From Procambarus clarkii (Eukaryota > Arthropoda > Malacostraca > Decapoda > Cambaridae), in assembly GCF_040958095.1 (NCBI RefSeq), contig NC_091181.1, positions 30,716,029-30,780,028 on the forward strand: DNA of 64,000 bases, written 5' to 3'. Positions 1 through 64,000 of the stretch are shown here, one piece after another. The notes beneath the pieces were generated by a model. The model was not told the DNA's origin, made no database searches, and saw only the letters and a list, made by a program, of their open reading frames with translations. The first letter of the stretch is position 1. The number at the start of each line of letters is the position of its first letter. A program made the translations under genes and the position numbers.

Positions 1-212
1 CACGACAAGGACGCAAGTGTTCCGCCATGCCCACAGGCCTCCCCCCGCGTAGACCTCACAAGCCGAGGACGATCGCACCTGCAGGGGCGCACCTGGTTCC
101 GATCCATGGACCGTAACCAGGAGACGCATGTACAGGCCATCCTAGCCCCCGGACAGGAGAAATTTGGGGCTGTGAGTGCGAGGGTCCTGTGAGTACCGAA
201 TACTGTAACTGA

Positions 213-395
213 CTGATTGATGAAGATTAAGCCACCCAAGAGATGGCACGGGCATGAATAACCCTTGTTGTTTAAGATTCAGCTACTGGGAACAAAACGC
301 TCCAAGTAGCACGGGCTATGGTGAGCCCGTAGTGCACTTACCTGGCACAGGAACGGGGCTAACTTGTGTGTCTGAATAACCCGTAAGGGGTCCTG
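213..395 (-). mobile_element. Short retroposon family B, interrupted by a family C copy
   Basis: Family B (sense direction ends in an ATCA-type tail) is recognised by GATTGATGAAGATTAAGCC and the CCACCC...GGTGGCACGGGC hairpin. Its GGGCATGAATAACCC segment is split at 264, and the sequence resumes as CCCGTAAGGGG after 372, so a family C element has landed inside it. The outer end of B is diverged and the right boundary is approximate. Confidence 0.65.
265..372 (-). mobile_element. Short retroposon family C with perfect TSD
   Basis: A family C copy of 108 bp (sense direction ends in an AAC-repeat tail; here reversed). It carries AGCACGGGCTATGGTGAGCC and the GGCACAGGA end. It is flanked by the 10-bp TSD TGAATAACCC at 255-264 and 373-382, showing target-primed style insertion into an older family B copy. 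Confidence 0.8.
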
Positions 396-859
396 TAATA
401 TAGGCAGAGGTGTAATGTATGGTGAATGTCGTAGATGGTGGTGGTGCCTGTGGTGGTAACGGAGGTTGTGGTAGTAATGGTGTTGATGGATGGTGATGGG
501 GGGCCTCCATTATAACACGGGGGAGAAAGCACGCCATCTGCACTACTGGGACTTGGATTGCAGACTTCAGTACAGGCGAGGCAGCGTCTGCACGCCGGCA
601 CTGCGCCCGCCATAACCACCATTGGCACCCGAGTAATGAGATATGGGGGTACGAGCAGAAGCAGCGGGGGATGGTGGCATTTCCTGGGCAGGCAGCTAGG
701 CGCTGGGAAGGTGGTGGCAGGACCCGCTAGGCACGACTAATTGCCTGTCCTCTCCACCAGGCCCACACACCTCCCACAGTAACCGGTTTGCCTCCGCCCA
801 CCTGCCACTCCGCTCCCGAATATCCATGACAACCAGGGGAGAGGTTGATCACGTTACCG

Positions 860-913
860 GAGTGCACCGGGTGACCTGGAGGTGCACCGGGTAACCGGGA
901 GGTGCACCGGGTA
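860..913. repeat. Three-copy tandem repeat around GGTGCACCGGGT
   Basis: About 18-20 bp units containing GGTGCACCGGGT repeated three times. The unit carries the palindrome GTGCAC. The DNA at 396-859 has no recognisable feature apart from GGT-rich low complexity near 430-500. Confidence 0.7.
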
Positions 914-959
914 AGAGGACCATCCACCGGTCAGGGTAACACAGGACCTTCACCAGAGG

Positions 960-1195
960 CCGGATCCAACAACCATTTAAACATCTACTTACGAACCAGT
1001 ACATCTTCTCTCATACCCTTGGCGGCTTTGATGACATTTATTAAACAGTTTACCAGCATCTAAACTCCCCTTCAGTTGTTATTGTTGTTGTAAACAGCCT
1101 CCAAGTCCTCCTGAGCTCGTAAACTGTTTAATAGATGTAAACAAACCCGCCAAAGGTTGACAATAGATACACAGGTCCGAAAGTACTTGGTGGCA
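960..1195. mobile_element. Foldback MITE family A, degraded copy
   Basis: Matches the better-preserved copies at 10593-10858 and 22088-22345. The left arm has ACTTACGAACCAGTACATCT and GGCGGCTTTG, and the right arm has the inverse (AAACAAACCCGCCAAAGG). The outermost GGGCCAGATTCACGAAGC termini are lost on both sides. It is non-coding. Confidence 0.65.
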
Positions 1196-1279
1196 AAGCC
1201 CTGTGGATTGATCAAGTTTATTTACGAGTCCAGGTCGATGACCACTAACACGGCGACTTGGTGCACACTCCAGGAAGAC

Positions 1280-1453
1280 AGGCGACGAGTCACAATAACG
1301 TGGCTAAAGTATGATGACCAGACCACACACTAGAATGTGAAGGGACGACGACGTTTCGGTCCGTCCTGGACCATTCTCAAGTCGATTGTGAGAAAGGTCC
1401 AGGACGAACCGAAACGTCGTCGTCCCTTCACATTCTAGTGTGTGGTCTGGTCA
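1280..1453. mobile_element. Foldback retroposon (copy 1) with 11-bp TSD
   Basis: A palindromic element: head GGCGACGAGTCACAATAACG, then a left arm running into GACGACGACGTTTCGGTCCG and CCATTCTCAAGTCGATTG, then the inverse arm. TSD TCCAGGAAGAC lies at 1269-1279 and 1454-1464. Its arm-specific variant is CTAGAATGTGAAGG on the left with CCTTCACATTCTAG on the right. Confidence 0.85.
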
Positions 1454-1464
1454 TCCAGGAAGAC

Positions 1465-2062
1465 GTTCACAAGGACCACTAACACCGTGACTCACTGGGC
1501 CAGCTGTCATCTTACCCCGCTGACACACAGCCACCACCACCACCGGCCACCAGGAGGTGTGTGTGTTGTGTGTGTGGCAATACCACCATTACTCGGTGCT
1601 TTATTGTGGCCCGCTCGGTTACTCCCTGACAAGCGGACACAATTTTCTGTAATGATTGAGCAACAAGAAGCAGAAACTGCCGTCCTGGGCGGCATCCACC
1701 CCCCCCCCCCCTCCCTCCCTCCCTCCCAGTAAGTAAAAGTGGAAGAGGTGAAGGAGTATTGCTCCTTTAAGGAGTATTACAAGGCGGTGAAGGAGTATTC
1801 CTCCTTGAAGGAGTATACATTACAAGGCGATGTAATATTAGTAAAATCAGTAACGTGTAATTTTTTGTTTATTCTTCTTCAAAGTTTTCAAGAGCTTTAT
1901 AGCTTCTCTGTTGTCCATAGAGATTCCTTAATTAAATCTCTGTCGGGGATTCCTACTGGGACTCGTCTTAATAGTACAGTGGTAGCGATTTAGCTTCACG
2001 GTTGTGTGGTCAACGGCTCGAGTCTCTTAGTGCCCAAGTAAATTATTATTTTATTTTCATGA
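1465..2062. other. No gene; low-complexity and short imperfect repeats
   Basis: It contains a poly-C run near 1699 and imperfect repeats of AAGGAGTATT between about 1749 and 1830. No conserved protein or RNA is visible in either strand. Confidence 0.5.
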
Positions 2063-2101
2063 GTGTGGTTGACAATATTATATATTGATTGTCAACCACA
2101 C
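2063..2101. repeat. Perfect 14-bp inverted repeat (hairpin)
   Basis: GTGTGGTTGACAAT at 2063-2076 is the exact reverse complement of ATTGTCAACCACAC at 2088-2101, with an 11-nt AT-rich loop. It is followed by GA- and GGGA-rich low complexity to about 2200. No function can be assigned. Confidence 0.8.
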
Positions 2102-2926
2102 TTTGTTGATATATATCAGAGAGAGAGAGTGAGGGAGGGAAGGGGGAGGGGCGGAGAGTGAGAGGGGGGGGAGGGGGGGGGGGCGGAGAGTGAGAGGTAA
2201 GCAAGGTGGGGACACTGGTGAGACACACACCGTGGGGGACTGGACTTTCCCCCATGTACTGGACCTTGAGCACTAGTGGTCATCACCACCGCCTCCCCCA
2301 CCCCTCGCCCACGTTCAAGCCTTCAACACGTCAAATGATCGTTAATTAAGGATTGACACCAATCACACAGCGCCACACTTCAACAACCACACGAAAAACC
2401 GACTCAATAGTTTCTAGAACCCAAAATCCCCACCTCCCACCCCACCCCACCCCCCTCCACACACACACACACACACACACACACTTGTCTTAGGGAGAGA
2501 CCGAGTCCTGCCGACCAAAGTACAGGTAATTTCCCACACTGGTGAGAACTGGAGCAAATCACGCCACCGAGCGGTGGTCCAGTGCCTAAGGGGGAGAGGT
2601 GGTGGGGAGAGGTAGTATACCCGTGTGTAACGAGGTTCCCAAACAACCGGAAGACCGGCAAACTATCACACAGTCGTTATAACCCCTTTCACCGTTTCAT
2701 TTCTCAGGTTCCCCGGCACAAGTCTCCACTAATCTCCGCAATGGTAATTGTTGATATGTTGTGTCTTTATCCGGCAGGGCGTCACGCCTCTCCCGCGCAA
2801 AGCTCCAAGTCAGCCTCAGACACCATGGGCCGCGGTCATCACGCAACTGCCCCGAACTACTGGGGAAAGTTATTTCTGGGATCGTTCTTGGTGGCATTGG
2901 TACACCATACACCAGACTTCTGTATA

Positions 2927-3462
2927 CCCATACACCAGGCGGGTGTATGACCAGTACACCCATACACCAGGCGTGTGTATGACCAGTACACCCATACACC
3001 AGGCGGGTGTATGACCAGTACACCCATACACCAGGCGGGTGTATGACCAGTACACCCATACACCAGGCGGGTGTATGACCAGTACACCCATACACCAGGC
3101 GGGTGTATGACCAGTACACCCATACACCAGGCGGGTGTATGACCAGTACACCCATACACCAGGCGGGTGTATGACCAGTACACCCATACACCAGGCGGGT
3201 GTATGACCAGTACACCCATACACCAGGCGTGTGTATGACCAGTACACCCATACACCAGGCGTGTGTATGACCAGTACACCCATACACCAGGCGTGTGTAT
3301 GACCAGTACACCCATACACCAGGCGTGTGTATGACCAGTACACCCATACACCAGGCGGGTGTATGACCAGTACACCCATACACCAGGCGTGTGTATGACC
3401 AGTACACCCATACACCAGGCGTGTGTATGACCAGTACACCCATACACCAGGCGTGTGTATGA
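2927..3462. repeat. 32-bp minisatellite, about 17 copies
   Basis: The unit begins CCCATACACCAGGCGGGTGT and ends ATGACCAGTACA. Units differ mainly at one base (GGCGGGTG or GGCGTGTG), and the variant types come in runs, as expected from slippage or unequal exchange. Because 32 is not a multiple of 3 and the unit has few stops, it creates long spurious open frames on both strands. Confidence 0.95.
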
Positions 3463-4337
3463 GCTGGGAGTGTGTGAGAGGGAAGCCACACGACCACGGG
3501 CCCTGGAGGACCTAAGTGGATAAGGTCATCAGGAAGGCTTCCCCCCCCCCCCCAACCCTCCTCTGGCCACGTCTCTTATTGCACACCAGGAGGGGAGAGG
3601 GGGAAGGCGCCCCCTAAAGCCCCCTCTCCGCCCATCACCCTGCCCATGATCCCTATTACTTCTCGTAGCAGCTTACAACTGTAACGGTGGTTACCATACA
3701 GTAAATATCGCGACCTATTGGTACAGTGGGGGGGGGGAGAGAGTGTACACATCACCACACACACACACTAGGCTCTGTGGCCCACCGTGTACACCATTAA
3801 CAACTACTAACGAGGACTCGTAATACTCTAGACGCTGCCAAAAGAAAGTTGATATGACTTGGCGACATTCGTGGGAATTAGCCTACAGACTTGAGTATTA
3901 CTTGCATATCGACCGGTTAGGGAGAGAAAAGTCAGGAATTTTGGGGCAACCAAAGTCCAGAAGAAAGCACTCACTCACTCTCACCCTCTCACTCACTCTC
4001 ACTCTCCCCTCCAAGATGTTAGGAAACAAATGCGACCATTTTGTGGAGGAATTTAAAGTATTATAAGCCAGGGTTCACCACATGATCCTAACTCAGCAGT
4101 GGCCAATGTACTGGGGAAAGCAGCAGCAGTGTTTTGAATTTCCACGAGGCTACACGCTGTTTGTTGTCCACCTGAACACCGCCAGTGGGAACTTTCTCTG
4201 GGATTATTGAGCGTGTTTTAGGGTACTTGAGGCTCAGGTGGTAACAGTGAGTTTCCTTTTCCTGACAATGCCAGGGCTTTCCCATTGTGATGGCCGAGAG
4301 CCCTGGTAGAGAGCACCGGGGACTGGCGCTCACGAGC
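3463..4337. other. No gene recognised
   Basis: Short poly-C and poly-G runs and a CTCACTCTCA-type simple repeat near 3970-4010. No conserved reading frame. Confidence 0.5.
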
Positions 4338-4400
4338 CGATTGATTGATGAAAATTAAGCCACCCAAGAGGTGGCACGGGCATGAGTAGCCCGTAAATGG
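4338..4400 (-). mobile_element. Family B retroposon, fragment
   Basis: The tail and first hairpin of family B only (GATTGATTGATG, CCACCCAAGAGGTGGCACGG, AGCCCGTAA). The remainder is truncated. 4401-5015 shows no recognisable feature. Confidence 0.7.
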
Positions 4401-5015
4401 CAGATGTTTGGAGTGAATGTTATCTTCACCAGTGTCAACACAGAGACTAGTGTCAACACGGATTACCTGGTCTATTTCGTGTTGGTGCCTCGAGTGCCTT
4501 GAGGCATTCTGGCAGTTGGTGTCCTGCGCCTTGTGTCATCATGCAGGGTATTGACCACTGAACAGCTCACACGGGCCGTCATTACCTTCCTGGTGTGTAC
4601 TGTCTCAACTCCCTGCTGCCCCCCCCCCCCACACACACACACACACTTCTGTATACCTCCAGGCACTTCCCAGAGTTTCTGCAACTCCTCAGCCTGAGGT
4701 CAGGCCTCTCTTGTGTTACCTTGATTTAAAATGTTGTTGTTGACAGCGGCCCGTACGTCTGCGTTACGCTCCAGCTGTATGAAGTACTCATCAAGCCCCA
4801 CACTCACTAATATGTATGTATGCTTAATCTGTAAGTACAATACACGAAAGCACTGTATCACTGCTCACATGTAAACAGATTTCACCGACTGTCAACGAGC
4901 ATTGCTTGTATATCACCAACCAACATGTGTGTTCGGCTAACTATATATACCGTACTAATCATTAACTCAAGGCCAAAATTACAAGACTAACAATTCGTTT
5001 AGTCATGTCACCCAT

Positions 5016-5150
5016 ATGTACTCGCCTAATTGTACCCACCTAATTGTGCTTGCGGTGATTGAGCTCTGGCTCTTTGGTCCCGCCTCTCAACTGTCAATCA
5101 ACAGGTGTACAGGTTCCTGAGCCTATTGGGCTATGTCTGTTTGGGCTTTA
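5016..5150 (-). mobile_element. LINE 3-prime tail fragment
   Basis: The reverse complement carries GAGAGGCGGGACCAAAGAGC and CAAGCACAATTAGGT, the same 3-prime untranslated tail that follows the reverse-transcriptase relics at 27.2-27.7 kb and 29.4-29.7 kb. Confidence 0.7.
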
Positions 5151-5477
5151 TGTATATGTGTTTACATACGTGTGTATAACCACATGCACTCAACACTTCG
5201 CCACAGGAGAGAGCCAGCTTCCCTCGGCTTCATACTAAATTTCAAATTTCTACAAGTTTCCCCCCTTCGCTTGTAACTCTCCATCCTTACTTTAAAGCGA
5301 GAAGAGGGGTGGGGGAGAGCTGGCACTACCACCACACTGTAGGCGCCGCTGACGGAGAAAGTACAGCAGGAAGGTTGGTGCGTGTAGTACGTTGACCCGC
5401 TCTTCCACCCACTCCTCCAGACACACCACACGCCCACACCCGCCCACTCTCCACATTCACAATAACAAATGATCCAT

Positions 5478-5655
5478 ATACAGACGATGAGTCACAATAA
5501 CGTGGCTGAAGTATGTTGACCAGACCACACACTAGAAGGTGAAGGGACGACGACGTTTCGGTCCGTCCTGGACCATTCTCAAGCCGATTGAGAATGGTCC
5601 AGGACGGACCGAAACAACGTCGTCGTCCCTTCACCTAGTGTGTGGTCTGGTCAAC
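5478..5655. mobile_element. Foldback retroposon (copy 2) with 14-bp TSD
   Basis: Same structure as the copy at 1280. TSD AACAAATGATCCAT at 5464-5477 and 5656-5669. Arm-specific variant: CTAGAAGGTGAAGG on the left and CCTTCACCTAG on the right (two bases lost). Confidence 0.87.
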
Positions 5656-5719
5656 AACAAATGATCCATTTTCAGCACTTCCCTGCCCCCGCCTGCATGG
5701 GAGACTGCCATAGGAAGCA

Positions 5720-5786
5720 CCGTGGGGCCGTCACCGTGGGGCCGTCACCGTGGGGCTGTCACCATGGGGCTGTCACCGTGGGGCCC
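5720..5786. repeat. 14-bp tandem repeat, about 5 copies
   Basis: The unit is CGTGGGGCCGTCAC with minor changes (ATGGGGCTGTCAC in one copy). Confidence 0.8.
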
Positions 5787-6154
5787 CACTCCCACCTTGC
5801 CAACACCTGGTCGGCCCCGGCCGGTCTACCTGCCACACCACTGACACTTTCAACAACACTTTCTATGTCGAGGAATGATCGTGGTCCAGTAAGCGGTGTG
5901 TGTGTGTGTGTGGGGGGGGGGAGGAGACCACGGATCACAATTCCCACATTAGATTTCCTCGCGTAATCTATTAATGATCAATTATGGAAGCATGATTAAA
6001 ATGCCAAACCTGTGACTGGGCTCCGCCTCTCATATTATTCCTAGGTGGCAGTAAAAAATTAATAATAACTTGTTTTATGAGGATATGAACACTGAAGAAT
6101 TACAAGTATGAAACCTTGAGATGAAATTATGTTCATAACAATAATAAAAGGTGC

Positions 6155-6331
6155 AGACGAGGAGTCACAATAACCTGGCTGAAATATGTTGACCAGACCA
6201 CACACTAGAAAGTGAAGGGACGACGAGGTTTCGGTCCGTCCTGGACCATTCTCAATCGGCTTGAGAATGGTCCAGGACGGACCGAAACGTCGTCGTCCCT
6301 CCACTTTCTAGTGTGTGGTCTGGTCAACCAG
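6155..6331. mobile_element. Foldback retroposon (copy 3) with 10-bp TSD
   Basis: TSD TAAAAGGTGC at 6145-6154 and 6332-6341. Arm-specific variant: CTAGAAAGTGAAGG on the left and CTCCACTTTCTAG on the right. 6342-6917 has no recognisable gene. Confidence 0.87.
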
Positions 6332-6917
6332 TAAAAGGTGCTTGGTGGATACCACCAGCAGCCCACCTTGTGTGGAGCCAGGCTGGGGGCACCACTGTAC
6401 AACCCCCAGCCTGGTAGTTCTGCACACCACTAGATGAGTCCCGTCGCGAGCACTAGGCAAGGAGCCAGGGCGGCCAGGAATGTGGCATCTTCCTAGAGAA
6501 AAACAATCTAGAGACAATAATGGAAATACAGACAAGACGTCCCAATAAGGCATCCCCTCATCCTGCCTCCCCTTACATATGTATATAATTATGTATGTGT
6601 TTGTGTTTACTCTCACGTAACAACGTGTTGGACTGAAGACGGCTACAGGTCCCCCCCGCCCCTAAGAGAGGAAGGTCCATGCATGCTGCAGCCTCCTTGA
6701 GCGGTGGTCGGGGGCCATCACGGAGGGCTGGCCGGGAGGACGGCCTCCTCACCACCACCTACTCTCTCCTGGGGTTTCTCTCTACTTATCTACCGCAGTC
6801 TCCTTCAAGTGCTGTGGCATCGTGTCCAATTATACCTGCATCACCAACCGCGGCGTCGTCTCTCCAGTTTCACTTAAAGCCACTAACAAAACTACGCTAT
6901 CATGTGCATTACAGTAT

Positions 6918-7174
6918 AACCGCAGCTGAACTTGTCAAGAACACGTGTGCAACCGCAGCTGTACTTGTCAAGAACACGTGTGCAACCGCAGCTGTACTTG
7001 TCAAGAACACGTGTGCAACCGCAGCTGTACTTGTCAAGAACACGTGTGCAACCGCAGCTGAACTTGTCAAGAACACGTGTGCAACCGCAGCTGAACTTGT
7101 CAAGAACACGTGTGCAACCGCAGCTGAACTTGTCAAGAACACGTGTGCAACCGCAGCTGAACTTGTCAAGAACG
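6918..7174. repeat. 33-bp minisatellite with two E-box palindromes per unit
   Basis: About 7.8 copies of a unit starting AACCGCAGCTGAACTTGTCA and ending AGAACACGTGTGC. Each unit contains CAGCTG and CACGTG. The period is a multiple of three, so every frame without an internal stop reads as a protein repeat; this is a by-product and not evidence for coding. Confidence 0.93.
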
Positions 7175-7207
7175 TGTTCAACAGCGGGATGTCTTGCAAC
7201 TCTGACA

Positions 7208-7465
7208 GCTGAGTGGACAGCGCTTCGGATTCGTAGTCCTGAGGTTCCGGCTTCGACCCCCAGTGGAGGCGGAGACAAATGGGCAAAACGTTTCTTTTAC
7301 CCTAATACCCCTTGATACCTAGCAGTAAATAGGTACCTGGGAGTTAGACAGCTGCTACGGGCTGCTTCCTGGGGGGGTGTATAACAAAAAAAAAGAGGCC
7401 TGGTCGAGGACCGGGCCGCGGGGACGCTAAGCCTAGATATCATCTCAAGATAACCTAACCCCCCC
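7208..7465 (+). mobile_element. tRNA-headed SINE family A, diverged copy
   Basis: The body matches the copies at 15.1 and 43.1 kb: ACAAATGGGCAAAACGTTTC, CCTAGCAGTAAATAGGTACC, CCTGGTCGAGGACCGGGCCG, CATCTCAAGATAACC. The tRNA-like head (GTGGACAGCGCTTCGGATTC) differs from the other two copies, so it belongs to a different subfamily. Confidence 0.8.
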
Positions 7466-7678
7466 TCCCCCCCTGCCTGCTGTTCCAGGTGCCCGCGGGA
7501 CTCCGCAACACTCACACCTCAACACACGGAGACTATTGATATTAACTTTATTACTACTGTCAGGAGTGGCACGGTAGGGACCTCAATGACACTGCTCTTG
7601 AGAACGTTCAGCCCGCCTCATTCAGGGGTGACCACCCCGCCACAACTACTGGCCTGTTGGTAGTTAACTGTAGTTGGC

Positions 7679-7769
7679 TGTTGTTGTTGTTACAGATTCA
7701 GCTACTAGGAATAAGTTTCAAGTAGCACGGGCTATGGTGAGCCCGTAACTTACTTGGCACAGGAGCGGT
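7679..7769 (-). mobile_element. Short retroposon family C with TSD
   Basis: A reversed copy with tail-derived TTGTTGTTGTT at its left. TSD CTGTAGTTGGC at 7668-7678 and 7770-7780. Confidence 0.85.
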
Positions 7770-7886
7770 CTGTAGTTGGCGCTACTCACGACTTGTATAC
7801 AACACCGTTGATGTGTGGCTGTGTAACACCACTGGTGAGGAGCCTTAAAACACCACTGATAAAGGCCCCATACAACACCACTGACA

Positions 7887-7969
7887 AGGAGAACTACGGG
7901 CTCACCATAGCCCGTGCTGCTTGGAACTTTTTGTTCCAAGTAGCAAATCTTAAACAAGAACAACAACAA
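7887..7969 (+). mobile_element. Short retroposon family C with TSD
   Basis: An 83-bp copy with TACGGGCTCACCATAGCCCG and an AACAACAAC tail. TSD CCACTGACAA at 7877-7886 and 7970-7979. It faces the copy at 7679-7769, so the two form an inverted pair about 120 bp apart. Confidence 0.85.
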
Positions 7970-8397
7970 CCACTGACAAAGGTTCAATACGGACAAAACC
8001 TGGTCACATTCAAGGCACACGTGCTGATTGGGTTATTTGTTTCAGCCCGGTTATAGTGACTAACTCTCTACAACGGGCACCTGTATATTACTGAAGGTGC
8101 TGACAGGAGGCCACCACAACCTTTGATACAATTAACAGCTCGGATTCAGTACTAAATTGTACCCAACGACTAACGACGTAAGGCGATTGAAAAGACGAAA
8201 TTTACGGTCACGTTGGGCATGGAGACGTTCACATGGTGTGCCAACTGTGTACAAAGAAAACGGGTTTGGATGTATGGGAGCAATAGCTATCCTAAATTTC
8301 CCATTCCCATGACAAAAAACAAAAATCTTATGGGAAATGGCATTTGATGGTGCAAATTTATGATAGGAAACGCAACCCCTCTCCCTAGCGTAGCAAG

Positions 8398-8551
8398 ATT
8401 GATTGATGATTGATGATGATTAAGCCACCCAAAAGGTGGCACGGGCACCCGTAAGTGGTGGCCCTTTTGAGCCATTACCAGTATCAACAGATGATACTGG
8501 AGATCTGTGGAGGTGCGACTGCACCCTGCGTGACGGGAGATGTCTCCCGTG
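8398..8551 (-). mobile_element. Short retroposon family B with 11-bp TSD
   Basis: A nearly full-length 154-bp copy: tail ATTGATTGATGATT, hairpin CCACCC...GGTGGCACGGGC, a GATACTGGAGATCTGTGGAG block, and a terminal hairpin GACGGGAGATGTCTCCCGT. TSD AGCGTAGCAAG at 8387-8397 and 8552-8562. Confidence 0.87.
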
Positions 8552-8744
8552 AGCGTAGCAAGGCTGTATATACCTTAATATTGTCATTTGTGCAAGGGAT
8601 AGGCTTCGAGAGGATGTGGTTGGTGCCTGGCCCTCGACACCACAGGAGCAGCTCAACAGCAGTCTTGTGTCGTGGAATGTCTTGGTGTCAGACGTTGGGT
8701 TCAACTTTAACATTTCTTAACCTTTGTTTAACTCACTTGACCAC

Positions 8745-9168
8745 CTCCTTGTGCCTCACTCTCCTCACTATCACCTCTTGACCACCACCTGGTGCCTCAC
8801 CCTCCTCACTATCACCTCTTGACCACCTGGTGCCTCACCCTCCTCACTATCACCTCTTGACCACCTAGTGCCTCACCCTCCTCACTATCACCACTTGACC
8901 ACCACCTAGTGCCTCACCATCACCCCTTGACCACCTTCTGGTGCCTCACCCCTTGACCACCTCCTTGTGCCTCACTCTCCTCACTATCACCTCTTGACCA
9001 CCACCTGGTGCCTCACCATCCTCACTATCACCACTTGACCACCACCTGGTGCCTCACCCTCCTCACCATCAACCCCTGACCACCTCCTGGTGCTTCACCC
9101 TCCTCACTATCAGCCCCTGACCACCACCTGGTGCCTCACCATCCTCACCATCACCCCTTGACTACTTG
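8745..9168. repeat. Degenerate minisatellite rich in TCACC and TGACCACC
   Basis: Irregular 30-45 bp units built from CTTGACCACCACCTGGTGCC, TCACCCTCC and TCACTATCACC. About ten units with many changes, so it is an old array. 9169-10592 beyond it holds short GGGGTCAGTTGTTTCTC repeats near 9200-9240 and a GGGAGA-rich tract near 10205-10400, but no gene. Confidence 0.8.
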
Positions 9169-10592
9169 AGTTGAATGTTCGCGTTCATTGTGTGTTTAAG
9201 GGGGTCAGTTGTTTCTCGGGGGTCAGTTGTTTCTCAGGGGTCAGGAGCATGTAGGTGGAAGGGAGTGGGGGGGGGGCTGGCGTGTGTGGGGCTGGTGGGG
9301 TGGGGGACAGGTGTGTGGGTGGGGGTGCAGGAGCTGTGGGGAGGTGCAGGAGGGGGTGAGGAGCAGTAATCCCCCAGGGCGTCCCAACAACGGAACACAA
9401 TCTGCCACACACACCTTCCTGTAAGTGACATTTTACAATACAAAATACCATCCACAGTTGGGTGTGAGAGAGAGGGGCAGCTGGTGGTGTGAGGGTGGGT
9501 GTATCCAGGTCTCCCCCCGCCCACCTACACCACCACCCACCTCACACCGTTCCCAACGCTGCCTTAAGGCAAAAAAGAGTCAACAAAGTCAGGTACACGA
9601 GACTAAGCAAATTATTAACCAGATCAGCGGCCATTAATGACCCTGGAATGAAAAGATTCCTTGTTTGTATCTTATCTGTAAGGCTCTCGTCCCAGGCCTC
9701 GACAAGCTTAATGAGACTTGTGGGGTATTAGGGTCAAGCCTCCTAGTTTAATTTAAGCCTAGTGACCGATAATTATCATAGCCGTAGTCTCCAGTAGTGG
9801 CCAGGGGACTGTGGGACACAAGCCGCAGTGTCAGCTCACCTGGCCACACTGAGACAGACACTACACACGTGGCCACACCTCACCACACAGGGCCAGACAC
9901 AACACACCTGGCCACCCAGGGGACACTAACAACTACCACCGTTACAATGGCTCAGGTGTTGCCTGGCCCCCAGCTCCTCCACGCACGATAACCACCTCAG
10001 TATACACTACACTCCACTCTACTACACACCTCAGTATCCCCCTCCACCCCACCACAATACTACTGCTCAACCATTACCCAGTTAATAAAAATATAAAAGT
10101 GGTAATACAAAAAGTGCAGCTCTTGCAACACTGCAGCCCTTCTAGGGCAGCTGCATACATGCACATGTTCCTAAAATGATAAAAACTTAATATTAAATTT
10201 CCTGGAGTGGGAGGGAGGGAAGAAATAGGGGAGGGAATGAGAGGGGGAGAGAGGAGATATTGGGGGGAAAGACTAGGTTGGAGGAGAGGGGGAAGAGTGG
10301 GGGGAGGTAAGGAGAGAGGGGATCTTGGGGAGACGTCAGAAAATGTAGAAGGGCGAGGAGAAAGGGAAGCAAGGAGAAGGGGGGTGGGATAAAGGAGACA
10401 GTAGCGAGGGGGTGAGATTCTGAGAGTGTGTGGAAGAGACCCGGACACCACCGGATACCCCATGCAGTATCAAATGTAAACAAAGACACCACAAACAGTT
10501 TCCCCCTACACACCGTTACCACAGAAGAGACCAGGACACAGCCTTCCACACCAACCCATCCCTAGCAGACGCTCACAAGGGACCTCCATATA

Positions 10593-10858
10593 CCAGGGAC
10601 CAGATTCACGAAGCAGTTACGCAAGTACTTACGAACCTGTACATCTTTTCTCAATCTTTGGCGGCTTTGTTTACAATTATTAAACAGTTAATGAGCTCCG
10701 AAGCACCAGGAGGCTGTTTATAACAATAACAACAGTTGATTTGGAAGTTTTCATGCTTGTAAACGGTTTAATAACTGTAACCAAAGTCGTCAAAGATTGA
10801 GGAAAGATGTACACGTTCGTAAGTACTTGCGTAACTGCTTCATGAATCTGGCCCCTGG
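10593..10858. mobile_element. Foldback MITE family A, intact copy
   Basis: A 266-bp non-coding element with inverted termini of about 95 bp. The left end is CCAGGGACCAGATTCACGAA and the right end TTCATGAATCTGGCCCCTGG. It is bounded by ATA on both sides (10590-10592 and 10859-10861), a possible 3-bp TSD. Short TSDs and long TIRs point to a cut-and-paste DNA transposon, unlike families B, C and D. Confidence 0.85.
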
Positions 10859-10859
10859 A

Positions 10860-10930
10860 TAGTACCTGGATGGAGTTTTGGAAGTTCCTCTACTCCCGAA
10901 CCCCGGGGTGCCCAGGCTTGACTTGTGAAA
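10860..10930 (-). mobile_element. LINE C-terminal tail fragment
   Basis: Similar to the tail at 32.7-32.9 kb: TACCTGGATGGAGTTTTGGA, CTACTCCC, CCAGGCTTGACTTGTGA. Weak and short. Confidence 0.45.
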
Positions 10931-11360
10931 GCTCACACCTCAAGCCTCCTTACTCACATATGTTCACCCCCAAGACGCTAAATCCTTTATACGTGATGGT
11001 TAAGAGCCAAACATGCAACCTGAGGCCAACAAGACCAACACGAGCACTCTTTGGCTGCTCCAGGACCCACCATGGACCCGCTTCAGAGGCCGAGCTATTA
11101 AGACAGCCTATGATCTTGTCAGATGACCCACCCAGATAGCCCCAGACCTCACCTGGTGTTGAGCAGGAGTCGCGAGGCGTCACACACTGGCAAGCTGCTC
11201 CTCACCGCCTCGCCATACCTGCCACCAGAAACGTACAATGTAAATATCTCGTCTCAAGTCATCACCTTTTACAAGACTTCAATAAGAAACATTTTGCCTT
11301 AAAACAATTTAATTAATAATTATTAATTAATTAATTAATCTAGTTATTTTATACTACCTC

Positions 11361-11440
11361 AAGTTCAAGTATGTTTATTGAGACAAGAAAGAAATACATC
11401 TCAAAGGGATAGAGTAGCTTAGGCTATCTCTACCCCCCTA
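11361..11440 (+). mobile_element. Ultra-short retroposon family D with 10-bp TSD
   Basis: An 80-bp element starting AAGTTCAAGTATGTTTATTG and ending CTATCTCTACCCCCCTA. TSD ATACTACCTC at 11351-11360 and 11441-11450. Its centre has a small hairpin (TAGCTTAGGCTA). The complementary strand contains CTCAATAAACATACTTGA, including an AATAAA. Confidence 0.88.
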
Positions 11441-11450
11441 ATACTACCTC

Positions 11451-14400
11451 TAATATATCCAGTAGGGTCCAAAACCTGTACCGGCATGAACATTACTACA
11501 TCATAATGACTTCATATACAGAAACATTTTTATATTATATATGTAATCATAATTAGTTTAGGTTAGGTGTGCTAATAGTAATATTCATATTAATATCTGT
11601 GAGCCTCTCATTAATAAACTAGATTCAAAAAAGTCTTTTAAAGAATGTGCATATCAAGTTGTCAACGCCTGTAGACAACCCCCCAAGGCGCAAACAACAG
11701 TTCCCGTGATCCCTTAATTAGCGCTTGTACCAGCGAGGGGCGACCATGTGCACCAGATCACAAGAAAACGCTCATTATGGCTTATTTCCCGCATTTTCTG
11801 GCGGGAGGGTTACCACCCGCGCGCACGGCCATCACGCGCTGCTTAGTCCAAACAACCTCTCATTTATACCACATCTTTAGTCAATGTACAACTAAATAAT
11901 AATAGTAATAAATGTTAAAAAAAAATGCCCGCTATCATGACAATTATAAGCAATGTGTTATAATATAAACAAGTTATATTAACTATACAGGTGAAACCAC
12001 AACGCTGGCAACCGTCTCGGCGGACTTCCTGACAACATGGGGGGGGGGGGCGCCAACGGTCGGGGAACTTTGGTCCTTCAGGGCGCTTGTTTCACCTTAA
12101 TATTTGTCATCTCTTCCGTTTTTACGGTGTAATTGCTGTATGAGCCGGGAAGAGTGCCACGCTGCCACACCACCACAGGCCATGTGGTGTTCACACGTAG
12201 CGGCAGCGTTCTCCAGCGAGTTCCTTTCTAACCCTTCAGGGACAGGGTCATGAGCAAATTGCAACTTAAATTTAAAACAATAGATAACATTGCATAATCT
12301 AAAGCTAAAAATGCTAACTTGCCAAGGCCTAAAGTGGCAAATTTCTGACGCAGAACGTCTAATTTCTTCAAGAATTAAATTAGTTTCGCGACAATTTAGT
12401 AACAGCCTATGGGTGTCGGAGGAATGATTACAGACACATGCCAGGCTCAGTGACTCAGCTATTAAGTCAAACTTCCGGACTCCAACAATTATTTGGCATT
12501 TCTTCAGAGTTTATAAAATTGTTGGTGGAAGTCCACTTTAACAAACCTAAAATACTTTTGTAAGAAAAGTGGGTTTTTGTTTTACCTCTATGGCAATGGC
12601 TCAGCAATGATACTAGCCCTCAACAGTTGAGTCAAGATTAATTTAGCCGAACAAAGCGAAACCCACATTAAAAGACGTCTGTCTGCTCTACTTACTACTA
12701 GACCATTAACTCTACAACCTTGTAGGAACTAGACCATTAACTCAATACAGACCTGAAAGAACTACCAGACTATAAGCTTTTCACGACCTTACGGGAATCA
12801 CTAGGCTACGCTAAATCTACAACCCTGCGGAACCTCTGAGCTATTAACTACCTGCAACCCTCACGGGAACTACCGTCTTGCACAACGACTTCCTTGTACA
12901 TTACCTCAGCGACGTTCGCTCCATTGCATGAATTTCTTATTTGTGTTTAGTCATAAAAAGTCAGGTATATAGTTACCCGCGTTCCAAAGTTTAGTTACCA
13001 GCGTAGTAACCAGTGTATAGTTACTAGTAAGTAAACAAACATTCCGACTCGGGTACCAACGGGCACACACAGTTTGTGTGTGAAAAGCTTTGGAAATATT
13101 CGAAAAGCTGGTGGTGTTCTCGTAACACCAGCTCTCACACACCAGGCAACACTCCCACACACAAAATGCAAGAAAATTAAGAATACAATAATTATGCTAC
13201 TTTCTGTTTATATGTTTTGTGTGTGGACAGACAGGGAGGAGAGTTATCCAGTAGACAAAATATTGAAATTCTTGCAAGGCAGGATCAAGTAAAAATAACA
13301 TTGAGGTTAAACGTTTAAGGCTCATGCTCTGTGATATGAAACATTGGTTTACTGAGAATTATATAAACTATATGTATTGTAATATTTTCCTTGAAAATTG
13401 ATTTATACGAGTTTTATATTGTATATTATTTAATAAAAAAAGCTTTCTAGCCTTTCTCAAATGTTATATATACAAAACAAGAGTAATAGGATGTATATAG
13501 TCGGTCTATTGGATGACAAGATAATACAGGGTGCATTGATAAGTCAATAAAAGGAACAACTGTGACTCATAGGCTACATTCTTGATACTACGAAAAGCCT
13601 ATTTATCTGAAAATGTTCAGTTTTTGGCTTCATCTCTGGCTTGATGCCTTTAGGATAATGATATTTTAATATATTTACCATTTCAGCACTGAAAAAACTC
13701 AAAATAATCTAAAATATCAAATATTGTTTTGTTCTGAATACAAAAGTTTAGTAGAGTTTGTAAAGCGCGCACACGTCTGCCAGCCCGCCCAAACAACGCC
13801 CCAAGTACAAGCCTTATGCAGCAGTAATATCAAAACCAAAAGTCATGAGCTATCATAACGGCATCTTATAACGTAGCCACAATATCGCTACAAGGACATG
13901 TCCCCCCCATCACTTCATAGTTGTACAGCATGTCTTTGAAACGTTCAAAGTGAAACACACAGCAGAGAGCTGGTGTGTCTAAACAACTTGGTACAGCAGA
14001 ATGACGCTTGCTTTCCCTCGATTTATGGTTAATGGAGGAGAAAGTTGGGCCTGTTATGACCTCTGGTTCCCTCTACTATTTTGCTGGATGCGCTTACTAT
14101 ACAAGATGGCGCTTTGGAGGCAGGCTGGCCACCTCCCTCCAGGTTTTGGCAAGATCAGGCTCGCCACCTCCCTCCAAGTTTGGCAGGATCAGGCTGGGCT
14201 ACCGTTAACTGTGACAGGGACGAATCTCCCAACCCTGAGTTTTGCATGTGTAAACTCTGCGAGGAGAAACTGAGTCATCATTGAGTATCCAGCTACTGGA
14301 CTCTTCAGACCTGCCAGGTACCAGGAGTTTTGTAATTACTTTGTCGACTCTCGTGTTTTTCACGATATCCTTATACTGCACCGCAAATTTACAAGCTCAG

Positions 14401-14660
14401 GCTACTGATCGCATGCCCCCTGCATGATGGGGGATTTCTTAGCACCACATACCCAGCTCTTGACACTATGTAACCGTTCATATTGTCTAGGGTAGCTGCA
14501 TAAATCCAGATGTACCTAAATGTACTTGTGAGTAAGTTTGAGGGTTGGAAGCCTCCTCATAGCCTACTGATTTTATTATTATTATTGATGTCAAGTTGAC
14601 ATCATTATTATTAATTCTGATGTCAGGTTGACAATACCGTGAATATCGTTTGCTGGTATT
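11451..14660. other. AT-rich intergenic DNA, no gene recognised
   Basis: There are scattered short frames only, without conserved motifs. A 38-bp tandem duplication containing CCACCTCCCTCCA lies near 14130-14205. No repeat family found elsewhere in the window is visible here, so this is the longest repeat-poor intergenic stretch. Confidence 0.5.
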
Positions 14661-14761
14661 TTGCATGGGGGAGGAAATAATGCTATTCTGATCATTCACC
14701 CTAAAACACCCTGGAAAAAGCAACTGAATACCCAGGCAGGCGCCACGTTGCGTTCAGGAAT

Positions 14762-14762
14762 C

Positions 14763-14791
<29 letters not shown>
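14762..14791. repeat. AC microsatellite
   Basis: A pure CA/AC dinucleotide run of about 30 bp. Confidence 0.95.
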
Positions 14792-14794
<3 letters not shown>

Positions 14795-15071
14795 GATTCT
14801 CTCCCTGCGTCAAAATATTGCTGGTCACAACTTTCACGCCCTGTGACCCTTAACCACACGGTATTATTATTTACTGTTCCAACTTGTTCTCTCGTACATG
14901 TTCTTTCATTCATACCGTATTTCCCAACCCATCCACCTGTTTGGATAGTACTTTTTGTAACTGTGTACCGTAGTACAAATATTGACGTACTAAGCAATTA
15001 GATCATAGAACTTTGTATTATTCACTTTATAGTCGGAAAAAATGAAGCTAAAAAACAAATAAATATTCCTA

Positions 15072-15335
15072 GGGCCTCGTAGCCTGGTGGAGGGCCTCGT
15101 AGCCTGGTGGATAGCGCGCAGGACTCGTAATTCTTTGGCGCGGGTTCGATTCCCGCACGAGGCAGAAACAAATGGGCAAAGTTTCTTTCACCCTGAATGC
15201 CCCTGTTACCTAGCAGTAAATAGGTACCTGGGAGTTAGTCAGCTGTCACGGGCTGCTTCCTGGGGGTGGAGGCCTGGTCGAGGACCGGGCCGCGGGGACA
15301 CTAAAGCCCCGAAATCATCTCAAGATAGTATAGCA
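15072..15335 (+). mobile_element. tRNA-headed SINE family A
   Basis: The head at 15094-15163 folds as a tRNA: acceptor GCCTCGT with ACGAGGC, T-stem GCGGG with CCCGC around TTCGATT, and anticodon loop CTCGTAA (anticodon CGT, threonine-like). It is followed by the family body (AAATGGGCAAAGTTTCTTTC, CTAGCAGTAAATAGGTACC, CATCTCAAGATA). The first 20 bases are duplicated in tandem at 15074. It is a retroposed tRNA-derived SINE and not a tRNA gene. Confidence 0.88.
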
Positions 15336-15479
15336 CACACATGTACTAGAATAAGCCTCGCATATCGTGTATTAGGCCTAGGAAGGTTAGCTTAGTTTGT
15401 TTTTGCAATATAAATAGACAATCTTTTTCCTGTCTGTCCAAATTCAATACTACCGATTTCTACTTTCTAATTTTTTTTT

Positions 15480-15660
15480 TTTTTTGCAGGGATATTCCTG
15501 CGCGGGCCCTAAGCCTCTGGCTGGCCCACTAAGTGTTGCTTGTTTCTGTTTTACTTGGGCGGAGTGTGAGTATTTATGACTCGTATGGTCGCTTCAGTAA
15601 GATTTTGCCATGTGTGTTTAATAACTTCTGCTCTGTTGAATCTAAGTTGAAATCTTAATG
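15480..15660 (+). mobile_element. Unclassified interspersed repeat family E
   Basis: The same sequence occurs reversed at 47670-47840: GGGCCCTAAGCCTCTGGCTG, TTTCTGTTTTACTTGGGCGG, GAGTATTTATGACT, TCTGTTGAATCTAAGTTGAA. Class unknown and non-coding here. Confidence 0.65.
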
Positions 15661-16218
15661 GGTTTGTAACTGTGCACTGTGTTAGATAATGTTCCAGTGG
15701 TCTGTTGTGGTTGTAACTGCACTGTGTTAGATAATGTTCCAGTGGTCTGTTGTGGTTGTAACTGTGCACTGTGTTAGATAATGTTCCAGTGGTCTGTTGT
15801 GGTTGTAACTGCACTGTGTTAGATAATGTTCCAGTGGTCTGTTGTGGTTGTAACTGTGCACTGTGTTAGATAATGTTCCAGTGGTCTGTTGTGGTTGTAA
15901 CTGTGCACTGTGTTAGATAATGTTCCAGTGGTCTGTTGTGGTTGTAACTGTGCACTGTGTTAGATAATGTTCCAGTGGTCTGTTGTGGTTGTAACTGTGC
16001 ACTGTGTTAGATAATGTTCCAGTGGTCTGTTGTGGTTGTAACTGTGCACTGTGTTAGATAATGTTCCAGTGGTCTGTTGTGGTTGTAACTGCGCACTGTG
16101 TTAGATAATGTTCCAGTGGTCTGTTGTGGTTGTAACTGTGCACTGTGTTAGATAATGTTCCAGTGGTCTGTTGTGGTTGTAACTGTGCACTGTGTTAGAT
16201 AATGTTCCAGTGGTCTGT
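15661..16218. repeat. 45/47-bp minisatellite, about 12 copies
   Basis: The unit is GTAACTGTGCACTGTGTTAG followed by ATAATGTTCCAGTGGTCTGT and TGTGGTT. Early units alternate between 45 bp (lacking TG) and 47 bp, later ones are uniform. It starts directly at the end of the family E repeat. Confidence 0.93.
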
Positions 16219-16539
16219 CGGGCATATCTCCACAGTGCTGACATTTCCTCTTATCTTCCGCTAATTTCGTTGTCCGTCTGTATATGTATTATGGTCCTCA
16301 TCCTTCCTACAAGTACTACCAAGACAGCAGGATGGGTTGTATTTCCATATAATCCTGCCATAACATTTTATTAATTATTTTTGTTATGGTTTTATTACTG
16401 AGAGTTTAGCGAAGTATTTTCAATTATTTTACAGTTGTGAAGGTTAACTAGCCTAGCACTACTGGCTGGGGAACATTAGCATGATGAAGGCGGCAGCAAG
16501 TGGGTTACCTTGGCAGGGCGTCCTCCACCACCACCACCG

Positions 16540-16825
16540 GCCAGCGCCACACCCGGGCCTGCACCAGCGCCACACCTGGGCCTGCACACCAGCGCCACAC
16601 CTGGGCCTGCACACCAGCGCCACACCTGGGCCTGCGCCAGCGCCACACCTGGGCCTGCGCCAGCGCCACACCTGGGCCTGCACACCAGCGCCACACCTGG
16701 GCCTGCGCCAGCGCCACACCTGGGCCTGCACACCAGCGCCACACCTGGGCCTGCGCCAGCGCCACACCCGGGCCTGCACCAGCGCCACACCCGGGCCTGC
16801 ACCAGCGCCACACCTGGGCTTGCAG
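16540..16825. repeat. GC-rich minisatellite of 24/27-bp units
   Basis: Units of CGCCACACCTGGGCCTGC joined by ACCAG, ACACCAG or GCCAG. About eleven copies. The resulting open frames in several phases are repeat artefacts. 16217-16539 before it has no feature. Confidence 0.92.
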
Positions 16826-17340
16826 GTGTGGCAGGAATACTGTATGTGTACTCAAACAGTATTCAGAAGCAAAGGACAATCATGTGTTTGCACTAGATAC
16901 CATAAAGGGGCATGGTAAGGGGGGGGGTTGTTTATTAGTTACACATAATTAAAGTGAACTTGCTGACGACTTCATACTGGTGAAGAAACTCTTTAGTTTC
17001 TAAAATATAAAAAAAATACAAGCCTTGTCTCATTATTCATCTCATTACCTGTTAACGGTCTTGAAATAGAAATTCTAGCTAGTACGACGTATCCCCATAA
17101 CCTGAAAGTATTCTCCTATGTTATCTATTTCCCTTTTGGATTTATTCTGTTAATAAAGCGTTTCAGGAAGCCCCGGATGACCAGTAAACACGGGAGTCTA
17201 TGCGGGTGAGTAAATCATTAACGAGTAATTCCAGGAGTGTCTCCTGGGAACGACCCGGCGCCGGCCAGGGGGAAGGGGGGGGGGGGAGAGCGCTCGATAC
17301 ACCTTTTATTGTATGCAGCAAAATCGGGTTGTTATAGAGG

Positions 17341-17736
17341 GTTGAGAGCCAGGGGCCGAGAGCCAGGTGCCGAGAGCCAGGTGCAGAGAGCCAGGTGCAG
17401 AGAGCCAGGACCGAGAGCCAAGTGCCGAGAGCCAAGTGCCGAGAGCCAAGTGCCGAGAGCCAAGTGCCGAGAGCCAAGTGCCGAGAGCCAAGTGCCGAGA
17501 GCCAAGTGCCGAGAGCCAAGTGCCGAGAGCCAGGACTGAGAGCCAGGTGCCGAGAGCCAGGTGCCGAGAGCCAGGGACCGAGAGCCAGGGACCGAGAGCC
17601 AGGGACCGAGAGCCAGGGACCGAGAGCCAGGGACCGAGAGCCAGGACTGAGAGCCAGGACTGAGAGCCAGGACTGAGAGCCAGGTCTGAGAGCCAGGGAC
17701 TGAGAGCCAGGGACCGAGAGCCAGGACTGAGAGTGC
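17341..17736. repeat. 13-14 bp minisatellite (CCGAGAGCCA)
   Basis: About 28 copies of AGTGCCGAGAGCCA, grading into GGGACCGAGAGCCA and GGACTGAGAGCCA. The variants are clustered in blocks. Confidence 0.93.
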
Positions 17737-17939
17737 CACCAAGAGCGGAGCAGGAAGGCGTGTTACATCAACAATATTTACCTTTCTCAGCCAAGAGTTC
17801 ACCCACTCGTTCCTGACCCCTTCACTCAACAAAGGAACAGGACCAAATGAGTCTATACACGAGAGAACACCGGTGAAAGGGACCGCAGGAAGAGACGAAC
17901 AAGGGATCCAATGAACGGGATAAATAAAGGAGCAGCCGC

Positions 17940-18040
17940 GTCCAACAACCTGGTTGACCAGACAACCAACCGGGAGGCCTGGTCGGGAGACCGGACCGCT
18001 GCGACGTTGATCCTCGGAGCCATCACAAGGTACCCACAAG
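17940..18040 (-). mobile_element. LINE C-terminal tail fragment
   Basis: GACCAGACAACCAACCGGGA and GACGTTGATCCTCGG correspond to the tail of the minus-strand LINE relic at 33.26-33.67 kb. Confidence 0.5.
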
Positions 18041-18104
18041 GTAGGTAGATGGACAAGGCAAATGGAAATGCGGGTCCCGGGAGCTAAAACTCAGCCCCAG
18101 CATA

Positions 18105-18195
18105 CTTTATGGAGCGGGTACACACACTGTTGATTGACAGTTGAGAGGCGGGACCAAAGAGACAAAGCTCAACCCCCCGTAAGCACAAATAGATG
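18105..18195 (+). mobile_element. LINE 3-prime tail fragment
   Basis: GTTGATTGACAGTTGAGAGG, CGGGACCAAAGAGAC and AAGCACAAATAG match the 3-prime tail after the RT relics at 27.2 and 29.4 kb. The coding part is absent. Confidence 0.7.
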
Positions 18196-18817
18196 AAATA
18201 GTACGAAGACTACAGTACGTACGAAAATAGTACGTACGAATAGTACGAAATGAGTACGAAGACTACAATGTAACCAATGTTGGTCAGAGTGACTGAGTCT
18301 GAGTCAAACACTGCGCTCTTCAGTTAACTTTCACCAAGTTCTGCTCCTCATCCTACTCCGTGTCTCCTTTTTTTTCCGTTTAATTCTCTTCCGTCTCCCC
18401 TTCCTTCCTTCCTCCTGACCGTTCCGCTTTCACGAGCCGTTGGTCGTCTTCCGTCATGTCCTGCAAGTAACATGAAGGTGTTCATGTACAAGGGACACGT
18501 GCGGAGGGCTGCTGCTGCATGGTCGGTGTGTTCAGTGAGAACTTGTCTGTACGGAGCTCCTCGCTACACTTCATAACCCGTGAAGGTTTTCTCCCCCTGA
18601 TGACTGCACGCACGGTCTCTCTCGGCGCCTCAATGTTACATCAATTACAAGCTCTCAAATAATATTTTTTTAACTTGGGAACCCAGACAATGAACAACAA
18701 CAAAGTATTTTCACACTTATACATATCTGTGTTACAATTAGCAAAAATTCATGAGAATATTAATCCACAGAGAAAACTTGATCCCTTGACCCCCTCCTTC
18801 ACACACATGCCAGGTTG

Positions 18818-19140
18818 GCCAACATAAGAATGGTCTTTAGAAGGCGACGAGTCACAATAACGTGCCTAAAGTAATCGACTTGAGAATGGTCCAGGACGGA
18901 CCGAAACGTCGTCGTCCCTTCACCTTCTAGTGTGTGGTCTGGTCAACGGTCTTTAGAAACTTATGTAAAGAAACATTCAGAACCTTGTATAACACATGTC
19001 AGACCAATCCTGGAGTATGCAGCTCCAGCATGGAGTCCGTATCTCGTCAAGCACAAGACTAAATTCGAGACAGTTCAGAGGTTTGCCACCAGACTAGTAC
19101 CCGAGCTGAGGGGTGTAAGCTACGAGGAGACTTGGGCTGA
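18818..19140 (+). pseudogene. LINE reverse-transcriptase C-terminal relic, split by foldback copy 4
   Basis: After the insertion the frame reads PCITHVRPILEYAAPAWSPY and ETVQRFATRLVPELRGVSYE, the conserved region after the RT domain of CR1/Jockey-like non-LTR retrotransposons. Upstream bases AACATAAGAATGGTCTTTAG are the same element, interrupted by the foldback copy at 18843-18947. The frame decays after GVSYEE. Confidence 0.75.
18843..18947. mobile_element. Foldback retroposon (copy 4, short) with 11-bp TSD
   Basis: A 105-bp form: the head GGCGACGAGTCACAATAACG is joined almost directly to the right arm (ATCGACTTGAGAATGGTCCA onwards), so the left arm is missing. TSD GGTCTTTAGAA at 18832-18842 and 18948-18958. 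It sits inside a LINE relic. Confidence 0.87.
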
Positions 19141-19184
19141 GGACCCGAGTATTCCGTGTGGCGGCCGTCAAGCATTTTACTAAC

Positions 19185-20170
19185 CATTACCTTGAAGTTG
19201 GTATTGCTTAATTATTCGGTACTATAATTATATACAATAAGCGGATACGTTCGAGTTCATATTGAAAATCTATAAGGAATAAGGAATAGAATGGTATGAA
19301 CTGCACACTACATATGTATGCCCTCGTGACACTCGTGACAACATTCGCTCTCGCCACTCATACGTAAAACCCACACAAGTCAGTTTACGACACACTTCGG
19401 TGGCCAGTCAATCAAACACCAGAACACTGAAGAATGATACACTATCTCCAACACTTGTTAAACAATGAACGTCCATTAGTAAACCAACTTATCTCAGGTT
19501 TAAGATTCACAAACACCACAGGTCTCCTACCTGTCGCCCTCCTCACCCTTAATTAAATCGCCCAACCCACAATTATTAACACATCTCTAACCCCCGTCCA
19601 TGGAGGACAGAAGAAAATGTATATATGCTGGTTAGCATTGTAAATGTGTGGCCAAGTCTGTGGCAGAAAAATAATAAAAAAAATAACCATTATTATTCCA
19701 ATTAAAAATATTTGAAACCAAATATAGACCACTTAGATTTACTGTTAACTGCACAAAACAGAAACTAAAACCATTCGCAAACTTTCTAACAAAAAAATAA
19801 TTGGAGAGAGGCGTGAAGGGTTTGGAAGTGGGGAACCAGCACCCACAGGCTTAGGACATGCACCCGACAGGCTTAGGACACGCACCCCACACACCAGACC
19901 AGACGACACCAGGCCCAAGGTGTCGTCAACACCCGACACTATTAAACACCTGTTTAACTTCGACAAATGAACCCGGAAGTAAGGAATTAAACGAAGCGTG
20001 GAACGGTTAGATATTTTGGCCCCGGGAAATCAACGAAAGAAAACGGAAAATACATTGCCTGAAACTACTGCCATTAAGGAACTGGCTGACTCTCAATGCT
20101 CACTTGGCCTCAGGACGCAACACGGCTTCTGAACACACAGAGATCACACTAACCTGATGCATCACATGAA
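19185..20170. other. No gene recognised
   Basis: AT-rich DNA without conserved frames. A short GCTTAGGACA repeat lies near 19850-19885. Confidence 0.45.
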
Positions 20171-20173
20171 CAA

Positions 20174-20262
20174 ATCCACAAGGGCCGTGACGAGGATTCG
20201 AACCTGCGTCTGGGAGCATCCCAGACACTGCCTTAATCGACTGTGCTACGACAGGGTAAAAG
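20174..20262 (-). mobile_element. tRNA-derived SINE (second type), left member of inverted pair
   Basis: Reversed copy: GGCCGTGACGAGGATTCGAA is the complement of a B-box region (GGTTCGAATCC), and CTTAATCGACTGTGCTACGA that of an A-box region (TAGC..AGTCGATTAAGG). It pairs with the plus-strand copy starting at 20297. Confidence 0.8.
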
Positions 20263-20296
20263 GGTTGAAACAGAAGTTCTACTGAACTAACCCTTT

Positions 20297-20395
20297 TGCC
20301 CTGTCGTAGCTCAGTCGATTAAGGCAGTGTCTGGGATGCTCCCAGACGCAGGTTCGAATCCTCGTCACGGCCCTTGTGGATTTGTTCACGGCTAC
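20297..20395 (+). mobile_element. tRNA-derived SINE (second type), right member of inverted pair
   Basis: A-box-like TAGCTCAGTCGATTAAGG, anticodon-arm-like GTCTGGGATGCTCCCAGAC, and B-box GGTTCGAATCC, followed by the non-tRNA tail CCTTGTGGATTTGTTCA. The anticodon loop lacks the usual U33, so it is not a functional tRNA. Confidence 0.8.
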
Positions 20396-20914
20396 TGAAG
20401 GTGACTCGGGTTTAGAGAAAGAGTGAATATCAGAAGCAGCCGCAACAAATGGGTCAGAGTGCGAGAGGAGAGAGAGAGGAATGTGAAGAGAGGGAAAGTG
20501 AGCGTGCGCGCACTGTCTGGGCCAAATACTGAAACATGACAAGTATTCTCTCTTGTGAGAATGAGGCTCTTAGTCTCGTGAATATGAGTTATTACCAAGT
20601 GAGACGAGGAGGCTCTCACCGGTCATAACACTAACACACCTTTATCGTTAATGCCTGCACACCAGTTTATTTCAGTATTTACAACAATATTAAACCAACT
20701 TAAACCTATTTACAATTTACCTACCTTACCTTGTGTACCTTACCTAGCCCTAAGTATTTTATTTAAAAGATTGAGTAGTCCTGTGATCGGATAAGTCTCA
20801 TTTTGTACTATGGTCCGCAACGGAGAAAATAAGGGGTACTATTAAAAGTAGCTGCTCACAAATACCCTCGTTTTCTATCGAGAAGATAGTTAGGTTTGGT
20901 CGGAGTTGTCCTAA

Positions 20915-21065
20915 TAACACGTCGCATTTTGACGTATACTTTACGCAAAGCAAAAAACTCTTTCAAAAAAAATTGGAGCGGCTAGAGATGTGATGTGATG
21001 TCCCATTTTCTGTTCGTGGGTCTTCGGGTTGGTTAGGTTCAGGCACTTTAGCACAACAGTTTAGT
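20915..21065 (+). repeat. Interspersed repeat family F
   Basis: Shared with 30535-30682 and 44535-44690: GCATTTTGACGTATA, AGCGGCT, GATGTCCC, TTTTCTGTTCGTGG, GGTTGGTTAGGTTCAGGCA. Class unknown. Confidence 0.6.
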
Positions 21066-21291
21066 GACGTTGGGAGCCCTCAGGAGGACGAGCTGAAATG
21101 GGTGGCGTTTTATTACCCCGTATTTTGTACGTTGTAGCAAATTTAGAAAGCGCGCTGTGATACAACCATGTTCAACAGGTCAAGTGCCGCGGGGCTGCGG
21201 TTTATTGAACACTTCACAAAACCGAAATCAACGTAAATAATTTTAATTATGTGAAGTGACGAGCAAGTGCATAGCAGGACTCGTAGCAAGT

Positions 21292-21372
21292 GATGACCAT
21301 GGTGCACCGTAGACGCGTACCATGATGCACCGTAGACGCGTACCATGGTGCACCGTACTCGCGTACCATGGT
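21292..21372. repeat. 23-bp tandem repeat, about 3.5 copies
   Basis: The unit is ACCATGGTGCACCGTAGACG plus CGT, with small changes. Confidence 0.8.
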
Positions 21373-21612
21373 ACAGTGAAGTACAGTCCTCGCACCGTAG
21401 TACAGTCTCAGCACCACACACCTGGCCACGCTAACATTAAATCTTTCAGTTCATTCGTGCCATTAATGCATAGAACTTGAAGGTCACTGTCATGAGACAA
21501 TGAGTGAATATTCCTTGTCTTTCTTTCATCGCCAACTCACTAAAGTTTCCTATCGGAAGGCTTCCAGCTTGTTTCCTCTCCACGTTGACCAAATTTGACT
21601 TCAGATTGTATT

Positions 21613-21761
21613 GATTGATGAAGATTAAGCCACCCAAAAGGTGGCACGGGCATGAATAGCCCGTAAGTGGTGGCCCTTTGGAGCCATTACCAGTATCATT
21701 AGCCGATACTGGAGATCTGTGGAGGTGCGATTGCACCCTGCGGAGAGGTCGTGACCCCTCT
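21613..21761 (-). mobile_element. Short retroposon family B with TSD
   Basis: A 149-bp copy including GATACTGGAGATCTGTGGAG and GTGCGATTGCACCCTGCGG. TSD CAGATTGTATT at 21602-21612 and CAGGTTGTATT at 21762-21772 (one mismatch). Confidence 0.82.
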
Positions 21762-22087
21762 CAGGTTGTATTTTGAAGATTTGGAGTAATTTTCATTTTG
21801 AGTGACCTGGTTATTGGTGGCATCCACAATGATCCGTTATGATTGCTTGAGTGGAAACTCAAGCTTTGTCACGTGGGTAACGAGGTCCATTTGTTTAACA
21901 AGTCGGGTGGGTACTCCTTGGGGCACTCCTTGGGGGAGTGGCCACCCCGGGCCTGGGCCTGGGGGAGTGGCCACCCCGGGACTGGGGAAGTCGTGCTGGA
22001 CGTTTCCTTGAGATGTGCCGGAAGCTCTTTGTCAAGGTTGAGACGTCACAGCACTGGAATGTCTTGGAGACAAGTGGGTGTTACCAC

Positions 22088-22345
22088 TCAGGGGCCAGAT
22101 TCACGAAGCAGTTACGCAAGTACTTACAAACACGTACATCTTTCCTCAATCTTTGACGGCTTTGGTTACATTTATTAAACAGTTTATAAGCTTGAAAACT
22201 TGCCAATCAACTGTTGTTATTGTTATAAACAGCCTCCAGGTGCTCATTTACCGTTTAATAATTGTAAACAAAGCCGCCACAGATTGAGAAAAGATGTACA
22301 GGTTCGTAAGTGCTTGCGTAACTTCTTCGTGAGTCTAGCCCATGG
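22088..22345. mobile_element. Foldback MITE family A
   Basis: Left terminus CAGGGGCCAGATTCACGAAG, with the inverse right terminus ending CTTCGTGAGTCTAGCCCATG. It has the same internal AT-rich centre with TTGTTATTGTTATAAACAGC as the other copies. Confidence 0.83.
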
Positions 22346-22871
22346 TTAGTGGCAGGTTAGGGAAAGTCCAGCTTAATGTAGATTTAGGCGTTACGGAGAA
22401 AGCGACCATGGAGGCCGGTACGCCATAAAGAAGAAGACATTGCCCCAGAGGGTAGCCTGTACTGGGACGAATAGTAGTTAAGTCACCTACTATGACTTAA
22501 TGATTTATCACCAACAAGTAACCAAATACGACAATTACCGCCCTCATGCACCTGGTGTTCGGTAATGAATCTAATGTTACCTTAAGGTTTTGACTTATAC
22601 TTCCCTTTATTAACTCGTCTTAGGCATTAATAACTTAACTAGTTGCATAATCAATAAGTTAGATCAAATTAAATCATCAGCTGTAGTCTAAAGACATTCT
22701 CAAACTCTAGTCTTCAGAATATTTATGGCTGTTTACTCAAGACCTTCACGCTAGTATTTCCTGAACTTTTCCAATAATGACTGATTTTCCTCGCGTTCTT
22801 TTGTCATACTACTTTCTACATTTTAAGTTTTATTCGGTGATCACTCCACCTCGACTTCTGTGAATCTGTCT

Positions 22872-22873
<2 letters not shown>

Positions 22874-22953
<80 letters not shown>
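22874..22953. repeat. AC microsatellite, about 40 units
   Basis: An uninterrupted CA dinucleotide run. 22346-22873 and 22954-23420 show no gene. Confidence 0.97.
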
Positions 22954-22954
<1 letters not shown>

Positions 22955-23421
22955 CACTCATATTTCCTTTATTCAAGCTCTCTCCCTCGTCAGTTCGACT
23001 AAAGAAAAGGTCGGTGATCTATTATAAATCTGTACATGACATATTGTATCGTGGCTTTCCCTCGCTTGGCTTCACTGGCAACGTCCAGCGTCTGGTCAGT
23101 GGCAGAGTTTGCACTCAGCTTCTTGCATGAGTTGCATCTTGTGCCTTGCACCTTGTCTCTTGCTTCTTACTCAACTTCTTTACAATGTCTCAAGGGGTAA
23201 CTATTGTCTCAGAAAGTGGTGTTGAATGGGCTGTTCTTAAAGCAAAAAGAAAACGGAGTTTACTCTATCGTCCAGCATTGCTGGTCAAGTTTTCTCTTGT
23301 GGCAACTGAAAGTCGCTTCCGGCCGCTCTTTGTCTCAGTAGTTCGGTCTACGCTGAAAATTCGGAAAGCTGAAAATTTCCCACCTGAAAGCTGTCCTTTA
23401 TAAGATGGTTTTTTATCTTTA

Positions 23422-23495
23422 AGTGCACTACGGGATCACCATAGACCGTGATGCTTGGAACTTTTGCTCCGAGTGGCCGAGTCTAAAACAACAAA
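23422..23495 (+). mobile_element. Short retroposon family C, diverged
   Basis: CTACGGGATCACCATAGACC, GATGCTTGGAACTTTTGCTC and the tail CTAAAACAACAAA. No clear TSD. Confidence 0.65.
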
Positions 23496-23811
23496 TATTT
23501 CTTCCCATAAAAAAAACAAAATGAACGCACTCGTTCACCAGTGACCCAGCCACACAACAGTTGTCTCGTATGTGCTCATCTACCAACGGCTCGTGACGTC
23601 AGCCTATACGATAACATTTCAATATAGTTGCAGTATATCAAGCCGGGAACTGTGTAGTGTGCAGCGCAGGCGCCGCCGGCGTGAGCACACGCTGGGAGAA
23701 AGGAATCAGTGAGTGACCTCGACGATGCTCGCAAATTCTCACCATAGAGGCGCATCAGAACGTGTTAGAGCATCGTCGGCACGATATAATCAAGTTCATC
23801 GCCGCACTGGG

Positions 23812-23872
23812 ACCACGGGCTACTCGTGCCCGTGCCACCTCTTGGCTGGCTTAATCTTCATCAATCAATCAA
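23812..23872 (+). mobile_element. Family B retroposon, tail fragment
   Basis: GGGCTACTCGTGCCCGTGCC, CACCTCTTGGCTGGCTTAAT and CTTCATCAATCAATCAATC: the 3-prime end of family B in sense orientation. Confidence 0.75.
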
Positions 23873-24249
23873 TCGCACTAGCAAGTGTCACGGACTTACG
23901 GTTCAATGTTCCCCGGAAGCTGCATCGTCAACACACTTCAAGCCTAACTCGTGTCCAAGCCACAGCTAAAGCCGATTCCCAGTCACAACCCATAGTGTAA
24001 AACGCACCAGTGGAAAGGTGCTACACGTAAGGAAAAGGCACTAATTACAGTAAGAGAGATAATGTACATAAAGGTTAGAGAAATGTACACACACACATTA
24101 AGGAAAAGATGAATGTACACACAATGGAAGGGAAATAGATACAACAGGATAAGGTTAAATATCCACACAAGGGATTTTTTTTTGTTCCATATAGGTGAGT
24201 ACACAGAAGAAGGGTTAGAGTAGACACACCTCTCAATTTACACACAGAA

Positions 24250-24330
24250 ATCACAATAGCGTCATGCATCAAATGAATAAACTACAAGGGCCGTGACGAG
24301 GATTCGAACCTACGTCTGAGACCTCACACT
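24250..24330 (-). mobile_element. tRNA-derived SINE (second type), fragment
   Basis: GGGCCGTGACGAGGATTCGA and ACCTACGTCTGAGA: tail plus B-box half, reversed. The A-box half is missing. 24331-25180 has no recognised feature. Confidence 0.7.
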
Positions 24331-25192
24331 TAAGCCATGTTTACTCTTCCACCATATCATGATGGGGTTTTATTAGTCTCACAGACCCTCCAGCCCAGAG
24401 CCTAGTGGTCCAAGTACCTTTTAAGGGTTTGTTTTAGCAGTTGTTCAGTCAATATATTTTTTGTTTAGACTTTCAAGTACTCTCAACCATTTTCTTTCCA
24501 TCTGTGTTTTAATAATTCGGGGAAGATGAACGGTAGACGACCTGCCGCAGCCTCGCCCGGTGTGAATGAGCCCACTAAACACCTCACGCTTTCTCCAGCC
24601 CGTCCTCCAAACAAAGATCCAAAAGTGATTCCATGCACCCGCCAAACCCCCTGTTTATGAATGAAAAGCGGTTTACACACGACTCAACTGCTGACGTTCG
24701 AACATATCCGGAACAAGTACTTCACCGACGAATTTTGTTCGAACCACAACGCTATAAATGCTTCACCCACGTACTACAAATACAAATAATCGCCAACAGA
24801 ACCTAAGCACCTAACCTATGCCTATTTATACACAATATGCTAATATATTATAATATTAATTTATACTTGAGAAAATTCCCGTTTTGAATGAACAGCATGT
24901 TAAAATATATGAATGCGTCTGTGGGGTTGACCGCTGAATGTAATGGACTTGAGTTGAGGACGGGTTGCTTTCTCTTGCTGTGCATATTCAGATACATTAA
25001 AACCAAGGAATGTTTCATATGAATACTTACGGAACCTCTGAATTAAAACTTTTAAAAATTCCGTAAGTCCACATCAATAAACCCGAATGTACTGTGGAGC
25101 GAGTTTCGGAGCGGGAAAAATTACTGGTAACCTCCCCTGGTGGTCCTGCACGAGGCTACCTTACGCTAGGTGGGTGAAACTTTGACAGATGC

Positions 25193-25244
25193 AGGCGAGG
25201 AGTCACAATAACGTGGCTGAAGTATGTTGACCAAACCCTTCACT
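25193..25244 (+). mobile_element. Foldback retroposon head only (copy 5), 52 bp, with 12-bp TSD
   Basis: Only the head AGGCGAGGAGTCACAATAAC...GTATGTTGACC plus a few bases. TSD TTTGACAGATGC at 25181-25192 and 25245-25256. Confidence 0.82.
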
Positions 25245-25405
25245 TTTGACAGATGCTGCAGGCAGCACCCAGGAATGTTGCGTATGAGAGAAATGTATGT
25301 AGATAAGAGAACAAATGTCGGTAGTCAGTACATTAGATGACCGACAATTGGAAAGGCGGAGTTCAAGAGCTACCCTAAAACAACCCCAGACGTTTCCACT
25401 GAGGA

Positions 25406-25478
25406 TTACGGGCTCACCATAGCCCGTGCTACATGGATACTTCGTTCTAAGTAGCTAAATCTAAAACAACAACAACAA
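25406..25478 (+). mobile_element. Short retroposon family C with TSD
   Basis: A 73-bp copy starting TTACGGGCTCACCATAGCCC and ending in an AACAACAAC tail. TSD TCCACTGAGGA at 25395-25405 and 25479-25489. Confidence 0.86.
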
Positions 25479-25734
25479 TCCACTGAGGAACTGATGACAC
25501 CACCACCCCGAGACGCGAACCCTCGGACAATCAGAGCAGCAGCTGGCGTCTCCGAGCCATTATAAAGTATCAGAGCGTGGTGTGAGCGGCCTCTTCTCTC
25601 CCCAACACTATAAAACATTCTACAATTCTTTTTAAATAGAGGAATGTAGGACGTGTCAACCCACGGTGTTTTATACATCTTGAAACATACAACTTTAGTA
25701 TATTCCCAGCAACATTTATAGTAGTAATCTAACT

Positions 25735-25800
25735 GATCTGAATTAATAATTAACCTGAATTAATAATTAACCTGAATTAATAATTAGTCTGAATTAATGC
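25735..25800. repeat. 17-bp tandem repeat (CTGAATTAATAATTAAC)
   Basis: Three to four AT-rich units. Confidence 0.85.
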
Positions 25801-26126
25801 AGCCTAAATAAGGCAATCTAAATAATGAGAATCTCTCCTAGAAAACAGAACTCAGCATAAACAAAATACAATTTAAACTAACATATCCTAATCTGAAATA
25901 ACAGTTAGGCTTAACCACAGGAAGGTCCAGTCATGGTCCAGCGGTGAGTGGAACGTGGGTAATGTGGGTCACAACTATGTAGCGCTCCCCGCTACACAAA
26001 CATCACTTTGGGAACACCAGTAAGCCGCTACGTAGCGCTCCCCGCTAGACCGGCAACACTGGGAACACAAGGACATGAAGCACTCGACATGCGACTATTT
26101 TCGTGTGTTTACAATTCATGTTCTGC

Positions 26127-26300
26127 AACATTTGGTCACTATTTGGCACGGGAGACATCTCCCGTCACGCAGGGTGCAGTCGCGCCTCTACAGATCTCCA
26201 GTATCATCTCTTGATACTGGTAATGGCTCAAAAGGGCCACCACTTACGGGCTATTCATGCCCGTGCTACCTCTTGGGTGGCTTAATCTTTATCAATCAAT
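26127..26300 (+). mobile_element. Short retroposon family B, longest copy, with 11-bp TSD
   Basis: 174 bp in sense orientation: a head AACATTTGGTCACTATTTGG absent from the other copies, then GGGAGACATCTCCC, GTGCAGTCGC, GATCTCCAGTATCA, TACGGGCTATTCATGCCCGT, GGGTGGCTTAATC and the tail ATCAATCAA. TSD TCATGTTCTGC at 26116-26126 and 26300-26310 (edges overlap by one base). Confidence 0.86.
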
Positions 26301-26339
26301 CATGTTCTGCCCTGGTCTACCTTGTAATTAAACCGTACG

Positions 26340-26640
26340 CCTTCAGATTTGGAATTTACCTGGATGGGGTTCTTGAAGTGCTACTCCCCAAGCTAGGCTC
26401 GTAGCCAGACATAACTCTAGAGAACTTGTCCAACAGGTTGTTGCTTGGAGCGGCCCGCAGGCCCACATATCCACTACAGCCCGGTTGGTCCGATACTTCA
26501 AGAAAAAACTGGCCAGGTTTCTGCAAGCAGACTTCTACTTTTGTTCTGGCAATATTTCTGATACTTGCTGGGATGGTATTGAACAGCCGCGGACCTCTGA
26601 TGTTCATAGTGTTCTCTGATTGTGTCTATGGTACATCTAC
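26340..26640 (-). pseudogene. LINE ORF2 C-terminal relic
   Basis: The minus strand reads NIRGPRLFNTIPASIRNI, then FFLEVSDQPGCSGYVGLRAA and PSNNLLD, the conserved C-terminal tail (RGPRLFN...DQPG..GYVGLRAA) of a non-LTR retrotransposon ORF2. No upstream RT domain is linked, so it is a 5-prime truncated, inactive copy. Confidence 0.75.
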
Positions 26641-26741
26641 TGTTCACTGGTTCAATTCTGCATTTCCTTCTATATCTGTTATTCTAGTATGTCGCTATTT
26701 TACTGTATACATTTGAGACCTGGCCCTCCAGTATCTTCTAA

Positions 26742-26847
<106 letters not shown>

Positions 26848-27073
26848 CTAGAGCCAGGTCCCAAATTTGCATAGTAAAATAACAACATACTGGAAACCGC
26901 ACAAATATTTTATAATTGTGGTGAATTACAGCGCTTTTCTAACAAAACTGAAAGAATATATAAGACAGGTGTGCTAAATTCAGATGTGTTTCATGCTAGA
27001 ATTTCTTTATTACAACATCAGAATAGCTAGGCAACTTAAGAACCCGTTGGAGTAGTCTTTAACCGCCTTCACA

Positions 27074-27077
<4 letters not shown>

Positions 27078-27143
<66 letters not shown>
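27078..27143. repeat. AC microsatellite, about 33 units
   Basis: A CA dinucleotide run immediately upstream of a LINE relic. Confidence 0.97.
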
Positions 27144-27156
27144 CAGAATAGACTAA

Positions 27157-27735
27157 CATCAGAACAGCGTTCAGGAACCTGTGTAAGGAATCATTCAGAA
27201 TCTTGTACACCACATATGTAAGACCAATCCTGGAGTATGCGGCCCTAGCATGGAGCCCGTACCTTGTCAAGCACAAGACGAAGCTGGAAAAAGTTCAAAG
27301 GTATGCCACTAGAATAGTCCCAGAACTAAGAGGCATGAGTTACGAGGAAAGGCTGCGGGAAATGCACCTTACGACACTGGAAGACAGAAGAGTAAGGAGA
27401 GACATGATCACAACCTACAAAATCCTCAGGGGAATCGACTGGGTAAACAAGGATAAACTATTCAACACTGGTGGTACGCGAACAAGGGGACACAGGTGGA
27501 AACTGAGTACCCACATGAGCCACAGGGACGTTAGGAGGAACTTTCAGTGTCAGAGTAGTTAACAGGTGGAATGCATTAGGCAGTCATGTGGTGGAGGCTG
27601 ACTCCATACAGATTCAAATGTAGATATGATAGAGCCCAGTAGGCTCAGGAATCTGTACACCAGTTGATTGACAGTCGAGAGGCGGGATTAAAGAGCCAAA
27701 GCTCAACCCCCGCAAGCACAAATAGGTGAGTACAC
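27157..27735 (+). pseudogene. LINE reverse-transcriptase C-terminus with 3-prime tail
   Basis: The frame reads YVRPILEYAALAWSPYLVKH, KVQRYATRIVPELRGMSYEE, TTLEDRRVRRDMITTYKILR and FNTGGTRTRGHRWKLSTHMS, the region after the RT palm/thumb of CR1/Jockey-like non-LTR elements. It then shifts frame near 27560 (VNRWNALG.VVEADSIQIQ continues in another phase). The untranslated tail (GGCTCAGGAATCTGTACACC, GAGAGGCGGGATTAAAGAGC) ends about 27735. 5-prime truncated. Confidence 0.85.
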
Positions 27736-28355
27736 ACACACCAAAAAAACAGCAACTCTTAAACCTTTCACACAAGTCAAGAAACTGCATCACGACAAAA
27801 TAAACAGCTAACTAGTAGTCACAAGAATGCTTGCGCGCGCCAGCTCTCTCTCGTTCTCTCTCTTTTGCTCTCTCTAGCTCTCTCTCACAAGGCTCGCTGG
27901 CTGTCTCACAACAGAGAAACAAAATAGTGTAAATATGAATTTTGGAACAGAGCATGATGCCCGTTCATTGTACTTGTATACAAACGCACATCATCATAAT
28001 ATATCAATCCCCCAAAAAAACTGATAGCACACACCTAAACAATGGAGACCTAACACGATTTGGAGTGCGTCCACCATCCTGGCTGGCTTTAAGCGCAAAA
28101 AAAACTTACCTGTCAACTTACTTGCCTCCTTCAGGCTCTGAGCAAGCTACTAGCCCCCCCCCCCACTCCCTGTCTTTGCCCCAAGAGCCCTCCCCACTTC
28201 CCTCGGCAAGTAGACCCTCCGCCCCACCTCAGAGCTCATGCCATTCATGTGAGAATCTCCGGAATACCTTTATGGGGCTCTGGGAGTTGTTGGTCTCCCC
28301 GTGGCTGAGGAGACCTCGCTCCGTGCCTGGCCTCGGAGACCTCGGAGGAGCCTTT

Positions 28356-28472
28356 GATTGATTGATGAAGATTAAGCCACCCAAAAGGTGGCACGGGCAT
28401 GAATAGCCCGTAAATGGTGGCCCTTTTGAGCCATTACCAGTACCAAGAGCTGATACTGGAGATCTGTGGAGG
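28356..28472 (-). mobile_element. Short retroposon family B with 12-bp TSD
   Basis: A 117-bp copy. TSD GGAGGAGCCTTT at 28344-28355 and 28473-28484, perfect. It is 5-prime truncated within the GATCTGTGGAGG block. Confidence 0.88.
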
Positions 28473-28561
28473 GGAGGAGCCTTTTTAGAACAAGCAGATA
28501 AATACGAGCTGCCTCGTATGGAGACTATAGGCCTTCTGCAGTTTCCTTAATTAATGATCTT

Positions 28562-28643
28562 CAAGTTCAAGTAGGTTCATTGAGACAAGATAGAAATACA
28601 TCTCAAAGGTATAGAGTAGCTTAGGCTATTTCTACCCCCCTGT
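28562..28643 (+). mobile_element. Ultra-short retroposon family D with 12-bp TSD
   Basis: An 82-bp element starting CAAGTTCAAGTAGGTTCATT and ending TCTACCCCCCTGT. TSD ATTAATGATCTT at 28550-28561 and 28644-28655, perfect. Confidence 0.9.
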
Positions 28644-29069
28644 ATTAATGATCTTACTCTCCTAAAAGAGACGGATTCCTCCCCGCCTTTGGGTGCCCTT
28701 GACCTCAGGGATACCAACCTGCCTCATTGTCACCAAGCAGCCCCCCTGCATTCTGATGGCATCAAGATTCATGCCATCTGCTATTCTCGCCCGTAAAGTT
28801 TTAGGTTAGCGGAGGGCAACGAAACTTAGCACTAGCTAGTGGAAAAAAATAAGCGTATACCTGTATCATACTGAAATGCAAGTAGAATAATACTTGATTC
28901 ACAGGAACACCAACACGTCCTGGAGTCCCCAGGTGGGCAAAAGGACCTTATCCTGCACGTGATGTAATATGCATTCTCGTCCAACCTCAACACCATGGTT
29001 CAGGAATTTCAACGAGGCCGCACCTACCCATCCCAGGCCAGCACCCACCCGACTGCCAGACCAACTGAC

Positions 29070-29182
29070 CTTCTTGTTGTTGTTGATTTAGATTCAGCTA
29101 CTCGGAACAAAAGTTGCGAGTAGCACGGGCTATGGTGAGCCCGTAGTGGACTTAACCGGCACAGGAGCGAGGCCGTAAGTGG
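29070..29182 (-). mobile_element. Short retroposon family C with TSD
   Basis: TSD CCAACTGAC at 29061-29069 and 29183-29191. Tail-derived TTCTTGTTGTTGTTG lies at the left, GCACAGGAGCGAGG at the right. Confidence 0.84.
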
Positions 29183-29366
29183 CCAACTGACAGACCATTA
29201 TCGATTATATACACCATTTTCAGTGTCATGGTCCCCATCTGTCTAACCAAGATGCTTGTTACCCTGTATTCATTCACTGTTGTGATGTGACAATTGCCAA
29301 TCTCGGCGTTATAGCTACCGGTGCGCCTCATAACTCTCACCTGAGGTCAAAACCTCAAAAACCTTT

Positions 29367-29690
29367 TGACCTCAGGGGAATTGACAGGGTGGACAAGGAT
29401 GGATTATTTAACACGGGTGGCACACGAACAAGGGGACACAGGTGGAAGCTGAGTACCCAAATGAGCCGCAGAGACATTAGAAAGAACTTTTTCAGTGTCA
29501 GTAGTTAGTAAATGGAATGCATTAGGCAGTGATGTGGTGGAGGCTGACTCCATACACAGTTTCAAGTGTAGATATGACAGAGCCCAATAGGCTCAGGAAT
29601 CTGTACATCAGTTGATTGACGGTTGAGAGGCGGGACCAAAGAGCCAGAGCTCAACCCCCGCAAACACAACTAGGTGAGTACCTGACACTG
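29367..29690 (+). pseudogene. LINE RT C-terminal relic with 3-prime tail
   Basis: LRGIDRVDKDGLFNTGGTRT, RGHRWKLSTQMSRRDIRKNF, then a frameshift and an untranslated tail with GCTCAGGAATCTGTACATCA and GAGAGGCGGGACCAAAGAGC. Same family as 27157-27735 but more truncated. Confidence 0.8.
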
Positions 29691-30273
29691 TCGCCACGTG
29701 TGTAATGTTTACATACAACACGTGGCGGCGTGAGGTCACGCGCGAGGGTTCTACAGGCCAGTGCTGTTATCTTCCCCCGGTACTGGTGCTCTTGCTGGCC
29801 CCGGGCCCTCAATACCAGGAACTTGTGGTGTGGTTTTCCTCTTCCCCGTAACGAGTGTGGCCATTTCTCGCAGAAATGATGGTGCTGGCGAGTAGTGGTA
29901 CCTCTCCCCGCAACCCAGTAGTGCTGGTTGGTATCGGAGGAGTGTTTGACAACCCTGTCGCTACCTTATGACCTCTTGGTTCCTCTCTAAAGAGCACACA
30001 CAATTATAAGTTGACACCAGCCACTCGTCCTGCTACATGCGAAGAACTTGCACATGCAACCCAGTGGGTCCGGAGCCTCACTAAATAAATGAGCAGGTTC
30101 TGCAAGTTACAACTTGAAAGATCACTGAATACACATGTAGGGGGGGGGGGAAGAGGGCTACCACACGCCACTGTTGAGCTGGGCTCCATGGGCCTCTTGG
30201 GCTGGTTGATTCTATCATGACTCGTGTCCGCCCCGACACCTTGGTTGGTGCCCGCCAAAAACCCCTAATAGTT

Positions 30274-30351
30274 ATCTACGGGCTCACCATAGCTTGTGCT
30301 ACTTGGAATTGATTGTTCATAGTAGCGAATCTTTAACAACAACAACAACAA
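30274..30351 (+). mobile_element. Short retroposon family C with 11-bp TSD
   Basis: A 78-bp copy. TSD CCCTAATAGTT at 30263-30273 and 30352-30362. Tail of five AAC units. Confidence 0.87.
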
Positions 30352-30384
30352 CCCTAATAGTTTTAGTGGCATAATATTTGTATT

Positions 30385-30525
30385 TTGTATGCCGGGAGTA
30401 CACCTGCAATGGGTTCTGGGAGTTCCTCTTCTGGGGCATGACTTGTGATAACTTGGTCCAACAGGTTGTTGGTTGAAGCGGCCCGCAGACCCACATATCC
30501 ACTACAACGCGGCTAATCCCAGCCC
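30385..30525 (-). mobile_element. LINE C-terminal tail fragment
   Basis: GTCCAACAGGTTGTTGGTTG, AGCGGCCCGCAGACCCACAT: the complement encodes a GYVGLRAA..N.L.D-like tail as at 26.4 and 32.8 kb. It abuts a family F copy at 30535. Confidence 0.6.
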
Positions 30526-30534
30526 CTTTCTCTT

Positions 30535-30682
30535 GAATAATACATCGCATTTTGACGTATAATTTCCCTAAGAAACAAAACGGGTGTACTAAAAATTGTA
30601 GCGGCTCGCGAAATTGACGGGATGTCCCGTTTTCTGTTGCTTGGTCCTCGGGTTGGTTAGGTTTAGGCAATTTAGTACAAAA
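30535..30682 (+). repeat. Interspersed repeat family F
   Basis: Same blocks as at 20915: GCATTTTGACGTATA, GTAGCGGCTCGCG, GGGATGTCCCGTTTTCTG, CGGGTTGGTTAGGTTTAGGC. Confidence 0.62.
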
Positions 30683-30989
30683 GGTAGTAAAAGAGACCAG
30701 AATAAAGCGTTTTGTAAATACTGTGAATGTGAAACACGAAGGAGTACAGTATTACACAGAGACAGGCACTCTTAAAACAGAAAATTACATAAATACGAAT
30801 TTAGTACAGCAGATTTCAAAACTGACCAACTTTTTATAAAAGTAATTCTTATTGTGCGTTAAATTATTAATATTGTATTTTTCAGTTAAATTTGGTACTT
30901 TTTAGGTAATCATTTTGGTGCATTCGTTAAAATACTTTTGTCAAGCCTAGTTTAGTGAGGGTTTTAGGCTCTTGAGAACCGACTCCTCC

Positions 30990-31505
30990 TGGTCCGGAGC
31001 TACTTTCCCGAATTTGTCTTAATTGTTCCTTGAACACGTCCACTTTTGTCCAGGCAATTTTTCTTATGATTGATGGGAGGATATTGAATAGCGTAGACCT
31101 CTGATGTCCCTACAGTGTTCTCCGAGTGTAACTATGGCACCCTAGGGGGGGGTAGAAATAGCCTAAGCTACTCTATCCCTTTGAGATGTATTTATTGCTT
31201 ATCTCAATAAACATACTTGAATGGCACCCCTAACGGGTTTATTCTGAGTTTCCTAACATATCTTTCACTCCAGTCTGTTATGATTTTGCTGTGTGACTAC
31301 GGCTTCCAGCGTCTTTGATGCTGATATATGATGCCTCTCCTGTCTCATATTTAAAGCTTTGAAACATTTCCAGTTGGTTAGGTGTAAAATCGGGTCTGAG
31401 TACCGTATGTAATTTCTGAAATAAGAGGGAATACAGAGCTCTCTCCTGCTTTGAAAGGGGGAATCGAGTATCAAACTCAAGGGGGAGAACCATAATTGTT
31501 TAAAA
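30990..31505 (-). pseudogene. LINE ORF2 relic, split by a family D insertion
   Basis: Reversed sequence related to 26340-26640 (GATATTGAATAGCGTAGACC, CTCTGATGTCCCTACAGTGT), extended upstream to a region with LESTQSYLFQKLH-like codons but many stops. A family D element sits within it at 31143-31220. Confidence 0.6.
31143..31220 (-). mobile_element. Ultra-short retroposon family D with 9-bp TSD, nested in a LINE
   Basis: A 78-bp reversed copy: TAGGGGGGGGTAGAAATAGC at the left and CTCAATAAACATACTTGA at the right. TSD ATGGCACCC at 31134-31142 and 31221-31229, perfect, so the pre-insertion LINE sequence is evident. Confidence 0.9.
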
Positions 31506-31709
31506 TAGTAGAAGCATTGTGGTACAATATTTGGATTTGGCGGTCGTAATCCCTCCCATCACGACTGTGAGGAAGTCGTCCTGGCAGGGAGTACAGCAGC
31601 AAGGTTCCCACCGCCTGTGTGACGCTCTCGAGGTCGGCACACCTCACCCACGCCCACCACCTCACACCAGCCACGCCCACATAAATACACACCAGCCACG
31701 CCAAGCCCC

Positions 31710-31802
31710 GCTCCTGTGCCAGGTAAGTCCACTACGGGCTCACCATAGCCCGTGCTACTTGGAACTTTTTTGTTCCCAGTGGCTGAATCTATAACAACAA
31801 CC
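31710..31802 (+). mobile_element. Short retroposon family C
   Basis: GCTCCTGTGCCAGGTAAGTC, CACTACGGGCTCACCATAGC and the tail CTATAACAACAACC. It lies within a CCACGCCC-rich local repeat, so the TSD is uncertain. Confidence 0.8.
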
Positions 31803-32704
31803 ACGCCCACCGCCTCACACCAGCCACGCCCACATAATACCAATACTCCAGGCTAATATCAGCTCTCTTACAAAGCTTAATATTTATTACCAACAAGTGG
31901 GATAATTTTAGAGAAACTCCGTCATGCGAAGGGTAACCTTCTACGCCTTGCAGCTGCATAGTATTTGTTTAATGTACAAGTCTTACATGCAACATCATGC
32001 ACTTGGAGCTCATTATATCTAGTCGCAGTCGTAATTGTTTCTTCGCTGCCGGTAAATATCTTCAAGATCCCAGCAACCTTGCTACCAATGTATCTTGGCG
32101 GTACTTAATTGATTATTGGCAACAAGTTTATGCTCTTAGCACTACTACTTAAACAATTGTAGTGAGCAGGATATTTCCTCGATCATAACCCTACCAGCTT
32201 GACACACGCCGGTTCCAGGCCTACCTTGACTACCTTGGGGGCCGCCTATTGCATGATCTAGGAGCACAAAGGTATCAAAACGATACTCACGGTAATCTTC
32301 CTACCAGTTTTTTACCAACCAGATTAATACACTTTGTAGTAGAATGTCAGATGACGGCGGAGAGCTCTGACGCCTTCAGACAACCGTCATGGGTCTAATG
32401 ACACGAGTCTAATGTATGACATTTGGGTCTGTTACGGGAGAGTTAATGTTGATCTGTAACATTTTGATGAAAGACAGCGGGTGGTGGACACCTGCCACCC
32501 CGGACGCCACACACACACGTGGCAAGCAGCTGGGTGTGTAACAGGAGGGGAACCATCCTTGTGTGACTAACCTTGTAGAGTGGGCTGGTCCGGAAGTCAC
32601 AGATAATTAAGCAGCCAACTTTACCCACCGTCACAACCACGGTATCTTACCGGGCCAGCCTGTCATACCCCCACAACCCCACCCACAATACACCCATCCA
32701 CAAC

Positions 32705-32870
32705 CTTGGTTGATACCTGGTTGATGGGGTTCTGGGAGTTCTACTCCCCAAGCCCGGCCCGAGGCCAGGCTTGACTTGTGAGAGTTTGGTCCACCAGGCT
32801 GTTGCTTGGTGCGGCCCGCAGGCCCACATACCCACCACAGCCCGGTTGGTCCGGCACTCCTTGGAGGACC
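32705..32870 (-). pseudogene. LINE ORF2 C-terminal tail
   Basis: The complement reads LQGVPDQPGCGGYVGLRAAP, SNSLVDQTLTSQAWPRAGLG, then E and a stop. This is the conserved end of a non-LTR ORF2. 31803-32704 and 32871-33259 contain no recognised gene. Confidence 0.75.
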
Positions 32871-33259
32871 TTACACAAATAATTTAGCTAATTGACGAAA
32901 CAAAGTTCCTTACTCCATTAGCTCCTCGGGACCCGGATGCTTCTAGCTCAGCGAATAATGTTGACGTGAACAAAACATTTGACCTGAAGTCAGCAGAGTG
33001 CTTAAACTGTCACTAGTGCGGAACACTATAAGGAGGAGTGCTGCTCGTGTCCCGGACTCCTCCCGGGGCTAATATAACATATCCGCTGTGACTGAGGGAC
33101 TTTACTCCTTGGTCACTCGTGCTTATTATCCCTGTGAACACACGTTGGAGGTCACCTGCTGGTAGAGGAGGAGGGGGGTCGAACCTCATTCCTGGTGGAG
33201 GGAGTCGACCCAGGCTCCTGATGGGCTAACTACCTACCTTGTGGCTACCATTAGTTCCG

Positions 33260-33670
33260 TGGATCAACGTCCCACCTTCACGGTCTCCGATAAGGCCTTC
33301 TGGTTGGTAGTCTGGTCAACCAGGCTGTTGGTCGCAGCTGCTCGCAGCTTGACGTATGAAGCACAGCCTGGGTGATCATGTATCCTTTGGAGGTGTTTAT
33401 CGAGTTCTCTCTTGAACACTTAGAGGCAGGCCAGTTATGCCTCTTATGAGTAGCGGGAGTGTGTTGACAAGTCTTGAGCCTCTGATGCTGCTGGAGTTCT
33501 CTCTCAGCGTACCTGTTGCACCTCTGTATTTCAGCATGGTTATTTAGCACATCCTGCCATGCCTTCTGGTCTCGTGTGATGTTATTTCTGTGTGCGAATT
33601 TGGAACCAGTCCCTCTAATATTTTCCATGTGTAAATTATTAATTCTCTCTCACCTGCGCTCTAGAGAATA
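33260..33670 (-). pseudogene. LINE ORF2 C-terminal region relic
   Basis: In shifting frames the complement reads LYSLERR-like, ILEGLVPNSHTEIT, SHETRRHGRMC, ATGTLRENSSSIRG and LPLLIRGITGL. The order matches the C-terminus of a second crayfish LINE type. Several frameshifts and stops show it is dead. Confidence 0.7.
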
Positions 33671-34449
33671 CAGATATAGAAATCGGTTTCAATAATTTAG
33701 ATGTTTTATAGAAAAGATTAAAGCAGTAAAGGATCTTTACACGCTCTCCAGGTCAGATTTGAATAGGGGTATTATTATGCAACAATATTCAACCTTAGAG
33801 AGCACTAGCGTCTTGAAAAGTATCATCACTGGTACGGCATCTTGTTGGAAAGGTTCCTGTTATCCAACCTGTCTCTTGTCTTGCAGTTGTGACAGCTACT
33901 TTATGGTGTTCTTTAAAGATAAGGTCTTCCGGCATGATTTATCCTTTACAGTGCTTTTTTACTTCTAGTGTGATTTGACTTTTATACATGGTTTCCGTTT
34001 TCATATTTTCGTTTTTACCAAGCGTAGGGGCTGGAACGAATCTTCATTAATCATATTATAATCTGTGGCCCATTGAAAGACTTGTTAAACATCAGATTGG
34101 AGGTTTGCTGTGTCTTCTATATTGTCTACTCGCATGAAAATCGTAGCTCCACCTGACCCAGATACTAGCACTAACAGCTTCAGTCTGGGTTCTTGGTAAT
34201 GTGTACGGCTGCGGTAGTTAACACCAAGACTGCTCGTGAAGGCTGGGGGCGAGTAATGAAGTACTGACAGACATCACCAGCATGTTCTGCTGCACCAGGC
34301 TACCTCCACTCTCTCTCCTGCCGCTCCCAGGTTTTTTATTACTCTTTTTTGCCCGTGTTACCGTTAGGCGGGAGCGACAGGCCGGCCACTGTCAATAATT
34401 ACAGATGTTTAGGCCTTGTAGATGTGTAGGTATGTATGGAGGGGGGGGG
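33671..34449. other. No gene recognised
   Basis: AT-rich with a GC-richer stretch just before the 46-bp array. No conserved frame. Confidence 0.45.
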
Positions 34450-37002
34450 GAAGAGTACCTGGAGGTACAGCAGTGTGGGGGTACACCCCAGGGCGGGAGA
34501 GTACCTGGAGGTGCAGCAGTGTGGGGGTTCAGCCCAGGGCGGGAGAGTACCTGGAGGTACAGCAGTGTGGGGGTTCAGCCCAGGGCGGGAGAGTACCTGG
34601 AGGTACAGCAGTGTGGGGGTTCAGCCCAGGGCGGGAGAGTACCTGGAGGTACAGCAGTGTGGGGGTTCAGCCCAGGGCGGGAGAGTACCTGGAGGTACAG
34701 CAGTGTGGGGGTACAGCCCAGGGCGGGAGAGTACCTGGAGGTACAGCAGTGTGGGGGTACAGCCCAGGGCGGGAGAGTACCTGGAGGTACAGCAGTGTGG
34801 GGGTTCAGCCCAGGGCGGGAGAGTACCTGGAGGTACAGCAGTGTGGGGGTACAGCCCAGGGCGGGAGGTACCAGGGGGGAGAGTACCTGGAGGTACAGCA
34901 GTGTGGGGGTTCAGCCCAGGGCGGGAGAGTACCTGGAGGTACAGCAGTGTGGGGGTACAGCCCAGGGCGGGAGAGTACCTGGAGGTACAGCAGTGTGGGG
35001 GTACAGCCCAGGGCGGGAGAGTACCTGGAGGTACAGCAGTGTGGGGGTTCAGCCCAGGGCGGGAGAGTACCTGGAGGTACAGCAGTGTGGGGGTACAGCC
35101 CAGGGCGGGAGAGTACCTGGAGGTACAGCAGTGTGGGGGTTCAGCCCAGGGCGGGAGAGTACCTGGAGGTACAGCAGTGTGGGGGTACAGCCCAGGGCGG
35201 GAGAGTACCTGGAGGTACAGCAGTGTGGGGGTACAGCCCAGGGCGGGAGAGTACCTGGAGGTACAGCAGTGTGGGGGTTCAGCCCAGGGCGGGAGAGTAC
35301 CTGGAGGTACAGCAGTGTGGGGGTACAGCCCAGGGCGGGAGAGTACCTGGAGGTACAGCAGTGTGGGGGTACAGCCCAGGGCGGGAGAGTACCTGGAGGT
35401 ACAGCAGTGTGGGGGTTCAGCCCAGGGCGGGAGAGTACCTGGAGGTACAGCAGTGTGGGGGTACAGCCCAGGGCGGGAGAGTACCTGGAGGTACAGCAGT
35501 GTGGGGGTACAGCCCAGGGCGGGAGAGTACCTGGAGGTACAGCAGTGTGGGGGTACAGCCCAGGGCGGGAGAGTACCTGGAGGTACAGCAGTGTGGGGGT
35601 ACAGCCCAGGGCGGGAGAGTACCTGGAGGTACAGCAGTGTGGGGGTACAGCCCAGGGCGGGAGAGTACCTGGAGGTACAGCAGTGTGGGGGTACAGCCCA
35701 GGGCGGGAGAGTACCTGGAGGTACAGCAGTGTGGGGGTACAGCCCAGGGCGGGAGAGTACCTGGAGGTACAGCAGTGTGGGGGTACAGCCCAGGGCGGGA
35801 GAGTACCTGGAGGTACAGCAGTGTGGGGGTACAGCCCAGGGCGGGAGAGTACCTGGAGGTACAGCAGTGTGGGGGTACAGCCCAGGGCGGGAGAGTACCT
35901 GGAGGTACAGCAGTGTGGGGGTACAGCCCAGGGCGGGAGAGTACCTGGAGGTACAGCAGTGTGGGGGTTCAGCCCAGGGCGGGAGAGTACCTGGAGGTAC
36001 AGCAGTGTGGGGGTTCAGCCCAGGGCGGGAGAGTACCTGGAGGTACAGCAGTGTGGGGGTTCAGCCCAGGGCGGGAGAGTACCTGGAGGTACAGCAGTGT
36101 GGGGGTTCAGCCCAGGGCGGGAGAGTACCTGGAGGTACAGCAGTGTGGGGGTACAGCCCAGGGCGGGAGAGTACCTGGAGGTACAGCAGTGTGGGGGTAC
36201 AGCCCAGGGCGGGAGAGTACCTGGAGGTACAGCAGTGTGGGGGTACAGCCCAGGGCAGGAGAGTACCTGGAGGTACAGCAGTGTGGGGGTACAGCCCAGG
36301 GCGGGAGAGTACCTGGAGGTACAGCAGTGTGGGGGTACAGCCCAGGGCGGGAGAGTACCTGGAGGTACAGCAGTGTGGGGGTTCAGCCCAGGGCGGGAGA
36401 GTACCTGGAGGTACAGCAGTGTGGGGGTACAGCCCAGGGCGGGAGAGTACCTGGAGGTACAGCAGTGTGGAGGTTCAGCCAAGGACGGGAGAGTACCTGG
36501 AGGTACAGCAGTGTGGGGGTACAGCCCAGGGCGGGAGAGTACCTGGAGGTACAGCAGTGTGGGGGTTCAGCCCAGGGCGGGAGAGTACCTGGAGGTACAG
36601 CAGTGTGGGGGTACAGCCCAGGGCGGGAGAGTACCTGGAGGTACAGCAGTGTGGGGGTACAGCCCAGGGCGGGAGAGTACCTGGAGGTACAGCAGTGTGG
36701 GGGTACAGCCCAGGGCGGGAGAGTACCTGGAGGTACAGCAGTGTGGGGGTACAGCCCAGGGCGGGAGAGTACCTGGAGGTACAGCAGTGTGGGGGTACAG
36801 CCCAGGGCGGGAGAGTACCTGGAGGTACAGCAGTGTGGGGGTACAGCCCAGGGCGGGAGAGTACCTGGAGGTACAGCAGTGTGGGGGTTCAGCCCAGGGC
36901 GGGAGAGTACCTGGAGGTACAGCAGTGTGGGGGTACAGCCCAGGGCGGGAGAGTACCTGGAGGTACAGCAGTGTGGGGGTACAGCCCAGGGCGGGAGAGT
37001 AC
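34450..37002. repeat. 46-bp minisatellite, about 55 copies (2.55 kb)
   Basis: The unit is GAGTACCTGGAGGTACAGCA, GTGTGGGGGTACAGCCCAGG, GCGGGA, with a recurrent A/T alternative (GGGGGTACAG or GGGGGTTCAG). One disturbed junction lies near 34866-34880 and a few private changes near 36257 and 36470-36485. The unit has no stop in any forward frame, so frames of about 870-900 codons are open in all three phases at once (three units = 46 codons). Codon phase is not preserved, so this is non-coding satellite DNA. Confidence 0.96.
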
Positions 37003-37559
37003 CTTCCTGGTCAACACTGGCCTTGAGCCCGCTCCCGCACCTGGCCACCGCTGCCGCCTTCCTCACCAGCTTCCTGTCTTGCCAACTCACCCAAAGTCCT
37101 AACTATAGTCTTCGCTATAAAAGATAGTCGCTAGAATCTATAAAACAACTGACCCTCTCGATATTAGACAAAGAATAATCTCGATATAATGCGACAGTGG
37201 TTTAGCTAGACCAATAAACTCTGGGAAAGTTGAGGTGTAAAGCATGGGTTGGTAACCGCTACGGCGTTGACCAGGTGACGTTGGTAACCCCTACACTGTC
37301 TCACCCCCGTGGCCCGTCATCTACACCATTTACTGAAGTACACCATAATACCAACATGCCTCCAGACTATATGCCTCACATATATTGCCAGAAATAATCA
37401 CTCACAATCAATCAATCAATATCTCTCTCACACACACTCACTCTCCATCTTCACAATTGAGATAAAAGAAAATACATTAAGATAATAAAGAAAGAGGGGC
37501 GGTACAGCTATCTCTTATCAAGATAACTTCACTTGCACCAGTGTCATCGGTGATAGAGA

Positions 37560-37965
37560 TGACTACTGTCAATACACATTTGCTCAATTCTCGATCAAAT
37601 CCCTTAAATCCTCTATAACAAAAGGGTTGTTTATAAATTTCCCAATATTAATATAAATACATTCTCAGATATCCTGGGGAATCTAATAAAAAAAAATTGA
37701 ACAAAAATCATATCTTAGGAGGTGACTTCGACATTGACCTTTGTCAACAAAATAGCCCTCAAGTCAACTACCATGAACTCCTGTATGCTAATACCCACAA
37801 TCATCAAGCCCACCTGAATCACTAACATCCACTACAACCTTGGACTAGACATGGACTAGAAGAGCCATCCCTTGCCTCCGGTATAGTCACTGACAGAACA
37901 ACCCACCACTATCCTACCTTCCTCATAGCGAACATTGGACGTAACACCTTCGGATACCAAGAAAT
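37560..37965 (+). pseudogene. LINE endonuclease-domain relic
   Basis: The frame reads GGDFDIDLCQQNSPQVNYHE, LLYANTHNHQAHLNH then a stop; a later segment reads SGIVTDRTTHHYPTFLIANI. This resembles the AP-type endonuclease of non-LTR retrotransposons (GDFNIDL and TD.SDHYP.F motifs). The catalytic SDH is changed to THH and the frame has stops, so it is inactive. Confidence 0.7.
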
Positions 37966-38705
37966 TAACCTTCAGACTACACAGCAAAGCAGCAATAGTC
38001 ATAATCTCATAAATGCCCTTCACAATACAACTGGTAATCTAAATTCAATATTACACAGGATATACATTCATTAACCAACACCCTTCCTCTCGGAAGCCCC
38101 AAGCCTAGAGGAGCGGCGCGATGAGGAGCAGCCCTCAATCAGGTAAGCACTGACAGGTAGGAAATATGGTAATCTCGTTTACCAGATTCTGGTTTGCTGA
38201 GGTGAGAGCAAGAGCGACCAACCCGTTCTCACCATGCAAGAAGCTCACAATTTACATGTTTGTGCCGTCCACAACCCCACCCATCTACCAGGACCTGAAT
38301 ACATCACCCACGCCTATATACATATAAATACACATTTCCCAAGGTGGTTTTGCCTGTAAAGGGCATTACACTTGCAGGCTCGCGTTCCCGACGCATAAAT
38401 ATAAATGTATTTAGTGGCGAGGACGGGTTGGCAGTGGGAGACGAGTCACTCCACCCGACCACCCCGACCCTGACACACCCGGGGTCACCTCACGTTGCTA
38501 GGTGTGGCTGAGGGCGCAAGGTGAGGGCACCAGGGTGAGGCTGCCGTCTCGGAAGGTGAGACTGAGTGACTGGGAGCATCACGCGCCACAGTTGCTGATG
38601 GCATCACGGGCTGAGGACCACCACACGACAGTTGCCGCAGGCGTAATAGGCCCTGATAAGCGGGATGATGATGAAAATGCGCAAATAATTTAGCTAACAG
38701 TTAAG

Positions 38706-38832
38706 GTGTGGCAGGGTGGAGGCGAGGCAGGGTGGAGGCGAGGCAGGGTGGAGGCGAGGCAGGGTGGAGGCGAGGCAGGGTGGAGGCGAGGCAGGGTGGA
38801 GGCGAGGCAGGGTGGTGGTGTGGCAGGGTGTG
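38706..38832. repeat. 16-bp minisatellite, about 8 copies
   Basis: The unit is GGTGGAGGCGAGGCAG. 37966-38705 before it has no recognised gene. Confidence 0.93.
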
Positions 38833-39148
38833 GATACAATGACCTCACACCCAGCCACACTGCATCATTACCGCTCACAGATATCGACACACCATCTCCC
38901 GCTCAGATGAAAGAGGCAAGACAGGCATCGTTAGTAATGATACGTTTTGTGAGTGTAGTTGGATTACATGTGGAGGAGGAGCAGCAGCAGCACGCGGAGG
39001 GAAAGAGGCCTCGGGAAGGTGAAAGGAAACTTCAGAAGAACAGGAGGAGAGACAAGGCTGAACAATAAAAGAAGAATAAGACCAGGAAGTGAAGGGAAAC
39101 AGAGTAGACACAAGAGAAAACGAGAAGCTTGAAGAATCAGAGACAGGA

Positions 39149-39360
39149 AAGGAAGGAAGGAAGGAAGGAAGGAAGGAAGGAAGGAAGGAAGGAAGGAAGG
39201 AAGGAAGGAAGGAAGGAAGGAAGGAAGGAAGGAAGGAAGGAAGGAAGGAAGGAAGGAAGGAAGGAAGGAAGGAAGGAAGGAAGGAAGGAACGGAAAGAAC
39301 GGAAAGAACGGAACGGAAAGAACGGAACGGAACGAACGGAACGAACGAACGGAACGAACG
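39149..39360. repeat. GGAA microsatellite with degenerate GGAACGAAC end
   Basis: About 35 perfect GGAA units to 39290, then variants such as CGGAAAGAAC and GGAACGAAC. The open frames encoding KEGR or LPSF repeats are artefacts. Confidence 0.96.
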
Positions 39361-39525
39361 GAAGGATGGAAGGGAAGGCAGGAGGCTGCCAGTAGCGTGA
39401 CCAAAACAATTGATCTCCCCGGCAGTGCGCATCAAATGAGATCTCTGGAAGTGAGGGATCGTGAGCCAGCTTCCTATTGGCCAAGTCACGAATATCTTGG
39501 CCAATAAATTAAACACGTCTCTCCA

Positions 39526-39862
39526 CCTCCCAGAACACTACACACACACACCAACACTACTCATAACGCCCTACTTGCAACACCTCCCACAACACTACAC
39601 ACACACACCAACACTACTCATAACGCCCTACTTGCAACACCTCCCAGAACACTACACACACACACCAACACTACTCATAACGCCCTACTTGCAACACCTC
39701 CCACAACACTACACACACACACCAACACTACTCGTAACGCCCTACTTGCAACACCTCCCACAACACTACACACACCAACACTACTCATAACGCCCTACTT
39801 GCAACACCTCCCACAACACTACACACACCAACACTACTCATAATGCCCTACTTGCAACATTA
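39526..39862. repeat. 49-57 bp minisatellite, about 6 copies
   Basis: The unit is CACCTCCCACAACACTACAC, an AC run, then CAACACTACTCATAACGCCC and TACTTGCAA. Length differences come from the internal AC run. Confidence 0.93.
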
Positions 39863-40096
39863 TTTCCTCCACATCCCCTCAAAGTCCTCAGTGTCAAGAG
39901 ATATACCAAGTATACTAAAACATATCACACACACAAAGGTTGAATTTCTGCTATAATTTGGTAGGCTTTTTAGAGATTTTCTTAATTATTGTTCTTTAAT
40001 ACTGAACTGCAATTTGCAGCTGTTTCTTCTTATAATAAAGCTATGTTGAAGGTTGCATGCCATAGGAATACAAATTAATATTTACACATTATAAAC

Positions 40097-40216
<120 letters not shown>

Positions 40217-40444
40217 ACGCCCTTCTAGGTCTAAGGCTTAGGTTCCAGGAGTCTTGGGCCTAGGCCAACGACTAACGTACCTCAAGATGCGACCCATAAT
40301 AGTTGCCTAAATCTCGGGTATCTATTTACTACTAGGTAATTAGGAGTTGAAATAAGGTTCATTTGGTATGGTAGGTAGTAGTAGTAGGTATATACCATTT
40401 AGGTAGGTATACCATGGTATACCTACTATATCATTCGGTATAGT

Positions 40445-40605
40445 AGGTATTAGTCACAATCTTAGGAGTGTGACAACTTTTGTAATCCTAGGTTTTTTAT
40501 GATCAGTAGAGTAACCGGACCGGGCAATGTGACGTAGTCATTGCGCGAATTCTCCTTGCCTATAGGCACATCTGGCAGGTTAGCGAGGCTGAGCTACTAC
40601 CAGAA
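40445..40605 (+). pseudogene. LINE ORF2 post-RNase H region relic
   Basis: CATTGCGCGAATTCTCCTTG and ATCTGGCAGGTTAGCGAGGC are a diverged duplicate of 41370-41660, whose translation reads IARILLGYRHIWQVSEAE. Confidence 0.6.
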
Positions 40606-40635
40606 CTACTAACGGTGCCTATACCTTTCGGTATA

Positions 40636-40750
40636 CACATACACAGCCTCGTTCCTGTGCCAGGTAAGTCCACTACGGGCTCACCGTAGCACGGGCTCAC
40701 GTGCTACTTGGAACTTTTGTTCCGAGTAGCTGAATCTAAAAACAACAACA
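40636..40750 (+). mobile_element. Short retroposon family C with TSD and expanded hairpin
   Basis: TSD TTCGGTATA at 40627-40635 and 40751-40759. The core hairpin is partly duplicated (CACCGTAGCACGGGCTCACG). It has inserted just downstream of the LINE relic. Confidence 0.84.
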
Positions 40751-41369
40751 TTCGGTATAGTAGCAATATAGTAGGGCGTGGCGGTGGAGGGGTAGCGGGC
40801 GTGAAGCAGCAGGAAGATACCATTTCCTGAGGGTAGGGCGGCCATGTTGTCATAGGGGAGGAAAGCCGTTGTGTTGGACGCCGCCGCCGCCATCACCCTA
40901 CTGCAACTTGAGAGAAGAGGCTGCTAATGTTGGTGCTGGCCTTAGTAACGCTGCTGGCGCTACAAAGGCGGGAACCGTTGTTGCTTCCCGCGTTACCAGT
41001 GCTGCTGTTTGGATAGCCTTTACCCCTCTCTCTTTGTAGTTCACTGAGATGGAGTCCCAATGATTACCAGGATGGTTTACTTACTAACTGTAAATACTTA
41101 CTAACAGTAACTTACTAACAGTAAAGTTGATACCACGACTGAGATGTGACGTCACAATTAAGATATGTTACATGAGAACAAAAAGCAACAAAGATCAAGT
41201 GTTTACGATTTTCAATCAAGGCCACATTTCTCCTTCCACCTTCGGCATCATTTTCCTCCCTCAAAAATAGTTTCCAGATTTCAACCAGACACCTGTGACT
41301 TCAATAATTTCCATTGGCGTTATAAAATACATCTCCCCCATAAATACATTACCCATTAACCCTGCTAAT

Positions 41370-41660
41370 CATAGGAGTGTGGCAACTTTTGTAATCCTAG
41401 GTATTTGTATGGTCAAGCACAGTAACCGGACCGGGCAATGTGATGTAGTCATAGCGCGAATTCTCCTTGGCTATAGGCACATCTGGCAGGTTAGTGAGGC
41501 TGAGCCACTACCAGAAACTGTGATAAACCTTTTAGACATTCGCTAGAACACTACATTGTTCAATGTGAAACCGTAAAAGATTTTAGACCTCCTGGCCTAT
41601 TGTACCACCAACTGTGTAACATTTCATTGAATCTGGTGTACTGGACGACACCCTAACAAT
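41370..41660 (+). pseudogene. LINE ORF2 post-RNase H region relic
   Basis: The frame reads QCDVVIARILLGYRHIWQVS EAE; a later frame gives HYIVQCETVKDFRPPGLLYH, resembling the Cys/His segment that ends many LINE ORF2 proteins. Stops and shifts are present. Confidence 0.6.
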
Positions 41661-41872
41661 CTATCCTAAATTTGCTTGTCCATGTTAAAGAACGAAGAAT
41701 AATTTTATATATATATTATTTTTAAGCTGCAACCCTTATGAACCCATCCCTGCCCCTTGCGTGGCAGTGCACAATAGAAAGTTCGATTTACAAATTCGTA
41801 GATTGAAACATGTATATTGTCTAATGCAGTTGATTGGAATCATAATTATAATAATAATTATATATTATATAT

Positions 41873-41879
<7 letters not shown>

Positions 41880-41964
<85 letters not shown>

Positions 41965-41966
41965 AT
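41880..41966. repeat. TA microsatellite
   Basis: A TA run that directly abuts the telomere-motif MITE. Confidence 0.95.
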
Positions 41967-42352
41967 GTCGTACCTAGTAGCCAGAACGCACTTCTCAGCC
42001 TAGTATGCAAGGCCCGATTTGCCTAATAAGCCAAGTTTTCATCAATTAATTGTTTTTCGACTACCTAACCTACCTAACCTAACCTAACCTAGCTTTTTCG
42101 GCTACCTAACCTAACCTAACCCATAAAGATAGGTTAGGTTAGGTTAGGTAGGGATGGCTAGGTTCGGTCATATATCTACGTTAATTTTAACTCCAATAAA
42201 AAAAAATTGACCTCATACATAATGAAATGGGTAGCTTTATCATTTCATAAGAAAAAAAATTGAGAAAATATATTAATTCAGGAAAACTTGGCTTATTAGG
42301 CAAATCGGGCCCTGAATTGTAGGCTGAGAAGTGCGTTCTGGCTACTAGGTAC

Positions 42353-42355
<3 letters not shown>
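41967..42355. mobile_element. MITE with TTAGG/CCTAA inner blocks, copy 1
   Basis: 389 bp. Perfect inverted termini: GTCGTACCTAGTAGCCAGAA at the left and TTCTGGCTACTAGGTACGAC at the right. Second-layer inverted segments follow (GATTTGCCTAATAAGCCAAG and CTTGGCTTATTAGGCAAATC). The inner part has ACCTAACCTAACCTAACC followed by GGTTAGGTTAGGTTAGG. It is flanked on both sides by TA repeats. No coding capacity. Confidence 0.9.

Positions 42356-42397
<42 letters not shown>
42356..42397. repeat. TA microsatellite between two MITE copies
   Basis: About 20 TA units separating the two elements. Confidence 0.95.
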
Positions 42398-42400
<3 letters not shown>

Positions 42401-42780
42401 GTACCTAGTAGCCAGAACGCACTTATCAGCCTACTATGCAAGGCCCGATTTGCCTAATAAGCCAAGTTTTCATGAATTAATTGTTTTTCGACTACCTAAC
42501 CTACCTAACCTAACCTAACTTTTTAGGCTACCTAACCAAACCTAACCTATAAAGATAGGTTAGGTTAGGTTAGGTTGGGTTGGTTAGGTTCGGTCATATA
42601 TCTACGTTAATTTTAACTCCAATAAAAAAAAATTGACCTCATACATAATGAAATGGGTAGCTTTATCATTTCATAAGAAAAAAATTAGAAAAAATATATT
42701 AATTCAGGAAAACTTGTCTTATTAGGCAAATCGGGCCATGCATAGTAGGCCAAAAAGTGAGTTCTGGCTACTAGGTACGA
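42398..42780. mobile_element. MITE with TTAGG/CCTAA inner blocks, copy 2
   Basis: 383 bp, same orientation and structure as copy 1. The right terminus is slightly diverged (GTTCTGGCTACTAGGTACGA). The inner GGTTAGGTTAGGTTAGG block is again preceded by CCTAACC units. Confidence 0.9.
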
Positions 42781-42844
42781 TATATATATATATATATATA
42801 TTATATTATATATATATATATATTTATTTATTTATTTATTTATT

Positions 42845-42975
42845 TAGGGGTACCACCACTGGTTTAATTAAAGGGACCCACATCCTCGAAGAAGAAAATA
42901 AAGTGTTCAGAGAAGACCTTGTGGATTCTCACTGAATACTTTAATCTTTTCCTCTCCTACCACCCCTATTATTTT
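42845..42975 (+). repeat. Interspersed repeat family G
   Basis: GGGGTACCACCACTGG, AAGGGACCCA, TCTCCTACCACCCC. Related sequences occur reversed at 46318-46425 and forward at 49318-49445. Class unknown. Confidence 0.55.
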
Positions 42976-43088
42976 TTTTTTATTTGATTTTATTGCAATG
43001 CTACAGTTTACAGAAAACACACACTTATATAACAATATATATATATAGTGCTTCAGCCTACAATTTAGATCTATTGTCTTGTGATAGG

Positions 43089-43327
43089 GGGCCTCGTAGC
43101 CTGGTGGATAGCGCGCAGGACTCGTAATTCTGTGGCGCGGGTTCGATTCCCGCACGAGGCAGAAACAAATGGGCAAAGTTTCTTTCACCCTGAATGCCCC
43201 TGTTACCTAGCAGTAAATAGGTACCTGGAAGTTAAGTCAGCTGTCACGGGCTGCTTCCTGGGGGTGGAGGCCTGGTCGAGGACCGGGCCGCGGGGACACT
43301 AAAGCCCCGAAATCATCTCAAGATAAC
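43089..43327 (+). mobile_element. tRNA-headed SINE family A
   Basis: tRNA-like head at 43091-43160: GCCTCGT/ACGAGGC acceptor, CAGGA/TTCTG anticodon stem with loop CTCGTAA (anticodon CGT), and a perfect T-arm. It continues into the shared body and ends CATCTCAAGATAACC. The head-to-body continuity and the near-identical copy at 15.1 kb make this a SINE, not a tRNA gene. Confidence 0.9.
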
Positions 43328-43794
43328 CTCCCTTTCCCTAACCTCAAGATTGTGTATGATCCTCTGTCCTGTGTGACAGTGAATACCAGCATTATCCTCA
43401 ACTAACAAGACCTAATTGAATCACTCAGATTACGCAAAACTCTAATGAACGTTTGTCAATAAAGATAATAATAACTACCCCCCCCCCCTCTCCCTCCCAC
43501 AGGATGGGTATAGCCTTCACTACCGCCCACAAGATGAATATTGGAGGTGCATAATAAATGAGGGAAACAAGTGCGAACGAGAGACTACTGTGGGTGTAGT
43601 GATGTGCAGGAGGCGCCCTCCTCCAGGACCAGCCCGAGGACTGTGGTGGTGTCATCAAGGAGGAAATGGCCACACATCCGGGGGTGAAGAGGTGGTGTTC
43701 CGGCCTCGGCACCGGACGGCGGCCACTGATCCAAGCTGTCTACACCGAGCTGCTCCTCACGCCTACTGCCTGGCCGGTCGCCCTTCATAATTAA

Positions 43795-43858
43795 AAGTTC
43801 CAAGTAGCACGGGCTATGGTGCGCCCGTGATGGACTTATCTGGCACAGGAGCGGGACT
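43795..43858 (-). mobile_element. Family C retroposon, fragment
   Basis: TTCCAAGTAGCACGGGCTAT, GGCACAGGAGCGGGA. The tail is missing. Confidence 0.7.
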
Positions 43859-43899
43859 GAAACTTGGTTCCTGCTCCAGATAGCCCCACGTCAAATACA

Positions 43900-44015
43900 A
43901 TGGGGCACACCACCGCCCCACGGGAAAGGTATGGGGCATACCACCGCCCCACGGGTAGGGTATGGGGCACACCACCGCTCCACGGGAAGGGTATGGGGCA
44001 CACCACCGCCCGTTG
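43900..44015. repeat. 31-bp tandem repeat, about 4 copies
   Basis: The unit is GGGGCACACCACCGCCCCAC plus GGGAAGGGTAT. Confidence 0.88.
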
Positions 44016-44244
44016 ACTGGTAACGGTCCCAGCCTTGCCACAAGCTTCCACTCTTGCTCAAGAAATAAGAATATTAACATAGTTTAATGTGTCACCGCAC
44101 TAATATAATTAGGAGTAGAGTATGGTACACCCGCTTGAGGCTATACTTATACTAACGTCCTTCAAACTACGAGACCCTCCACCTTGAAAACGGTAACCGA
44201 TTTAAATTTTGCCCCGAGGGACGAGTTTATTGGGCAGCGCCACT

Positions 44245-44343
44245 GTTATAGATTCAGCTACTGGGAACAAAAAGTTGCAAGTAGCACGGGCTATGGTGAG
44301 CCCGTAGTGGACTTACCTGGCACAGGAGCGGGGTTATAACTCA
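44245..44343 (-). mobile_element. Short retroposon family C with 10-bp TSD
   Basis: A 99-bp copy. TSD CAGCGCCACT at 44235-44244 and 44344-44353, perfect. Confidence 0.88.
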
Positions 44344-44534
44344 CAGCGCCACTCATCCGGTGAGTGGACATACCGCCATAGCACAGTGACCGATCTTGTC
44401 CATCTGTCCCACTTCTATGCATCAATTTTGTTGCGTCATAAAAATGTCCCAACTTACCCGTACGTAACCTGACCGAGGACCCACGAATATAACACATTAT
44501 AGCCCGTCAATTTAGGGAGCCGTTATGATTTATA

Positions 44535-44690
44535 GTACATCATATTTTGACGTTAGAGATTTATACGTCAAAATACAATGTATTATTCGGTTGGAGAGGT
44601 TGTTCATAGCGGCTCGCAAAATCGACGTACTGTCCCGTTTTCTATTCGTGGGTGTTCGGTAAGGTTAGGTTCGGGCATTCATGTACATTA
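44535..44690 (+). repeat. Interspersed repeat family F
   Basis: CATCATATTTTGACGTTAGA, AGCGGCTCGCAAAATCGACG, CTGTCCCGTTTTCTATTCGT. 44691-45344 has no recognised gene. Confidence 0.6.
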
Positions 44691-45348
44691 TTTAGGTCCC
44701 AACTGGAGAGGACCAGCTGGTGTTGGTGCATCAGTGACTAGAGGCTCAGTACACTGTACTACCATCAAGTCCACCCTGAGAGAGAAGTAGTACTCCCAGA
44801 ACCTCATCCAGGTAGTGATCACATTGCCTCCCTCGTCGGTAATTCCGCTTCAGTGTGAAATAACTCAGCCGATGGGTCATAACTATCTCTGTCTCTCAGA
44901 CAAGATTTTAACTCACCAGTCATATATTTACTGTTCGTTATTAGAAATTAAAGTGTCTCATCCTGTTATTATGATGCGAACACACAACTCATTTCTCAGA
45001 TAATTCGCGATGATTGTTTCACTTGTCTAACATGATGATGATGATGATAACGGTTTAGAGATGCTTGGTAAGCGCCTGGCATCGCGGCCAAGTTGCAGCT
45101 CACATCCGTCAAGTCATCACACTACACAAGTAACAAAAGCCAGGAAATTGTTGTGGGCCAGCGGCGCAGGTCCGGGCCTCTACTCCTGGCCCCAACCCAC
45201 CGAACACAGCTGGAGGAGACACCATGTTGTTACTTGGTGTATCATTAGTCTCTGCATTAACAATATGCCCAAAGAACGCATGAGTATTGATGTAGTGTTC
45301 AGGCCTTTTATCATACAGCGGCAATCTCCCCTTCCTCACGTGAATGAG

Positions 45349-45400
45349 ATTGATTGATAAAGATTAAGCCACCCAAGAGGTGCCTCCAAGCCATTACGAC
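45349..45400 (-). mobile_element. Family B retroposon, internally deleted fragment
   Basis: GATTGATTGATAAAGATTAA, GCCACCCAAGAGGTG then CCAAGCCATTACGACTA: the central hairpin is missing. Confidence 0.6.
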
Positions 45401-45669
45401 TATATAGCAGAAAGGGAGGGGGGGGGGGGGAAGAAAAGGGGGCGAGGAGAAATTTTTTATGAGGATAAACTGGCTATTTATTGTCCTAGGCGCAAATTGA
45501 GACCAGCTGATCATAACGCTTCCCCCCCCCCCCCTCCTCCTCCTCTTCACAGATACGAACACCGCAAAAACGATCATCGCTCCCCCCCCCCCCCCACACA
45601 CACACACACGAAGGCCGCTCACACCTACGAAAGGTCCTATACACTAATCATCTCCAAACCGCGATGGGT

Positions 45670-45743
45670 TCAAGTACGTTTATCGAGACCACAAAATACA
45701 TCTCAAAAGGATAGCTTAGCTTAGGCTATTTCTACCCTCCACT
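45670..45743 (+). mobile_element. Ultra-short retroposon family D with 9-bp TSD
   Basis: A 74-bp, somewhat diverged copy: TCAAGTACGTTTATCGAGAC at the left, GGCTATTTCTACCCTCCACT at the right. TSD GCGATGGGT at 45661-45669 and 45744-45752. Confidence 0.87.
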
Positions 45744-46317
45744 GCGATGGGTAACTCTAGAAGCTCTGGGGAGCATAACTCTAACTCTCACAATAACATT
45801 ACCGCATACTTTTGATGTCTGGGTTAAATCTTTGTGCACTTTCAATGGCACGTGTGTTTTGTTCGGAATGTAAATATTTGCCGTAGTCACGAATGTTATC
45901 CCCGACGACATATAACACAGAATGTACTCGTGACAAAGAATATAAACACAGAAAAACGAGAGAACAAAATCTATGATCAATTATAAATTTGTTCAGGAGA
46001 ATACCGGACAGGTCCTCTAGCCTCCAATATACCAGTCACCATCCAATACCACTCAGGCTAGGTGGTGGTGCTGATCACAACTGTATATTATAAATAATAA
46101 TATATATTACACACACACACACACACCTTAGTGTGGCGATCCAGAGAGGAAATGCTCACTACATACATGGTTCTTGCCCGCCATCTGAGGAGCTGGAGGA
46201 ACTCTGCAACCTGTGACAAGTAGCCTTGTACCCTGCATGTAACCAATGTTGTAACCCTTTTTGTGTAATTACATTTTGAAATAAAGTGAGTTATATATGT
46301 ACACACACAAAAAAAAA

Positions 46318-46425
46318 AGAATAGAGGTGGTAGGAGAAGAATGTATGTGTTCAGTGAGGATCCACAAGGTCTTCTCTGAGTACTCTTTATTTTCTTCTCC
46401 GAGGCTATGGGTTCCTACACTTGCA
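46318..46425 (-). repeat. Interspersed repeat family G (reversed)
   Basis: GAGGTGGTAGGAGAAGAATG, GATCCACAAGGTCTTCTCTG: the complement of the family G blocks. Confidence 0.5.
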
Positions 46426-46493
46426 CAATATATATTATATATATAATATATTATATATATAATATATTATATATATTATATATATATGATCCA

Positions 46494-46790
46494 CCAGTAC
46501 CACCACTGGACCAGTACTGACCCCAACAGTACCACCACTGGACCAGTACTGACCCCAACAGTACCACCACTGGACCAGTACTGACCCCAACAGTACCACC
46601 ACTGGACCAGTACTGACCCCAACAGTACCACCACTGGACCAGTACTGACCCCAACAGTACCACCACTGGACCAGTACTGACCCCAACAGTACCACCACTG
46701 GACCAGTACTGACCCCAACAGTACCACCACTGGATCAGTACTGACCCCAGGACCAGTACTGACCAACAGTAGTGACCCCACCAGTACTGA
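46494..46790. repeat. 32-bp minisatellite, about 8-9 copies
   Basis: The unit is GTACCACCACTGGACCAGTA plus CTGACCCCAACA, degenerating at the right end. It is unrelated in sequence to the 32-bp array at 2.9 kb and is preceded by an AT-rich TATATTATATA tract. Confidence 0.94.
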
Positions 46791-46799
46791 CCCCTGGCC

Positions 46800-47669
46800 A
46801 ACCATCCCTATACATTTAAACCTTTTGGAAATACAGCATTGAAATTCCCAAATTCAAATGACTTCAAGAACGTTTAAAGCAAAAGTTGATTGTCAGTATA
46901 AAGTAAACACTTACCTAGTACCGGACCCGTATTAACCAAGGTAATTAATCCTCAAACTACTAAGAAATCCACGTTTATAAAAAAAAAAAATGGAGTCACA
47001 AGCACATGGGACGAACGTCCTCCCCTCGCACTCTCCACAGGTACACTGAGCTCCTTCTTCCATCACTTGATCAGGTACAACACCTTTTGACTTGTTCATC
47101 AATTATCATCATCGTATTCATCCTCTTCCTGCGTTATACATGTATATTCTAGTACACTGAATATGAGTTTAGCAAAGTGTGTATATTGGTAACATGCTCG
47201 TTAGTGAGAAGTTAAAGTGTTTGATAGGAGAATATTTGGATTAGAGTATAAGAGTAGTTGTCAACTGCGGTGGTTCTCGTCCCCAGCCGCGTTGCCCCCT
47301 GGCGGGTGTGGAGTAGGGGGTTCTCGTCCCCAGCTGGTGTGGCCAGGCCGTCGTTGCTGCCTTGGGTCAAGTTACGCGGGGCGCTGGCAAGGTCGCCCTC
47401 ACTAAACAACAACTACATCTATCGCATCATCAACACACATTTCTCATACACTCTTTAATAATATATGCGTCATTGATTTTTTTTCTGATTCATATATATA
47501 TTTCAGCAGGTAGACTTATATTGGCAAAACATGTATCAATAAGTAATCCATCATTCACTTACGCCACCACTAGTTCTTCCTCTACTGTTTATATTAAAGT
47601 AACATAATGTATAACAAGCACATAGTAAAACTATTCTATGCAGGCGACTTACATGTGTAACATTTCAAC
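46800..47669. other. No gene recognised
   Basis: AT-rich. A short local duplication of GTTCTCGTCCCCAGC lies at 47273-47334. Confidence 0.45.
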
Positions 47670-47840
47670 TTAGATTCAACAGAGCTGAAGAAGTTGTTAA
47701 ACACATGGGGCATAATCTTACTCAAGCGACCATACAAGTCATAAATACTCATACTCCGCCCAAGTAAAACAGAAACAAGTAACACTTACTAGGCCAGCCA
47801 GAGGCTTAGGGCCCGAGCAGGAATATCCCTGCTAAAAAAG
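47670..47840 (-). mobile_element. Unclassified interspersed repeat family E (reversed)
   Basis: TTCAACTTAGATTCAACAGA, CCGCCCAAGTAAAACAGAAA, AGGCTTAGGGCCCGAGCAGG: the inverse of 15480-15660. Confidence 0.65.
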
Positions 47841-48469
47841 AAAAGGTCATAAATGAAATACCAGAACAGTAAAGTGAAAGTCTGAACAAAGGAGAGGTGT
47901 GTGTATGTATATTGATACGGTTATCTCCTGCATAACAGCAGATTCTGCCTGTTCCCTGTCGATATATGTATACGTATATATATATGTACATGTATGTATA
48001 AGAGTGTGTACATGTATATATAACATAAATAATTGTGTAACTAGCGTCAAAAGATTGTTATTTGCTTAGCTAAACGAACTAGAGGGTTCAGTTCCTGAAC
48101 CGATTATGTGCCTCTGTAATCCTTTACACCATCGCCCACGGGATGGATATGGGGTGCATAATAAAGAAAAATTCAATTCATTCCTTTCGACCGCAATATC
48201 CGTATGCTTCAACATCATCAAGAAACAATAACAATACGTGCCAAAACGTATTGTCTAACCACACCTTCCACGAGAGCCGCGCACCAACAGTGTCGCCGGT
48301 TGTCCAGACGCCACCACCAAAACAACCATGATGGTCGTTATACTGCCGGTTAGCTAAAGACCCGAATTCGCGCCAGTATGACGTCACGCCCGTATAAAAG
48401 GACTTGCCTACGCCGCTGGACTACGCTCAGTGGCGTAGGCAAGGTAACCGGCGTAGGTTACAGCCGTGC

Positions 48470-48950
48470 GCCTGCGCCGGGTAAATCTACTACGGGCTCA
48501 CCAATAGCCAGTGCTACTTGCACTGCTCCTGTACCAGGTAAGACCAACGTGTCCTCTTAAAAAGAAAGTCGCTTTTGGCCGTTTTGCCCGTATGGCCGAA
48601 AATGGACGTAATTTGAAAAAAAAAAAAGACAATAAATGAGATTTTTTTTTCAACAACAGTAAGTTAAGGGTCCTCTGATAGGTTAGGTGGGCAGGAGATT
48701 CTCAAAGTTTCACAACGGTATGAAAAACGTTAATGGAAAGTTTCCTTTTCTAAGCTGGCCGAGTAAGCCGGACGACTCAAACAGAAAACGGAACAGTAAG
48801 TCATTTTTGCTAGTCGATTTCATTTCAAATTACGTCCAAATTTGGCCATAACGCGCATACGAGCCAAAAGCGGAGTTATTTTTAAGAGAACGGGTTGCAC
48901 TTCGAACTTTTTGTTCAGAGTAGCTGAATCTTAAACAACAAACGTCCAGC
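48470..48950 (+). mobile_element. Family C retroposon split by an inserted element
   Basis: The left half (CTACTACGGGCTCACCAATA up to ACTTGCACT) and right half (TTGCACTTCGAACTTTTTGT, GAATCTTAAACAACAAACG) of family C are separated by about 370 bp. TTGCACT is repeated at 48518-48524 and 48895-48901, as expected if something inserted there. Confidence 0.65.
48554..48889. mobile_element. MITE-like foldback element with about 65-bp inverted ends
   Basis: The left end CTCTTAAAAAGAAAGTCGCT and right end AGCGGAGTTATTTTTAAGAG are inverted. The similarity continues through TTTTGGCCGTTTTGCCCGTA to ACGTAATTTGAAA. The centre is AT-rich with no coding sequence. Confidence 0.75.
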
Positions 48951-49317
48951 GCAGCAGATTACCCTTCTAGTGACCATTGTTTCCGCATCCATCCTTGTCT
49001 ACGGGTGACGGTAGATGCTCATATCATTTTGTAGTATTACCTTTATCTTTATTATTAACATGAATTCACATATGTATATTTTAATCTTTATTGTGTTTAA
49101 GTCAAGTGGTTAAGGGGTTTTGTTTTCATTGATATTTATCATTGTGTAATTAGTTTTTGTTATTATTCTCTTGTTCTTTACCCGCAGCTTCCACACCGTA
49201 AAGGTACCAGCAGATTTATTTAAGTTTTTTTTTATTAATGTGTATTTGGCACAACACCTGCCCAGGATAGTACTGATCTATTCCAGATCGTCACACATAC
49301 ACTATATTATATATAAT

Positions 49318-49445
49318 TAGGGAGTACCACCTCTGGCTGGAAGGGGACCCTTAGCATCGCAGGAAACCACATATAACGCATTAGAGGGAATGTTTAGGTC
49401 CCCTCCAATACAGTGTGTGCTTTTCTCCTACCACCCCCTTCCCTT
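49318..49445 (+). repeat. Interspersed repeat family G
   Basis: AGGGAGTACCACCTCTGGCT, GGAAGGGGACCCTTAGCATC, TTCTCCTACCACCCCCTTCC. Confidence 0.5.
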
Positions 49446-49904
49446 TTTATGTATTTCATAAATATTATTACTCAAATATTTTACAAAATACAAAATATTT
49501 GAGTCACATAGCGAGGCCAAACAAGTCTTGTAATGTAGCAAGCTGATGCGGAAAACTGGTGAGGACGTCGCCTTGGACCTCTTGAAAGGAGAGGATGAAA
49601 GGGCGCTGTAGTAGCAATCTTACAATTTGGAGTCACTCCAGGTGATGAAGGCTGTAACTGTTTACCTAAATGAATATTGGGATTCAATTTCTGAGTACAT
49701 TAAGTGCCGCTAACCATTTCCACTCCCGTTGGGAAAATCATTCTAAACAATATTCACCACTTTCTCGCCATAAACTACCCACCATTTGTGTACATGTACA
49801 GTAAATGCTTTCACATGTTGCACACAGGATATAGATCCACACAGCCACAACAATTCTAAATTAGAAATTCCACTCTAGAGAACTTTGAACGGCACATGTT
49901 ACTT

Positions 49905-50045
49905 GCATCATCCACTGGCTAGAACGACCGTACATTCATCCACTGGCTAGAACAACCGTACATTCATCCACTCTCTAGAACAACCGTACATTCATCCACT
50001 CGCTCACACGACCGTACATTCACCCACTCGCTCACACGACCATAC
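49905..50045. repeat. 25-28 bp tandem repeat, about 5 copies
   Basis: The unit is CATCCACTGGCTAGAACGAC plus CGTACATT, with changes. Confidence 0.85.
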
Positions 50046-50547
50046 CACCATGGAACCCCCAAAATTCTATGAGTTACATGCTTCCGACACACACACCCTT
50101 ATGATGCACAAAGATTATGTTAATTTTTTGACTACCCTGATCAGATTCAGACCTAATGAAAGATGTCATGATGGGTAGTCAAGCTTACCTCTAAATTAAC
50201 CCCATTTACAAAACAGTACATGTGTAACAAGTATATACAACGTAGTTCTTGGGTTATAAACTTAAATAAAAGATGGGTTTCAATTAAATGAACTTGTATA
50301 GTAAAAATGTAATTAAGTAATTTTAACAAAAGGCATTTCAGTGGCTTCTTAATTTTTTAAATGGTTCAGCTGGTCCCCCATTCAGTATGTTATGCACTAG
50401 TAGAAGCTTTGAGGCGTGGACAACCAATATTTGCTTACAATGTAATTTATGAGACTTATTAATATCAGCAGAGTGGTTAAACTTGATTACAACAATTATC
50501 AAGGCAAAAAATGTATTACGAAGAGAAATTTAGTTATACTCTACTCC

Positions 50548-50553
50548 TTTATT
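50548..50553 (-). promoter_or_regulatory. CCT3: Polyadenylation signal AATAAA of CCT3
   Basis: The complement of TTTATT, lying 95 bp past the CCT3 stop codon. A canonical hexamer at a plausible distance; the cleavage site is not determined. Confidence 0.6.
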
Positions 50554-50648
50554 TGCAAAATGAAAATCCAGAGCTTTGTAAGGCAATCATAACCAAGGAG
50601 CGAAAATAAGAGAATAGTGCAGTTCACATTTAACTACACATTGCTTAA

Positions 50649-50756
50649 TTAGTCCATAGGTCCCATATCTTGTGGCACTCCTCCGCCAGATGCTTCCTCT
50701 TTGTTTTTCTTGGATCCTGATACAATGTCGTCAATCCTTAACAGCAGTACAGCAGT
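50649..50756 (-). CDS. CCT3: CCT3 coding exon 10 with stop
   Basis: 35 codons plus TAA: TAVLLLRIDDIVSGSKKNKE, EASGGGVPQDMGPMD. The RIDDIVSG motif is universal in CCT subunits, and the flexible Gly-rich tail is typical of gamma. Confidence 0.94.
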   Translation of the reverse strand, partial: TAVLLLRIDDIVSGSKKNKEEASGGGVPQDMGPMD

Positions 50757-53700
50757 CTGTAATAATTACCATAAATAATACACAGGCAAAAACTTCCATT
50801 TGTAAGTTTTTTTTTGGTTGAGGCAGCTTTGAGAATGTGCAACAGCCAGGAGTAACAGTAAATGTAATACATAATCTGAATGGTAAAGTGGAAATAAGCC
50901 CGAATAATAAATGGTAATTGTATGTCAGGAATAAATGACTGACTATTACAATATTTTAGAATTAAAAAGTTTGTTTTACCAATGCAAATTTTAAACAAGA
51001 TACACATGCATGATAATATTATAAGATACAAAAACTAAATAAATTTCAATATTGTATGTACAGTACCTCTCAAAAGTATTGATAAGAATATTTTGACAAT
51101 TCTTCAAGGAACACCAAACATAACGAACTTACCTCAACGGCAGTCTTGTAAACTTGCAATTTCACGGCAAGTGGTTCCCATATTTTAAGTTTTCTCATGT
51201 CTGACAGTTCACCAGTTTCTCCATCTACGCCCCAAAATGTTTCTCCGCTTACATGCTTTGCCCGTAAAGCTGTCAGTAACCTAATAATATTGGCTCCACA
51301 GTTTTGTGATAGAGTACGTGGAATCACCTGTAGTGCAAAATGAAACAAATAAGGATTAAAGACTATATAAATATTAAAACTATTAGTTTTATACACATTT
51401 CAATATTATTGTCAATTCTAAAAATGCACATTTAACATGACAATCATAAAGATTAAACTTTGTGATGATGAGCATTCAAAATTAAAATATTTGTTAAAAT
51501 TCCAGTTATTGCTCTATTATTATGGGATTATTTTTAAAATATGCATCTTTATATTGCGAACAATTTGATACCAAAATAAAAGAAGTAACACGGAAATTTA
51601 TGTTATCAAACTGAACGAGTATATTTTGGACATTATATGCATATACACCTGCAAGGAATTTAACACTTTTGTGCCCCTGGCATGCGCGCCGCCAACTTAA
51701 AGGGTGTGAGGGCGATTGCGCTTTGACACCGAAATGTGTATACTCGTTTCAGTTTTCTCACCTTAATTTTCATGCTACATTGTTCGTTTTGGTATCATTG
51801 TGCTCGTAGTAGAATTCCCTACAGATGTATATGCATATAATGTCCAAAAACCTCTCGTGACTCCCCACAGCATAGCCTAAAGTTGGCAAAAGTTACCCAC
51901 GAGCGCACAAAATCGGTAAAATGTGTACAGTATACTCGTTTCGGTTTTCTTGCCTTAATTCTCGTGCTACGTCGTTCGTTTTTGTATTGTGTTGACAATT
52001 AAATAAATCAAGAACAGTAAATACAGAAACCTGTAGCACCAAGCTTCTTTCGACTACAACCTAGCTTCATGTTTGCAAAGAAACCTTTCATTCTAATACA
52101 GTTTCTTCCCAGTTACCCCAGCCTACTTTTCCTACTTATGAATCAACTGTGTCTTGTCAAAGTCATCAGGGTCATCATGGATGCTTTCCATTCTCCGTTA
52201 GCACATCCACTCCAGATGTTGCGTCATTTTTACACACATCACAATAGCATGACGCATCAAATAAACAAATCCACAAGCGCCGTGACGAGGATTTGAACCT
52301 ACGTCCAAGAGCATCCCAGACATGTAATAACGTAAGGGCGAAGAGGTAGAACAGCCTATTGACATAGCTTGAGTGCATGGGGGAATTGTGCAAAACCCTG
52401 GTTTGTCTCTGAGAGGCTGCAGGATCCAAGTAAGTTCAGTAGAACTTTTGGTTTCAATTCTTTTGACCATGTTGTAGCTCAGTTGATTAAGGCAGCATCT
52501 GGGATGCTCTCGGACGTAGGTTCGAATCCTCATCACAGCCCCTGTGGATTTATTTCGTTGCACCCTCTTTTCCGTAAACTTCTCCCGTATTTTACGTGGA
52601 AAACATGTCAGTAACATTAGTCTCTAGTTAGTGATGGGAGTAGTTATTCCGTCAACCTGTGTGTATTAGTTTACGTCAGACTAAAGAAAAATCAGCAGCA
52701 CATTTACACACACTACAAAGTGGTATTACATTACCTCCAAAGCCTGGGCAAGAGCTGTATAAGGCCACTGTTTAATGCCAGACACAGATTTAGCTTTCTC
52801 CTGTAGGATCTGAGACACAGCCATTTCTACTGCTCCTCCACCAGGAAGCAAGTAAGGTTCTAATACGAGATTTCGGGCCACACCAAGAGCATCATGCAAA
52901 TTGCGCTCAACTTCATTAAGGATATCCTTACTAGGACCTCGGAGAAGTAGGGTACATGCTTTTGGATTCTTGCATTCCGTGATGAATGTGAAGTACTCAT
53001 CACCGATCTGTTGGTAAAATTTTACACACTTAATGACATTTAAAACAAGCATATAATTAGATATTACCTGGCAATATAATTTTTGTTATAAATTATTTTA
53101 TTTAGATGTTTGTCATTCTCCTTATTCGAGAAACAAACAAAACAACCATTCCTCATACAGTGTAACCTTGATTCAAGAGCATCTGTGATGAGTAAAACCC
53201 CCCTTAAAACGAGGCATGAGAGGCCCTAAAGGGTACCCATAGACCCACCCTGGGACCTCTCACATCTCTTAACTCCCTTTAAATTTAACCAAGGCCACCA
53301 CCAAACACCAGAGAAAACCAACAGGCACCCCCCCCCCCCACCATTGAAGGAGAATTTTGAGTTAACAGAATCCTCAGAATAGAAGGGAATAGATCACTGA
53401 TGGGAAATCCTGGTTTAACATCATTTGCCATCAGCAAGAAAAGGGCAGCCTCCAGAGAAAGCTCCCTTCCCTGAATCAGAAGGGGCCACAAGCCAGGAAC
53501 ACAAGCACCATGCAGGGCATCCAAACAAACAGAAAATCTGGTCCAGGGTCTAAAACAACCATTAACCAATCAGAACTGTCCTGTACTAATAAGACCCCCC
53601 CCCATGAGAAGGTGGTGTACAATTTGATACCTTATGATATCCAAAGATCTATAAACTAATAGCTTCTCCAATATAAGTGTACTGGTTTGCCAGTAGCCTA

Positions 53701-56700
53701 CAAGCTCATACTGATTACATGACCGATACCATAATTGGTGTCCCAGGCAGCCTTAAAAGTTTGACACATACATCAGTAGATTTTGTAAAATGACTAATTA
53801 CTCTCAAATTAATTATACTACACTATATGCTAGTGGAAGGTGAGGGGGTGTGTAGTGACCAGTCCATCACAAAATAAATGTAATTTCTCTTCACTTTCGA
53901 TAAATCTTAATTTTTACAAGTCTCCTCATCTGACCTGGTTACTTAACAGATGCAACAACCACGGAAAATATTGAGTAACTGTAGCTAAAATTAGGAATAC
54001 GTGCAAGTCGACTCACCTTCTTGACCTCGAATAGTCCTGCTCCAGTACCTACATCCTCCTCTTTCAATTCCTCCGTGCGATTTGCGATGGTTGCCCCACA
54101 AGCGCGTGCAATTCGATTGTTATCAGATTTTTTAACACGCCTGATGCAGGTAATACCAGCCTTAACAAAATAGTGTTGAGCCAAGTCTGAAACACCTTTC
54201 TCAGTGATGATAAGATCTGGTTGCAAAGCAATTAAATCTGCACACAAGGATTTGACATGTTCTTCTTCTATTTCCAACATCTGCAAGAAGTTAAAGAACA
54301 TGTATTTTGGTTTCCATTTTCACACAATATTACAAAGAAAATGCAAAGTACCAAATGAACAAACATATACGATATGGAAAAAAATCTAAAACTGACAATA
54401 CCTGATACATGCATCAAATTAGTTTTGTTTTACAAATAAAGTAATAATTATAATAAATTAAAAACTACCTGGGAAAAAGATGGAGGGAGGGGTGATGTGT
54501 ACAAGTCGAGGTTAATTTCCTCTCCGGTAGGTAACTACATCAGAACATTTGAAAATCCAGACTAAACTCATCCCAAACCCATTCCCTACTTTTAAATGCT
54601 CTATACTTTTATTACTGTCTTATAACAAATGATAGAACATTTGTGCACATTTACACCGACAATACAATCAATGAATTTGGATATAAAAAAGCATTAATAA
54701 AATATTTCCACCTCCAGATATTAGACTTTTAAGTAGCAAGGCAATATATATATATATTGTACAGTACATTACACTAGTAAGGCAAGCACAAAGGCCAGTG
54801 ACCTTTTTATGCATTTACTGATTAAATAGTTACTCTTACCTCAACACAACGCAAATTCAAATTCATCATTAATAAATTCAAATTCATCATTAAGATAAAA
54901 ATAAAAGAATTATATAATTCACCAAGAAATTATGGAAAATATTGCATACAAATTAAGGCAATAAAAAATAGGGCAATATTCTGGCAGTGTCAATCTGGAT
55001 TATTTTACAGCATTTGAAAGTTTCAAGTCCCTAGTTCTAAATCTATAATTATTGTTCTGGTATTCACAATCCCCTTTCAAACTCTTAAGGATTTCAGTAT
55101 ACTGAGGTTCCTCTATATTAATTACATACCTTTGTGAAGTCCTGTCTCAGAGGAAAGTTCCACATTGGTTTGAGATTCTCCTTTCTTGTACTCTAGGGGA
55201 CAGTCGAGAAGAATAATACGTGGATTTTCAATGCGCCGCTTCATTCTCTGATGCGTGACATCTTTATTTACCATGATACCTGTCAAAACTTGACAATCCT
55301 CAATTTTACCGCCAGGGATCTGTAAATAAGAAAGAACAACGTGGGTGATTTAAATGGCAGTGATAAATGATAAGGGCAAGCTGTCACTTAAAAACATACA
55401 GCATTATTATTTTGTATATTTACCACTAAGAAAATATTTTATTTTGTTGGACCAAAATGGTTTGTAAGTCATTTTGAAGACTTGTTCTGTGATAAGTACA
55501 GTACATCAAAATAACATTGAAGAACGTCTAAACTGGCTTCATTGTGCATGTTGTACTAAGTACACTCTCCACAACAGTCATATGGAAACAGGACAATTAC
55601 AATCTAACATTTGAATCACGAACAGCCTCTACTCAGACTTTCACCTTTAGCAGCAAATCCCAGCAAATTAGTATTAATTCAATGTTGAATACCAGAAAAC
55701 ACCTCACCTTCTCAATTCTTGCCCATTTTTTTATATCAATTTCCTTTTGGCCTCCTTCTTCTGTGGTGACAGTCTTGACTGCTTGCAAGGCAATTGAACA
55801 TGCCAAAGTCCTGCATACTGACCCATGAACTTGGTGCCAATACATGACTTTATAACTTCAATTGTCTGCTCCTCACTGTTAAGGTCGACTGGTATACTAG
55901 TAGATTGAAAAAAATAAATATAAATACATTTAACTTCCCATACCTCCACACACACACACCTGATGCACCAGTTATCAAGTACATTACAAAATTACAAGAA
56001 ACTAGTATCTTACATGAACAACAATAATGGCACCACAAGGAACATATCGATTATTAAAGTAGAGAACATCATTATTAATTTGATTACATATCTGCCACTA
56101 CATATATATTGAACATCTAAATTTTAAAGAAAAATAAATAACACCACAGTAAATCAAAAAGAAATCTGCACTTCATTTCCCATTAATCCCCATGTTTTTT
56201 CTATGACCGAGAAGAAAGAACACTGAATGTAATAAAATGAAACTTTCTGCAGGGAAGCCTGCAGTAAATCATGCCTGACTACTTTTGCCAGCCTACCAAG
56301 AACAGAGAGCCTAACACTGGTACTCTCAATAATGGCAATGGACACATAGGGATTCAGGTTGCCCCACCATAAAAGCAACCCAACATATCACCAAAATAAA
56401 CAATGCTCTTTGATCACAACTAGGATAGGAAACCAACTAGCTATGCACAACAAACATTTTTTTCACTTGACTGCCTAATCAGTATTCACCCTTGTGAATG
56501 CATTTGAGAGATTTATTTTGTTAACCTCTACAAAAATAGCACGTACTACGATTATTAAATTACAGTCTAAAAACAACGTTTAGCATCAATTTTCAAGCAT
56601 CTGTTTTTCGACAGCATCAGCTAGCAAGTTGGCATCGGTACAAATTTCCACAAGTATTCTTCATTTTATATAGGCGTGAAATCGCATTACAGTAACACAA

Positions 56701-59700
56701 AATGCTGAGCCCTCGCCCTTCCCAATGAAATGCTTGGCATTTACTTCCACTGCTCAGGTACTGTTAAAGACCATAAACTCCCAGCACTGTGTTTATGGTC
56801 TTGTTTCTTCTACTCTACACAATTTCTTACTTATCCAGGTGTTGTAAATGCCATACCTGTAGCATACTATCCAAGCTTTAGGTCACATTAATTGGTATTA
56901 TTTGTCTGTCGCTTCAAGAAATAAAGGAAATTCCTTCCTATTAACGTACATGTTTCCTCTCATTACACAATCTAGTTAACTTCTAGCTATATAAAATTGG
57001 TAGATTGAAAATGGAATAAGTATCAATATTAGGGAAATACTGAATAACACTTTTTTCACAACAATGCTTCTGTGAACCTTTAAACCCATGTTTTCAAGTA
57101 CTGTTCAGTGCAAGTCCTAATCTTAAGTTGTTTTGTTGCAAACTAAAATGGAAAAAACAATGATTCTTACCAGAGATTATTTTTTAGTGCTACAATAGCA
57201 TCATCTAAAGCTTGTCTGTATGCTTGGATGATGATTACAGGATGCATCTTGTGCTCTAAGAACTGTTCTGCCACTGCTAACATTTCTCCAGCAAGGATTA
57301 CAACACTGGTAGTACCATCACCAACCTTTAAGGAGATTAAACATTTTGTAATTACCTAAATCTACAATTTCAATAATTCCTATTATAAAACTAAAGCATC
57401 TAAAAATAAAAAATAGAAACACGTAGTTAGCCCCCAATAAAGCAATATGTTTATTGCACAGGATGGCTTTCTTTTGCAGCAGCAGTTCAACAAGACAAGT
57501 GCTAATTAGGGTAATTATTCCATTCTATATACATACCAAGATGTGCCCCAGAAAGTATAATTTGTTTCACCAAAGTGAGATTACTGCATACCTAAACTAT
57601 AAGTAATGCCCACATGCACTGCAAATATTGTAGTTCATCTAACCGACCAATTTGTTATACAGTAGTATACAAACACTAAGAAATAAATTTAAGTTACAAA
57701 CCTCTTCATCTTGAGTGCGAGCAATTTCAATCATGTGCTTGGCTGCTGGGTGCTGGACGGTAATTTCTCGCAAGATAGCATTTCCATCATTAGTCATCAC
57801 AATGCCACCCATGGGGTCCATCAACATCTTCAACATTGATCGTGGCCCAAGACAGGTGCGTATAACATCAGCTATCATCTGAAAATTTGTGGTAAATATT
57901 TAAATACATGTGTACACCTACAGACCGTTTAAAGGGAAATATGAACTAGTCTGAATGGTTCGTGTCATTTTAGCCTACAATGCATCCAATCATTTTACAT
58001 TCAGGGGGCTGGTTACTGCTGGGTGAACATTGAGCAATATGTATCCACTTGTCTCTACCAAGAGCACATACCAGAGTTGCTGTAGCTGAAGTAAGTGGGC
58101 GAGGGCAATAATCAAACCGATGTCCAAATCAAACCAATAATCAAACTGCTGATATCCTCAGCACAACCATCTATCATCAGGTCATCTTCAAAGATATCCT
58201 ACTTCAAGCTCAAACATAATACACTACATAAATCTCCAAATGTCAAAAAATAAAGAACCAGATCTGTTCATCAGGTAATTAAGGTTTTCCAAATCTTCAC
58301 ATCAGGTCCAGCCCTAGGGTCCTTCCATGCCAAATCACAAAAAAGTGGACGTTTCACTCTGACCAATGGAAACCCTGCACCTTGTCTTCCAGTAGTAATG
58401 AGTAATTTTCTGCAAAGTCACACAACACAATTTCACCAATATCCACACTATCATCTTTCAGGCTTTTCAAATACAGTATGTTGATTGCTGAACAGCAATG
58501 AAAAGGCACATAATGAGTCACAATAACGTGGCTAAAGATATGAAGATCAAACCCCACACCAAAAGATGAGGAGACGACGATGTTTCACAATCGACTTGAT
58601 AATGGTCCAGGACAGACCGAAATGTCATCGTCTCCTCAGTTTCTGGTATGTGGTTTGGTCAGCAATGAAAGAGTGCATCTGTAGTTGCATTAACTTTGAA
58701 ATGAATAAATGAATTCTTCAATGGACTTGTCAAGTGTGCATGTCTGACGTAGTCCAGTTTCCAGGTAACATTTCAATGACATTCCATTATAGTACATTTT
58801 CAAATATATTCTTTATATTATTATTATTATAGACCCTGTGCATTCGCCACATTGTTAGAACACACACTTTATTTTAAGCGGGTTGCAAATTAATTGCCAG
58901 ATGGTGGTAACTGTTAAGATGAATATCCTGGTCTTCCATTAATTTAATTTGCACCCGACCATTAACAATTTCACATTCTGATGTAAAGCACAAACAAATA
59001 CTGTACATTGTCTACCACTTGCTCCCACAAGAACACTATGTTCAAGATGCCAAGAGGCAAATTTTGAAAGACAGTTTTCATACCAGGATGTGACTGAAGT
59101 GAACATACACTTCTGCAAGATTGTTTAAGACTAGCCTCTTTTGTAGGTGCTCTTTTTGCACCATCTCTTCTAACCACTACAAAGTCGTCCTTGCCAGGCA
59201 TAATTCTATCATTGACTTTAGACTTTCAGTTATGAACAAGCAAGTAATAGTGGCATTATTTATCCCATTGGAAACCCTGCTGTGTGAATATCAGCATCAC
59301 TGTTGGCCGTCACATCAAAAAACGGAAATATCAGCTCACAAAACTATACCCGGCAACTCTTTGAACAGCGAGAAAACCGATGCTAAAACTAAAATGTTAT
59401 TTTTAAATAAAAGTACATAATGAGGCACTACAGAAGGCTAATTGGCTCATGGGAGGCAGCTTCTTTTTATACCAAACTACATCCACTTGGGGTACATAGT
59501 GAAAATGATCCTTTTCTAATTATAAAAACCATGTACTATACTGTTAAGTAGGTGGGTTTTTGTGAACCATATTGCATACACAAGTTATCCCACCCACTCA
59601 TGTGTCTAGCCTGCAGATGAAACAATAACAATCCCACATCTCCCAATGTAATCACAATGGCGTGATATATCAATAAAAATTATTTAGAGGGAATGGAGTG

Positions 59701-60948
59701 ACTCGACTCCATTGTTAATCCAACAACTATTGTTACCTGATAACCTCATCACAAGACTTTGCATCGTCTCTGCATTTATTTTTTTCTTTAAATATGGTAC
59801 ACAGTCTATACCTATTCATGAGTAAAGCAAATAGGAAATATTACTGCCTTATCGAATCTCATACTGTCTGTCCCGTAATAACCACCACTACGTACAGAGG
59901 CTCCGAGTTAAATTTGAGTGCCACGATGCTCAAAAACTAGTACTGCACCATGAAATTATTGCTGGTAGCTAGTTTCACTGCAGGCAAGTCTGTAATTTTG
60001 CACATTGACCATTTTGCTCAAAACTTTATTTTTAGTTACATTTGTTCTTGTATTTCTGCAAGTTTTCAATACCATGCTAAACATTGGTCACATGCAAGTC
60101 AGGTTAACTTTTAAAACCTTTTAGTGACTTGTGTGAAGCCTCGTCCCGTGAGCTCGGTGATGAACACCAGCACCTTCAACAGGAGCCCCAGAGTAATCAC
60201 GCTCTATCATCCCGTGTCTAAACCTAACCATCATATAAAATACAATGATATAATATACATATATATACTGTACATAATTTTTTGAATATTAACAGTACTG
60301 CGAGGTGTACGACATCACCGACGTAATCAGATCATACCCCGGGATTATTCTGCAACGTCTGAATCGGAAACAAATCAATGCCACAAGGCATTGCCTAACG
60401 ATGATGATGCCTAACGCCATCAATAGATCATTCAGGCAAAATCATCAATGGGTGTGGCCAGCACTTGGGTGGGTGACTGGGAAGCCTCACCGACCCAAGG
60501 AGACGCATTAATACGGTGACGGGGAGGGGTGGTGACCCCGACCACCAGTACCAGGGACACTATAGTAACATAGCACATGGATAATATACGAGTGAGGAGA
60601 GAGAGAGACAGAGAAGAGAGCTCACCTTGCCAGCATTGATGTTCTGCATCTGCACCTTGCGTCCACTCTCCCGCTTCGTGTTCTGGTCTGAAACACACAT
60701 ATACTCTCAACACACACATATAACACATCGTACATATACCACAACTATATACACACATTACAATTCCTCTGTCGGTGAATCAATTATTATGGAAATTTGG
60801 CGGCGGCGCCGACGAGGTGTTCATCAAGAGTGCCTTAACGCCGTATTTAATAATAATCAAATACTTCTGAGTGTGGCACATGGTGGCTTCTGTCCCTGGT
60901 GAGTTATAACTTACTGAGAACAATGATAGGTTGGCCTCCGCCCATCAT
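50649..60948 (-). CDS. CCT3: T-complex protein 1 subunit gamma (CCT3), ten coding exons
   Basis: A subunit of the eight-membered cytosolic chaperonin TRiC/CCT, which folds actin, tubulin and other proteins using ATP. Coding exons, 5-prime to 3-prime on the minus strand: 60948-60915, 60687-60626, 57878-57702, 57325-57171, 55896-55708, 55319-55130, 54280-54017, 53007-52735, 51327-51133, 50756-50649; all introns are GT-AG. After allowing for the frame breaks the product is about 547 residues, the size of animal CCT3 (human 545). Visible motifs: start MMGGGQPIIVL, QNTKRESGRK (about 13-22), LGPRSM (42-47), TNDGNAI (61-67), ATP-site GDGTTS (93-98), apical ITEKGVSDLAQHY, LLPGGGAVE (409-417) and IWEPLAVKLQ. 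Exons 5 (+2 nt) and 6 (+1 nt) are out of frame. These are probably base-calling or assembly errors, but a defective allele is possible. Confidence 0.95.
51133..51327 (-). CDS. CCT3: CCT3 coding exon 9
   Basis: 65 codons, VIPRTLSQNCGANIIRLL to QVYKTAVE. Equatorial domain with WGVDGETGEL and IWEPLAVK. Confidence 0.95.
51565..51985. repeat. Foldback/duplicated repeat in CCT3 intron 8
   Basis: TATGCATATACACCTG near 51636 is inverted as CAGATGTATATGCATATAAT near 51822. TATACTCGTTTCAGTTTTCT and TATACTCGTTTCGGTTTTCT are direct repeats about 200 bp apart. It resembles a partly duplicated MITE. No coding. Confidence 0.6.
52245..52330 (-). mobile_element. tRNA-derived SINE (second type), fragment
   Basis: CAAATCCACAAGCGCCGTGA, CGAGGATTTGAACCTACGTC: reversed, in CCT3 intron 8. 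It faces the copy at 52468. Confidence 0.72.
52468..52565 (+). mobile_element. tRNA-derived SINE (second type)
   Basis: GTTGTAGCTCAGTTGATTAA (A-box-like), GGTTCGAATCC (B-box), CCTGTGGATTTATT tail. It forms an inverted pair with 52245-52330. Confidence 0.78.
52735..53007 (-). CDS. CCT3: CCT3 coding exon 8
   Basis: 91 codons, IGDEYFTFITECKNPKAC to YTALAQALE. Contains the LLRG and PGGGAVE motifs that return the chain to the equatorial domain. Confidence 0.95.
54017..54280 (-). CDS. CCT3: CCT3 coding exon 7
   Basis: 88 codons, MLEIEEEHVKSLCADLI to GTGAGLFEVKK. Apical to intermediate domain, with ITEKGVSDLAQHYF and DNNRIARACGA conserved. Confidence 0.95.
55130..55319 (-). CDS. CCT3: CCT3 coding exon 6, frame disrupted
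   Basis: Encodes IPGGKIEDCQVLTGIMVNKD, VTHQRMKRRIENPRIILLDC, PLEYKKGESQTNVELSSE, then out of frame. QDFTK follows in the +1 frame and ends in phase 0 at the donor GTATGT. The length is 190 where 189 is needed; the extra base is about 55145. The neighbouring apical-domain sequence is well conserved. Confidence 0.88.
55708..55896 (-). CDS. CCT3: CCT3 coding exon 5, frame disrupted
   Basis: Encodes IPVDLNSEEQTIEVIKSCIG, TKFMGQYA, then in another frame LACSIALQAVKTVTTEEGGQ, KEIDIKKWARIEK. The exon is 189 bp, but its phases (1 nt in, 0 out) require a length of 1 mod 3, so there are two surplus bases. The frame changes at about 55805-55811, where the plus strand reads CCAAAGTCC. One extra base in each of the AAA and CC runs would explain it and would give ADLA, as expected for the family. 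Confidence 0.85.
57171..57325 (-). CDS. CCT3: CCT3 coding exon 4
   Basis: Begins VGDGTTSVVILAGEML, including the Asp of GDGTT needed for ATP hydrolysis in chaperonins, and ends ALKNNL plus two bases of a Cys codon (phase 2). Confidence 0.95.
57702..57878 (-). CDS. CCT3: CCT3 coding exon 3
   Basis: 59 codons, MIADVIRTCLGPRSM to ARTQDEE. Carries the nucleotide-phosphate loop LGP and the TNDGNAILRE chaperonin signature. Confidence 0.95.
58504..58659. mobile_element. Foldback retroposon (copy 6) in CCT3 intron 2, 11-bp TSD
   Basis: A diverged copy: GAGTCACAATAACGTGGCTA head. Both arms carry the private form GAGGAGACGA (left GATGAGGAGACGACGATG, right CATCGTCTCCTC) in place of the usual AAGGGACGA. 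TSD CAGCAATGAAA at 58493-58503 and 58660-58670. Confidence 0.83.
60451..60505 (+). other. 5S rRNA-like fragment (tentative)
   Basis: GCCAGCACTTGGGTGGGTGA, CTGGGAAGCC resembles the internal control region of 5S rRNA (TTAGTACTTGGATGGGTGAC). The rest of a 5S gene is not seen, so it is at most a fragment or a 5S-derived repeat inside CCT3 intron 2. Confidence 0.3.
60626..60687 (-). CDS. CCT3: CCT3 coding exon 2
   Basis: Encodes QNTKRESGRKVQMQNINAGK (after the split Asn), the N-terminal strand of the equatorial domain. Ends in phase 0 before GTGAGC. It is followed by a 2.75-kb intron containing a foldback retroposon. Confidence 0.93.
60915..60948 (-). CDS. CCT3: CCT3 coding exon 1
   Basis: Encodes MMGGGQPIIVL plus the first base of an Asn codon, then GTAAGT. 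Chosen because the split A/AC codon joins in frame to exon 2 and gives VLNQNTKRESGRK, matching the family N-terminus (MMG...VLSQNTKRESGRK in human). The first of two adjacent ATGs is taken as start. Confidence 0.88.
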
Positions 60949-61635
60949 CTTGGAGGTGTTTAGTGTACAGTTGTTGAAGACGTCCACACCAGCACGCCGC
61001 ACTGCTCACTCCTCGCCCACACTCACCCTCGCTGCACCTTCTCTACCTTATTCTACCACATTTAATTTCCTAAAAATTATTATACGTGTCTGAAAGTACT
61101 ATTTTTTATTATTGAGGCCGAAATTAGGATAATAGTAGTTTAATATATGAATCATTCTCGTGTTCGATTTCAACCGGGAATATTCTGGAAGATTCTGGAT
61201 TTGTTTATTTTTATTTATCTTATGTCAAAAATAAATATAGATTTTTACTATGTACGGTTTATGTTAGTTGCTATAAGAGTATTATTTATCATTAAATTAA
61301 AAGTATGTGAAATGGTAACATAGTATTACATGTGGCAAGAAGACCAAGTCTTAGACACTTACAACAGAACACAAGTGACACAAATGATAAAATTTAATAT
61401 TTTTTATTGTCTTCTAACTATACACAATTCTTAATATGAAATATATAATATTATGTGTAATTAATACTTTTGTTTTTGTGTTAGAAACAATGATACAAGA
61501 AGTAAGAGGCAGTGTGAGTGGGGAGTTTAGGTGAGGGGTCCCTGCGCCGTGAGCGTCGGTCGTAAACAAACTGAAGGAGACGTGAGCGGCGACGACGACG
61601 ACGACGACACCTCCTGCAGGAACCTTCCCCTCACC
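60949..61635. promoter_or_regulatory. Divergent CCT3 / MBD2/3 promoter region with 5-prime leaders
   Basis: 687 bp between the two start codons. The CCT3 side (60950-61040) and MBD side (61500-61635) are GC-richer; the middle is AT-rich. No TATA box is convincing. It is free of the transposon families that fill the rest of the window. Confidence 0.6.
61178..61195. promoter_or_regulatory. Heat-shock element, four perfect units
   Basis: GAATATTCTGGAAGATTC: GAA at 61178, TTC at 61183, GAA at 61188 and TTC at 61193, each spaced by 5 bp, with an imperfect fifth (GAT at 61198). This is the inverted nGAAn array bound by heat-shock factor trimers. It lies 230 bp upstream of the CCT3 ATG. Confidence 0.75.
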
Positions 61636-61757
61636 ATGTCTGTGCAGATAGAGAAGCGGCGCTATGACTGTTCAGCTTTACCGAAAGGCTGGAAAAGAGA
61701 GGAAGTTCTGAGAAAGACGGGTCTCACTTCAGGAAAGGTCGACGTGTACTACTATAG
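61636..61757 (+). CDS. MBD2/3: MBD2/3 coding exon 1
   Basis: 40 codons plus two bases (AG of a Ser codon), ending VDVYYY before GTAATG. The upstream leader has an in-frame run of GAC codons that is open but lacks ATG, so it is taken as untranslated. Confidence 0.93.
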
Positions 61758-64000
61758 GTAATGCTCTCAGGAAGACGAGATGATCCACTTTGAAATATTT
61801 ATCTATATCCTCAATGCCTCGCTTCCTATCATGGGTGGCTGTGGTAGAAGTTTCTACAAGAGGCTTTATCACCACACTAACCTTTTACTCTCAAACACAG
61901 TCAACTCCCCCCCCTCCCTACCTTTTTTAATATATTGTTTAATTCTTCCTTTCCAAGATACTGCACTTGCCAACTTCCTCTACTACATGATTACCTTATT
62001 TTACCCTTGTAAAATTGACCTCTTGTGGGCCAATAGGCCTACCATTTCCTTAATTCTTATGTTCTTATATTCTTACAGTAGGTAGGTCTTATATAAATAC
62101 ATCCTCTCATCACTATACCTATCTAAACTATTGTTGAAATTTGTTAAACTGTCTGTCTTAATAATTCTAGCTGCCAATCCATTCTACTTATCCACAACCA
62201 TATTTCTAAACCAAGACTTCTGTGCTCAATTTCTGTAGCTTATACCTGTTGTTATAAGATTTGACTTTCCAACAATTTCAGAACTCCTTTTTATATCCCC
62301 CTGACCCACTTGAACACCTTGATCATATCCCTCCTTATCCTGTGTTTCTATTTTGTGCAGATTGAGACATCAGTCTGGCTTTGTAGGAAATGTTCATGGT
62401 ACCTTATCTTTCTTTGTATTTTCTCTAAGAGAGACCATGTCCATTCTGTGGTATGGCAACCAGAACTACAGAATGAAGTGGGGCTTCATCAGTCCTAGAT
62501 ATAGTTAAAGAATAATGTTCATGCTTCTGTTGCTTTTCATTATTAAAAGTTGCACATTGGTCTATTTCGTGCATCTGTGTATTATTGTCTCAGCCTCAGG
62601 TCCCCACTTACTGAGACTAATCAATCTCTCACAGTTTGATCAATGTGTGACTTATTGATGAGCAATTGCAATATATGGTATATGAGCAATATAGCATTGC
62701 TATATACAACTTGTCATTGTATATAATATTGCTATATACAATTTTAATTTGTCATTGTTTTGTCCAGCACTAGTGAAGCAGTGCTTCTTCTCGCTCCTCT
62801 GCTGCCTTCCTTCTCCTCTGCCTTCACTGCCTCTTTCTATGCCTCCTCATCCTCCTCCTTTACCTCTTCTCCTCTGCCTGCTCCTCCTCCTTTTTCTTCT
62901 CCATTATTAGTTCCTCTTCCGAGGAATTAATAATGTCGTGTATCAACAGCATTGTTAATTCATTAATAATTAATTTTGTTGGGGAACAGGCAGCCGTGCA
63001 TATATTCAGGTTAGACTTGTGTCAAGGTCCCTTATCTTAGCTTAGGTGAACATCTGACCACCGCCAGGTTGCAACCCCACAACAAGCTGACTAAATCTTG
63101 GATACCTTTTTTACTATAAGGTGAATTAGGGGAATTAGGTGATTGGAAACGCCCCCAACCATTTCTGTCTCGCCTAGTATTCAAACCCAGAATTCTTATG
63201 CAGGCGATGAGTCACAATAACGTGGCTGAAGTATGTTGACCAGACCACACACTAGAAATTGAAGGGACGACGACGTTTCAGTCCGTCCTGGACCATTCTC
63301 AAGTCGATTGTGAGAATGGTCCAGGACGGACCATTCTCACGGTCGGTCCAGGACGGACCAATGGTCACAATCGACTTGAGAATGGTCCAGGACGGACCGA
63401 AACGTCGTCCCTTCAATTTCTAGTGTGTGGTCTGGTCAACACCAGAATTCTTGATTGTGTCGAACATCTGTACTAACAGGATCCATTTTATTTAATATAC
63501 TCCCAAAAATGTTACCAAGTTCAAAGTGCACAAAAATTATCGTAATTGTAGATACTGTGCATGAAAATTTAAATGAATATTATTATTATTTTCAGTCCTA
63601 GTGGAAAAAAGTTCCGAAGTAAGCCTCAGTTGACACGGTACATTGGAGATTCAGTGGATTTATCATCATTTGACTTCCGAACAGGGAAAGTAAATCCAAT
63701 GCTTGCAAGAAAAAACAAAAAACCAAGAGGAACATTATTTGATTACAGGTGAGGTGATAATGGTTTATGTACTTACCTGAAATGTAAGTACTGTATTGTA
63801 TTTTTATGTTGATTTGTTAAAATATATTTTTTCTTATGACTTTGATATATAGTACTGTATATATTTTATAACAAAATGTTTTTTTCTTTCTTAATATTTA
63901 TTACACTAATAATAACTTCAGTCGTGGGATGCGAAATGATGCATCACTAGTTCCTCCAATTCGCCAAACTGCCTCAATATTCAAGCAACCTGTAACAGTC
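61636..64000 (+). CDS. MBD2/3: Methyl-CpG-binding domain protein 2/3 (partial, first three exons)
   Basis: A subunit of the NuRD chromatin-remodelling and deacetylase complex that reads methylated CpG. Coding exons: 61636-61757, 63596-63748, 63922 to beyond 64000, with GT-AG introns. The translation starts MSVQIEKRRYDCSALPKGWK, continues through the MBD (VDVYYYSPSGKKFRSKPQLT, RYIGDSVDLSSFDFRTGK), a basic linker (KVNPMLARKNKKPRG), and PPIRQTASIFKQPVT, the conserved segment after the MBD. The start is the first in-frame ATG after a TAG at 61528. MBD2-type residues K34 and Y38 are present, and the arginine positions R26 and R48 are kept. The rest, including the expected C-terminal coiled coil, lies outside the window. 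Confidence 0.95.
61930..62510 (-). pseudogene. LINE 3-prime relic in MBD2/3 intron 1
   Basis: The complement has a tail rich in AAGAACATAAGAATTAAGG and GGCCTATTGGCCCACAAGAG, preceded by GGGATATGATCAAGGTGTTC (RDMI.VF in translation) and scattered RT-thumb-like codons with many stops. Consistent with a decayed non-LTR element of another family. Confidence 0.5.
63198..63441. mobile_element. Foldback retroposon (copy 7) in MBD2/3 intron 1, 11-bp TSD
   Basis: The longest copy (244 bp), with an additional inner inverted duplication around GGTCCAGGACGGACC. Arm-specific variant: CTAGAAATTGAAGG on the left and CCTTCAATTTCTAG on the right. TSD CCAGAATTCTT at 63187-63197 and 63442-63452. Confidence 0.88.
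63596..63748 (+). CDS. MBD2/3: MBD2/3 coding exon 2
   Basis: Completes the Ser codon, then PSGKKFRSKPQLTRYIGDSV to GTLFDY, ending in phase 2 before GTGAGG. Second half of the MBD with the FDFRTGK motif. Confidence 0.95.
63922..64000 (+). CDS. MBD2/3: MBD2/3 coding exon 3 (runs off the window)
   Basis: Completes a Ser codon, then RGMRNDASLVPPIRQTASIF, KQPVTV. No donor is seen before the window end. Confidence 0.93.

Follow-up and report, generated by a model that had tools for sequence, protein, structure and literature searches.

An abundant 80-bp hairpin repeat of the crayfish genome is most likely the 3' terminus of a LINE

Introduction

What kind of element is a hairpin-bearing repeat of about 80 bp that has no visible promoter and sits between perfect direct repeats? 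Four such copies, of a family named D, had been predicted in a 64,000-nucleotide stretch of the genome of the crayfish Procambarus clarkii (NC_091181.1, positions 30,716,029 to 30,780,028; this whole stretch is called the window in what follows), together with the proposal that D is a minimal retroposon of a small structured RNA. Were most genomic copies to extend into a longer common element, D would be only the end of a SINE or LINE. That LINEs and short elements share hairpin-bearing 3' ends is established (PMC3747384, excerpt). Here, we follow D through the crayfish genome (4.03 Gb in 2308 contigs were searched) and propose a likely origin for this abundant 80-bp repeat. D is most likely the terminus of a LINE and not a retroposed small RNA, because it exists in a long form and because it matches the LINE of a sister family, E, both at the end of the open reading frame (ORF) and in the hairpin unit.

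Results

Inspection of the sequence and BLAST within the window confirmed the four predicted copies of D, and both arms of the 9-12 bp direct repeats (TSDs) proved exact around each of them (Table 1). No further full copy was found in the window by BLAST, three of the copies used as queries recovering only the fourth. The TSDs of D are far beyond chance. When the two flanks of the same genomic copy were compared, the longest exact string shared upstream and downstream was 8 nt or longer in 21 of the 36 copies, a sample found mainly by similarity, biased toward copy 2 and containing two duplicate pairs; when flanks of different D copies were paired as a control, this length was reached in 12 of 701. 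In copy 2, two extra G and ACA separate the hairpin H1 from the TSD. A near-identical twin of this copy (L002, C32:30846887) lies about 102 kb away with identical flanks and an identical TSD, and copy 2 was therefore duplicated together with its surroundings.

Table 1. Copies of D in the window, with their TSDs and the H1 hairpin of copy 2
Feature	Position	Strand	Remarks
D copy 1	11361..11440	- (RNA sense)	one mismatch against the common D sequence; AATAAA intact
TSD of D copy 1, ATACTACCTC	arms 11351-11360 / 11441-11450		exact
D copy 2 (the element originally noted)	28562..28643	-	AATGAA replaces AATAAA; tail CTTGAACTTG runs into the TSD
TSD of D copy 2, ATTAATGATCTT	arms 28550-28561 / 28644-28655		exact
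Hairpin H1 of D copy 2, RNA sense GGGGTAGAAATAGCCTAAGCTACTCTATACC	28608..28638	-	12-bp stem in the common form, one pair broken in copy 2
D copy 3	31143..31220	+	second-hairpin variant ATTGCTTATCTC, found in long (LINE-attached) copies too
TSD of D copy 3, ATGGCACCC	arms 31134-31142 / 31221-31229		exact
D copy 4	45670..45743	-	most diverged of the four; second hairpin with a deletion; H1 still folds
TSD of D copy 4, GCGATGGGT	arms 45661-45669 / 45744-45752		exact

Read in the RNA sense, D opens with an optional 1-3 nt and a run of G (usually 6, range 3 to 21), followed by H1, which has 12 pairs and the loop CTAA; next come a second hairpin, then CTCAATAAAC or a variant of it, and the tail ACTTGAA(CTTGAA)n, which leads into the TSD; there are one to three CTTGAA units in the aligned copies and more in others. 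The small TAGC/GCTA hairpin that had been placed in the middle of the element does exist as a stem, but it is the inner part of the 12-bp hairpin at the 5' end of the RNA. The AATAAA seen near the other end is intact in copies 1 and 3 (CTCAATAAACATACTTGA), whereas copy 2 has AATGAA and copy 4 GATAAA. The common form of D folds at -21.8 kcal/mol (z = -2.4, with 3 of 200 shuffles equally good), and H1 was kept as the best fold in three of the four D sequences folded; in a diverged copy (L022, 8629-8701) the best fold is without the outer H1 stem and has the inner stem only (z = -0.8).

As had been supposed, no tRNA-like promoter region was found in D, the two matches that ARAGORN and Rfam gave in the window overlapping none of the copies. 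No Rfam family reached its gathering score on the D unit, and a permissive scan of one other copy (L016) gave nothing on the unit, its sole match (13.4 bits, gathering 45) falling outside. A parental small-RNA gene, which the original prediction had led one to expect, found no match in these Rfam searches of the window and of copy L016. An HDV-like or hammerhead ribozyme identity was also considered and was set aside on paper only.

An internal 21-mer of D, CTATCCCTTTGAGATGTATTT, has 6,167 exact matches in the genome and its control has 0. Twenty copies were fetched from the start of this match list, their 5' ends being ignored in the choice. In 14 of the 20 (nine distinct copies after the merging of duplicates), H1 is preceded by long upstream sequence such as TTTGTACTCACTGAATTTGTGCGCCCCTTGAGGGACTTGAAGTAGAGG; five are bare and one is cut by the fetch coordinates. 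A second listing, which gave 100 of 3,462 D matches, held long upstream sequence in 48 by rule and in about 46 after two false ones were dropped. The other matches listed, about 54 of 100, have no LINE sequence upstream and therefore begin no more than about 15 nt from H1, in most cases at the G-run, and 51 distinct 15-mers stand upstream of them; the proportion of long to bare copies is only approximate, because the search pattern bars A at its first place. Some 165 nt upstream of H1 lies coherent sequence common to 29 of 30 D matches. D thus holds as a discrete short element for about half of the listed copies, which are bare with a near-constant 5' end; the rest extend upstream, and the extension of copies into a longer common element, which the prediction had itself named as evidence against its reading of D, is largely what we see. 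The long upstream is absent from all four window copies, a 130-nt probe having zero matches in the window.

The unfiltered 21-mer sample overturned a reading in which D has no long form. D had seemed free-standing in similarity searches mostly through ascertainment, since the query was a short copy and the patterns demanded particular bases before H1; indeed, patterns with foreign bases before H1 or with AGGGGGG returned mostly unrelated upstreams. The earlier lists already held long copies, namely L021:9768 (one of 36), five of 100 (upstream TTGAAGTAG) and at least two of 71.

Long copies also have TSDs of their own, of 13 bp in L073 and 11 bp in L074/L076. Among flank-string controls for long and bare D, some of which may pair duplicated loci, strings of at least 11 nt occurred in 2 of 112 and of 13 nt in none, those of at least 10 nt in 6 of 112 and those of at least 8 nt in 21 of 112; since controls reach 8 nt so often, shorter flank strings around long D were not counted. 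The 5' ends that can be placed among the nine distinct long copies lie about 49 (L084), 78 (L073) and 81 (L074, with L076) nt upstream of H1. D therefore has the features of a LINE end, that is, a 3' end common to long copies with varied truncation points and TSDs. Both variants of the second hairpin are present in long and in short copies.

The one element other than D that ends in a D tail (L031) was examined as a template switch, and this was rejected: a tRNA-type SINE has inserted inside a D copy, the 5' part of which is present on the other side of the SINE. Searching for a partner LINE by its tail alone, as (ACTTGAA)x3 after other bases, was equally unrewarding, nearly all of the 61 matches being longer D-type tails. 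Three short D patterns had zero exact matches in viral contigs, and a single 19-mer match in a bacterial contig was judged to be chance. At L020:4959-5111 two inverted D copies meet head to head; the second seems to have landed at the 5' end of the first. D-hairpin matches are clustered and locally tandem at C86:19580126-19713137 (G000), with spacings such as 42, 84 and 85 bp; this cluster is probably a satellite grown from the D unit.

Weaker matches to D led to the sister family E, which has the unit AACGGGGTGAGAATAGCTTGAGCTACCTCATCCC..., the tail (TTTCAA)n and, for a filtered pattern, 478 exact matches in the genome. Ten E copies were chosen for an upstream resembling CTGAAC or CTGAAT; five of these (L036-L040) have a common longer upstream with differing truncation points and five are bare. 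For E, a pattern taken from about 90 nt before H1 has 2,089 matches, and farther upstream the sequence is mostly coherent among the 100 listed. In 23 E regions fetched from this list, the sequence in common with L057 is between 110 and about 800 nt long and ragged at its 5' side; by alignment to L057, 8 of 22 regions match over at least 700 nt and 14 of 22 over 110-493 nt. Upstream of E, L069 has Exo_endo_phos (2.7e-9), RVT_1 (1.6e-39) and RNase_H (1.1e-12) domains, which lie in two overlapping frames that were scanned apart, and L068 has RVT_1 (2e-13) and RNase_H (2.4e-12). These endonuclease (EN), RT and RNase H frames thus identify E as the 3' terminus of a LINE that has these domains. EN, RT and RNase H together mark the I-type group of LINEs, and an APE-type endonuclease with RT and RNase H in one element was found for the E-LINE, not for D. 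The E unit also folds better than any of 200 shuffles (z = -2.8).

The long form of D matches the E-LINE at the end of the ORF, where 0 of 1000 shuffles are as good, and the D and E hairpin units match one another with 0 of 500 shuffles as good; across the whole part upstream of the unit the match is less clear (5 of 500), similarity being weak outside the ORF end and the hairpin. Comparison of the 3' end of D with those of resident LINEs, which had been advised at the outset, has thus given a positive answer, and the suggestion that D bears a LINE-like 3' recognition tail is borne out.

For H1, 24 distinct D and E sequences of equal length were compared without gaps. Paired cells amount to 93.8%, against 34-45% in six slid versions used as controls. 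Cells changed on both sides number 19 (shuffle mean 6.3), a value reached by 0 of 500 shuffles, and the covariation score is 0.219 (shuffle mean 0.134), which is reached by 0 of 500 shuffles and 0 of 6 slid versions; by two of the five measures, the number of pairs with two-sided changes (238 of 500) and the number of pair types (443 of 500), H1 does no better than shuffles. Most of the signal comes from three adjacent pairs, which are A-U, G-C and A-U in D and G-C, A-U and G-C in E. Since the covariation rests mainly on this one D/E contrast, it may represent a single evolutionary event, and only the outer stem is fairly tested because the selecting expression fixes the inner stem region. The comparison suggests that a 12-bp RNA hairpin may have been kept by compensatory changes in the two sister families, perhaps in one event. 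A similar hairpin design, e.g. GGGGGATGGAAATAGCCTCGGCTACCATCC, occurs in a tRNA-like SINE (L017:2620-2660) and in a satellite (L028, an array of period 259), with E-values of 0.007-0.3, and the hairpin domain may be older than D and E.

Discussion

In our view, D is very probably the hairpin-and-tail unit at the 3' terminus of a LINE family with EN, RT and RNase H, copied by target-primed reverse transcription and often ending near the base of H1. The 3' unit in common, the long form, the TSDs, the ragged truncation, the covariation of the stem and the EN, RT and RNase H domains of the E-LINE all back this explanation. The LINE of D itself presumably carries the same enzyme as the E-LINE, the D side contributing ORF-end homology only, and this enzyme would read the hairpins of D and E. 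It would recognise H1, the H2 region and the short-repeat tail of D RNA, prime at the nicked target and copy the RNA from its tail. Very often, copying would break off at the 5' base of H1 or close to it and leave a bare insertion of 75-82 bp with TSDs; in other cases it would run on, giving ragged ends in the 3' UTR of the LINE or beyond. The minimal retroposon originally predicted thus survives as a retroposed unit with TSDs, but its origin in a small structured RNA does not, a LINE terminus being most likely.

The position of the 5' end is of particular interest. Many copies in both D and E, including the four window copies, break off at the 5' base of H1 or close by, and about half of the listed D ends fall at this one narrow site; among the five bare D copies of the fetched sample, only two have a flank string of at least 10 nt (L070, 11; L089, 10). 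We infer that this end is set by premature termination or release of the RT at the hairpin base. It is also possible, though rather less probable, that the end is fixed in the RNA, in a variant of the last step in which the template is the 3' part of the LINE RNA from the base of H1 onwards, left by a nuclease cut or by an exonuclease stalled by H1. There is no obvious reason for RT to stop once past the hairpin, and a pre-cut RNA would fit the start of D mostly at an (A)G-run and the near-constant start of E about 3 nt outside the stem, where exactly three bases before GGGG match the LINE in 47 of 81 distinct starts among the matches listed. However, this E spike comes from a listing whose pattern barred T at -8 and G at -1, and because of this it is not a full distribution. 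Early ending of RT at the hairpin base seems somewhat more likely than a pre-cut RNA.

Short D could, in principle, be an independent and self-propagating tail-only SINE, an RNA of about 80 nt that is transcribed or processed on its own and borrows the LINE enzyme via the common tail; we regard this as unlikely. The many listed D copies without LINE upstream and the variety of their upstream 15-mers speak for it, as do the long G-runs common to copies with AATGAAC and, in E, the T that precedes the AAC/AAT start in 33 of 58 distinct listed starts (33 of 52 once most rows with a longer LINE match are left out), G, the base of the LINE, standing there in 12. However, the T at the junction or the G-run may reflect the choice of target or slippage of the RT, LINE-attached D copies (L075, L079-L081) have long G-runs too, and short copies share their second-hairpin variants with LINE-attached ones; nor did ARAGORN or Rfam in the window, or Rfam in L016, find a promoter-bearing tRNA or a known small-RNA family on the D unit. 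A long G-run was seen in 5 of 7 bare D copies with AATGAAC and in 1 of 32 among all other standalone rows (p = 2e-4; with window copy 2 added to its twin, 5 of 8 and p = 5e-4), in a biased sample from which L074 and L076, being of the long form, were removed and in which duplicated loci were merged. The combination looks inherited and not remade at each insertion, and it hints that some bare copies descend from one source, either a bare copy or a LINE subfamily that has this combination. It is a doubtful but conceivable extension that bare D forms a promoterless, tail-only retroposon lineage (hairpins, AATAAA-type signal and repeat tail) which rides in host transcripts; its 3' end would then be set by the polyadenylation signal, and the 5' end would be set by the hairpin. 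Finally, an origin of D by retroposition of a gene for a small structured RNA, with no relation to a LINE, is highly improbable. The discrete ends and TSDs of the window copies might suggest it, as might the first impression that 0 of 36 similarity-found copies were extended (only L021:9768 later proved long). The long form of 14 of the 20 fetched copies largely refutes it, and the homology of the D unit and ORF end to the RT-bearing LINE of E and the failure to find an Rfam match on the D unit in the window and in L016 also speak against it.

Taken as a LINE terminus, D can be set beside several known systems. It is like the stringent SINE/LINE pairs (eel SINEs with UnaL2, and plant L1-type pairs) in its stem-loop 3' tail, terminal repeats and compensatory stem changes (PMC3747384, excerpt). 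The SINEs of such pairs usually begin with a head of tRNA, 5S or 7SL type that bears a pol III promoter, whereas D is headless: it has a 3' tail in common with a partner LINE, RT being seen only in the sister E, and no head was found on it. A platypus retroposon derived from a snoRNA is likewise short and without an internal pol III promoter (PMC3747384, excerpt); D differs in having no snoRNA or small-RNA match in the Rfam searches of the window and L016 and in its apparent derivation from a LINE. The E-LINE resembles I-type LINEs in its EN, RVT_1 and RNase_H domains and in its repeat tail, (TTTCAA)n, an assignment made by domain content only; the I element has a tail of TAA repeats (PMC3747384, excerpt). 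With ordinary 5'-truncated LINE copies D shares a common 3' end, a variable 5' end and TSDs, but such copies spread their ends out, whereas about half of the listed D copies end at or near the hairpin base.

What appears to be new is the bare headless unit, which makes up about half of the listed copies and has a near-fixed 5' end in two sister families. No description of such a unit was found in the titles and abstract openings of the open-access literature searched, and a text search of papers did not find the D and E sequence strings; repeat catalogues may well already list the D family, under LINEs or among unclassified repeats. H1, apparently kept by compensatory changes in D and E, also marks where insertions stop in about half of the listed D copies. 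D and E together offer a testable system for studying how a LINE enzyme recognises its RNA terminus, and how a SINE could arise from a bare LINE tail. They also carry a caution, as a similarity search with a short query can make the end of a LINE look like a free-standing element.

Other repeats of the window deserve mention. Another short hairpin retroposon, with an (AAC)n tail in the RNA sense, lies at 44244-44340, 31704-31804, 29074-29178, 7893-7969 and 25406-25478; its copies have two alternative starts, at about CTACGGGCTCACC and, farther out, near CAGCCCCGCTCC, which seem to coincide with hairpin boundaries, and direct repeats surround several of the copies. A family with several hairpins and an (ATCA)n tail (RNA sense) is found at 28354-28472, 8401-8551, 26147-26302, 4339-4400 and 21604-21742 and also has, by eye, a few preferred 5' ends. 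At 15094-15327 and 43089-43330, a tRNA-Thr-like head, called tRNA by both ARAGORN and Rfam, leads into a SINE ending in CTCAAGATA. Finally, positions 34445-37004 hold a 2.6-kb array of a 46-bp repeat with 97-98% matches, which is open in several frames.
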